A stretch of DNA of 44,083 bases from positions 1 through 44,083 of the forward strand of contig DASUYB010000018.1 in NCBI GenBank assembly GCA_036377595.1, given 5' to 3'. Below are positions 1 through 44,083 of the stretch, piece after piece. The DNA comes from Longimicrobium sp. (GTDB lineage Bacteria > Gemmatimonadota > Gemmatimonadetes > Longimicrobiales > Longimicrobiaceae). The notes beneath the pieces were generated by a model. It did not search any database and was not told the DNA's origin. It saw only the letters and a program-made list of their open reading frames with translations. A program made the position numbers and the translations under genes. Numbering within the stretch: position 1 is the first letter of the stretch; each line of letters begins with the position of its first letter.

Positions 1-25
1 CCCGAATCTCGTGCTGCCGCGATGA

Positions 26-93
26 TAGATCCTTCGGCCTGCAACCACTTGCGCAGACGCTGATTACAGTCTGGCCGGCCTCAGGATGACGTC
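26..93. repeat. Partial copy of the ATCCTTCGG...CTCAGGATGAC dispersed repeat
   Basis: TAGATCCTTCGG at 26-37 and CCTCAGGATGAC at 79-90 match, in the same order and with similar spacing, the right half of the complete element at 15355-15543. Only this half lies here; the rest may lie left of the window or be missing. It sits about 60 bases beyond the stop of the PAP2 gene. Bases 1-151 hold no gene I can support. Confidence 0.7.
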
Positions 94-151
94 ATCGTGG
101 AACCGATCGGGGTGCATCAACCAAATTCCCGGATTTCGTATGAGACGGCGA

Positions 152-979
152 TCAGTGCGCCTGCGACGACCACGTGATCGCCATCCCGCCGTTGCCCGCG
201 GGGGTGACGCGGGTGCCGAGGAGGACGCGGTCGAACGGGTTGTCGGGGTGCGCGTGCGTGTAGCCGACGACCTTCCAGCCGCTGAACGCGCCGACGCCCG
301 CGCCGACCACCACGTCGCTCGCCCAGTGGCGGTTGTTGTACATCCGCGAGACGCCCACCAGCCCCGCCGCCGTGTACAGCGTGACCGCCGCCAGCGTCTT
401 CCGCTTGGGCCACCAGTATCCCACCTCGCTCGTCGCCGCCGACGCGGCGGCGAAGGCGGCGCTGGTGTGGCCGCTGGGCATGGACTGGTGGTCGTCGTCG
501 CTGAAGCCGCGCGAGAAGGCGTAGTCCACCGGGTTGTCCGGCCGCACGAACGGCCGCGCGCGCCCCGCGAAGCCCTTGGCCGTGAAGGTGATGCCCTCGG
601 CCAGGACGATGGATTCGAAGGTGTGCAGCCCGATGTCCGTCATGCGCGGCCACTTCAGCGCCCGCCCCGCCGCGAACATCCCGCCGGAGATGATCATCGA
701 GCCGGGCATCCCCAGCACCCGCACGCCGGTGGCGCTGTGCTCCAGGATCTGGTTGGCCTGCACCGACGAGTCCTGCAGCGCGTTGGCCAGCGAGCGGTCG
801 AGCGGCGCCATCACCAGCGCGCCCGCCGCGAAGCCGCCCGCGATGTACAGGTCGCGCCGCGTGAACAGCCGCGCCGAGCGGTGCGCGGCCGTGTCGGGCG
901 CATCCAGCTTCTGCGCGGCGGCGGGCGCCGCCGCGAGCCAGGCCGCCGCGAGCGCCGCCATCCATCGATCGATCATCAT
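152..979 (-). CDS. PAP2-family membrane-associated phosphatase
   Basis: A vanadium-haloperoxidase/PAP2 type phosphatase, expected to remove phosphate from a lipid phosphate or similar substrate on the outer side of the membrane. Counting from the upstream Met at 1006, the three family motifs are all present: K144-x6-R151-P152, PSGH at 177-180, and S220-R221-x5-H227-x3-D231. An Ala-rich N-terminal stretch looks like a signal peptide ending near AAAQ. I chose the Met at 979 because GAGGTGGGGG lies just upstream of it; the Met at 1006 has its purine run directly abutting the codon, and 976 is a third option. The gene points away from the MOSC gene, with about 360 bases between them. The substrate cannot be read from the sequence. 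Confidence 0.88.
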   Translation of the reverse strand: MMIDRWMAALAAAWLAAAPAAAQKLDAPDTAAHRSARLFTRRDLYIAGGFAAGALVMAPLDRSLANALQDSSVQANQILEHSATGVRVLGMPGSMIISGGMFAAGRALKWPRMTDIGLHTFESIVLAEGITFTAKGFAGRARPFVRPDNPVDYAFSRGFSDDDHQSMPSGHTSAAFAAASAATSEVGYWWPKRKTLAAVTLYTAAGLVGVSRMYNNRHWASDVVVGAGVGAFSGWKVVGYTHAHPDNPFDRVLLGTRVTPAGNGGMAITWSSQAH

Positions 980-1339
980 CGCCCCCACCTCGACTCGAGT
1001 CTCCATCTCCTGCCGTCGCCCGCAACGCCGGCGGTGGGGACCGACATCAGGTATCTGACGCTACGCAAAGAAGTTGCCGCGACGCGCAGGCAGCGGCCGG
1101 ACGTTCGGAAAGCTCTCGCGGGTCACGCGCGAATCTCTAGGTGCGGATTGACAGCCTTCACGGCCGCGGCCAGGTTTGCCGGAACAGCGCCGCACGCGCG
1201 GCGCAGCCGGTGCCGAGGGGCGCTGCGACGGACCACGGGTCCGCCACGCTCGGCAGCCGGCCGATGAACGCAAGGGCGCCCTCTTCATCTCGAGGAGGGT
1301 GCCCTGTGTCGTATCTGGAGATGGAGCGGGAGGTGCGCC
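980..1339. other. Divergent intergenic region with one hairpin
   Basis: It separates the PAP2 gene and the MOSC gene, so it should hold promoters for both. I see no supported gene. A hairpin at 1274-1304 pairs GGGCGCCCTC with GAGGGTGCCC (one G-T pair) and ends about 35 bases before the MOSC start. It has no T tract, so it is more likely a leader structure or a remnant than a terminator. Confidence 0.4.
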
Positions 1340-2050
1340 ATGCCCGCGCGTGAGGTGGGCCGCGTCGCCGGCCTGTGGCGCTATCCGGTGAAGTCGATGG
1401 CGGCCGAGGCGCTGGAACGGGCCGACGTCGGCTGGCACGGCCTGGAGGGAGACCGGCGGTGGGCGTTCGTCCGTGAGGGGATGGCGCGCAGCGGGTTTCC
1501 GTGGCTCACCCTCCGCGAGAACCCGCGGATGTGGGGCTACCGGCCCAGGCTGGCCGATCCCGATCGGCCGGACGCGTGCACCACCCTGGTCCGCACCCCG
1601 TCGGGCGCCGAGCTGGACGTGACCGATCCGGCGCTCGCGGAGGAGCTGGGCCACGGCGCGCGCGTGATGCGGCAGAGCCGCGGGATCTTCGACACCTTTC
1701 CCCTGTCGCTCATCACCACGCAGACGGTGCGGGCGCTGGGCGGGATGGTCGGTGCGCCGCTCGACCCGCTGCGCTTTCGCCCGAACCTGCTCGTGGAAGC
1801 GGCCGGCGGTGAGCCGTTCGCGGAAGATGCGTGGGTCGGCGCCGTGCTGGAGGTGGGCAGCCTCCGCATGCGCGTGGACAAGCGCGACGAGCGGTGCGTG
1901 GTGATCAACGTCGATCCCGCCACCACCGAGCGGAACGCGGCCGTGCTGCGGACCGTCGCCCAACAGCGCCAGGCGTGCCTGGGCGTGTACGGAACGACGG
2001 TGCACCCCGGCCGCGTATCCGTCGGCGACGCGGTGGTGATCGAAGGCTGA
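1340..2050 (+). CDS. MOSC domain-containing protein
   Basis: 236 residues with the layout of the MOSC family (molybdenum cofactor sulfurase C-terminal type, related to YcbX and mARC). An N-terminal beta-barrel domain starts with GLWRYPVKSM at 11-20 and GLEGDRRWAF near 34-43; this motif pair is typical of the family. The MOSC domain follows, with FRPNLLVE at about 146-153 and the conserved Cys186 in the context RCVVIN. Such proteins carry sulfur or bind molybdenum cofactor; the actual substrate here is unknown. GGGAGG lies about six bases before the ATG. The gene is monocistronic and converges on the acyl-CoA synthetase across a GC hairpin. No ferredoxin domain is fused, unlike YcbX. Confidence 0.9.
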   Translation: MPAREVGRVAGLWRYPVKSMAAEALERADVGWHGLEGDRRWAFVREGMARSGFPWLTLRENPRMWGYRPRLADPDRPDACTTLVRTPSGAELDVTDPALAEELGHGARVMRQSRGIFDTFPLSLITTQTVRALGGMVGAPLDPLRFRPNLLVEAAGGEPFAEDAWVGAVLEVGSLRMRVDKRDERCVVINVDPATTERNAAVLRTVAQQRQACLGVYGTTVHPGRVSVGDAVVIEG

Positions 2051-2078
2051 CCGGCAGCGCAGAGTCCTGGACGGAAAA

Positions 2079-2121
2079 GGACGGGCGGCGCGCCCGGGGT
2101 GACCGGTCGCGCCGCCCGTCC
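2079..2121. terminator. GC hairpin between convergent genes
   Basis: A 14-bp perfect stem, GGACGGGCGGCGCG at 2079-2092 with CGCGCCGCCCGTCC at 2108-2121, lies between the ends of the MOSC gene and the acyl-CoA synthetase. It could serve both strands. There is no T run on either side, so intrinsic termination strength is uncertain. Confidence 0.6.
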
Positions 2122-2143
2122 CCAACGGCCGTCTCGACCTCCC

Positions 2144-3997
<1,854 letters not shown>

Positions 3998-4124
3998 GGC
4001 GGCCGTGTCGGGTGGGATGGACGGACGTTCGCTCGACTGCCGCGGATGCGGTTTCGCCGCCGCGGTGGCGCGTCCCGCGAATATGCCGGAATCGCCGCGC
4101 GGCGCACAAGGCGGGGGCCGGCCC

Positions 4125-4357
4125 TCTCCCCCGGCCCCTCCCCCAAAACCGACTGGGGGAGGGGGAGACCTCAGCGCGGGGAAGAGTTGGCGGCGCGACA
4201 CCGCATCGCGCCCTCCCCGGCTCGCCTAGGCTCGCCACCCCTCCCGTACCGGGAGGGGTAGGGGCGAGGACGCCAGCGCGGGCGGCGGAGATTCGCGCGG
4301 CCGCGGGGTGGCCCCCTCCCCCCGGCCCATCCCCCGCTCCGCAGGGGAGGGGAGAAC
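4125..4357. repeat. Cluster of GC-rich palindromic repeats (families R3 and R4)
   Basis: This fills most of the gene-free stretch 3998-4413. R4-type units (CCCTCCCCC...GGGGGAGGG) lie at about 4127-4172 and 4310-4357. Between them, at 4201-4260, is a short R3 copy: CGCCCTCCCCGGCTCGCC followed by the palindrome CCCCTCCCG-TAC-CGGGAGGGG. The 4310-4357 unit recurs in inverted orientation at 11606-11652, and R3 recurs at 7717, 9247 and 11480. I see no gene here. The promoter of the acyl-CoA synthetase probably lies between 3998 and 4120. Confidence 0.75.
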
Positions 4358-4413
4358 AGAATCATCGGTGTGAGCTGAGTTATCACCTCTCCCAGTCGGT
4401 TATGGGAGAGTTT

Positions 4414-4460
4414 CGAAAAAACGAGCCGTGACGGTACTGCCGTCACGGCTCGTTTTTTCG
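4414..4460. terminator. Strong bidirectional intrinsic terminator
   Basis: A perfect 21-bp stem with a TACTG loop. The left arm starts CGAAAAAACGAGCC at 4414 and the right arm ends GGCTCGTTTTTTCG at 4460. T runs on both strands make it the clearest terminator in the window. It lies 18 bases beyond the stop of the minus-strand barrel gene (4479). Confidence 0.95.
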
Positions 4461-4478
4461 GGTGAGGGCCCCGCGGCG

Positions 4479-5768
4479 TCAGGGTATCACGGTGAGGTCG
4501 CGTGCGGTGAGGCCGAAGGAGAGCGTCCATCCCGACGCCCGCGCGCTTCCCGCGGGCTCGCTGGTGCGCGCGACGCCCAATTGCACGGGTCCGACGGACG
4601 CGCCGCCGGCCGCCATCCACGCGCCGCCCGCGTCCGTCCCCGCGCCCGCGCGGACGGAGACCAGACCGAGCCGGTGCTCCACTCCGGCGGAGAGCTGGCG
4701 CCGCCATCCCCCCGCCAGCGCGCCCTCGTCCAGCGCGCCCTGGTACGACGCGCTCACCCGCGTCCGCTCGCCCGGGAGCGCGTACGCGGCGCCCAGCCGC
4801 AGCGTGGGCGGCAGCCAGGCGCGGTCATACAGCCCGGCCGCCGTCTCGTAGACGGTCACCGGCACGGCGGTGGGATCGACCGCCGTCTCGCTCTCGTCGA
4901 AGCGGGTCAGCGCGGCCTCGGCGGCGTTCTTCCCGAAGTCGCTCCGCGTCAGGGTGATCGACTTGGTGCGGAAGTCGTCCGACCACTTCATCCCCGACAG
5001 CGCGTTGCTGACCGCGGCGCTCACCGTCAGCCGCTCGCGCGGCTGCGCGGCGACGCCGACGTCCACGCCCCAGCCGTAGCCGCCGCGCACGGAGACCTCG
5101 CGCAGCTCGGCGCTCAGGTCCTCCGCCTCCACGTCGAACTCCGGCTCGAACAGGCGGTTCTGCGCCATCGCGCGGCCGATCACGTAGTGCCCGGCCACGC
5201 CCACGCTCACCTTGCCGAAGCGGCGGCCGGTGCCGGCGCTGAAGTCCAGCCAGCTGGCGTTGCGGCCGCCGGTGTTCCCCACCGCGTAGTCGGTGCGCCC
5301 CGCCTGGTAGCCGTTCACCAGCAGGTCCATCACGTCGCGGCCGACATTCTCCTCGTAGCGGGCGACGTAGCTCACACCGACGGCCACGCGCCGGTACTGC
5401 ACGGCGGCGATGGGAAGCGTCACCCCCACGCGCGCGTTCGCCCCCTCGTCGGGGATGCCGCCCAGGAACGCGTCCTTCTCGCCCTGCGACCAGCGGTTGA
5501 AGTGCATGAACGACGGCAGCTCGCCCAGGCTCGTCCCCACGAAGCGCGTCCCCACGGCCAGCTGGGGGATGGAGACGGACCAGGTGGGCGTGCCCCCCAG
5601 CCCCAGGTTGGCGGGGTTGAAGAAGAGCGCGTCCACGCCGCGCGCGTCGGCGACGTAGCTCCCCGCCATCCCCAGCGAGCGCGCGGTGACCGGCGCCTGC
5701 GCGGCCGCCGGCGCTGCGACGGCGAGCGCGGCGGCGGCCAGCGCGCGAGATGCGGTGATTCGTGTCAT
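4479..5768 (-). CDS. Outer-membrane beta-barrel protein (PorV/FadL-like fold)
   Basis: 429 residues with an N-terminal signal peptide (MTRITASRALAAAALAVAA, cleavage near AAAQ). The mature start, ARSLGMAGSYVADARGVDAL followed by FFNPANLGL, is the typical opening of PorV/UPF0164/FadL-like barrels, where an early surface segment names a Gly-rich loop and an F-x-N-P-A motif. The remainder alternates short hydrophobic and polar segments, as in a barrel, and ends in LSFGLTARDLTVIP. The gene follows the lipoprotein gene by only 7 bases and ends at a strong terminator, so the two form one transcript controlled by the c-di-GMP riboswitch upstream. The cargo or partner is unknown. It may be an adhesin-export, gliding or transport component, but nothing in the sequence settles this. 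Confidence 0.8.
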   Translation of the reverse strand: MTRITASRALAAAALAVAAPAAAQAPVTARSLGMAGSYVADARGVDALFFNPANLGLGGTPTWSVSIPQLAVGTRFVGTSLGELPSFMHFNRWSQGEKDAFLGGIPDEGANARVGVTLPIAAVQYRRVAVGVSYVARYEENVGRDVMDLLVNGYQAGRTDYAVGNTGGRNASWLDFSAGTGRRFGKVSVGVAGHYVIGRAMAQNRLFEPEFDVEAEDLSAELREVSVRGGYGWGVDVGVAAQPRERLTVSAAVSNALSGMKWSDDFRTKSITLTRSDFGKNAAEAALTRFDESETAVDPTAVPVTVYETAAGLYDRAWLPPTLRLGAAYALPGERTRVSASYQGALDEGALAGGWRRQLSAGVEHRLGLVSVRAGAGTDAGGAWMAAGGASVGPVQLGVARTSEPAGSARASGWTLSFGLTARDLTVIP

Positions 5769-5775
5769 TTCCGCC

Positions 5776-6807
5776 TCACTCGCCCCGCGCCAGCGGGATC
5801 TGCGCGGCCACCGTCACCGGCTCGCGGTTCCCGTTCGCGACCGTCGTCTCGAAATCGTGGCTCAGGCGGATCCACGCCTGCGCGCCGCTGTAATCGACGG
5901 TGAGCGTGTACGTGGTCGTGCCCTTCGTCGAGCCGCTCTCGCCCGTCACCTTCATGTTCGTCAGCGTGACGCGGCCGGCCGTCTCGGTAACCACCGTCTG
6001 CGCCGTGGCCGCGGCGGTGATGCGCACGGGGACGGTGGCGGCGTTGGCGCGCGACTGCAGGCGCACGCGCACCGGCGCCTCCATCACCAGCTCGCCCGAC
6101 GCCGCCGCGCCATTGATGCGGATTTCGCCGGAGAGACGGGGATAGACGACCGCCGCGGTGTCGACCAGCTCCAGCAGGTTGCGGCTGACCTCGACGGCGA
6201 GGCCGGTGCAGCGCTTCCCCGGCGCGCCGCAGTCGCCCTTCAGCGAGCGCGTCGGCGCGGTGGTGGTCTCGAACGACGGGGCGCGGACCGGGGAGACGGC
6301 GGTGCCCAGCGGCTGCGCGCGGAGGACGGCGGCCGCCTCGGGGATCACCGCCTGCACGGTGCCGAGCGAGGCGATCTGGCCGCGCAGCACGCCCGTCGCG
6401 AGATCGATCCCGCCGTCGCCGCTCTCGACGAGGCCGCTGGGCGTCTGGACCACGACGGAGGCCAGCCAGGCGCCCTCGCCGCGATGGATGGTGAGGTCGA
6501 CGTCCGCCGCCTTCGCCAGCGCCAGGCCGGCGGGCTCGAGGCGGAAGGCGTTGGTCCCCGCCGCGCTGCCGCTGGCGGTGGTGGCCGGGGCCACGGTCGG
6601 GGTGAGGGTGACCTGCGTTCCCGCGCTCACCGCGCCGGCGGGGATGGCCACCGACGCGCCCGCGGGGGTGCTGACGGTGGCGCCCTGGTCGCCCACGGTG
6701 CGGGTGACGGGGTCGCCGGACTGCTCGAAGGGGAGCTGCTGCCCGCGCTCGCAGGCGGCCAGCAGGGTGCAGAAGGCCGCCAGGGCGGCGAACGATGCGT
6801 GCTTCAT
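5776..6807 (-). CDS. ZU5-like domain lipoprotein under c-di-GMP riboswitch
   Basis: 343 residues. The N-terminus MKHASFAALAAFCTLLAAC is a lipoprotein signal with lipobox L-A-A-C. From about residue 37 the sequence VSTPAGASVAIPAGAV followed by GTQVTLTP resembles the ZU5 fold found in bacterial surface proteins. The C-terminal half is Thr/Val-rich and beta-like, without motifs I recognise. It is the first gene of a two-gene unit with the barrel protein downstream (7-base gap). About 180 bases of leader separate it from a c-di-GMP-I riboswitch. A surface or envelope role in the motile-to-sessile switch is inferred from that control. The frame is open further upstream to 7344, but that part runs through the riboswitch, so the Met at 6807 is the start. 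Confidence 0.8.
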   Translation of the reverse strand: MKHASFAALAAFCTLLAACERGQQLPFEQSGDPVTRTVGDQGATVSTPAGASVAIPAGAVSAGTQVTLTPTVAPATTASGSAAGTNAFRLEPAGLALAKAADVDLTIHRGEGAWLASVVVQTPSGLVESGDGGIDLATGVLRGQIASLGTVQAVIPEAAAVLRAQPLGTAVSPVRAPSFETTTAPTRSLKGDCGAPGKRCTGLAVEVSRNLLELVDTAAVVYPRLSGEIRINGAAASGELVMEAPVRVRLQSRANAATVPVRITAAATAQTVVTETAGRVTLTNMKVTGESGSTKGTTTYTLTVDYSGAQAWIRLSHDFETTVANGNREPVTVAAQIPLARGE

Positions 6808-6984
6808 CTGAGGATTACGTCTTCCAACTGGGTCTCGGGGCTGGACCGGCGTGGCGGGCGCCCGTGCACGTCCCGCTGCGGCCTCTGAACCCTTGGCTCC
6901 CGCGCGTGGGCGGGAGGGCGGTGTTCGGCTGTCTGCCTTCCGAAGTCGCCTGAGCGGGGCGACGGAGATATCTGCTCGCGTCTC

Positions 6985-7088
6985 GTGGGTGTACGGCTCG
7001 ACTGGCGTGGCGGGGCCGGGGACCGCGGTAGCCTCGTAGCTTTGCGTCGCCGCCTTTCGGCGGGTTTGCCGTCCATCACTGGCAGGCG
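6985..7088 (-). promoter_or_regulatory. c-di-GMP-I (GEMM) riboswitch
   Basis: Read on the minus strand, the core carries the GEMM-I signature in order: GGCAAACC at about 7073-7066, a hairpin closed by a GAAA tetraloop (CCGCCGAAAGGCGG), then GACGCAAAGCTACGAGGC and TACC, and a 3' strand GCCAGTCGAGCCG near 6990-7003. In the known family the first GGCAAACC helix carries the tetraloop and GACGCAAAGCC leads to the receptor side; c-di-GMP binds at the junction. The element lies in the leader of the ZU5 lipoprotein and barrel gene pair. I cannot tell on from off switching. Exact ends are approximate. No diguanylate cyclase gene is in the window. Confidence 0.9.
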
Positions 7089-7610
7089 ACGAATGGGCGC
7101 GTCGCCGGAACTCACCATCCGCGCAAGGAAATATCCGTTCCGAGGCGCCCGCACCGGCGGATGCCGCGCAACTGCTTGGGTTTTCTGGGGATGGGATTAG
7201 ATCATATGTTTCCACCCCGCTTGCAATCCGCACCCGCACGGGCGATTTGCGGGGATGCCGCGGACGCCAAACACGAGCACGGGGGAGCGGGCTGGCGCCT
7301 GCTCCCCCGTGCTCCCGGGGCGGGACGGGCCGGTCACGCCGCAAGCCGCGATGTTCGGCACCACGGCGACGTTGCGACAGGTGAGTGGGAACCTTCGACG
7401 CGTGCTGACGTCGCCGTGAGCGAAAGGAATTTCCGTTCCGGACGCACCGATCCCGCCCGATTCCGCGCGACTGCTGGATTTCAGCGAAGATGACGGTCCC
7501 CGTGCATCACCGCCGCCGCTTGCAGACCGCACCGTCACCCGCAATTTGCGCGAGCAAAAGACGACGTCCCCGCCCCATGCATCGGGGCGGGGACGGCACC
7601 ATGCGAAGAC
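7089..7610. repeat. Two diverged copies of a non-coding unit with GC hairpins
   Basis: Unit 1 (about 7085-7315) and unit 2 (about 7354-7605) share, in order, a stem built on GGCGACG/CGTCGCC, a segment like AAGGAA-TTCCGTTCC, CGCGC(A/G)ACTGCT, CCGCTTGCA(A/G), a CAATTTGCG or GATTTGCGG segment, and a strong hairpin. The hairpins are GAGCACGGGGGAGC (7275-7288) with its complement (7301-7314), and GTCCCCGCCCC pairing around 7570-7595. Read on the minus strand the hairpins are followed by TGTTT and TCTTTT, so each looks like a terminator preceding a leader. Only unit 1 leads into the riboswitch. I see no coding gene between 7089 and 7716. Confidence 0.5.
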
Positions 7611-7716
7611 TCGCGGCGGCGGGTCGCTGATCCCCGCGCGCCGTAGTTGAACGCGCGCGGGCGATCGCATCTGACCACGGAATCGGAGAACGGGAGATTT
7701 TGGTACATCGTCGACC

Positions 7717-7910
7717 GGGATTTCGCGCGGGCCGCCGCATCTCGCCCTCTCCGGCTCGCCCAGGCTCGCCACCTCTCCCGTACCGGGGCCCGTACCGGGA
7801 GAGGTAGCCCGCCACCCTCTGCGCATCTCGCCGGCACCGGTGTGGCCGCCGCGCCGATGTAGTCCGCGAAGGCGGACTGCGTGTTGTTGTAGCCGCGACT
7901 TCAGTCGCAT
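7717..7910. repeat. Long R3 composite palindromic repeat, copy 1
   Basis: About 190 bases starting GGGATTTCGCGCGGG. It contains CGCCCTCTCCGGCTCGCC, the palindrome CCTCTCCCG...CGGGAGAGG and GTAGCCCGCCACC, then GCACCGGTG, a small stem AGTCCGCGAAGGCGGACT, and GTTGTAGCCGCGACTTCAGT. The copy at 9247-9429 has the same parts in the same order. Here the palindrome centre is enlarged by an extra GGCCCGTACC, which suggests an internal duplication. It lies downstream of the NirK gene. Confidence 0.85.
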
Positions 7911-7930
7911 CGTATCTACAGCACCACAAT

Positions 7931-7972
7931 GAAGAAGCGCCCCGCGGCCGGCTCGCCGCGGGGCGCTTCTTC
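7931..7972 (-). terminator. Hairpin terminator after the copper oxidase gene
   Basis: GAAGAAGCGCCCCGCGG at 7931-7947 pairs perfectly with CCGCGGGGCGCTTCTTC at 7956-7972 around an 8-base loop. It lies 20 bases beyond the stop of the minus-strand NirK-like gene. The stem is strong but lacks a long T run. Confidence 0.75.
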
Positions 7973-7991
7973 ATCTGCCGATCCGTCCCGC

Positions 7992-9011
7992 TCAGTGGCC
8001 CATCGGGCCGGCGACGTGCGGGTTGCCCACCTGGATCATCCCCACGGCGCCCTTGCTGGCGTCGGCGAAGGAGTGGGTCACGAAGGCGTACATCCCCTCG
8101 CCGCTGCGACCCTCGTCGAACACCGTCTCGAACACCGCGCCGCCGCCCGCCGGGATCCCCCAGGTCTGCACGTGCTCCAGCCGGTTGGCCGGGTTGCCGT
8201 CGGGATACACCCGGTCGAAGATGGCGCCGACGATATGGAAGTCGCTGTTCTCGCTGGGCCCGGCGTTCACCACGAAGATGCGCACCCGGTCGCCCACGTC
8301 GGCCTTGAGCGGCGCCTTCTGGTACTGCCCGGCGCGGCCGTTGAACACCACGTAGCTGGCCTGCTGCTGCTTGGCCGCCTCGAAGTCGGGCTCCATCGCG
8401 CCGTGCGAGAGGTGGCTCGGCTTCGCGTAGAACTCGCTCTGCACCAGCACGAACTCCTTGTCCGCCTTCGTCCCCCACCCGTCCTTCGGGTCGACGATGA
8501 TGGGGAGATACATCCCCTGCATGATGTGCAGCAGGACCGGCGGCGTGCCGCAGTGCACCATGAACACGCCCGGGTCGTCGGCGCGGAACTGGAAGCGGAT
8601 CACCTGCCCCGGCATGATCGTCTTGAACGCCTCGTTCATGGGGATGCGCGCGGCGTGGAAGTCGATCGAGTGCGGGATCTTCGACCGGTTGACCAGCTCC
8701 ACGCGCACCAGGTCGCCCTCGGTGACGCGGATAACCGGGCCGGGCACGGTGCCGCCGAACGTCCACCCTTCGTACTTCACGCCGTCCGCGATCTCCACCG
8801 TGTCGTCGGTGATGGGGATGCGGAACTCCTTCACCGGCGCGTCCGTCGCGGGCCGCACCCGGGCGTCGTACGCGGGCGCCGTGGCCGTGCGGGTGACGCC
8901 GAAGTCCACGCGCTCCACCGCCTTGCCGCCGTTCGAGGCCATCGCCCACCCGCCGAGCCCCATCGCCAGCGCGCCCGCCACCGCCGCCATTCCGATCCTG
9001 TTCGCGTTCAT
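7992..9011 (-). CDS. nirK: Copper-containing nitrite reductase-like two-domain multicopper oxidase
   Basis: 339 residues with a signal peptide (MNANRIGMAAVAGALAMGLG...AMA), so periplasmic. Two cupredoxin domains carry the NirK ligand pattern. HSIDFH in domain 1 supplies the active-site Asp and a type 2 His. VHCGTPP then H and M within about 15 residues (HC...LLHIMQGM) supply the type 1 site and another type 2 His. FHIVG and YAFVTHSF in domain 2 match the remaining active-site His residues. NirK reduces nitrite to nitric oxide during denitrification. No nor, nos, nar or pseudoazurin gene lies nearby, so the electron donor and pathway are not visible. GGGGAG stands about seven bases before the ATG. 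Some close relatives act as other copper oxidases, so nitrite as substrate is likely but not certain. Confidence 0.85.
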   Translation of the reverse strand: MNANRIGMAAVAGALAMGLGGWAMASNGGKAVERVDFGVTRTATAPAYDARVRPATDAPVKEFRIPITDDTVEIADGVKYEGWTFGGTVPGPVIRVTEGDLVRVELVNRSKIPHSIDFHAARIPMNEAFKTIMPGQVIRFQFRADDPGVFMVHCGTPPVLLHIMQGMYLPIIVDPKDGWGTKADKEFVLVQSEFYAKPSHLSHGAMEPDFEAAKQQQASYVVFNGRAGQYQKAPLKADVGDRVRIFVVNAGPSENSDFHIVGAIFDRVYPDGNPANRLEHVQTWGIPAGGGAVFETVFDEGRSGEGMYAFVTHSFADASKGAVGMIQVGNPHVAGPMGH

Positions 9012-9246
9012 CGTCGTCTCCCCGGGTTCAGGCGGGCGCCTTGTCGCCCGCGTTCTTGCTGCCCTGAAGATGGCGGTCCAGAGGGCGCCCATCCGTCAGC
9101 GGGACCCGGAAACGTGCGTAGTGATTTGGATGGGTGCGGATACGTCGCCGGTAGTGAGACGCCCTATCGTATGGGTGCCGACGGGATCGAGATTTTCCTG
9201 ACGCGCTGTGCGTGGGAGCGGAAAGACCTCAAGACGCGTGGGGATT

Positions 9247-9429
9247 GGGATTTCGCGCGGGACGCGGCTTTGCGCCCTCTCCGGCTCGCTGGGGCTCGCC
9301 ACCTCTCCCGTACCGGGAGAGGTAGCCCGCCACCATTGGCGCGACCCCGAGCACCGGTGCGTCGACTGCACCGAAGCGAAGTCCGCGAAGGCGGACTGTG
9401 TGTAGTTGTAGCCGCGACTTCAGTCGCAT
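9247..9429. repeat. Long R3 composite palindromic repeat, copy 2
   Basis: It starts GGGATTTCGCGCGGG and carries CCCTCTCCGGCTCGCTGG, the palindrome CCTCTCCCG-TAC-CGGGAGAGG, AGCCCGCCACC, CACCGGTG, AGTCCGCGAAGGCGGACT, and GTAGCCGCGACTTCAGTCGCAT. It is the same orientation and order as 7717-7910. Together the two copies bracket the NirK-like gene. This, the tandem repeat at 9431 and promoter sequence make up the 540-base gene-free stretch 9012-9553. Bases 9012-9246 hold no gene I can support. Confidence 0.85.
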
Positions 9430-9430
9430 T

Positions 9431-9477
9431 GTCCACACGACGCGATGTCCGCACGACACGATGTCCACACGATCTTG
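9431..9477. repeat. Three-copy 16-bp tandem repeat
   Basis: The unit GTCC(A/G)CACGAC(G/A)CGAT occurs at 9431-9446 and 9447-9462, then with changes at 9463-9477 (GTCCACACGATCTTG). It begins directly at the end of the R3 repeat and runs towards the terminator of the bacilliredoxin gene. Confidence 0.75.
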
Positions 9478-9492
9478 ATCGCACGACGCAAA

Positions 9493-9524
9493 CGCGCCCC
9501 GCGACTGGCTGGCCGCGGGGCGCG
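9493..9524 (-). terminator. Hairpin terminator after bacilliredoxin gene
   Basis: CGCGCCCCGCG at 9493-9503 pairs with CGCGGGGCGCG at 9514-9524. On the minus strand the stem is followed by TTTGCG. It lies 30 bases beyond the stop codon at 9554. Confidence 0.7.
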
Positions 9525-9553
9525 TGGGCGATCCGGATGGATTTGTCGCCGTC

Positions 9554-9973
9554 TTAGCAGTACTGCTCGAACGCGCCGACGAGGTCGCGGGCGATGGCGT
9601 CGGCGGTGCGGCCCTCGATCTGGTGGCGCTCCATCATGTAGGCCACGTCGCCGTCCTTCAGCAGCGCGATGGAGGGGGACGAGGGCGGATAGCCGTGGAT
9701 GTACTCGCGGGCGCGCGCGGTGGCCTCCAGGTCCTGCCCGGCGAACACCGTCGTCATCCTGGCCGGCTTCTTCTGCGCCTGCTGCAGCGCCATGGCGATC
9801 CCCGGGCGCGCGTTGCGGGCCGCGCAGCCGCACATGCTGTTCACCACCAGCAGCGTGGGCTCCCTGGCGTCGGCCAGCTCGGCATCGACCTCGTCCGCGG
9901 TCTTCAGCTCCTGCACGCCCAGCCGCGTCAGCTCCTGCCGCATCGGGGTGATGAACCGCTCGTCGTAAGGCAT
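9554..9973 (-). CDS. BrxA/BrxB family bacilliredoxin
   Basis: 139 residues, the usual length for the YphP/YqiW family. The C48-G-C50 motif lies in the context VVNSMCGCAARNARPG, exactly where the family has its CGC active site. The rest shows a thioredoxin-like fold, including a PPSSPSIAL stretch (cis-Pro region). In Firmicutes these proteins remove bacillithiol from mixed disulfides; here a thiol-disulfide or reductase role in the cytoplasm is inferred. It ends EQYC, with a terminal Cys. GGAGGT-like sequence precedes the ATG. The gene is alone between terminators. Confidence 0.92.
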   Translation of the reverse strand: MPYDERFITPMRQELTRLGVQELKTADEVDAELADAREPTLLVVNSMCGCAARNARPGIAMALQQAQKKPARMTTVFAGQDLEATARAREYIHGYPPSSPSIALLKDGDVAYMMERHQIEGRTADAIARDLVGAFEQYC

Positions 9974-10155
9974 CCGTCCACCTCCGGTTATGTTGCTCGC
10001 ATCGGCCCGTGGCCGATTGGTTCACTGCTGTACCATACCCAATCTAAGCTCCCCCGCAAGGCGCGTACACCCGTGGACACTGGACGCGAATTCTGTCGTC
10101 TCCAGTGACCGCTGGCGCCAAGGATCCGCCCGCACTCACGCACTCCCGCACTCGG

Positions 10156-10728
10156 TCACCGCGCGTTCGGCACCCACGGCGTGTCGAGGACGCCGGAGCG
10201 GCGGTTGGCGAGGCGCGCGAGCGTGAACAGCAGGTCGGAGAGCCGGTTGAGGTACATGATGTACTCCGCGCGGACCGTGGCCTCGTGCGAGAGGGCGACC
10301 ACGCGGCGCTCCGCCCGCCGGCAGACGGTGCGCGCGAGGTGCAGCGCCGCGCCCGCCGGCGAGCCGCCGGGGAGGATGAAGCTGTTGAGCGGCTCCAGCT
10401 CGCCCTCCGCGGCGTCGATGGCGCGCTCCAGCTCCTCGATCCGCGCGGCGTGCAGCGCGGGGATGTAGGCGTTCTCGCGGCCTCCGTCCTCGGGCGCGGG
10501 GGTGGCCAGGTTGGCGCCGAGGGTGAACAGGTCCGCCTGCACCTGCCGCAGCCCGAAATCCCCCAGCCCCGCCGCCTCCAGGTGCAGCACGACGAGGCCG
10601 AGCGTGGAGTTCAGCTCGTCGACCTCGCCGTAGGCGTCCACGCGCACGTGGTCCTTGGGCACACGGCCGCCGCCGAACAACCCCGTCTCGCCGCGGTCGC
10701 CGGTCTTCGTGTAGATCTTCATCGTCAT
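10156..10728 (-). CDS. PduO-type ATP:cob(I)alamin adenosyltransferase
   Basis: 190 residues. The N-terminal signature KIYTKTGDRGETGLFGGGR gives the ATP-binding motif of PduO-type enzymes. R-x-E-Y-I-M-Y-L-N-R-L-S-D-L-L-F near the C-terminus is the second family motif, forming the base of the corrinoid site. It makes adenosylcobalamin from cob(I)alamin and ATP in the cytoplasm. The ATG at 10726-10728 overlaps the TGA of the upstream DinB-like gene (ATGA), so the two are translationally coupled. Alternative Met residues follow two codons later. The 180 bases downstream contain short repeats of the form CGCACTC at 10128-10152. No cobalamin biosynthesis or mutase gene is nearby. Confidence 0.93.
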   Translation of the reverse strand: MTMKIYTKTGDRGETGLFGGGRVPKDHVRVDAYGEVDELNSTLGLVVLHLEAAGLGDFGLRQVQADLFTLGANLATPAPEDGGRENAYIPALHAARIEELERAIDAAEGELEPLNSFILPGGSPAGAALHLARTVCRRAERRVVALSHEATVRAEYIMYLNRLSDLLFTLARLANRRSGVLDTPWVPNAR

Positions 10729-11447
10729 GGGGATGCGGTCCGGTTGTCGAGCGCGGCTCCCGCGGCGCGGCCGAGCGTCCACTCGAGCCAGAGCAGGCGC
10801 CGCAGCACCTTGCGCGGCGTCCACTCCTCGCCGTCGAGCTCGATGCGGGTGCCGCGGCGCTCGGGATCGAGATGGCCCAGGTGCTGAACGACCAGCGCCA
10901 TCGCCGTGTCCAGCCGCCCGATGGCGGAATCCGGCGTCTCCGCCATCGGCGACGCGCCCAGGCGGCCGAGCGTCCACCACTGCGCGCGGGCCAGCTCCTC
11001 CAGCACCTGCCGCACCGTCCAGCCGCCCTCGGCGGGGGTGTCGAGCGCGGCCTCCACCTCGCGGCGGGGGATGGCGCGGATGCGCGCGAGCAGCGTCCCG
11101 CGCAGGTCGCCCAGCAGCCGCACGCCGCGCCGCAGCTCGTCGTCGGTGAGCGGCCGCAGGTCGGCGGCGAAGAGCGCGGCGCTCTCGCCGGCGCCGGCGC
11201 GCGCGTCGGTCTCGATCCATTCGTCGACCGCGAGCTCCACCTCCGCCTCGAGCGGCGGGACGGGCTCGCCGACCGAGGCCAGGAAGCGCAGCCACTCCAC
11301 CAGGTCGCGCTCGAACTCGGCCACGGCGTCGGCAGGCGACGGGCCGGCGCCCGCGCATCCCGCCGGCTCCAGCGGGTGCGCCCACAGATGCCCGTCCGCC
11401 CCCTCTTCGAGGCCGATGGCGATGCGGGGTGGGGATGAGACTGTCAT
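10725..11447 (-). CDS. DinB-like four-helix protein with HicB-like N-terminus
   Basis: 240 residues. The first 55 or so (IAIGLEEGADGHLWAHPLEP then CAGAGPSPADAVAEF) look like a HicB-type partial RNase H fold. From about 75 to 235 the sequence is helical and repeats a DinB-type pattern: GGWTVRQVLEELARAQWWTL and EEWTPRKVLRRLLWLEWTLG. DinB/YfiT proteins often bind a metal through three His; the only well-placed His pair seen is in QHLGHLD, so activity is doubtful. It overlaps the adenosyltransferase gene by four bases. Function unknown; a thiol-dependent transferase role, as for some DinB proteins, is only a possibility. Confidence 0.7.
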   Translation of the reverse strand: MTVSSPPRIAIGLEEGADGHLWAHPLEPAGCAGAGPSPADAVAEFERDLVEWLRFLASVGEPVPPLEAEVELAVDEWIETDARAGAGESAALFAADLRPLTDDELRRGVRLLGDLRGTLLARIRAIPRREVEAALDTPAEGGWTVRQVLEELARAQWWTLGRLGASPMAETPDSAIGRLDTAMALVVQHLGHLDPERRGTRIELDGEEWTPRKVLRRLLWLEWTLGRAAGAALDNRTASP

Positions 11448-11479
11448 CTACAGCATGCTCCAATATTTCGCCGCTCCGG

Positions 11480-11652
11480 CATCGCGCCCTCTCCGGCTCG
11501 CTTAGGCTCGCGACCTCTCCCGTACCGGGAGAGGTAGCCCGGACACATCTCGCGCTAAATGCGAACAACAGCGCGGCCACGACCCAAGTCGCGCTCCTAG
11601 CCGCAGTTCTCCCCTCCCCTGCGCAGCGGGGGAGGGGCCGGGGGAGGGGGCC
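11480..11652. repeat. R3 and R4 palindromic repeats in one intergenic region
   Basis: Bases 11480-11542 hold a short R3 copy (CGCGCCCTCTCCGGCTCGC, then CCTCTCCCG-TAC-CGGGAGAGG and TAGCCC). Bases 11606-11652 hold an R4 copy, the near-exact reverse complement of 4310-4357 (GTTCTCCCCTCCCCTGCG and onward). So the R3 plus R4 pairing seen at 4.2 kb is repeated here, with R4 inverted. No gene lies in 11448-11703. Confidence 0.8.
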
Positions 11653-11703
11653 TGCCCGCGGCCGCGCAATCACCATTGGACGGGACAGATCTCAACCCCT
11701 CGC

Positions 11704-12624
11704 TCAACTCACCGCCGGCTCCAGCAGCTCCAGCGTGCCCGCATCCGCGTCCAGCCGCGCGCGGACGCCTTCGGGGAGCGTCCAGCTCTCGTCGACGTGG
11801 CCGAAGGGGAATCCGTACGCCACAGGCACGCCCATCTCCCCCAGGCGGTCGCGCAGCACGTCCACGAGCGCGGGGACGCCGGGTTCGTCCGCGTCGGGGA
11901 TCTCGGTGATGCCACCCAGCGCGATCCCCGCGACGCCGTCCAGCACGCCCGCGAGCCGCAGCTGCGTGAGGAGGCGGTCCAGGCGGTACATGTGCTCCCC
12001 GACCTCCTCGAGGAAGAGGATCGCGCCCTCCGCGCGGATGGCGTACGGCGTCCCCAGCGTCGCGGCGACGAGCGCCAGGTTGCCGCCGACCAGCCGCCCC
12101 TCCGCCGCGCCGGGCACCAGCGTCTCCGCGCGCGCGGCGCCGTCGGGGAACGGGAGCACGCCCGCAGGCTCGGCGACCGTGAGCGCGCGGAGCAATCCAT
12201 CTTCCGAGAACGCGGTCAGCGTCTGCGTCGCCGGATGCGGGCCGTGGAAGGAGACGATCCCCAGCCGCTGGATGCCCAGGTGCAGCGCGGTGTTGTCGCT
12301 GAAGCCGATCACCGGGCGCGGGCGGGCCGCCAGCGCGCGCCAGTCGATGGCGTCGAGGATGCGCATCACCCCGTAGCCACCGCGCAGGCACCAGATCGCG
12401 TCGACCGAATCGTCGCGCAGCGCGTCGTTCAGGTCGTCCACGCGCTGCGCATCGGGCGCGGAGAGGTAGCCGTGGCGGTCCCGCGCGCAACGGCCGACGA
12501 CGGGCTCGAATCCCCATCCCCGCAGGCGTTCCTCCGCGCGGTCGACGGCGCCCTCCGCCAGCGGCCCCGCGGGCGCCACCAGGGCGATGCGCGCACCGGG
12601 CCGCAGGGCGGGCGGCCGGATCAC
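11704..12624 (-). CDS. LD-carboxypeptidase (peptidase family S66)
   Basis: 306 residues, usual family length. It cleaves the L,D bond that frees the terminal D-Ala of murein tetrapeptides during peptidoglycan recycling. The nucleophile Ser109 sits in VIGFSDNTAL; the Glu and His of the triad are the expected E206/E207 (ILFLEEVGEHMYRLDR) and H276 (GFPFGHVDES). The entry motif IALVAPAGPL lies at 13-22. The start is GTG at 12622-12624, overlapping the TGA of the MFS gene (GTGA), so it is coupled to it. No signal peptide, hence cytoplasmic. Some S66 members act on microcin C-like peptide nucleotides instead; the pairing with an efflux pump leaves this open. Confidence 0.92.
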   Translation of the reverse strand: MIRPPALRPGARIALVAPAGPLAEGAVDRAEERLRGWGFEPVVGRCARDRHGYLSAPDAQRVDDLNDALRDDSVDAIWCLRGGYGVMRILDAIDWRALAARPRPVIGFSDNTALHLGIQRLGIVSFHGPHPATQTLTAFSEDGLLRALTVAEPAGVLPFPDGAARAETLVPGAAEGRLVGGNLALVAATLGTPYAIRAEGAILFLEEVGEHMYRLDRLLTQLRLAGVLDGVAGIALGGITEIPDADEPGVPALVDVLRDRLGEMGVPVAYGFPFGHVDESWTLPEGVRARLDADAGTLELLEPAVS

Positions 12625-13820
12625 GCCGCGCCTCCCGCGAGCGCCAGCAGCACCGCGCCCGCGGCGACGGCGATCCCCGACGCGGCGAGCCACGGCGCGG
12701 CGAGCCCCACGTGCGCCAGCGCCACGCCGCCCAGCATCGGCCCCGCCACGCGCCCGAGCGCCGAGAGCGACTGGTAGATCCCCAGCAGCCGCCCCTGCTC
12801 GCCCGCGCCGCCCTGGTGCGAGATCAGCGACGACATCGACGGCGACGCCATCCCCTGCCCCAGCGCCACCAGCGCGAGCGCGGCCAGGAGCAGCGCCAGC
12901 CCCGGCGCGAGCGCCGTCGCCGCAAGCCCCGCCGCGATCAGCGCGATCCCCAGCAGCGCCGTCCTCGTCTCTCCCGTCCGCTTGACGACGCGGCCGACGA
13001 GCGCGCCCTGCGCCAGCGCGGAGACGATGCCGATGAACGCGAACACGTAGGCGATGCCGTGGCGGGTGAAGTGCCAGCGCGCGTCGGCCCACAGGCTGAA
13101 GGTGGCCTCCATGGCTGCGATGGCCAGGGTGACGAGGAAGCCGGCCGCGTAGAGCGCGCGCAGCCGGCCGGGCATCCCCCGCCCCACCAGCGCGCGCAGG
13201 CGGTCGCCCAACCCGAAGCCGCGCGGGTGCGCCTGCCGCCGCTCGGGCGGAAGCGATTCGGGGAGCAGGACGACGGCGAGCAGCGCGTTCGCCAGTGTCA
13301 CCGCGGCGGCGGCCAGGAACGGCGCCGCGAATCCCCAGCGCGACATCATCCCGCCCACCGCGGGGCCGATGATGAAGCCGAGGCCGAACGCCGCGCCGAT
13401 GATCCCCATCCCCCGAGCGCGCTCCTCCGGCCCGGTGACGTCGGCCACGTACGCCTGCGCCACGCCGATGTTCGCGCCCGCCAGCCCGTTGGCCGCGCGC
13501 GCCGCGAAGAGCACCGGGAGCGATCCCGCGAGGCCGAACGCGAGGTACGTCGCCGCGGAGCCGAAGAGGCCGAGCAGGAGCACGGGCCGCCGGCCGACGC
13601 GATCCGAGATCCGCCCCCACATCGGCGCGAAGAGGAACTGCATCAGCGAGTACACGGCCAGCAGCCAGGTGACCGTGACCGGCCCGGCGCCGAAGCGCTG
13701 CGCGTATAGCGGAAGAAGGGGGATGACGATCCCGAACCCCACCAGGTCCAGGAACACGGTGAGGAAGACGATCCCCAGCGGCGACTTCCCCGCGGCCGGG
13801 GGACGCACGTCGGCACCCAC
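12621..13820 (-). CDS. MFS efflux transporter (TetA-like)
   Basis: About 399 residues from a GTG at 13820, or up to 422 from 13889. It is a 12-helix major facilitator protein. The A-type motif GRISDRVGRRPVLLLGLFG follows helix 2. Helix 5 carries GAAFGLGFIIGPAVGG, the motif C typical of drug-proton antiporters (TetA and relatives). The GTG lies one base after the TGA of the small upstream gene, and the stop overlaps the LD-carboxypeptidase start. The three thus form a tight operon. Substrate cannot be read from the sequence; drug or peptidoglycan-fragment export are possibilities. Confidence 0.88.
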   Translation of the reverse strand: MGADVRPPAAGKSPLGIVFLTVFLDLVGFGIVIPLLPLYAQRFGAGPVTVTWLLAVYSLMQFLFAPMWGRISDRVGRRPVLLLGLFGSAATYLAFGLAGSLPVLFAARAANGLAGANIGVAQAYVADVTGPEERARGMGIIGAAFGLGFIIGPAVGGMMSRWGFAAPFLAAAAVTLANALLAVVLLPESLPPERRQAHPRGFGLGDRLRALVGRGMPGRLRALYAAGFLVTLAIAAMEATFSLWADARWHFTRHGIAYVFAFIGIVSALAQGALVGRVVKRTGETRTALLGIALIAAGLAATALAPGLALLLAALALVALGQGMASPSMSSLISHQGGAGEQGRLLGIYQSLSALGRVAGPMLGGVALAHVGLAAPWLAASGIAVAAGAVLLALAGGAA

Positions 13821-13821
13821 G

Positions 13822-14094
13822 TCAGCGCCCGAACGGGAGCCGGGCAAGGCTGCGGAGGTCGCCGATCTGCTCGATGACGGACTTCTCACCCTTCGGTTGT
13901 GCCTCGGCCGGAGCGCGCAGGCCGCCCAGGGCGTCGCGCACGTCCAGGATCGCTTCCAGGTAGAGCTGGTCGCGGCGGAAGTCCAGGTCCAGCCGCGCCA
14001 TCTCGCGCTCGTCGCCGGCGGCCTGCGCTCGGGCGTAGTGCTCGCGGTAGAGCGCTTCCAGGTTGGCGATCAGGTGCTCGCGCGGTCGCGGCAC
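13822..14094 (-). CDS. Small conserved-looking helical protein, unknown
   Basis: 90 residues from a GTG at 14094 that has GGAGGAG eight bases upstream; a longer frame reaches 14148 but lacks a ribosome site. The sequence (VPRPREHLIANLEALYREHY, then AQAAGDEREMARLDLDFRRD) is highly charged and predicted helical, possibly coiled-coil, with no membrane segment or Cys. It leads a three-gene operon with the MFS transporter and LD-carboxypeptidase. I do not recognise a family. Confidence 0.65.
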   Translation of the reverse strand: MPRPREHLIANLEALYREHYARAQAAGDEREMARLDLDFRRDQLYLEAILDVRDALGGLRAPAEAQPKGEKSVIEQIGDLRSLARLPFGR

Positions 14095-14277
14095 GGCGGC
14101 GTCTCCTCCACTCGCGGCGGGCGTTCGGGAAAGGCGGGAAGATACCACCCGCGCCGCGGGAGTGACAACGCGCCGCGCCGTCGGCAGATTCCGCCGACGG
14201 ATGGCCTCACGCGGAGGCGCGGAGGACGCGGAGAGCTCACCGCGGACTCTGCTTCACGGATCGACAGGAGATCGGAC

Positions 14278-14595
14278 GTGCAGGAAGACGCGCGCATCGC
14301 GGCGCTGCGGAAGATGGCGGAGTCGAAGCCGGACGACCCGCGGCCGCGCTTCGGGCTGGCGATGGAATTCGAGAAGGCGGAGCGATGGGAGGAGGCCGTC
14401 GCCGAGTTGCGCGCGTACCTGGCCCTCACCGACGACGAGGGGAACGCGTACGGCCGCCTGGGGAAGGCGCTGCGCCAGCTCGGCCGCGACGACGAGGCCA
14501 GGGAGGCGTACCGCCAGGGCGTCGACGCCGCCTACCGTCACGGCCATCCCACCATGGCGGGCGAGTTCGAGGACGTGCTGGAGGAGTGGGACTGA
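14278..14595 (+). CDS. Short tetratricopeptide (TPR) protein
   Basis: 105 residues starting at GTG (14278-14280), with AGGAG about nine bases upstream. Three TPR-like helical hairpins: PRPRFGLAMEFEKAERWEEA, GNAYGRLGKALRQLGRDDEA and a final one ending at FEDVLEEWD. The whole protein is one TPR module of the kind used for protein contacts, with no signal sequence. It converges on the shikimate kinase gene across a tandem-repeat hairpin. Partner unknown. Confidence 0.8.
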   Translation: MQEDARIAALRKMAESKPDDPRPRFGLAMEFEKAERWEEAVAELRAYLALTDDEGNAYGRLGKALRQLGRDDEAREAYRQGVDAAYRHGHPTMAGEFEDVLEEWD

Positions 14596-14600
14596 GCGAG

Positions 14601-14703
14601 GTGCGAAAGTGCGAGAGTGCGAAGGTGCGAGAGTGCCAGGAGTGCGCTCCATGCTTTCGCACTTTCGCACTTTCGCACTCTCGCACTCTCGCACTCTCGC
14701 ACT
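14601..14703. repeat. Inverted arrays of the octamer GTGCGARR
   Basis: Four units GTGCGAAA, GTGCGAGA, GTGCGAAG, GTGCGAGA run from 14601. After an 18-base loop region, the complementary octamers (TTCGCACT three times, then CTCGCACT three times) run to 14703. The two arms can form a long hairpin with several registers. It fills the gap between the TPR gene and the shikimate kinase gene, which converge, so it probably also acts as a transcription barrier. Confidence 0.85.
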
Positions 14704-14706
14704 TGC

Positions 14707-15291
14707 TCACGGCGGCGCGAACGCCGCCAGCGCGCGCATCCGCACGATCGTCTCGATCTCGTACGCGATGGACTCGGTCGAGCGCCCGTCGGTGGGGATG
14801 GAGAGATCGGCGAGACGATAAAGATCCTCGCGCGCGGCGATCATCTCCGCGATGCGCGGCACGGGATCGTCCAGCTCGCGGAACGGGCGGTCGATGATGT
14901 CGGCCTTGAGCCGCCGCGCCGTCTCCTCGGGCGACACCTTCAGCCATACCGCCAGCGTGTCGCCGCCCAGCATCCGCAGCAGCTCGGGGCGGGTGATCCA
15001 GCCGCCGCCCGGCGCCAGCACCACGAACGGCGTCTCCGCCACCTCCGCGGTGAGCGCCGCCTCCAGCTCGCGCAGCCGCTCCTGCCCGTCGTCGAGCACC
15101 AGGTCGCCGATGGTGCGCCCCTCCCGCCGCTCGATCTCCACGTCGAAGTCCAGGAACCGCCACTCCAGCCGCCGTGCCAGCGCCTGCCCCACGGTGCTCT
15201 TCCCCGACGTCATGTAGCCGAGCAGGACGACGCGCACGATGGGGCGCGGCGCGGACGGCGGAGCGATCGGCGGCGGTGGGGCGTCGGTCAT
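14707..15291 (-). CDS. aroK: Shikimate kinase
   Basis: 194 residues including a Pro-rich N-terminal tail (MTDAPPPPIAPPSAPRP) before the kinase fold. It phosphorylates shikimate with ATP in the aromatic amino-acid pathway. P-loop GYMTSGKST at 25-33, with Thr in place of the usual Gly of GxMGxGKS. The shikimate-binding pair is in FLDFD (D48/D50), then ERLRELE, and the GGG motif at 95-97 (LAPGGGWIT). The lid region holds RPF. The Met at 15291 is the natural start; the frame is open to 15360 without family sequence. No other aro gene is adjacent. Related gluconate or adenylate kinases are less likely given the GGG motif. Confidence 0.88.
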   Translation of the reverse strand: MTDAPPPPIAPPSAPRPIVRVVLLGYMTSGKSTVGQALARRLEWRFLDFDVEIERREGRTIGDLVLDDGQERLRELEAALTAEVAETPFVVLAPGGGWITRPELLRMLGGDTLAVWLKVSPEETARRLKADIIDRPFRELDDPVPRIAEMIAAREDLYRLADLSIPTDGRSTESIAYEIETIVRMRALAAFAPP

Positions 15292-15354
15292 GCGCGCGCC
15301 GCAAAGCAGGATGCGCGCCGCGGCAAGCGTAGAGCGGTCGGCGACACCCCGAGA

Positions 15355-15543
15355 TGTCATCCTGAGGGCGCGGCGACCGGAGCGTCGTCCGCGCAGATGT
15401 CTGCGCGCCCGAAGGATCTACTCGACGCGGCTGGAGGTCAGGCCGGACGAGCCGGCATCTCCGCGGGGATGAGTAGATCCTTCGGTCGGCGCCCGCCTTC
15501 AGTCCAGACGCGAGTTGGGCGCGGCGCCTCCCTCAGGATGACA
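15355..15543. repeat. Complete dispersed palindromic element (TGTCATCCTGAGG family)
   Basis: It is bounded by a perfect 13-bp terminal inverted repeat, TGTCATCCTGAGG at 15355-15367 and CCTCAGGATGACA at 15531-15543. A second inverted pair, GAAGGATCTACTC at 15411-15423 and GAGTAGATCCTTC at 15471-15483, lies inside. It occupies most of the gap between the shikimate kinase start and the arginase-like stop. Half of the same element occurs at 26-93. No coding capacity seen. Confidence 0.9.
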
Positions 15544-15569
15544 TCGAGAGGCATCGCAGGATGGCTCCC

Positions 15570-16433
15570 TCAGGATTCGTCCTGCAGCGGCGCGGCAAGC
15601 GCGGCGATGTGCTCCATCAACTCCAGCCCGACGGCGAGCATCCGCCCGTCCGCATCCACCGCCGGGTCGTACGCGGTGATGGCGGCGGCGGCGATGGGCA
15701 TCCGCGCGGCGACTTCGCCGATGAGCGCGCGCACCTCGTCCGCGGTGAGGCCGGCGGGTGGCTGTAAGGTGTTGGCGCGGCCGTCGTCCGGGTCGTGCAC
15801 GTCGAGATCCACGTGCAGATAGATGCGCTGCACGCGCCCCGCGAGCGCATCCAGCCGCCACGCCAGCTCGGCCGGATCGCGCACGGCATCGGGCGTGAGC
15901 GCCAGGATGCGCGAGCGGTCGAGGTAGTACTGCTCCGCGGGATCGAGGTCGCGCGCGCCGGCGAGCAGCACGTGCTCCTCGGGCACCGGCTCGAAGCCGT
16001 CCACGCGGCGCGACAGCTCGCTCCAGCAGCGGCCGAGCGCCACCGCCAGCGCCATCCCGTCCAGCATTCCGCTGACCGTCGTCTCCGGCGTGTTCAGGTC
16101 GCCGTGCGCGTCCAGCCACACCACGCCGGTGCCCGGCCCCAGCGACGCCAGGATCCCCAGCGAGGTGATGCAGTTCCCCGCCAGCACCAGCGGGAACGAG
16201 CTGCGCCCGAGCGCCGCCCTCACCGCGAACGCCGTCGCGCGCGCCACGTCGAACGCGGTCGCGATCTCCGTCGCCAGCTCCGGCTCCACGCCCACAGTCG
16301 TCTCGCGCACGCTCCCGGCGACCACGCGCAGCCGCTCCGCCGCGCCCGCGTCGCGGAAGTGCATCGGCCCCGCGCCCATCCGCACCCCGCGGTGGCCAGA
16401 ATCGTACGGCACCAGAATCAGATCCACCGGCAT
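15570..16433 (-). CDS. Arginase/agmatinase-fold protein with altered metal site
   Basis: 287 residues of the ureohydrolase fold. The binuclear Mn site is mostly intact: D108-A-H110-G-D112 (WLDAHGDLN) and D209-x-D211 in YLHVDLDVHDP. The first motif, normally GGDHS, is here AGNC (residues 85-88), so the His ligand is replaced by Cys. Substrate may therefore differ from arginine or agmatine, or the site may hold another metal. The start at 16433 has GGGGAGGTGGGGG right before it; a Met six codons upstream (16451) is possible but would place that run inside the gene. It lies between two repeat-rich gaps, without arginine-pathway neighbours. Confidence 0.85.
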   Translation of the reverse strand: MPVDLILVPYDSGHRGVRMGAGPMHFRDAGAAERLRVVAGSVRETTVGVEPELATEIATAFDVARATAFAVRAALGRSSFPLVLAGNCITSLGILASLGPGTGVVWLDAHGDLNTPETTVSGMLDGMALAVALGRCWSELSRRVDGFEPVPEEHVLLAGARDLDPAEQYYLDRSRILALTPDAVRDPAELAWRLDALAGRVQRIYLHVDLDVHDPDDGRANTLQPPAGLTADEVRALIGEVAARMPIAAAAITAYDPAVDADGRMLAVGLELMEHIAALAAPLQDES

Positions 16434-16480
16434 CCCCCACCTCCCCTTCATCTGCGTGAGGCAGTCAATCTAAACGGCAA

Positions 16481-16550
16481 CCTCACGCAGAGCAGCAGAG
16501 GAAGCAGAGAACTCACCGTAGTCCTCTGCTTCCTCCGCTGCTCTGCGTGA
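16481..16550. repeat. CTCACGCAGAG stem-loop repeat (R2), copy 1
   Basis: CTCACGCAGAGCAGCAGAGG and onward at 16482 is followed by its complement ending CTGCTCTGCGTGA at 16550. A lone right arm of the same family, CTGCTGACCCTGCTGACTCT then GCGTGAG, lies at 16624-16650, close to the end of gyrA. It sits between gyrA 3' and the arginase-like gene 5'. Related copies are at 19554, 31847 and 36721. Confidence 0.85.
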
Positions 16551-16659
16551 TATGAGATTATCTGTTCAGATAAATGCAGGAAGGGCGGAGCACCTCGCGG
16601 CGCTCCGCTCTTCTGCGGTTCAACTGCTGACCCTGCTGACTCTGCGTGAGCCCAAAGGA

Positions 16660-19356
<2,697 letters not shown>

Positions 19357-19553
19357 TCAGCGGGTCTGGGAGCGTCGGATGTGCCTGCGTCCGGCGCGGT
19401 TGCGCGGGACCGGAATAGTACCCCGGAGGGAGGGCTTCGTGCCCGTGCGCGTGCGCGCGTGAGGGACCGGGCAACCTATGCTCCCGCGCGTGTTTCCGCC
19501 AGTTGCGCTCACGCGGTGGACGGGGTCGGGACGCGCGGCAAACATCCAGGATT

Positions 19554-19629
19554 TCTCACGCAGAGGCCGCAGAGGCCGCAGAGGACCGTCACTCGGCTCC
19601 TCTGCGACCTCTGCGGCCTCTGCGTGAGA
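19554..19629. repeat. CTCACGCAGAG stem-loop repeat (R2), copy 2
   Basis: TCTCACGCAGAGGCCGCAGA and onward at 19554 and its complement ending GGCCTCTGCGTGAGA at 19629. Arms are built of repeated GGCCGCAGA nonamers. It lies in the 342-base gap 19357-19698 between the gyrA start and the end of the plug protein gene; the rest of that gap shows no gene. The gyrA promoter should lie between 19357 and about 19550. Confidence 0.85.
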
Positions 19630-19698
19630 CCATTCCCTCTGATCGTCGACGCCAACGGCGCGTCTCCGCGGGCGGATGTTCCGCCCCCGCTCAGCGCG

Positions 19699-20496
19699 TC
19701 ACTGCGACATGGTCTGGATCAGCCCCTGGTACTGCACCGCCCGCATGGTGGTGAAGGGCGGCAGCGGGTGCTTGATGACGTGGTGCGCCTCCTGGCGGGC
19801 GTAGTCCTTGGTGATGACCTCCACCATCGTTCCGCCCTGGTAGACGTTGATATGGAAGATCTCCTGCGCGGGCATGATGCGCAGCTCCTCCAGCCCCATC
19901 GTCGACGGCAGGCCGTCGATCCACACGCCCACGTACTCCGGCAGCCCGCGCACCGTGGCGCAGTCGGCCGACGCCGTGGTGCTGCTGCAGGGCATCGGAT
20001 GCAGCTGGGCATACTCCTCCAGGAACGCCAGCGCGTTCCCGCCGGAGAAGGTGTCGAACATCTTCACGTCGAACGAGCGCGCGCTCACCGATGCACGCTC
20101 GGTGCGCGCGAGCAGGCTGTTGCCGAACACCACCAGCTCGTCGAGCATCACCGGCTCCGGCGCCAGCCGCACCACCACCGAGTCGTCCTTCTCCAGCGTC
20201 AGGTTCGCGCGGACGGCGCGGTAGCCCAGCCGCTCCATCTCCACGTCGTACGTCCCTGGGGGGATGGCGGGAAGGACGAAGCCGCCCTGCGCGTCGGTGT
20301 ACACCACGATCCGCCGCGAGGGGATGGCCACGCGCGCGGCGGCCAGCGGGTGTCCGTTCGCGCGGTCGAGCAGCTGTCCCCGCACGACGACGCGCTCCGC
20401 CCCCTGCGCCTTCGCCGGCACCGCGCCGGCGATCACCGAAAGCACGGGGAGAAGGGTGATCAACAGCTTGCGGGAGATGTGGTTGCGATGTGCCAT
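19699..20496 (-). CDS. Carboxypeptidase-regulatory-like plus TonB-plug protein, no barrel
   Basis: 265 residues. A signal peptide (residues 1-30, ending PAKAQ) leads to a carboxypeptidase-D regulatory-like beta-sandwich at about 36-110 (VRGQLLDRANGHPLAAARV, GGFVLPAIPPGTYDVEMERL). A plug-like region follows (LDELVVFGNSL, then VRGLPEYVGVWIDGLPSTMG and AQEIFHINVYQGGTMVEVIT). TonB receptors of this type continue into a barrel of some 600 residues; this protein stops instead. A Cys pair spans PCSSTTASADC. The start at 20496 follows a weak ribosome site. It may be a periplasmic or surface protein that borrows the plug fold; function unknown. Confidence 0.75.
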   Translation of the reverse strand: MAHRNHISRKLLITLLPVLSVIAGAVPAKAQGAERVVVRGQLLDRANGHPLAAARVAIPSRRIVVYTDAQGGFVLPAIPPGTYDVEMERLGYRAVRANLTLEKDDSVVVRLAPEPVMLDELVVFGNSLLARTERASVSARSFDVKMFDTFSGGNALAFLEEYAQLHPMPCSSTTASADCATVRGLPEYVGVWIDGLPSTMGLEELRIMPAQEIFHINVYQGGTMVEVITKDYARQEAHHVIKHPLPPFTTMRAVQYQGLIQTMSQ

Positions 20497-20790
20497 GACA
20501 GGCTGGGGAGGAAGGGTTGGCGGGGCGCGGAGATGTCCGTCGCGCGCCGGTGCAGGAGGTGAATCGCAGCACCTTCCGCGCCACTCGCCGCGCGGCGCAC
20601 GAAATCCTTTACACGCCACCGTCCGCGAATCAATCATACGCCCCGGAGAGCGTCTGTCCATCCCGGGCGGCCACCCACCCGGCACGGGGCACCACCCCGT
20701 CCGCCCGCCCGCCGATCTCCTCCTCCCGGTGCGGCGGCCCGCTGAATCCGACATCAAAATCATCCCCCACCCCCCACAGGAAGCGCGACC

Positions 20791-21942
20791 GTGTTCGGCT
20801 CCACCATCATCGACGTGGCCATCGGCCTGATCATGGTCTACCTGCTGATGAGCCTGCTGTGCTCGGCCATCCGCGAGGGGATCGAGTCCTTCATGAAGAC
20901 CCGCGCCAGCGACCTGGAGCGCGGCATCCGCGAGCTGCTGCACGAGCGCGAGAGCCCTGGCCTGGTCGAGGCGGTCTACAAGCATCCGCTGATCTCCAGC
21001 CTCTACCACGGCGACTACAAGCTGCAGACCGGGGGGAAGGACGCGGGACAGGTGCACAAGGACGTGAAGCTCCCGTCCTACATCCCCGCGGCCAACTTCG
21101 CGCTGGCGCTGATGGACGTGGCCGCGCGCGGGAAAGCCACGGACGCGAGCTCCGCCTCCGCCGACAGCACCCGGCTGTCGCTCGACAGCATGCGCGCGGG
21201 GATCGCCAACATCGGCAACATCTACGTGCAGCGCGCGCTGCTGACGGCGCTCGACACCGCCAACGGCGAGCTCGCTGCGGCGCAGAAGAACGTGGAGGCG
21301 TGGTTCAACGGCAGCATGGACCGCGTCTCGGGCTGGTACAAGCGGCGCACGCAGAGCATCCTCTTCTTCGTCGGGCTGGGCGTGACGGTGGTGATGAACG
21401 TCAACAGCATCGGCATCGCCACCGCGCTCATCCGCAGCCCGGCACTGCGCGACGCGGTGGTGGCCCAGGCGCAGACGCTCGCGGCCGACACGGCGCTCGC
21501 GCAGCGGCTGGCCGCCGACACCAGCCGCACCGCCGACTCGCTCGTCACCACGAACATCCGGCGGCAGGTGGCGGCCATCAACAGCCTCGACCTGCCCATC
21601 GGCTGGGCCGAGGGGATGCGAGGGCCCATCGAGGGCCGGTCGGGCGTGGCGTGGTGGGACTGGGCGTCGCCGATCCTGGGGTGGCTGCTGACCGCGTTCG
21701 CGGTGACGCTGGGCGCGCCGTTCTGGTTCGACGTGCTGAACAAGTTCATCGTGGTGCGCTCCACGGTGAAGCCGCACGAGAAGAGCCCCGAGGAGGGCTC
21801 GGAAGACCGGCAGCCGCGCGGCGGCGGCACCCCTCCGCCGCACCTGGGCGCCGTCCGGGACCAGGGCCAGCCCCCGCAACCGCAGCCGCCGCAGCCGCCG
21901 CAGCCGCAGCCTCCACCCCCGCCACAGGGAGACGCCGGCTGA
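20791..21942 (+). CDS. Three-helix membrane protein with Pro/Gln-rich tail, unknown
   Basis: 383 residues from a GTG with AGGAAG nine bases upstream. Transmembrane segments at about 6-27, 188-212 and 292-314 are seen. Between the first two is a helical soluble part with SLYHGDYKL and SYIPAANFALALMD; between the last two lies an Ala/Asp/Thr-rich helical stretch. The C-terminal 55 residues are low-complexity Pro/Gln (PPQPQPPQPPQPQPPPPPQ). I recognise no named family. The N-terminal motif LLCSAIREGIESFMKTRA, next to the membrane, looks like a conserved core. It is divergently arranged from the plug protein gene and ends at a hairpin terminator. Confidence 0.75.
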   Translation: MFGSTIIDVAIGLIMVYLLMSLLCSAIREGIESFMKTRASDLERGIRELLHERESPGLVEAVYKHPLISSLYHGDYKLQTGGKDAGQVHKDVKLPSYIPAANFALALMDVAARGKATDASSASADSTRLSLDSMRAGIANIGNIYVQRALLTALDTANGELAAAQKNVEAWFNGSMDRVSGWYKRRTQSILFFVGLGVTVVMNVNSIGIATALIRSPALRDAVVAQAQTLAADTALAQRLAADTSRTADSLVTTNIRRQVAAINSLDLPIGWAEGMRGPIEGRSGVAWWDWASPILGWLLTAFAVTLGAPFWFDVLNKFIVVRSTVKPHEKSPEEGSEDRQPRGGGTPPPHLGAVRDQGQPPQPQPPQPPQPQPPPPPQGDAG

Positions 21943-21968
21943 GCGCGAGCGGATCGATCGAGCACGAA

Positions 21969-21996
21969 CGCGGGAGGCGCCTCGCCTCCCGCGTTT
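21969..21996. terminator. Hairpin terminator between convergent genes
   Basis: CGCGGGAGGCG at 21969-21979 pairs with CGCCTCCCGCG at 21983-21993 around CCT, followed by TTTCTC on the plus strand. It serves the membrane protein gene. The minus-strand Abi-like gene ends at 21998, just at its edge. Confidence 0.8.
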
Positions 21997-21997
21997 C

Positions 21998-22765
21998 TCA
22001 ATTCGTCTCCGGCGGCGAGGCGGGCGCGATCCGCACCACGCGCACCTTTCCGTCCCTCTCCGCCTGCAGCTCCGCGACCTCGGCGCGGAAGGCGGACCTC
22101 CCCGCTGCGTACGTCTCGGGGAAGCGGTCGACGAGCGACACGGTGGCGTCGAACGACGGGTCGATCCACGCCAGCAGCTCGCGGATCTCCGCGTGCTGCG
22201 CCTTCAGGTTGCCCCAGTGCCAGATCGGCTCGTGGTAGAAGGCGCGGTTCCGCAGCAGCCGCACGCGGTTCAGCCGCCCGGAGATCACCTTCCGCTTGCG
22301 CAGCTGCGGCGGGATGGCCGGGAAGACGGCGGAGAGCAGGCGCGGCCAGAGGACCTGCCGGTGCTCGTAGCGCACGTCCAGCAGCGCCGTCCAGAAGCCG
22401 AAGGTGAGCTCGGCCACCAGGTGCGGCGGGTCCAGCGGCTTCCCCCGCCCGCGCAGCCGCGCCTTGGCCTCCTGCACGCGGCTCCACTCGTCGGGCGCCA
22501 GGATCGGCGGGTGCGCGTCGAGCCAGCAGGGCACGTCGCGGCACGCCACCCCGGCGAAGCGCTGCTGGCCCGCGTTGAACAGGCTGTTGCGCAGCGCCAC
22601 CTCCAGCCCGTGCAGCGCGGGATACAGCGTCTCGCACAGGCGCATGCTCCACAGGTAGGTGGAGACCGCGCCGACGTCGTCGTCGCCACGGTAGCGGTAC
22701 GCGCCCAGGCGCTCGGCCGAGAGGGCGCGCGAGACCGCGGGCAGGTAGAGAAGGGGTTGACTCAT
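21998..22765 (-). CDS. Abi-like (abortive-infection type) protein with HEPN-type motif
   Basis: 255 residues resembling the Abi_2/AbiD-type family. An early helical segment SRALSAERLGAYRYRGDDD, then a long helix with CETLYPALHGLEVALRNSLF, precede FGFWTALLDVRYEHRQ. The C-terminal block RLNRVRLLRNRAFYHEPIW contains R172-N-x4-H178, the Rx4-6H signature of HEPN ribonucleases. Such proteins are often phage-triggered toxins, though housekeeping roles exist. The start at 22765 has a weak ribosome site; the frame is open to 22933. No antitoxin or other defence gene is adjacent, so it may be single-gene. Activity is inferred from the motif only. Confidence 0.75.
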   Translation of the reverse strand: MSQPLLYLPAVSRALSAERLGAYRYRGDDDVGAVSTYLWSMRLCETLYPALHGLEVALRNSLFNAGQQRFAGVACRDVPCWLDAHPPILAPDEWSRVQEAKARLRGRGKPLDPPHLVAELTFGFWTALLDVRYEHRQVLWPRLLSAVFPAIPPQLRKRKVISGRLNRVRLLRNRAFYHEPIWHWGNLKAQHAEIRELLAWIDPSFDATVSLVDRFPETYAAGRSAFRAEVAELQAERDGKVRVVRIAPASPPETN

Positions 22766-22940
22766 GGGTCGGCCGGGGTTATCATGGTGGCACTGTCCCC
22801 GGGTTAATCCTCTGCGCAAGCATGATCCCGGGGTCTTTTTTTGCCCCTGCTCCCGGGTGAGCGGAGAAAACAGCGGCGGCGCACATGGTAAACATGGACG
22901 CCGCCGCTCACAAGAGGTGCAAACGCTTCCCAACGTGAAC

Positions 22941-22966
22941 GGAGGCGCTCCTTTCGGGGCGCCTCC
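22941..22966 (-). terminator. Hairpin after the ABC exporter gene
   Basis: GGAGGCGC at 22941-22948 pairs with GCGCCTCC at 22959-22966 around a 10-base loop. It lies about 30 bases past the stop of the ABC transporter gene. The stem is modest and has no T run. Confidence 0.5.
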
Positions 22967-22997
22967 GGATCATGTTAGGTCATCGGTGCGAAAACGC

Positions 22998-24872
22998 TCA
23001 GGTCGCCGCGACCTGCACCTTCGGCGTGGGGAGCTCGGGCTCGGGGGTGAAGTCCTCGCCGGGGTTGATGAAGCGGTCGCTCTCGAGCGCGTACTGGCGG
23101 TCGTGCAGCTCGCGGTAGCGGCCGCGGAGCGCCATCAGCTCGGCGTGCGTGCCGCGCTCCACCACCTCGCCCTTCTCCAGCACCAGGATCTGGTCGGCGC
23201 TGCGGATGGTGGACAGGCGGTGCGCGATGACGAACGCGGTGCGCCCCTGGCGCAGGAGCCGGAGCCCTTCCTGGATCTTGTACTCGCTCTCGCTGTCCAG
23301 GCTCGAAGTGGCCTCGTCGAGGATCAGGATGCGCGGGTCGGCCAGGAGCGCGCGGGCGATGGCGATGCGCTGCCGCTGCCCGCCCGAGAGCTTGATCCCC
23401 CGCTCGCCCACGATGGTGTCGTAGCCCTCGGGGAGGCCGCGGATGAACTCGTCGGCGTTGGCCAGCTCCGCCACCTCCTCGATCTCGGCGCGCGTGGCGT
23501 CGGGCCGCGCGAACCGGATGTTGTCGGCCACGGTGCCGTCGAACAGGAAGTTCTCCTGCAGCACCACGCCCAGTTGCGCGCGGTAGTCGGCCAGCTTCAC
23601 CTCTTCCAGGTCGCGGCCGTCCACCAGCACGCGCCCCCGGGTGGGGCGGTTGAAGGCCATCACCAGGCTGGCCAGCGTGCTCTTTCCCGAGCCGCTGGAG
23701 CCGACCAGCGCCGTGGTCGATCCCGCGGGCGCGTCGACCGTCACCTCGCGCAGCACGGGCTGGCCCTCGTTGTACTCGTACCAGACCTGCTCCAGCCGCA
23801 CGTCGCCGCGGATCACGCCCAGGTGGTCGCGCAGCGCGTCCTCCTGGTCCTCGGTCTTCATCCCCAGGATCTCGCGGATGCGGTCCAGCCCCGCGAACGC
23901 CTCGGTGAGCTGCGTGCCGACGCTGGCGATGGACATCACTGGCGCCGCCAGCACGGCGGTGAAGGCCAGGTAGCTGAACAGGTCGCCCACCGTCATCCGC
24001 CCGCCCAGGATGGCCCGCCCGCCGACCAGGATCACGACCACCGCGACCAGCCCGATCACCACCGTGGCGATGGACTGGACCGACGAGATGCCGGTGATGG
24101 AGCGCGCCACGTTGCGGAACAGCCGGTGCGCGCCGCGGGTGAACACGCGCTGCTCGCGCTTCTCGGTGCTGTACGCCTTCACCACGCGGATCCCGCCCAG
24201 CGTCTCGTTCAGCCGGCCGGTGACCTCGGCGGTGATCTGGCCGCGCTCGCGGAAGATCGGCCGCAGCCGGGTGAAGGTGTAGCCCATCACCGCGCCGAAG
24301 GCGATCAGGATGCCCACGATCCACAGCGTGAGCTGCCAGTTGAGGTACAGCAGCGCGGCCACGGCGAACACGGCGGTGATGGCGCCGCCCACCAGCTGCA
24401 CCAGCCCGGTGCCCACCAGGTTCCGGATCCCCTCCGCGTCGGTCATGATGCGGGAGATGAGGATGCCGGTCTGCGTGGAGTCGTAGTAGCGCACCGGCAG
24501 CCGGGTGATGTGCTCCATCACCCGGCGGCGCATGTCCGTGATGGCGCGCTGCGCCGTGATGCTGATGATCTGTCCGAGCGCGAACGAGCCCGCCGCCTGG
24601 ATGAGCGTGGCGCCGGCCACCGCCAGCGCCAGCGGCACCAGCAGCCGCGTCTCGCCGCCGTCGATCACGCGGTCGATGACGAACTTGGGCGCGGCGGGCA
24701 GCACCAGCCCCGACACGCGGCTCAGCACCGTCAGCAGCAGCCCCAGCGCCAGGTAGCGCCGATGGTGCCACACCAGCCTGCGCGCCTCGCGCCACGCCTC
24801 GGGCGAGCCCATCGCCTTCTTCTTTTTCTTCGCCGTTTCGTCCGTCTTCGTCACGGTCGCCAAGAATGCCAA
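22998..24872 (-). CDS. ABC transporter, MsbA-like fused permease/ATPase
   Basis: 624 residues with a six-helix permease followed by an ATPase domain. Walker A GSSGSGKST, Q-loop in GVVLQENFLFDGTV, signature LSGGQRQRIAIARALL, Walker B ILILDEATSSLD and H-loop AHRLSTI are all intact. Such half-transporters work as homodimers and export lipids or drugs; lipid A flipping (MsbA) is a candidate role. The N-terminus has a Lys run (KTDETAKKKKKAM) before the first helix. GyrA-like codon use, no frame break. It is preceded by a gap with one small possible ORF. The substrate is not visible from the sequence. Confidence 0.92.
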   Translation of the reverse strand: MAFLATVTKTDETAKKKKKAMGSPEAWREARRLVWHHRRYLALGLLLTVLSRVSGLVLPAAPKFVIDRVIDGGETRLLVPLALAVAGATLIQAAGSFALGQIISITAQRAITDMRRRVMEHITRLPVRYYDSTQTGILISRIMTDAEGIRNLVGTGLVQLVGGAITAVFAVAALLYLNWQLTLWIVGILIAFGAVMGYTFTRLRPIFRERGQITAEVTGRLNETLGGIRVVKAYSTEKREQRVFTRGAHRLFRNVARSITGISSVQSIATVVIGLVAVVVILVGGRAILGGRMTVGDLFSYLAFTAVLAAPVMSIASVGTQLTEAFAGLDRIREILGMKTEDQEDALRDHLGVIRGDVRLEQVWYEYNEGQPVLREVTVDAPAGSTTALVGSSGSGKSTLASLVMAFNRPTRGRVLVDGRDLEEVKLADYRAQLGVVLQENFLFDGTVADNIRFARPDATRAEIEEVAELANADEFIRGLPEGYDTIVGERGIKLSGGQRQRIAIARALLADPRILILDEATSSLDSESEYKIQEGLRLLRQGRTAFVIAHRLSTIRSADQILVLEKGEVVERGTHAELMALRGRYRELHDRQYALESDRFINPGEDFTPEPELPTPKVQVAAT

Positions 24873-25044
24873 TCCTCTCGTGCGCGGGCCCGCGCGGGGG
24901 CCGGCGTTCGTCGCAGCTCGGGGGGCGCGGGAAGCCGCGCCGGGCGGAATCCGTCGCCAGTGGAAGGGTGGGAAGGAGATGGATACACCGCATCGCCCGA
25001 TCCGCTCCCCTCGGCGAGAAATCCGCCGCGCGCCCGGCCCGGGG

Positions 25045-25215
25045 TCACGCCGCCGCGGCGGCCCGCGCGCCGGCGAACAGGTCGCGCAGCGGCACGCGCG
25101 CGGGCACCGGGCCGGGGCGGATCACGATCCCCGCGGGGAGATCGGCCGCGCCGGCGCGGGCGGGGAGATCGGGGCCGTCCGGCGCCCCGCGGGGAAGGGT
25201 GAGCAGCGAGTACAT
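25045..25215 (-). CDS. Possible small protein (56 residues)
   Basis: A short frame in the 411-base gap between the ABC exporter and the old yellow enzyme. It begins MYSLLTLPRGAPDGPDLP and ends FAGARAAAAA. Third codon positions are nearly all G or C, as in real genes here, but this also holds for shadow frames. Ribosome site is weak. No homologue or motif known to me. The rest of the gap (24873-25044, 25216-25283) shows nothing I can name. Confidence 0.3.
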   Translation of the reverse strand: MYSLLTLPRGAPDGPDLPARAGAADLPAGIVIRPGPVPARVPLRDLFAGARAAAAA

Positions 25216-25283
25216 CGGTCATCCGTCCACGATTGAAGGAACGCCGCCCCGGCGCGGGAGGCCGGGGCGGCCCGCCGGCCGCC

Positions 25284-26384
25284 TCAGCGCGCGGCCACCT
25301 CGTCCAGCGTGGGATAGTCGGTGTAGCCACGCGCGTCGCCGCCGTAGAAGGTGGCGCGGTCGGGCGCGTTCAGCGGCGCGCCCTCGCGGAGGCGGCGCGG
25401 CAGGTCCGGGTTGGCCAGGAACGCCACCGCGAACGACACCAGGTCCGCCTCGCCGCGTGCGAGGGCCGCGTTGGCGGCGTCCGCGTCGTAGCCGCCGTTG
25501 GCGATCAGCGGGCCGCGGAAGGCGGCGCGCATCGCGGGCGTCACCCGCGGCCCGGGCGCGGCGAACGGGCCGCCGACGGCCTCGATCACGTGCAGGTACG
25601 CCAGCCCGAACGGGCTCAGCGCCGACGCCGCGTAGGAGAACGTCGACCCGGGGTCCGAGTCGGACATCCCGTTCGCCGCCACCTTCGGCGACAGCCGCAC
25701 GCCCACGCGGTCGCCGCCCCAGACGTCCACCGCGGCCTGCGTGGCCTCGAGCAGGAAGCGCACGCGGTTGTTGAGGCTGCCGCCGTAGCGGTCGGTGCGC
25801 CGGTTGGAGCCGTCGCGCAGGAACTGGTCGATGAGGTAGCCGTTGGCGCCGTGCAGCTCGACCCCGTCGAACCCGGCGTCGTACGCGCGCCGCGCGCCCT
25901 CGGCGAACTGCTCGACGACGCCCGCGATCTCGTCCGTCTCCAGCGCGCGCGGGGTGACGTACGGCTGCATGCCCTCGTAGGTCAGCACCTGCCCCTCGAA
26001 GCCGATGGCCGACGGGGCGACGGGGAGCTCGCCGCCGTGGAAGGACGGGTGCGACACCCGGCCCGTGTGCCACAGCTGCGCGAAGATCCGCCCGCCCTCC
26101 TCGTGCACCGCATCCGTCACCCTGCGCCACGCCGCCACCTGCGCGTCGGCGTGGATCCCCGGCGTGCTGGTGTAGCCCACCCCCTGCGGCGACACCTGCG
26201 TCCCCTCGCTCACGATCAGCCCGGCGGTCGAGCGCTGGCGGTAGTACTCCACGGTCAGGTCCGTCACCACGTTCCCCTCGGCCGCGCGGCTGCGGGTCAT
26301 GGGCGCCATCACCAGCCGGTTGCGCAGCTCGTACGGCCCGAGCTGAAACGGCGCGAACAGGTTCCGCTCGCTGTTGCTGCTCAT
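25284..26384 (-). CDS. Old yellow enzyme family alkene reductase (NemA-like)
   Basis: 366 residues, FMN-dependent TIM barrel that reduces activated C=C bonds and nitro or nitrate esters with NAD(P)H. Motifs: RNRLVMAPMTRSRA (FMN binding, 21-34), GRIFAQLWHTGRVSHP, HGANGYLIDQF with the substrate-binding His and Asn, and SNRRTDRYGGS with the conserved Tyr. The Met at 26384 has AGGAG seven bases before it. The palindromic site at 26425-26447 in its promoter matches sites before the Rrf2 regulator and the gene between. Induction by electrophilic or redox stress through that regulator is inferred. Confidence 0.93.
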   Translation of the reverse strand: MSSNSERNLFAPFQLGPYELRNRLVMAPMTRSRAAEGNVVTDLTVEYYRQRSTAGLIVSEGTQVSPQGVGYTSTPGIHADAQVAAWRRVTDAVHEEGGRIFAQLWHTGRVSHPSFHGGELPVAPSAIGFEGQVLTYEGMQPYVTPRALETDEIAGVVEQFAEGARRAYDAGFDGVELHGANGYLIDQFLRDGSNRRTDRYGGSLNNRVRFLLEATQAAVDVWGGDRVGVRLSPKVAANGMSDSDPGSTFSYAASALSPFGLAYLHVIEAVGGPFAAPGPRVTPAMRAAFRGPLIANGGYDADAANAALARGEADLVSFAVAFLANPDLPRRLREGAPLNAPDRATFYGGDARGYTDYPTLDEVAAR

Positions 26385-26424
26385 TCGCTCCTCGTCCTTT
26401 CCCCATCCCCACGTTGTCAAAAGC

Positions 26425-26447
26425 GCAACCGTAATCGTTACAGTTGC
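26425..26447. promoter_or_regulatory. Predicted Rrf2 operator, site A (alkene reductase promoter)
   Basis: Outer halves GCAAC and GTTGC flank a near-palindrome: on the minus strand GCAACTGTAAC at the 5' end and GGTTGC at the 3' end. It is about 40 bases upstream of the alkene reductase ATG. It matches sites B and C, sharing (A/T)-CTGTAAC and GTTGC at the same spacing. Confidence 0.6.
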
Positions 26448-26518
26448 AGATACGGACACACCGATCCCCCTCTCCCGATTCTCACGGGAGATACTGCTTC
26501 ACACCGCCTGCGTCCGGA

Positions 26519-26944
26519 TTACGGTGAAGGCGCCGGCTGCGGCGTGGGCACCCGCCGCTGGGAGACCAGGCGCGGGACCCCGCGCTGCGTCCCCAGGCGC
26601 GCGATCAGCGTCTCCAGCTCCGCCGGCGCCAGCTCGACGCGCAGCTCGCGGGCACGGAACCCCTGGGCGGCCGCCCGCAGCGTGTAGCGCCCCGGCGGCA
26701 CGGCGGCGAAGTCGAAGCCGCCCGTCTCCCCCGTGACCGCGGTGCGCGGCGCGGCGGCGCTGTCGGCCGCGACCAGAATCACCTGCGCGTTGGCGACGGC
26801 GTTCCCCGCCGCGTCGGTCACCCGCCCGATCACGCGCCCCGCCTGCGCCGCGGCCGGCGCGGCGAGCGCCAGGAGGGAGAGGAGGGCCCCGGCCACCACC
26901 ACCGCCGCCCCGGCCCCGCCAGACCGAACGAAGAACTTCCGCAT
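26519..26944 (-). CDS. Small secreted carboxypeptidase-regulatory-like protein
   Basis: 141 residues. After a signal peptide (ends LAAPAAAQ) comes a single carboxypeptidase-D regulatory-like beta-sandwich: GRVIGRVTDAAGNAVANAQV, then GGFDFAAVPPGRYTLRAAAQ and FRARELRVEL. The C-terminus is Pro-rich (RRVPTPQPAPSP). Such free-standing domains occur in TonB-receptor context, usually fused. GGAGAGGAGGG precedes the ATG. Site B lies about 48 bases upstream, between it and the Rrf2 gene, which is read in the same direction. Role unknown; co-regulation suggests an envelope stress link. Confidence 0.8.
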   Translation of the reverse strand: MRKFFVRSGGAGAAVVVAGALLSLLALAAPAAAQAGRVIGRVTDAAGNAVANAQVILVAADSAAAPRTAVTGETGGFDFAAVPPGRYTLRAAAQGFRARELRVELAPAELETLIARLGTQRGVPRLVSQRRVPTPQPAPSP

Positions 26945-26991
26945 CGCGCCCTCCTCTCCCTGGTCCCGCGTTCCCGCATCTCCCGGCAACC

Positions 26992-27014
26992 GCAACTGCT
27001 TTGGTTACAGATAG
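26992..27014. promoter_or_regulatory. Predicted Rrf2 operator, site B
   Basis: On the minus strand it reads ATCTGTAACC near one end and AGTTGC at the other, in line with site C (AACTGTAACC...AGTTGC). It lies between the Rrf2 gene and the secreted protein gene, about 48 bases before the latter's start. Confidence 0.6.
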
Positions 27015-27045
27015 ATGACGATCGAACCGCGTCCGCCGTGACCGC

Positions 27046-27534
27046 TCAGGCTCGCTGGCGGACGACTTCCTCCACCTCCGCGGCGAACGTCTCGCCGCAG
27101 CACCCCTCGGCCCGCGCGCGGCTCAGCACCTCGCGTCCCACGTCGTCGATGGTGACCTCGGCCAGCACGCCCTCCATGGCCCGGTGCGCGCGGCAGAAGA
27201 TGGGACGCAGCACGTCGCGGATGTTGCCGCCCACGTTGCAGCTACGCGACGGCTCCGACGGGTGCAGCGAGAACAGCTCCTCGTCGTCCTCCACCGCCCG
27301 GTACACATCCAGCAGGGTGATCTCGCCGGGCTCGCGGGCCAGGGTGGCGCCGCCGCCCACGCCGGGCTGCACGCTCACCATCCCCGCGTTGCGCAGCGCG
27401 CCGATGATGCGGCGCACGACCACGGGGTGCGTGTTGACGCTCGACGCCAGGCGCTCCGAGGTCTGCGCCTCGGAGCGCTTCCACGCCATGTAGGCCAGCA
27501 CGTGCACCGCGACCGCGACCCTGCTGCTGATCAT
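27046..27534 (-). CDS. Rrf2 family transcriptional regulator (YwnA-like)
   Basis: 162 residues with the Rrf2 winged helix: AVAVHVLAYMAWKRSEAQTS, recognition region HPVVVRRIIGALRNAGMVSV, and wing QPGVGGGATL. The middle block SRSCNVGGNIRDVLRPIF matches the CxVGxxI segment of YwnA-type members. Cys99, Cys114, Cys145 and Cys146 could sense redox or electrophile stress, but the [2Fe-2S] Cys triad spacing of IscR/NsrR is not seen. It is likely a self-controlled repressor: site C sits 27 bases before its start. Sites A and B carry the same sequence before the alkene reductase and the secreted protein. Confidence 0.9.
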   Translation of the reverse strand: MISSRVAVAVHVLAYMAWKRSEAQTSERLASSVNTHPVVVRRIIGALRNAGMVSVQPGVGGGATLAREPGEITLLDVYRAVEDDEELFSLHPSEPSRSCNVGGNIRDVLRPIFCRAHRAMEGVLAEVTIDDVGREVLSRARAEGCCGETFAAEVEEVVRQRA

Positions 27535-27560
27535 CTTCGCTGCTTCGCTCCCGGGCTCCC

Positions 27561-27583
27561 GAAACTGTAACCAGATTAGTTGC
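27561..27583. promoter_or_regulatory. Predicted Rrf2 operator, site C (autoregulation)
   Basis: GAAACTGTAACC at 27561 and TTAGTTGC ending at 27583, 27 bases upstream of the Rrf2 start. Same half-site pattern as sites A and B. From 27584 to about 27760 I see no gene. Confidence 0.6.
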
Positions 27584-27766
27584 GATTGACGGGGTTGTCA
27601 AGCGGGTGACTGTCATCGCGCTGTGGTGGCCACGCAGAGCCGCGATCCGGCGGCCTCTTTCGCGCGGGCGATCCCTTTCGGGTGGGGGACACGACCTCCA
27701 TCGCCCTCGTTCGCCTTGACGAACGTCAGGTCGATCCAGCAGCGGTGCGCATACGCCATTCAGTGA

Positions 27767-27793
27767 TTGAAATTCGTGTCGGTTTGTGATACT
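27767..27793 (+). promoter_or_regulatory. Possible promoter for the first Cys-rich peptide
   Basis: TTGAAA at 27767-27772 and GATACT at 27788-27793 with a 15-base spacer, about 54 bases before the ATG at 27847. The spacer is short for a sigma-70 promoter. The surroundings are more AT-rich than elsewhere. Confidence 0.3.
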
Positions 27794-27846
27794 CTCGATG
27801 TGCCGGAGGCCGCGCCGCCGACATCGCATCACCCTGGAGGAATCGC

Positions 27847-28026
27847 ATGAAGAAGCTGACGCTGGATGCGGAGACGCTGGTCGTGGAGACGTTCGAGGCC
27901 AGCGATACGGACGAGTCGCTCGGGACCGTGAAGGGCCAGGAGATGTATGCGTCGAGCCTGCTGACCTGCGAGGACACCAACTGCGGCAAGACCTACTGCA
28001 CCACCCGCTCGCCGTGCGCCTGCTGA
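27847..28026 (+). CDS. Putative RiPP (pinensin-like lanthipeptide) precursor 1
   Basis: 59 residues, preceded by GGAGGAA seven bases before the ATG. The leader MKKLTLDAETLVVETFEAS is followed by ESLGTVKGQ; the pattern L-x-L-D...L-x-V-E-(S/T)-F and GTVxG recalls leaders of the pinensin class of lanthipeptides. The core (from about residue 32) holds Cys41, 46, 51, 57 and 59 and eight Ser/Thr, ending PCAC. Such cores become lanthionine rings through dehydration of Ser/Thr and Cys addition. No LanB, LanC, protease or transporter gene is adjacent, so the enzyme must act from elsewhere, if at all. Assignment rests on the leader pattern only. Confidence 0.7.
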   Translation: MKKLTLDAETLVVETFEASDTDESLGTVKGQEMYASSLLTCEDTNCGKTYCTTRSPCAC

Positions 28027-28252
28027 GCCGCGGCTGACGCGGCGGCGCCCGTCCGCGCATGCCCGGCGGCGCGGACCTCCGGTGCACGGGCGGGCGCCCG
28101 ATCGGCAGTGAAGCCCCATTCCCTGAACGTGACGTGCGGCGCGATGCGCTCAAAAACCGCTCCTCCACCTCACAGTAGACGAAACGCAAGTTGTTGCGTA
28201 AAATGGGAGCATCACTTCGTCGGTTTCGGATCTCTCACTCAAAGGAGACCCC

Positions 28253-28387
28253 ATGAAGATGCTTCGCCTGGACCTGGACAGCCTGTGCGTGGAGTCGTTC
28301 GGCACCGCCGCCGCCGAGGCCCCGATGGCGGAAGTGCCGCCGACCTACGACCGCTCCTGCATCCTCAGCTGCCCGCTCGCCTGCTGA
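28253..28387 (+). CDS. Putative RiPP (pinensin-like) precursor 2
   Basis: 44 residues, with AAAGGAG five bases before the ATG. The leader MKMLRLDLDSLCVESFGT shares L-x-L-D-x-(D/E)-x-L-x-V-E-(S/T)-F with the peptide 227 bases upstream. The tail RSCILSCPLAC has Cys36, Cys40 and Cys44 at a four-residue spacing. The leader also has Cys12. A terminator hairpin follows directly. The two peptides have separate ribosome sites and a 226-base gap, so each may have its own promoter. Both end in Ala-Cys or Cys-Ala-Cys at the C-terminus. Confidence 0.7.
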   Translation: MKMLRLDLDSLCVESFGTAAAEAPMAEVPPTYDRSCILSCPLAC

Positions 28388-28410
28388 GCACGCCGCATCA
28401 CCGCGGAACG

Positions 28411-28449
28411 ACGGCGGGCGCGGGACTGTAGCCGCGCCCGCCGTTGTTT
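28411..28449 (+). terminator. Terminator after second Cys-rich peptide
   Basis: ACGGCGGGCGCGG at 28411-28423 pairs with CCGCGCCCGCCGT at 28432-28444, then TGTTT. It may also serve the minus-strand sugar dehydrogenase, which ends at 28465. Confidence 0.85.
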
Positions 28450-28464
28450 CCACCCGCCCCTGCG

Positions 28465-29733
28465 CTACCGCGACGGGGCGATGCGCCAGAGCTCGCCGTT
28501 CTGCTCGTCGGTCACCAGGTAGAGGTTGCCGTCGGGCCCCTGGCGCACGTCGCGGATACGCTTGCCGCGGTCCGTCAGCAGGTGCTCCTCGCCGGTGACG
28601 CGGTTGTCGCGGATCACCAGCCGCACCAGGCGCTGGCTGGCCAGCCCGCCCACGAACAGGCTCCCGCGCCACGCGGGGAACGCGCTCCCCGTGTAGAACT
28701 GCGCGCCCGACGGCGCGATCACCGGGTCCCAGTAGTAGACCGGCTGCTCCATCCCCGGGCGCTGCGTCTGCGCCTGGCCCAGGGCGGAGGAGATGGTGCC
28801 GCCGCGGTACTCGATGCCGTACGCCTGCACCGGCCAGCCGTAGTTCCTGCCCTTCTCGATGCGGTTCAGCTCGTCGCCGCCGCGCGTGCCGTGCTCGATG
28901 ATCCAGAAGCGGCCCTGCGGGTCGAAGGCGGACGCCTGGATGTTGCGGTGGCCGATGGACCAGATCTCCGGCAGCGCGCCCGACTCCCCCGCGAACGGGT
29001 TGTCGCGCGGCACCGAGCCGTCCGGCGCGATGCGGAGCGTCTTCCCCAGGTGGCTCCCCCGGTCCTGCGCCTGCGGCCGCGTGGCGTTGTCGGAGCGCTC
29101 GCCCATGGTCACGTACAGCATCCCGTCGGGCCCGAACGCCAGCCGCGAGCCGAAGTGCATGTTGTTGCCGTAGGTGGGCCGCGTGTGGAGGATCACGCGC
29201 ACCTGCTCCAGCCGCGTGCCGTCGGCCGAGAGCGTGCCGCGGGCCACGCTGGTGCCGTTGCCGCCCTCGCGCGGCTCGGTGAAGCTCCAGAAGACGGTGC
29301 GGTCGGTGGCGAATCCGGGGCTGAGCGCCACGTCCAGCAACCCGCCCTGCCCGCGCGTCGCCCGCGATCGGCGCGCCGATCTCCCCCGAGGCGCTGACGA
29401 TGCGCAGGCGGCCGGCCTTCTCGGTGACGAGGAAGCGGCCGTCCGGCAGCGGCTCCACCGACCACGGCTTTTCGATCCCCCGCGCCACCACCTGCACGTC
29501 GAAGGCGACGCTCGAGCGGACGCCGCAGGTGCGCGTCTGGCCGGGGGACGCCGGCTGCTGGCCTTCGCCGTTGGGCGGGCGCGTTTCCAGCGGGCGGCAT
29601 TCCTGTCCGGCGGCCTGCCCGGACCCGGTGGACACCGCCTCGCCCGGCGCGGCCTCGACGGAGGCGCGGGGCTGCGGCGCGCACGCCGCCACGGCGCACG
29701 CGAGAAGGAGCGATGTGGCTCGAGTCTGTCGCA
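28465..29733 (-). pseudogene. PQQ-dependent sugar dehydrogenase, frame-shifted
   Basis: Two frames are needed to read one protein. The first (start 29733) encodes a lipoprotein signal (MRQTRATSLLLACAVAAC) and the N-terminus up to SASGEIGAPIAG. The second picks up as RGQGGLLDVALSPGF and continues to the stop at 28465, with the family motifs GGDELNRIEKGRNYGW and SIGHRNIQASAFDPQGRFWI. The join is near 29350-29358, inside a G/C run; compared with the family one would expect a few more residues before RGQGGLL. So either a real small deletion has inactivated the gene or the assembly lost bases. Intact members (YliI-like) oxidise aldose sugars in the periplasm with PQQ. Confidence 0.75.
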
Positions 29734-29956
29734 TCGGGGATTCGTCCGACTTCAGGTGGGTGAGGTCGCACAGAGGTTGATCCAGCCTGGAATCGGGCTG
29801 CAAGAACGGTGCGCCCTTGCCTGCACGGTCGTCCATCTCCCCATCATCGATCACCGACGAAGATGCCGGAGCGCACGCGCCGATTTGCCTCCGCGCCGCG
29901 GGAGCCTACATTCGCCACGAGGCCGACGTCTCCCTGATCCCCATCTCCATCCTCCC

Positions 29957-31042
29957 ATGCGCCCATTCACGATCGATCCCGACATCACCCGCGCGCAGAC
30001 GCTGCCGGCGGAGGTGTACCACGACCCCGCGTGGTACTCGCTGCAGAAGGAGCGGGTGTTCGCGCGCAGCTGGCAGCTGGTGCGCGGCGCCGAGCGGGTG
30101 AAGGCGCCCGGTCACCTTCTCCCCTTCACGCTGCTGGAGGGGTGCCTGGACGAGCCGCTGGTGCTGGCGTGCGGCGACGATTCTGTGCTGCGCTGCCTCA
30201 GTAACGTCTGCACGCACCGCGGCACCGTCGTCTGCGAGGGCGAGACGCACGCGCACGGGCTGCGCTGCCGCTACCACGGCCGCCGTTTCGCGCTGGACGG
30301 GAAGATGACGTTCATGCCCGAGTTCGACGGCGTGCAGGACTTCCCCTCGCCCGCCGACGACCTGCCGCGGCTGCCGCTGGAGCGCTGGGGGCCGCTGCAC
30401 TTCACCGCGCTGGACCCGGCGTGCCCGTTCGAAGAGTGGATCGCGCCGGTGCGCGAGCGCGTGGGCTTCCTCCCGCTCGACCAGTTCGTCTTCGACGCGG
30501 CGACGAGCCGCGACTACCTGATCGGGGCCCACTGGGCGCTGTACGTGGACAACTACCTGGAGGAGTTCCACATCCCCTACGTGCACGCCTCGCTGAGCGA
30601 CGCGCTGGACTACTCGACGTATCGCACGGAGACGTTCGACTGGTGCAGCCTGCAGCTGGGCACCACGAAGCACGCCGCCGAGGCGTTCGCGCTTCCGCCC
30701 GGGCACCCGGACGAGGGGACGCTGGTGGCGGCGTACTACTGGTGGCTCTTCCCCAACCTGATGCTGAACTTCTATCCGTGGGGACTGTCGGTGAACCTGG
30801 TGCAGCCGCTGGGCCCGGAGCGCACCCGCGTCTCGTTCCTCAGCTACGTGTGGGACGCGGCCAAGCGCGCCAGCGGCGCCGGCGCCGACCTCCACCGCGT
30901 GGAGATGGAGGACGAGGAGGTGGTCGAGGCGGTGCAGAAGGGCGTCAAGTCGCGCCTTTACCACCGCGGGAGGTACTCACCCCGGCGGGAGGTGGGGACG
31001 CATCACTTCCACGAGTTGCTGCAGCGAGCGGCTCAGGTTTGA
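29957..31042 (+). CDS. Rieske non-heme iron oxygenase, alpha subunit-like
   Basis: 361 residues. Rieske [2Fe-2S] ligands: C85-T-H87 and C104-R-Y-H107, in VCTHRGTVVCEG and GLRCRYHG. The catalytic domain has NYLEEFHIPYVH with H205 and H210, and an acidic MEDEEV near the C-terminus can supply the Asp of the 2-His-1-carboxylate site. The closest overall type is the single-component carnitine/choline/aromatic-ring oxygenase family. It needs a reductase not found here. The start at 29957 is the first Met of family sequence; the frame stays open far upstream. It ends at a bidirectional terminator shared with Hsp20. Substrate unknown. Confidence 0.9.
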   Translation: MRPFTIDPDITRAQTLPAEVYHDPAWYSLQKERVFARSWQLVRGAERVKAPGHLLPFTLLEGCLDEPLVLACGDDSVLRCLSNVCTHRGTVVCEGETHAHGLRCRYHGRRFALDGKMTFMPEFDGVQDFPSPADDLPRLPLERWGPLHFTALDPACPFEEWIAPVRERVGFLPLDQFVFDAATSRDYLIGAHWALYVDNYLEEFHIPYVHASLSDALDYSTYRTETFDWCSLQLGTTKHAAEAFALPPGHPDEGTLVAAYYWWLFPNLMLNFYPWGLSVNLVQPLGPERTRVSFLSYVWDAAKRASGAGADLHRVEMEDEEVVEAVQKGVKSRLYHRGRYSPRREVGTHHFHELLQRAAQV

Positions 31043-31060
31043 TACAGGTGTCGGGATGGA

Positions 31061-31096
31061 GAACGGGGCCGGTGGCGATTGCCACCGGCCCCGTTC
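31061..31096. terminator. Bidirectional hairpin between convergent genes
   Basis: GAACGGGGCCGGTGGC at 31061-31076 pairs perfectly with GCCACCGGCCCCGTTC at 31081-31096 around GATT. It lies between the Rieske oxygenase and Hsp20 genes. T runs are weak. Confidence 0.8.
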
Positions 31097-31116
31097 TACC
31101 GTCTATCGTTCGAGAA

Positions 31117-31623
31117 TCAGCCGTTGCCGACGCCGTGACCCTCGGACTGCTGCCCGTTCTCGCTGCCGTCGCCGACCTGGGTGGCGTTGGGGGTGCTGCC
31201 CACGTCGATCTTGCGGCGGCGGGCCTTCTCGCTCTTGGGGATGCGCACGGTGAGCACGCCGTCCTCGAACGCGGCCTGGATGCCGTCGGGGTCCACGTCG
31301 CGCGGGAGGACGAACGAGCGCGCGAAGGTGCCGTAGCGCCGCTCGGCCAGGTGGTAGCGCCCCTCCTGCCCTTCGGTGCGCTCCTCGCGCTTCTCGCCGC
31401 GGATGGTCAGCACGTTGTTCTCGACGTCGACCTCGATGTTCTCGCGCTTCAGCCCCGGCATCTCCACGTGCACCAGGATCTCGCGCTCGTTCTCGACCAC
31501 GTCGGTCTCGGGCGCGCGCATCAGGTTGCCGTGGGTGCGGGCGCCCACGTTGCCGAACACCTGGTCGAGCAGCCCGAACGGATCGGCCTGGGACCAGCGG
31601 TGGGTGGTGGGAGTGATGGCCAT
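31117..31623 (-). CDS. Hsp20/alpha-crystallin small heat-shock protein
   Basis: 168 residues. The alpha-crystallin domain runs from about 40 to 130: ETDVVENEREILVHVEMPGL, ENNVLTIRGEKREE, and the C-terminal FEDGVLTVRIPKSE. IPK is the I-x-(I/V)-like tail motif seen in class A sHsps. The last 35 residues are Gly/Ser/Asn-rich and probably disordered (ENGQQSEGHGVGNG). I choose the Met at 31623, since AGGAG ends nine bases before it, whereas it abuts the Met at 31632. Holding denatured proteins in the cytoplasm is the expected role. The 324-base gap upstream shows no HrcA-type operator. Confidence 0.93.
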   Translation of the reverse strand: MAITPTTHRWSQADPFGLLDQVFGNVGARTHGNLMRAPETDVVENEREILVHVEMPGLKRENIEVDVENNVLTIRGEKREERTEGQEGRYHLAERRYGTFARSFVLPRDVDPDGIQAAFEDGVLTVRIPKSEKARRRKIDVGSTPNATQVGDGSENGQQSEGHGVGNG

Positions 31624-31846
31624 GGTCTTCATCTCCTGTGTTGACGGTTCATCGGCCCTGCATGGCCGCTGACACGGGGGGTTCGCATCTGGCGGATGCA
31701 TTCCCTGCTCCGCCGGCTGCCCCGTGAAAAAGGCAAGCCGCAGACCAGCCAATTTCAGTCAAAACGACAAACCGGCCGTAAATTCCGGCAGACGCAACTG
31801 CGCGGGTGGCAGAGGCTTGGGGCTGGAGATGGAGATGAAGAGAAGG

Positions 31847-31930
31847 TCTCACGCAGAGGGCGCAGAGGCCGCGGAGGACTTCACCGCATCACGCGGTTTC
31901 CTCTGCGCCCTCTGCGCCCTCTGCGTGAGA
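31847..31930. repeat. CTCACGCAGAG stem-loop repeat (R2), copy 3
   Basis: TCTCACGCAGAGGGCGCAGA and onward at 31847, and its complement ending CCCTCTGCGTGAGA at 31930, with a loop near ACTTCACCGCATCACGC. It fills the space between Hsp20 and the end of the M56 gene; the rest of 31624-31846 is the Hsp20 promoter region with nothing else supported. Confidence 0.85.
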
Positions 31931-31947
31931 TTTCTGTTTGACGGAGA

Positions 31948-33666
31948 TCAGCGCTCGGTGGTGATCCAGGCGACGTTCGCGGTGGGCGAGCCGTCGCCGG
32001 CGACGTGGACGGCGCCCCAGAAGACGGACTGCACCTTCACGTCCGGAAAGCGCTGCCGGATCTGCGGCTCCAGCTCGCCCAGGTCCCAGCTCCCCTCCGA
32101 TGCCTTCGCCCCCGTCCCGCTCTGCAGCACGCGGCCGGCGGGGTCGACGAGGAACCAGACGTACTGGCGGCCGGCGGTGCCCTCGCTGGCGATGCGCGGG
32201 TAGCGCGCCGCCAGCTCGCGGCGGATCCACGCCTCGGACTGGCGCATCCCCGCCACCTCGTCGGGCCGGGCAACACCACCGGTGAACGGGGGGCCGGTCT
32301 GCAGCCGGAAGGCGATGGGAAGGGTGAAGCGCACCGGCACCGCGCGCCCATCCTTCGCGGCGGGGCGGAAGCGCATCGCGTTCGTCGCGAAGAGCGCGGG
32401 CTCGCGGAAGCCGTCGTGCGAGGTGGTGGAGACGCGGGCGCTGCGGACCGCGCCGTCCGCGCCGACGATCACGTCCATCGTCACCGATCCCTGCACGCCC
32501 GCGTCGCGCAGGAGCGGGGGATAGGCGCGCTCTAGGATCTGCTGCACCTCGTCGGAGTTGGACAGCGCGGGCTGCCGGTCGACCTCGCGCAGCTCCATCA
32601 CCCGCGAGGTGTCCACCCGCTCCGGCCGCGCGGGGGCGGCGGGGAGCGTCGCGGACGCGCGTTGGGAGACGGCGGGACGCGTCTCGGGCGCTCGGCGGGC
32701 GACGGCGGCGGGAAGCGCCGCCGGTGCGCGGCGGGCGATCAGGGGAACCCTGGGCTGCGTGGGGACGGGGAGCGCGGCGCCGGTCACCGCCGCCAGGGCG
32801 CCGAGCGTGGTCCACGCCAGCACGCGGCGCGCGCGGTCGCGGGGGATTCGAGAGGTCATGGCGTCGATCCTCTGCTCGAGAAAGGAACGGGGTTCCGAGA
32901 AGGCCACCAGCGGCGCGGGCGAGCCGCCGCCCAGCCGTCCGACTTCCAGCAGGAGGCGTCCGTAGGCCAGCACGTCGGCCTCGCCGCGAAGGGTGCGGGC
33001 GTCGCAGTCCACCTCCACCGCCAGCCGCAGCCGCCGCAGCTGCCACCAGAGCGCCGGGCTCCACGGCATCAGCGCGACGGAGACCAGTCCGCCCAGCAGC
33101 AGCCGCGGGTCGCCCGCGCGGACGTGCTCGCGCTCGTGGCGCAGGATCAGGCGCTGCAGCGGCTCCGCCCAGGCCAGCGTCCAGCGCGGCAGCACGATCC
33201 GCGGCCGCACGAAGCCCACGACGGCGGGACCCACCGCGTCCGACACCCACACGCGCTCGCCGGCGACGGTGTCCTGCGCCCACGTCCGCCGCCGCCGCGC
33301 CAGCCGCAGGGCCGCGACGGCGAGGGCGCCCGCGACCGCCGCGCTCGCCATCCCCCACGCCCACGGCAGCATCCCGTCGATCCGCGCGCGGAGCGTCGCC
33401 CCCGCGGCGGGGCGCATCTCCACCGTCGATAGATCGGGATTGGAGATGGGAGACGGCGCCGCACCCGTCATCTCCAGCATCCCCCCACCCGCGAGATTCG
33501 ACGGCGGCGCGGGGAGGACGACGGGGAGCGCGAGCGAGGCCACGATCGCCATCGCCCACACCCAGCGCGTGGGGAGGCGGTGGAGGCGGAGCGCGCGCTC
33601 GGCCGCCAGCGCGGCGAGGCCCGCGAGCGCGGACACGGCCGCAGAGAAGAGCATCCAGGCGGTCAT
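31948..33666 (-). CDS. M56 family membrane peptidase with TonB-like C-terminal domain (BlaR1/MecR1-type)
   Basis: 572 residues. N-terminal transmembrane helices (MTAWMLFSAAVSALAGLAAL) lead to a cytoplasmic metalloprotease with HEREH at 177-181 (LILRHEREHVRAGDP) and the partner region SPALWWQLRRLRLAVEVDCD. The C-terminus is not the penicillin-binding sensor of BlaR1 but ends with a TonB_C-like fold (GSVTMDVIVGADGAVRSARV and onward). M56 proteins sense an envelope signal and cleave a BlaI repressor. The ATG at 33666 overlaps the stop of the BlaI-like gene (ATGA). The signal is unknown; beta-lactam is one guess only. Confidence 0.85.
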   Translation of the reverse strand: MTAWMLFSAAVSALAGLAALAAERALRLHRLPTRWVWAMAIVASLALPVVLPAPPSNLAGGGMLEMTGAAPSPISNPDLSTVEMRPAAGATLRARIDGMLPWAWGMASAAVAGALAVAALRLARRRRTWAQDTVAGERVWVSDAVGPAVVGFVRPRIVLPRWTLAWAEPLQRLILRHEREHVRAGDPRLLLGGLVSVALMPWSPALWWQLRRLRLAVEVDCDARTLRGEADVLAYGRLLLEVGRLGGGSPAPLVAFSEPRSFLEQRIDAMTSRIPRDRARRVLAWTTLGALAAVTGAALPVPTQPRVPLIARRAPAALPAAVARRAPETRPAVSQRASATLPAAPARPERVDTSRVMELREVDRQPALSNSDEVQQILERAYPPLLRDAGVQGSVTMDVIVGADGAVRSARVSTTSHDGFREPALFATNAMRFRPAAKDGRAVPVRFTLPIAFRLQTGPPFTGGVARPDEVAGMRQSEAWIRRELAARYPRIASEGTAGRQYVWFLVDPAGRVLQSGTGAKASEGSWDLGELEPQIRQRFPDVKVQSVFWGAVHVAGDGSPTANVAWITTER

Positions 33667-34040
33667 CCTTCGCCTCCTCCGCGCAGGCGGTCTTCCAGCA
33701 GCTTCTGCATCCGCCGCAGCTCCTCGTCGCTCAGCCCGCGGTCGGACACCAGCTGGGTCAGCAGCAGCTCCGGAGAGTCCTTGAACAGCTTGCGGGTGAT
33801 GCGGCGCAGCACGCTGGTGCCGGCGTCCTGCCGCTCGACCAGCGGGTGGTAGCGGTACGCCTTCCCGGCCTCGGTGTGGCCGACGTACCCCTTCTCCTCG
33901 AGCGTGCGCAGCACCGTGAGCACCGTGGTGTAGGCCAGGTCGTCCGGCAGCCGGTCGCGGACCTCGGCCACCGACGCGCCGCCCAGGTCCCACAGCACGC
34001 CCATCACGTCCAGCTCGCGGTCGGTGAATGCGATCTCCAC
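33663..34040 (-). CDS. BlaI/MecI/CopY family transcriptional repressor
   Basis: 125 residues with the BlaI winged helix: FTDRELDVMGVLWDLGGASV, then AYTTVLTVLRTLEEKGYVGH. The C-terminal helical dimer segment LFKDSPELLLTQLVSDRGLS and a basic tail follow. Start is a GTG at 34040, with GAGGACGG before it. It lies between two M56 genes: 15 bases after the first and overlapping the second by four. The M56 proteases are expected to cleave it when triggered, which releases the operators at 35758 and 35804 and derepresses the operon, including itself. Confidence 0.93.
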   Translation of the reverse strand: MEIAFTDRELDVMGVLWDLGGASVAEVRDRLPDDLAYTTVLTVLRTLEEKGYVGHTEAGKAYRYHPLVERQDAGTSVLRRITRKLFKDSPELLLTQLVSDRGLSDEELRRMQKLLEDRLRGGGEG

Positions 34041-34054
34041 GTCCGTCCTCGTCG

Positions 34055-35725
34055 TCAGGGTGCGGGAGTGCGGGCGTCCGTCACCTTCTCGGGCCCGAAG
34101 TCGAGACGCATCGCGCCTTCGTGGTTCGCGGCTTCGGGGCCAAAGGTGAGCGCGGCGACGATGCTTCGCGCAGCCGGCTCCAACGTGGCCGGCTTGGCGT
34201 AGACTTCCACGTCGCGGGCCCTCCCGTCCGCACCCACCACGTAGCTGATTTCCGCCTGCCCGACCAGGCCGGCCGCGGCCATCTGCGGCGTGTAGAACCG
34301 CTGCATGGCGGCGCGGAGGCTGGCCGCGTCCGGGGCACCCGCCGGCGACGCCACACCTTCCACGCCCGTCACCACCGAGACGCCGGGCGCGCGCGTTCTG
34401 ACGGCGTTCCACGAGCCTTCGCGGTCGGTGCCGCTGGGTACCTGGCGCGACATGGTCATGGTGGACCGATCGTCCCCCGCCGTCTTGAGCTGCACCCACA
34501 CGATGTTCACGCGCGACGGCCCGAGCTCGCCGGCGGGGCGCTTCATCACGTCCACGGAGCGGATGGTGGAGACGGGAATGTCGGCGGTGGCGGCGGCCAG
34601 CGTCTGGCGGTCGTCGCTGCCGGCCAGCTGCTCGTGGCGCAGCACGCCGCCGTCGCTGGAGATGACGAACAGGAGGAGCTCGTTGGCACCCATCCCGTGC
34701 TGCATCACCTGCGGGAAGAAAGTGGCGACGGCAGTCTGCGGCGTCAGCGGCGTGCGGACGAAGCTCATCTCCTCGCCCGGGGCACGGTAGAGCGCGCGCG
34801 AGGTGCCCGCGGAGGGCTGCGTGGGCGCGGGCGTCTCGCAGGCGGCAAAGACGAGCGCGGCGGCGATGGCGCCGAACGCGGCGGCGCTCAGGAACGGACG
34901 GCGTACACGGGGTGCGGTCATGATGCGGATTCTCCGTTCGAGGGACGATACCGGCTCGGCGAACGCCGCCGCGGCCAGCCGGGAATGCACGGTGCGGCGG
35001 CCCACCTCCAGCAGCACCGCGCCATAGGCCAGGACGTCGCGGCGGCGGCGCAGCACGCGGGCGTCGCAGTCCACCTCCACCGCCAGGCGCAGGCGGCGCA
35101 GCTGCCACCACACGGCGGGGTTCCACGGCATCAGCGCGGCCGCCAGCAGCCCCAGGGCAAGGAGACGGGGATCGCCGGCGCGCACGTGCTCCTGCTCGTG
35201 CTCCAGCACCAGCCGGCGCGCCTCGGGGTCGGCGTCCACCGCCCAGCGCGGCAGCACGATGCGGCTGCGCAGGAGGCCCACGACGGCGGGCCCGGTGTCG
35301 CCCGAGACGAGGACGGGCACGCCGTCGACCTCCGTGCGCGGCCAGCGGCGGCGGCGGCGCTCCAGCACCCCGGCCATTCCCGCCAGCGCCAGCGCGACCC
35401 CGGCGGACGATGCGCCCCAGACCACCGCCAGCGGCGCGTCCAGCCGCGCGGCATCGAGCCACGGCTGCTGACGCTTGCGCGGCAGCGACTCCGTCGTCGC
35501 GCTCACCGTCGCCTGCCAGGCGCCGGAGGACGGCGCGGGCGTGGCCGGGCGCATCTGCGGCAGGAAGCGCGTCGCCGCGGGCACGGCCAGGGTGAGCAGC
35601 AGCGCGGCCGCCCACACCCACCGCGTGGCCCGGCCGATGGGGCGGAGCGCGCGCTCCAGCGCCATCGCCCCGAGCCCCAGCAGCACGCCCACCGCCGCGC
35701 AGTACAGCATCCAGTAAGCGATCAT
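34055..35725 (-). CDS. M56 family membrane peptidase, second copy (leads the operon)
   Basis: 556 residues. Same design as the other M56 gene: N-terminal helices, HEQEH at 176-180 (LVLEHEQEHVRAGDP) and PAVWWQLRRLRLAVEVDCDA. The two are paralogues through this part, then differ. The C-terminal part starts with a lipoprotein-like CETPAPTQPSAG, contains a mixed region and ends with a TonB_C-like fold (QAEISYVVGADGRARDVEVY). It is the first gene after the two operators. Weak ribosome site before the ATG at 35725. Having two M56 proteases per one BlaI suggests two input signals, or backup; inferred only. Confidence 0.85.
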   Translation of the reverse strand: MIAYWMLYCAAVGVLLGLGAMALERALRPIGRATRWVWAAALLLTLAVPAATRFLPQMRPATPAPSSGAWQATVSATTESLPRKRQQPWLDAARLDAPLAVVWGASSAGVALALAGMAGVLERRRRRWPRTEVDGVPVLVSGDTGPAVVGLLRSRIVLPRWAVDADPEARRLVLEHEQEHVRAGDPRLLALGLLAAALMPWNPAVWWQLRRLRLAVEVDCDARVLRRRRDVLAYGAVLLEVGRRTVHSRLAAAAFAEPVSSLERRIRIMTAPRVRRPFLSAAAFGAIAAALVFAACETPAPTQPSAGTSRALYRAPGEEMSFVRTPLTPQTAVATFFPQVMQHGMGANELLLFVISSDGGVLRHEQLAGSDDRQTLAAATADIPVSTIRSVDVMKRPAGELGPSRVNIVWVQLKTAGDDRSTMTMSRQVPSGTDREGSWNAVRTRAPGVSVVTGVEGVASPAGAPDAASLRAAMQRFYTPQMAAAGLVGQAEISYVVGADGRARDVEVYAKPATLEPAARSIVAALTFGPEAANHEGAMRLDFGPEKVTDARTPAP

Positions 35726-35757
35726 GGCCCGTCGATCCAGAGTGCCCGTCCGCCGAC

Positions 35758-35775
35758 CTACTAGAGTTGTAGTAG
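35758..35775. promoter_or_regulatory. BlaI-type operator 1
   Basis: CTACTAGAGTTGTAGTAG carries ACTA-N6-TAGT, matching the known BlaI/MecI operator layout TACTA-N6-TAGTA. It is 33 bases upstream of the M56 start codon. Confidence 0.85.
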
Positions 35776-35803
35776 ATGCTAATCGACGGAAAGAAGGCTG
35801 TCA

Positions 35804-35819
35804 ACTAGAAATTTAGTAG
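35804..35819. promoter_or_regulatory. BlaI-type operator 2
   Basis: ACTAGAAATTTAGTAG has the same ACTA-N6-TAGT spacing as operator 1, with 44 bases between the two starts (about four helical turns). The intervening sequence is the most likely promoter of the operon. Confidence 0.8.
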
Positions 35820-35889
35820 ATGGATAAAGTGGGACCTTCGGAAGGAGAGATTGGGCCGCAAGGATGAGAGAGGAGAGGCGGGCAAGATT

Positions 35890-36068
35890 CGGACGGGCGG
35901 GTAAACCCGCAGGCTGGAACATTGCGAAGCCTGCTGCGCAGGCTGCGGGTCGATTGCCGTGCGGATCGGCCGCCATCCGCGCCGCCGCCGTGATCGCACA
36001 CAGTCGAATTGAAGCCTCGCGCGGTTTGCGAGGCTTTCCAATGTTCCAGCCGCGCCTTCAGGCGCCCG
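35890..36068. repeat. MITE-like element with terminal inverted repeats, copy 1
   Basis: It runs from GGACGGGCGGGTAAACCCGC to CCAGCCGCGCCTTCAGGCGCC. Inside are AAGCCTGCTGCGCAGGCTGC and, in the right half, GAAGCCTCGCGCGGTTTGCG and AGGCTTTCCAATGTTCCAGC. The copy at 39120-39297 has the same parts in inverted orientation. It separates the BlaI operators from the sodC gene; 35820-35889 and 36069-36153 hold no gene I can name. Confidence 0.85.
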
Positions 36069-36153
36069 TACCGATCCGAGGCTGCACGATAGTTGCTCGC
36101 GTGTGCGGCCGATCGACAGCGAAACGCACGGGAACGGGAGGAGGAGGAGGACG

Positions 36154-36717
36154 ATGAAGACGACGATCCGGCTGGCACTCGGTGGCACGGCGGTGGCGGT
36201 GCTGGCGGCGTGCGGCGGCGCGGCGGGGACGGGGGCGAGCGGCACGCCGACGCCACTCACCTTCACCGTGCCGCTGTACGACACGCAGGGACAGGAGGTG
36301 GCGCGGGCAACGCTGGTGCGCGCCAGCCGCGACAGCGTCCGCCTGAGCGTGGACGCCACGCGGCTGCCCGCGGGCACGCACGGCACGCACCTGCACGAGG
36401 CCGGGCGCTGCGACGCGCCGCAGTTCACCACCGCGGGCGCGCACATGAACCCGCTGGCGCGCAGGCACGGCCTGCGCAACCCGCAGGGCCCGCACCTGGG
36501 CGACCTGCCCAACCTCGTCGTCGGCGCGGACGGGCGCGGGCACGTGGAGGCCACCATCGTCGCCTCGCTGACGCCCGGCACGCCGCCGATCTACGACGTC
36601 GACGGCACCGCCCTCGTCGTCCACGCGTCGGCCGACGACATGATGACGGACCCGTCCGGCAACTCCGGCGCGCGCATCGCCTGCGGGGTCATCGCCACGC
36701 CGCAGGCCGGAAACTGA
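36154..36717 (+). CDS. sodC: Superoxide dismutase [Cu-Zn], lipoprotein
   Basis: 187 residues. Lipoprotein signal to Cys20 (MKTTIRLALGGTAVAVLAAC). Metal ligands are all in place: H-x-H in GTHGTHLHEAGRC, GAHMNP, HGLRNPQGPHLGDL (with His and Asp) and LVVHASADD. The Cys pair in AGRC and IACG can form the structural disulfide. It converts superoxide to oxygen and peroxide at the outer surface of the inner or outer membrane. A GGAGGAGGAGG run precedes the ATG. It stands alone, ending at an R2 stem-loop that also ends the YceI gene from the other side. Confidence 0.95.
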   Translation: MKTTIRLALGGTAVAVLAACGGAAGTGASGTPTPLTFTVPLYDTQGQEVARATLVRASRDSVRLSVDATRLPAGTHGTHLHEAGRCDAPQFTTAGAHMNPLARRHGLRNPQGPHLGDLPNLVVGADGRGHVEATIVASLTPGTPPIYDVDGTALVVHASADDMMTDPSGNSGARIACGVIATPQAGN

Positions 36718-36720
36718 AAG

Positions 36721-36784
36721 TCTCACGCAGAGTCAGCAGGGTCAGCAGAGAGAAACTGCAGTTCTCTGCTGACTCTGCGTGAGA
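36721..36784. repeat. CTCACGCAGAG stem-loop repeat (R2), copy 4
   Basis: TCTCACGCAGAGTCAGCAGG and onward at 36721, complement ending GACTCTGCGTGAGA at 36784. It lies between the convergent sodC and YceI genes and probably doubles as a terminator. Its internal unit GTCAGCAG is the same as the half-copy at 16624-16650. Confidence 0.85.
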
Positions 36785-36804
36785 GAAATTCTTTGGGGAT
36801 TGAG

Positions 36805-37422
36805 TCAGGACGCCGGCTGCTCGGCGGCTTCCACGGCGATGGTGATCTCCACGTCATCGCCCAGCACCACGCCGCCGCCCTCGGCCGCGCGGTTCCACGC
36901 CACGTTGTAGTCCATACGGTTGATGGTGGTCGACGCCTCGAAGCCGATGCGGCGCCGCCCGGGCGTGCCGCCCACCTCCAGCATCCGACCATCCAGCACC
37001 ACCGGCTTCGTCACCCCGCGGATGGTGAGGTTGCCGTAGATCTTCAGCGCGCCGTTGCGGCCGGGCTGCACGCGCGTGCTGCGGAAGGTGATGGTGGGAT
37101 GGCTCGCCGCGTCGAAGAAGTCGCCCGAGCGCAGGTGTGTGTCGCGCCGCGCGTTGCGCGTGTCGATGCTGGCCGTCTGGATCTCCACGTTCACCGTGCC
37201 GGCGGACAGGTTCGCCGGGTCGGCCACGATGGTGCCCTTCCACTCGCCGAAGGTGCCGCTCACCCGGCTCACCAGGTGGCGGATGCGGAACGACAGCTCC
37301 GAGTGCGTCACGTCGATCTCCCACGTGACCGGCGGCTTCTCCGCCGCGACGGGCGCGGGAGTGCCGCCGCCCAGCAGCAGCGCGGGTGCAAGGAGGAGCG
37401 TAGCGAGCGTGCCTGCGGCCAT
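36805..37422 (-). CDS. YceI family protein
   Basis: 205 residues with a signal peptide (MAAGTLATLLLAPALLLGG) and a lipocalin-like barrel typical of YceI: WEIDVTHSELSFRIRHLVSR, GTFGEWKGTI, FFDAASHPTITFRSTRV and FEASTTINRMDYNVAWN. YceI proteins bind isoprenoid-like lipids in the periplasm; in other species they respond to acid or base. The Met at 37422 is preceded by GAGGG; a longer frame reaches 37479. No helper genes (cytochrome b561) are adjacent. Confidence 0.92.
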   Translation of the reverse strand: MAAGTLATLLLAPALLLGGGTPAPVAAEKPPVTWEIDVTHSELSFRIRHLVSRVSGTFGEWKGTIVADPANLSAGTVNVEIQTASIDTRNARRDTHLRSGDFFDAASHPTITFRSTRVQPGRNGALKIYGNLTIRGVTKPVVLDGRMLEVGGTPGRRRIGFEASTTINRMDYNVAWNRAAEGGGVVLGDDVEITIAVEAAEQPAS

Positions 37423-37559
37423 CGGGAGCCCTCGGGAGATGCGGTTCGTTGTTGCAACGGGGATTGGTCGCGAGCGCAAGAGAACACCGCGACGGGGCGA
37501 TGAGTTCCCGTCGCGGTGATGATACCCGTCGCCGTGGCCCGGCGTTGGGCTCGAGCGCG

Positions 37560-37925
37560 TCAGTGCCAGTCGGTCAGCACCGCGGCCAGCGTGGCAGCCG
37601 CGGCGACCGCCACCACCACGGCGAAGATGCCGAGCGTGAGCCCGCCGGTGCGCGCGGCGTTTAGGCCCCGCACGTCCACGCGCTCCACGTCGGCCGTGGC
37701 CACGGCCACGCGGCGGGGCGGGTCGCCGAGCTCGCCCACGATGCTGTCGCCCGCCACCTGCGGATGCGTGAGCACCACCACGCTCCCGTCGTGACGGCGC
37801 AGGCGCACCGCGTCATCGGCATGGGCAGACACCACCTCCGGCGCGGGCGCCGTCTGCGCGCGCCACGACGTGCAGGCAGACATCCCCAGGACCAGCGCGA
37901 GCAGCGGCGCGGCAAAGAAACGCAT
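37560..37925 (-). CDS. Small lipoprotein, unknown
   Basis: 121 residues. Lipoprotein signal MRFFAAPLLALVLGMSACTS with Cys18. The middle (AVRLRRHDGSVVVLTHPQVA then GDSIVGELGDPPRRVAVATA) looks like a small beta domain. A C-terminal hydrophobic helix (LTLGIFAVVVAVAAAATLAA) ends near TDWH. The frame is open to 38003; AGAGGGGGG stands before the Met codons at 37931 and 37925, and I take the latter. Function not known; unlike most lipoproteins it has a membrane helix at its other end. Confidence 0.7.
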   Translation of the reverse strand: MRFFAAPLLALVLGMSACTSWRAQTAPAPEVVSAHADDAVRLRRHDGSVVVLTHPQVAGDSIVGELGDPPRRVAVATADVERVDVRGLNAARTGGLTLGIFAVVVAVAAAATLAAVLTDWH

Positions 37926-38006
37926 CGGCATCCCCCCTCTCATCGAGTCGCAAGAAAATGGCGCCCGATGCGGATCGGACGCCGGTGTGAGCCGCGCTGC
38001 CACGCG

Positions 38007-38984
38007 TCAGCGGCGGCGGACGCGGCGGGCGTCGGCGCGCGTCAGGCGGCGCAGGTCCGCCTCGGCGGCGATGTAGCCGAACGGCGCCCAGTTCTCCGCC
38101 TGGGTGATCTTCCAGAACACCTGCTCCGCGTCGCCCACGCGGCCGTTGTACAGGTACCAGTTCCCCGCCCCGTACGACTGCGTGGCAACTTCGACGTTCG
38201 TCTTCCCCGTGGGATTCAGCAGCGAGTCGGCCGGCAGTTCGCCGCGGTACAGGCGCAGGCGCCGCAGGTACGACTGGCTCTCCGTCACCTTCACGTCGCG
38301 CGGGAGGGCGTCGAGCACGGCGCGCGCCTCGTCGTGGCGGCCGGCGCGGCGCAGCGACATGTACAGCCAGTCGGTGCTGGCCACCCGCTGGTCGTCGCCG
38401 CGCGAGGCGTTCAGGGCGAAGCGGAAGGCGTTCGCCGCGCGCGCGAAGTCGCCGCGCAGGTACCAGCCGATCCCCAGGTGGTACCATACGCTCTGCTGCA
38501 GCGTGGTCCCCGGCGAGCCGTCGGGCTCCGTCTGGTCGGGGCGGCCGCGCAGCAGGCGCTCGGCCTTCTCCAGGTCGCTCACCGCGCGGTCGAACTTGCG
38601 CACGGTGATGTAGCGGTGCCCGCGGTAGCGGTAGAAGCGCGGGTCGCGGGAATGCTTGTCGATCCCCTCGGACCACATCCCGATGGCCTCGGTGTAGCGC
38701 CCCAGCGCGGCCAGGCGCCGGCCGTAGGTGAGGATGACGTCGGCGTTGTCGGGGTTCACGTCGTACGCCTGCCGCGCCGAGTCGAGCTGGGCCTCGGCGC
38801 GCTGGCGGGCCTCGAGCGGGAGCTCGGGGGGATACAGCGGCTGCCCCATCAGCGACCGGGCCTCGGGCCGCCCCGCCGGCCCCGGCCCCGACCCCACGTG
38901 CGGCACGCACGCCGCCACGCCCGCGATCGCGAGCGCGGCGAGCATCCGGAAAACCGGGCGAGGGCGCGCGGGAACGTGCGTCAT
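38007..38984 (-). CDS. TPR-repeat lipoprotein
   Basis: 325 residues. Lipobox A-A-C at Cys26 (FRMLAALAIAGVAAC). Tandem TPR units follow: ADVILTYGRRLAALGRYTEA, RFYRYRGHRYITVRKFDRAV, SVWYHLGIGWYLRGDFARAA, STDWLYMSLRRAGRHDEARA and a last one ending in LRRLTRADARRVRRR. A protein-binding scaffold at the membrane is the usual role. The start at 38984 lacks a clear ribosome site. The gap upstream (38985-39312) contains the second MITE-like copy. Confidence 0.82.
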   Translation of the reverse strand: MTHVPARPRPVFRMLAALAIAGVAACVPHVGSGPGPAGRPEARSLMGQPLYPPELPLEARQRAEAQLDSARQAYDVNPDNADVILTYGRRLAALGRYTEAIGMWSEGIDKHSRDPRFYRYRGHRYITVRKFDRAVSDLEKAERLLRGRPDQTEPDGSPGTTLQQSVWYHLGIGWYLRGDFARAANAFRFALNASRGDDQRVASTDWLYMSLRRAGRHDEARAVLDALPRDVKVTESQSYLRRLRLYRGELPADSLLNPTGKTNVEVATQSYGAGNWYLYNGRVGDAEQVFWKITQAENWAPFGYIAAEADLRRLTRADARRVRRR

Positions 38985-39119
38985 GCCACGGGGGGGTGCA
39001 CGGGGAGAGCAGCATTCGGCGGAACAGGTGATACCGATGCAGGATAGGCGGTGCAGGGCGAAAAGAAAAGGGAGGGCGGGAGATGGGAGATGGGAGGTGT
39101 TCGGACGGGCGGTGCCGGC

Positions 39120-39297
39120 GACGGGCGGGTGAACCCGCGGCTGGAACCTTGGAAAGCCTCGCAAACCGCGCGAGGCTTCATTCAACGGCATGCGGGCGAT
39201 CCGGAGGCGCGAACCTCCGCCTGACGTGTGGAAGCCTGCCGCGCAGCCTGCGCAGCAGGCTTCCCGAGGTTCCGGCCTGCGGGTTTACCCGCCCGTC
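39120..39297. repeat. MITE-like element with terminal inverted repeats, copy 2 (inverted)
   Basis: It begins GACGGGCGGGTGAACCCGCG and ends CTGCGGGTTTACCCGCCCGTC, so the ends are inverted 19-mers with one mismatch. The left half GGAAAGCCTCGCAAACCGCG matches the right half of copy 1 in reverse. Length about 178 bases, nearly equal to copy 1. Three kb lie between the two copies, holding sodC, YceI, the small lipoprotein and the TPR lipoprotein. Confidence 0.88.
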
Positions 39298-39312
39298 ACC
39301 CAATCATCGCCC

Positions 39313-40065
39313 TCAGCGCGTCTGCGACAGCCGCACGGGAATGGTGGTCTCGCTGGGCACGGGGACGCCGTCGTCCAGCGCGGGCCAGAAGCTCATCCCG
39401 CGCACGTAGCTCAGCAGGCGCTGCTGCTCCCACGCGCCGCGAACCCACACCCCGCGCTCGATGCGCGCGTCGGTCACGTTCCCCTGCGCGGTCAGCCGCA
39501 CGTGCACCCATGCCAGCGCCCCGTCGGTGCGCGTCGCGTCCACGCCGGTGTCGCGCACGTCGAAGCCCGAATCGGCGATGCGGTACGCCGCGTCGCGCGG
39601 GCGCGCGGTGCACTCCATCCGCCGGGCGACCTGGAATCCGACCGGCTCGCCCGCCTCCACGCGCAGGCGCACGCCCCACTCGCCGCGCGCCGCCGGCGCT
39701 TGGCGGCGATAGGCGTAGACGAGCTTCTGCAGCGTGTCCGTCAGCGCGGGCGGCAGCGTGGACTCGATCACCGCGCGCCGCACCTGCGTGCCTTCGCCGT
39801 CGTGGCGCAGGGCGAAGAGCACGTATCCCGCCGGCCGGCCTGCATCCACCCACAGCCGCGCGGCGTCCGCGCCGAAGGCGCCGGCGTCCACCAGCTCGGC
39901 GGCGGCGGGAAGACGCTCGGGATCGGCCGCCACCGCGCACTGGCGGCCGTCGATCAGCCGCCCGCCCGCCAGCAGCTCCGCGCGCGAGCCCCCGCCGGCC
40001 GAGGCGCATCCCGCCGCCGCCAGCAGCCCCGCCGCGCTGCACGCCCGCAACCTCGTCGAGATCAT
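39313..40065 (-). CDS. TonB_C-like domain lipoprotein
   Basis: 250 residues with lipobox A-A-G-C (Cys20; MISTRLRACSAAGLLAAAGC). Two half-domains of similar type: the first around RLWVDAGRPAGYVLFALRHD and the second GALAWVHVRLTAQGNVTDAR, both like the C-terminal fold of TonB energy transducers. The same fold is fused to the two M56 peptidases 4-7 kb upstream. GGGAG with seven bases spacing precedes the ATG at 40065. No ExbB/D here and no TonB transmembrane anchor, so energy transduction is unlikely; role unknown. Confidence 0.75.
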   Translation of the reverse strand: MISTRLRACSAAGLLAAAGCASAGGGSRAELLAGGRLIDGRQCAVAADPERLPAAAELVDAGAFGADAARLWVDAGRPAGYVLFALRHDGEGTQVRRAVIESTLPPALTDTLQKLVYAYRRQAPAARGEWGVRLRVEAGEPVGFQVARRMECTARPRDAAYRIADSGFDVRDTGVDATRTDGALAWVHVRLTAQGNVTDARIERGVWVRGAWEQQRLLSYVRGMSFWPALDDGVPVPSETTIPVRLSQTR

Positions 40066-40494
40066 CGCCGATCTCCCATCTCCCTTGGAATTAGCCGTGA
40101 CCTTCTTCTCACGGCGGCGTGACGATGCCGTTACGGCGTCGTTGCAATGGATAAACGCCCGATGTAACGCCGGCCAGTCCGCCCATGTAACGATGTTCGC
40201 CATCGGGACGGCCGACGGAATTGGACGGCCTTGGTCGCGCCTCGATCCGGCGGCCGCGATCCTCTCTCGACGCGCCGCGGCCGGGGCTCTCCGCGTCAAC
40301 TCCGCCCCGCGCCTTATCCGCCACGCGCCTGAACATTTGATCTTCATACCCGATGGGGAAATAACAATTTACAACTCCGTATCCTTTTGAATGCGGACAT
40401 GATTTCCGTTGACCCCATCGTCGGGCGGGACCAATTTCCATGTCCCCTGCAGCATCCACGGCTGGCTCACTCCCTCACGTCCCGAGGCGCCCCG
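40066..40494. other. Divergent promoter region with AT-rich stretch
   Basis: The gap between the TonB_C-like lipoprotein and the RCC1 lipoprotein. I see no supported gene. An AT-rich patch at about 40350-40390 (GGAAATAACAATTTACAACT then CCGTATCC) is the likely promoter of the RCC1 gene; no clear sigma-type boxes were recognised. Confidence 0.35.
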
Positions 40495-41715
40495 ATGAGA
40501 CCGCGAACCATCCTCCGTTCCACCCCGCTCGCGATCGCGGCGGCGGTGGCCGTCCTCTCCGCCTGCGCGGACCGGCTGACCAGCGACGCCGGCCCGCTCG
40601 GCCCGAACCGGCCGCGGCTGACCGTCATCCCCAGCACGCCGTACACGCTCATCGACGGCGGGCAGTCGCACGCGTGCGCGCTGGATTCCGGCGGACAGGC
40701 GCACTGCTGGGGGCGCAACGCCGCCGGCACGCTGGGCGACAGCACGGCCGCCAACTCGTCCGTCCCGGTGAACGTGTTCCAGCCGGGGCTGAGCTTCACC
40801 TACCTTTCCTCGGGCTCGCAGCACAACTGCGCGCTGACCTCGTCGGGCCAGGCGTACTGCTGGGGCTACAACGCCGATGGCCGCCTGGGCGACAGCACGC
40901 TGGTGATGCCACTGATCCCGGTGGCGGTGCTGCCGCTGGGCGGCGTGGCGTTCACCACCGTCAGCGCGGGCGGCGCGCACACCTGCGGGCTGAACTCCGG
41001 CGGCCAGGCGTACTGCTGGGGCAACAACGCGTGGGGCCAGATCGGCGACAGCACCGTGACCTATGCCGTCATTCCGACGGCGACGCACCAGAGCGGCGTC
41101 ACCTACACGCAGATCGCGGCGGGGAACAACCACTCCTGCGCGCTGGACGGCGGCAGCGGCCAAGCGTACTGCTGGGGCTACGGTGGCAGCGGCGCGCTGG
41201 GGCACAACTCGCTGCTGGGAAGCAGGATCCCCGTGACGGTGCAGCAGGGCGGCGTGAGCTACACGGCCGTGTTCACCGAGTACGACCACACCTGCGCGCT
41301 CGACTCCGGCGGCCAGGCGTACTGCTGGGGGAACAACGCCAACGCGCAGCTGGGCGACGGCACCACCACAACGCGCAAGACGCCGGTGGCGGTGTCGCAG
41401 CCGGTGGGCGTCACCTTCGCCACGCTGGCGCTGGGGACGAACTTCTCCTGCGGGCTGACGTCGGGCGGACAGGCGTACTGCTGGGGGAACAACCAGTACG
41501 GCCAGATCGGCGACGGCACCAACACCAACCGCACCTCGCCGACGGCAGTCTCGCAGCCGGCGGGCGTCACCTTCTCCAGCCTGAAGGCGGAGCAGGCCGG
41601 CGCCTGCGGGCTCGACGGCAACGGCCAGACCTGGTGCTGGGGCCGCAACCCCTGGGGCCAGCTGGGCGACGGCTCGACGACGAACCGGAATTCGCCGGTG
41701 GCGGTGTCGCACTGA
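40495..41715 (+). CDS. RCC1-repeat lipoprotein
   Basis: 406 residues. Lipobox L-S-A-C at Cys24. About seven RCC1-type blades, each built of C-(A/G)-L-x(3-5)-G-Q-A-Y-C-W-G-x-N and G-x-(L/I)-G-D-(S/G)-T, for example CALDSGGQAHCWGRNAAGTL and CGLTSGGQAYCWGNNQYGQI. A closed seven-blade propeller anchored to the membrane is expected. Each blade has a Cys pair (C-x(9-10)-C) that could form a disulfide. The last blade is PWGQLGDGSTTNRNSPVAV. Bacterial RCC1 proteins are often surface or secreted; partner unknown. Confidence 0.92.
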   Translation: MRPRTILRSTPLAIAAAVAVLSACADRLTSDAGPLGPNRPRLTVIPSTPYTLIDGGQSHACALDSGGQAHCWGRNAAGTLGDSTAANSSVPVNVFQPGLSFTYLSSGSQHNCALTSSGQAYCWGYNADGRLGDSTLVMPLIPVAVLPLGGVAFTTVSAGGAHTCGLNSGGQAYCWGNNAWGQIGDSTVTYAVIPTATHQSGVTYTQIAAGNNHSCALDGGSGQAYCWGYGGSGALGHNSLLGSRIPVTVQQGGVSYTAVFTEYDHTCALDSGGQAYCWGNNANAQLGDGTTTTRKTPVAVSQPVGVTFATLALGTNFSCGLTSGGQAYCWGNNQYGQIGDGTNTNRTSPTAVSQPAGVTFSSLKAEQAGACGLDGNGQTWCWGRNPWGQLGDGSTTNRNSPVAVSH

Positions 41716-41721
41716 TCAGTG

Positions 41722-41769
41722 CTGAGTGCTGAGCGCCAAGTCCTGAGTCCTGAGTCCTAAGTCCTGAGT
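41722..41769. repeat. Short tandem repeat after RCC1 gene
   Basis: A run of 7- to 8-base units such as AGTGCTG, then AGTCCTG, GTCCTGA, GTCCTAA, GTCCTGA, all directly after the stop of the RCC1 gene. Similar in style to the GTGCGARR arrays at 14601. Confidence 0.7.
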
Positions 41770-41808
41770 GATGCGGCCCCGCTCCAGATCTTGGAGCGGA
41801 GCCGCATC
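41770..41808 (+). terminator. Hairpin terminator after RCC1 gene
   Basis: GATGCGGCCCCGCTCCA at 41770-41786 pairs with TGGAGCGGAGCCGCATC at 41792-41808 (one mismatch) around GATCT. It is followed by GCATTG, with no strong T run. Confidence 0.65.
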
Positions 41809-41811
41809 GCA

Positions 41812-42378
41812 TTGTCGCGATGGAACGGCGGAATTCGTGGAATGGTAGACTTTCGGCACGATGAACGGATCACCAGACTGATTGCAATCCATCACTGCGA
41901 TTGAATCCCCTCCCGTCTCCGATCAAATCCCCCGGAGGAATGATCGGCACTGGCTGACCGACTGCACGGCGATCGCAGACCGCTCCTCGGCTCTTCATCG
42001 CGAGCCCGGCGCACACCGAACCATCGTCAACTGCGTCATCGGGGGGATCGGTCCCGCCCAACCATTCGCGCGTCATCCCACCGACGGTCGCGAGGGATGG
42101 AGTGAGGGATCACCCTCGGCTCGGCCGCGCCGAGGGTGTGGGACGCGCACGCCCGGCGGCCTGCGCACCATCCCCCCTGATGACGCAGTTAGCGATATCG
42201 CGGACGCATCTTCGCCGGTCATCACGCGCCGGATGTGAGCGCAGCCCGCACAGACGCGCGGCAGGCCTATCCCGCGGTCATCATCTCCCGATGTAGGCAG
42301 AATGGCGTCCGGGCCGTATTCTGGTCTGCGAGCGAGCCGCATCTCCCGCGCAGTCCCACCGCAACCCGTGACGCATCC
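41812..42378. other. Intergenic stretch without a supported gene
   Basis: About 560 bases before the flavoprotein gene. A hairpin CACCCTCGGC/GCCGAGGGTG lies around 42109-42139. Frames here have lower GC third-position bias than real genes, so I do not call one. No known regulatory motif was found. Confidence 0.35.
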
Positions 42379-44031
42379 ATGACCCACGACGCGGACGTGA
42401 TCGTCGTCGGCGCCGGCCTGGCCGGGCTCGTTGCCGCGGCCGAGCTGGCCGAGGCGGGCCGGCGCGTGATCGTGCTGGACCAGGAGCCCGAGCAGTCGCT
42501 GGGCGGGCAGGCGTTCTGGTCGTTCGGCGGCATCTTCCTGGTCGACAGCCCCGAGCAGCGCCGGATGCGCATCCGTGACTCGCGCGACCTGGCGCTGCAG
42601 GACTGGCTGGGGTCCGCCGGCTTCGACCGCGAGGAGGACCGCTGGCCGCGCCGCTGGGCCGAGGCCTACGTCGACTTCGCCGCCGGCGAGAAGCGCGCGT
42701 GGCTGTACGAGCGCGGCATCCGCTTCTTCCCGGTCGTCGGCTGGGCGGAGCGGGGGGGATACCTCGCCACGGGGCACGGCAACTCCGTCCCCCGCTTCCA
42801 CGTGACCTGGGGGACGGGGCCCGCGGTGCTGGCGCCGTTCATCGCCCGCGTCCGCGAGGCCGAGGCGCGCGGACGGCTCACGCTCCGCTTCCGCCACCGG
42901 GTGGACGGCCTCACCGTCACCGGCGGCGTGGTGGACGGCGTCCACGGCACGGTGCTGGAGCCGAGCGCCGTCGAGCGCGGCCAGTCCAGCTCGCGCACGG
43001 CGGTGGGCGACTTCACCCTGCGCGCGCAGGCGGTGATCGTCACCAGCGGGGGGATCGGCGGCAACCACGAGCTGGTGCGCCGCAACTGGCCCCCGCGCAT
43101 GGGCGATCCCCCGGCGCGGATGCTGAGCGGCGTTCCCGCGCACGTGGACGGGCGGATGATCGCCATCACCCAGCAGGCGGGCGGCAACCTCATCAACCCC
43201 GACCGGATGTGGCACTACACCGAGGGGATCGCGAACTGGGCGCCGATCTGGCCCCTGCACGGGATCCGCATTCTCCCCGGCCCGTCGTCGCTCTGGTTCG
43301 ACGCGCTGGGGAGGCGACTGCCGCCGCCGCTCTTTCCCGGCTTCGACACGCTGGGCACGCTGGAGCACATCGTCCGCACGGGCTACGACTACACCTGGTT
43401 CGTGCTGACGCAGAAGATCATCGAGAAGGAGTTCGCGCTCAGCGGCAGCGAGCAGAACCCCGACCTGACGGGGAAGAGCATCCGCAGGGTGGCCGGCCGC
43501 GTCCTTCCCGGCGCGCCGCCGCCGGTGGAGGCGTTCAAGCAGAAGGGGGAGGACTTCGTCGTCGCCGCTACCCTCCCCGAGCTGGTGCGGGGGATGAACG
43601 CGCTGACGCCGGAGCCGCTGCTGGACGCCGACGCGCTGGAGCGCGAGATCGTCGCGCGCGACCGCCAGCTCGACAACCCGTTCGGCAAGGACCTGCAGGT
43701 GACGGCCCTGCGCGGCGCCCGCGCCTACCTGGGCGACAAGCTGATCCGCGTCGCCAGGCCGCACCGCATCCTCGACCCGAAGGCGGGGCCGCTGATCGCG
43801 GTGCGCCTTTCCATCCTCACCCGCAAAACGCTGGGGGGACTGGAGACGGACCTCGACGCCCGCGTCCTCCGCGCGGACGGCGACCCGCTCCCCGGCCTGT
43901 ACGCCGCCGGCGAGGTGGCCGGCTTCGGCGGCGGCGGGATGCACGGCTACCGCGCGCTGGAGGGTACGTTCCTCGGCGGCTGCCTGTTCAGCGGGCGGAC
44001 GGCCGGCCGTGCGGTCGCCGCGGCCCTTTAA
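42379..44031 (+). CDS. FAD-dependent oxidoreductase, KstD/fumarate-reductase fold
   Basis: 550 residues. The N-terminal FAD-binding site is VIVVGAGLAGLVAAAELAEA (GxGxxG, residues 8-27), then ...VIVLDQEPEQSLGGQAFWSF. A C-terminal FAD segment LYAAGEVAGFGGGGMHGYRA and LEGTFLGGCLFSGRTAGRAV closes the fold. It resembles FAD-binding dehydrogenases of the 3-ketosteroid dehydrogenase and fumarate reductase group. No signal peptide. The Met at 42379 follows the long intergenic stretch; the frame is open to 42235. Substrate not visible. The gene ends 52 bases before the window end; no operon partner seen. Confidence 0.9.
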   Translation: MTHDADVIVVGAGLAGLVAAAELAEAGRRVIVLDQEPEQSLGGQAFWSFGGIFLVDSPEQRRMRIRDSRDLALQDWLGSAGFDREEDRWPRRWAEAYVDFAAGEKRAWLYERGIRFFPVVGWAERGGYLATGHGNSVPRFHVTWGTGPAVLAPFIARVREAEARGRLTLRFRHRVDGLTVTGGVVDGVHGTVLEPSAVERGQSSSRTAVGDFTLRAQAVIVTSGGIGGNHELVRRNWPPRMGDPPARMLSGVPAHVDGRMIAITQQAGGNLINPDRMWHYTEGIANWAPIWPLHGIRILPGPSSLWFDALGRRLPPPLFPGFDTLGTLEHIVRTGYDYTWFVLTQKIIEKEFALSGSEQNPDLTGKSIRRVAGRVLPGAPPPVEAFKQKGEDFVVAATLPELVRGMNALTPEPLLDADALEREIVARDRQLDNPFGKDLQVTALRGARAYLGDKLIRVARPHRILDPKAGPLIAVRLSILTRKTLGGLETDLDARVLRADGDPLPGLYAAGEVAGFGGGGMHGYRALEGTFLGGCLFSGRTAGRAVAAAL

Positions 44032-44083
44032 ACAAGGGTGACGCGGCCCCGAGCCGCCCGGGGTGCTCTCCGTCGGCAGCGCC

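Follow-up and report, generated by a model that had tools for sequence, protein, structure and literature searches.

In the usual layout of class I lanthipeptide loci, the precursor gene lies beside LanB and LanC, and a survey of class I clusters draws attention to a cluster with as many as 10 precursors (PMC7268733). In the pinensin family of Bacteroidota (NF038180), LanB is split into two proteins and LanC is most similar to the cyclase domains of LanM (PMC7268733). The precursors of this family are clustered with the enzymes, and their leader ends in GG. Scattered precursors that combine conserved leaders with variable cores and depend on few enzymes are known from the class II prochlorosins and synechococsins of cyanobacteria (ProcA/ProcM and SyncA/SyncM), which employ a Nif11 leader and a single LanM. 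Up to 83 prochlorosin precursors per genome have been reported, the largest number (PMC10783134), and the prochlorosin synthetase has been described as the only one that is highly promiscuous for diverse cores (PMC10027976). A genome note on Longimicrobium terrae mentions three lanthipeptide clusters identified by antiSMASH (PMC7291104).

The window analyzed here, a 44,083-nucleotide stretch representing a contig of Longimicrobium sp., contains two peptide genes that depart from the class I layout (Table 1). The initial annotation of these genes pointed out good ribosome-binding sites, a common leader stretch (MKKLTLDAETLVVETF in peptide 1 and MKMLRLDLDSLCVESF in peptide 2), tails with five and three Cys, respectively, and the lack of an adjacent enzyme gene, and all these features were confirmed; the leader of peptide 2 contains one extra Cys, and GTVKG is present in peptide 1 only. 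The pair is flanked by a divergently oriented gene for an Rrf2 regulator and a convergent gene for a glucose/sorbosone dehydrogenase (GSDH), and the wider neighborhood, with no apparent RiPP link, encodes a flavin oxidoreductase, a Rieske dioxygenase, Hsp20, M56 sensors, a Cu/Zn superoxide dismutase and YceI. Domain searches did not detect LanB or LanC on the window contig, and neither peptide alone produced a useful match in Pfam, NCBIfam or PHROGs. The M56 sensors are two adjoining BlaR1-type proteases (positions 31948-35722), one of which carries a TonB C-terminal domain, with a BlaI/MecI-like sequence upstream.

Table 1. Features of the window relevant to the two precursor genes
Feature	Position	Strand	Description or basis
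Precursor peptide 1, 59 aa	27847..28026	+	ORF, family member; leader is residues 1-30 with GTVKG at its end; core with 5 Cys
Precursor peptide 2, 44 aa	28253..28387	+	ORF; leader without GTVxG; short core DRSCILSCPLAC obeying the [ST]Cxx[ST]C spacing
Shine-Dalgarno of peptide 1, GGAGG	27836..27840	+	Read from the sequence
Shine-Dalgarno of peptide 2, AAGGAG	28242..28247	+	Read from the sequence
Rrf2 regulator, divergent from peptide 1	27046..27534	-	Pfam Rrf2, 5.6e-35
Block CTGTAACCAGATTAGTT kept in G003, near the Rrf2 start	27565..27581	.	Pairwise intergenic alignment
MsbA-like exporter	22998-24872		ORF

The two peptides are not an isolated pair but members of a genome-wide family of look-alikes. 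Leader profile and alignment searches identified at least 210 genes of this family at 103 sites on 59 contigs of the 7.2-Mb genome, far more than the further leader copies envisaged initially; this tally is a lower bound that joins the profile matches in about 1.07 Mb of DNA with a genome search using the leader alignment, and the assembly (208 contigs, 4.8 % estimated contamination) does not fix some of the distances between the genes. Within the 1.07 Mb, window included, an iterated leader profile delineated 187 precursor ORFs, with 181 matches below 1e-4, compared to no matches at all when the same DNA was reversed or triplet-shuffled. The genome search added 23 places, each of which was found on inspection to contain a Cys-rich ORF, and matched peptide 2 at an E value of 1.2e-13; peptide 1 compared with its own genome yielded 127 matches at E values up to 10. 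Single genes make up 65 of the 103 sites, and the largest arrays include 13, 11 and 10 members. Most of the precursors sit near housekeeping genes, only 12 of the 210 are located no more than 15 kb from a split LanB, and no LanB or LanC relatives were detected near the remaining ones within the flanking DNA examined. Because precursors are likewise spread over many contigs in the related genome G009, where contigs are at least 789 kb long, fragmentation of the assembly does not explain the scatter.

The analysis described below leads us to assign a probability of about 80 % to the reading that the products of the two window genes are precursors with a leader and a core, made for a class I lanthipeptide system of the pinensin type that acts in trans on many substrates. 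The consensus leader of the family, MxKLxLDxDxLxVESFxT...GTVxA, with GTVxG as an alternative ending, differs in this terminal motif from the GG-ending pinensin leader. The pinensin leader model NF038180 matched 39 of 102 family members at E values up to 0.1 (the best at 1.5e-6) and neither of the two window peptides alone; the family leader is probably of the pinensin-like kind proposed initially. The Nif11 family was not listed in the NCBIfam scan of the same 102 members. Cysteine accounts for 0.4 % of leader residues versus 14.3 % of core residues (6.4 Cys per core on average), and no core without Cys was found among the family members examined. Paralogous leaders are on average 46.5 % identical versus 27.9 % for the cores, and clustering of 146 cores at 60 % identity yields 124 groups. 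In 125 non-redundant cores, Cys is placed non-randomly relative to Ser/Thr, at positions +1 (z 19), +5 (z 15.5) and -3 (z 6.9), which corresponds to a core grammar of [ST]C-x2-[ST]C repeats to which peptide 2 conforms. Some cores stand out: two adjoining precursors on contig C83 (L157:5242-6121, approximately 17.2-18.1 kb) have poly-Cys cores (CCCCCCPCCC... and CCVCCCDPCCC...) whose Cys density far exceeds that of all others, and another precursor (L072:7671-8021), with a core of tandemly repeated TQCGGVxTCGxGC units, weakly matches a heterocycloanthracin family model.

LanB and LanC, which the initial annotation suggested seeking elsewhere in the genome, are encoded on other contigs, where two complete enzyme sets were identified. 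The set on C103 consists of two separate LanB proteins, for glutamylation and for elimination, a C-terminally extended LanC, precursors, an ABC exporter, HlyD and an S8 protease, and the one on C98 comprises LanC, an ABC exporter, precursors, an S8 protease, LanB-N and LanB-C. At both loci, as in the pinensin group, LanB is split, with PF04738 and PF14028 residing on separate proteins (L039 5005-8466 and 8450-9478; L040 12400-15141 and 15131-16807), and LanC, detected with PF05147 at 2.9e-51 and 1.4e-43, is closest to LanM cyclase domains (TIGR03897). The zinc motifs of the C103 LanC are WCHG and LCHG, and the second motif of the C98 LanC is LCCG; CCG is the ProcM-type cyclase motif (PMC10027976) and thus a further likeness to the prochlorosins. 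A CCG-type LanC was rejected as a mark of precursor expansion because G007 has one but only a single precursor. The MsbA-like exporter located about 3 kb from the peptides, which the initial annotation pointed out, had to be discarded as a dedicated exporter: its identity to the LanB-locus exporter is as low as 31 %, compared to 55 % between the exporters of the two LanB loci. The genome encodes three C39 peptidases, none of which is at a LanB locus; S8 proteases are.

We propose that the conserved leaders, coming from about 100 genome sites, are read by RRE-type domains that belong to a small number of shared enzymes. Ser/Thr residues of the variable core would then be dehydrated by the glutamylation and elimination subunits of the split LanB, and LanC, with its fused TglI/NGO1945-like domain of RRE fold, would close thioether rings on Cys. 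Leader removal would fall to the S8 subtilase, and export of the product to the ABC exporter, both of which are encoded beside each LanB. The whole family is probably turned into ring-bearing peptides by a few copies of this enzyme set encoded at a distance. A more specific version, which we favor with somewhat less confidence, holds that two enzyme sets modify about 210 substrates from 103 sites, recruited via the LanC-fused RRE, and that the four-residue [ST]C register gives interlocked rings. Dehydration, ring formation, the cleavage point, export, expression and biological role are what we infer.

The putative leader-reading role of LanC derives from its C-terminal extension. In the AlphaFold2 model of the LanC orthologue in L142 (mean pLDDT 76, or 80 for the C-terminal part alone), residues 1-457 adopt the LanC fold and the last 240 residues are similar to TglI (Z 13.2, rmsd 5.7, 211 aligned) and NGO1945 (Z 12.1, rmsd 5.5, 194 aligned); the similarity to the RRE domains of PqqD, TbiB1 and lasso B1 is weaker (Z about 6, rmsd 2-3). 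TglI and NGO1945 are partners of MNIO enzymes, and NGO1945 consists of DUF2063 and an RRE (PMC12452194). The C-terminal domain of the main LanC, encoded on C103, is therefore predicted to fold like these proteins, that is, with an RRE of the leader-binding type, and may read leaders. It shares its fold (Z 12-13) with MNIO partners of the DUF2063-RRE type (HvfC, TglI and NGO1945) but, unlike them, is fused to a lanthionine cyclase. The extension is also present in seven orthologues from related genomes and at loci from Ignavibacteriales and Acidobacteriota, whereas the matches in Adhaeribacter do not reach this domain; the RRE-fused, CHG-type LanC was found in G001, G002, G003, G008, G009, G014 and G015. 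The match of this domain to the MNIO partners TglI and NGO1945 (PMC12452194), combined with Cys-rich cores that are in some cases extreme (the poly-Cys cores of L157), would also fit metal-binding RiPPs, for which a DUF2063/RRE-like domain, known from MNIO and bufferin systems, would deliver the precursor to an iron enzyme, LanC being secondary. However, the operon order is LanB-N, LanB-C, LanC, and a scan of genes at the enzyme loci did not reveal any MNIO; we regard this explanation as very improbable.

Additional evidence for lanthipeptide biosynthesis in trans comes from the distribution of the leader and LanB across 41 genomes (the own genome and 40 relatives). The leader family is represented in 10 of these, with at least 150 members in each of G000, G001 and G003, 84 in G009, 83 in G014, 52 in G015, 21 in G008, 11 in G002, 5 in G020 and 1 in G007, and the genomes in which LanB scored over the cut-off are precisely these 10, the other 31 having no such match. 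Identical leader and LanB sets would be expected by chance about once in 1.1 billion, a figure that shared ancestry weakens. The split runs within one genus (7 genomes with and 3 without LanB and leader); LanC-like genes are more widespread in the 41 genomes, and phylum-wide the leader was detected in 10 of 395 genomes. Furthermore, homologous enzymes are encoded beside leaders of the same type in an Ignavibacteriales MAG and in Adhaeribacter, and the leader is common to precursors adjoining split LanB/LanC in three phyla. The Ignavibacteriales locus (L144:1514-7412) encodes the same split LanB, an extended LanC and a precursor with a core of the TCxxTC type. With leader homologues and both LanB and LanC encoded elsewhere in the genome, the suggestion that this RiPP system is distributed, its precursors being encoded far away from its enzymes, gains support. 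These data also bear on the alternative that the products are unmodified or disulfide-bonded Cys-rich secreted peptides, with the leader serving as an export or folding signal and the link to LanB being historical. Cys-dense, regularly spaced cores would suit disulfides as well, and the location of most precursors near housekeeping genes fits such peptides, but neither the perfect match between leader and LanB occurrence (10 of 41 genomes) nor the shared leader of precursors adjoining split LanB/LanC in three phyla is readily accommodated, and the non-random placement of Ser/Thr relative to Cys would be needless for disulfides; we consider this alternative improbable.

It could also be argued that the enzymes act on none but the few precursors next to the LanB loci and that the scattered ones are relics of duplication or transposition, mostly silent or decaying. 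The scatter itself and the copy number that varies among close relatives (1 in G007 and at least 150 in G000, G001 and G003) are compatible with such decay, as is the absence of the peptides from the GSDH locus of genus mates: eight of them possess the GSDH gene with neither the peptides nor Rrf2 beside it. Conservation at the GSDH gene was accordingly rejected, the synteny being on the other side, with Rrf2 and the Rieske gene in G003. In that genome, peptide 1 has a syntenic, full-length orthologue (71 % identity) within the shared gene order flavin oxidoreductase, CarboxypepD_reg, Rrf2, peptide, Rieske. Over the 59 codons in all, dN and dS are 0.10 and 0.47 in the core and 0.37 and 0.72 in the leader. 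Similar cores are encoded in G009, G008 and G002, with the C-x-D-T-E-C-G motif and the SPCAC ending kept in G009 and G008. Because the core is nearly unchanged in G003 while the leader drifted, and because of the similar cores in relatives, purifying selection appears to act on the peptide 1 core, despite the differences among the cores of paralogues. Not only this conservation in a syntenic position but also the open frames, the lack of any core without Cys and the Shine-Dalgarno motif upstream of 120 of the 144 family genes with an ATG start (83 %, versus 10 % at random positions) speak against decay. Finally, no precursors were found on the LanB/LanC contigs examined in G001, G002 and G008, despite many elsewhere in those genomes, which is hard to reconcile with substrates confined to the enzyme loci. 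The relic explanation hence seems unlikely to us, and the in-trans system remains the preferred reading.

Compared with the known systems, the family probably shares its leader type with the pinensins, and homologous genes exist in Adhaeribacter, but its members, at least 210 in number, are scattered rather than clustered with the enzymes; it resembles the prochlorosins in organization but is unrelated to them in leader and synthetase, with a probable pinensin-type leader, a split LanB and a LanC. With at least 210 members, the family is about 2.5 times the size of the largest described set of this kind that we found (83; PMC10783134). In the literature searched, mostly without subscription papers, we found no report of such an expansion of class I precursors or of a LanC-RRE fusion. 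Almost the entire family escapes tools that seek precursors only in the immediate vicinity of the enzymes. Should the scattered genes encode genuine substrates, a single small enzyme set would accept around 200 distinct cores, and the system would be the class I counterpart of the prochlorosins as well as the largest natural library of lanthipeptides within a single cell. The substrate tolerance of a class I dehydratase would then be directly testable, nature would provide a large collection of core designs in which a spacing rule is apparent, and the question of why bacteria maintain such libraries could be asked in a second case, independent of the prochlorosins.

As for regulation, the adjacency of Rrf2 emphasized in the initial annotation holds and recurs: one of the four Rrf2 genes in the genome is beside peptide 1, another is located approximately 2.5 kb from the C103 LanB, and Rrf2 also adjoins the peptide 1 orthologue in G003. 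The conserved intergenic block (Table 1) is likely the promoter or operator of Rrf2 itself. Because this block lies near the Rrf2 start and no motif is common to the upstream regions (no strong one was detected in 66 first-in-array regions), control of the peptide genes by Rrf2 is suggestive only. A shared promoter motif of the family was rejected given that k-mers enriched upstream of all genes include, in our reading, leader codons of neighboring tandem genes.

In addition to the two sets on C98 and C103, further LanB and LanC-like genes are present on C1 and C145, such that several LanB/LanC types coexist in this genome. One of these, on C1 (L042:7836-9749), is a third LanB-like gene located beside an apparent NRPS and matched by the dehydratase model in parts only. 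The C145 gene (L043:6034-8895) is a 954-residue open frame that combines a kinase-like part with a LanC-like domain downstream of it, an arrangement known from class III/IV synthetases; the 17 kb examined around it did not yield any family precursor. Two relatives encode a different LanB type (L116 and L117; G009:C9:154400-156307 and G008:C322:10802-12712), with much stronger, near full-length matches (E values of about 1e-152 to 1e-154), suggesting a second lanthipeptide pathway in the same genus.
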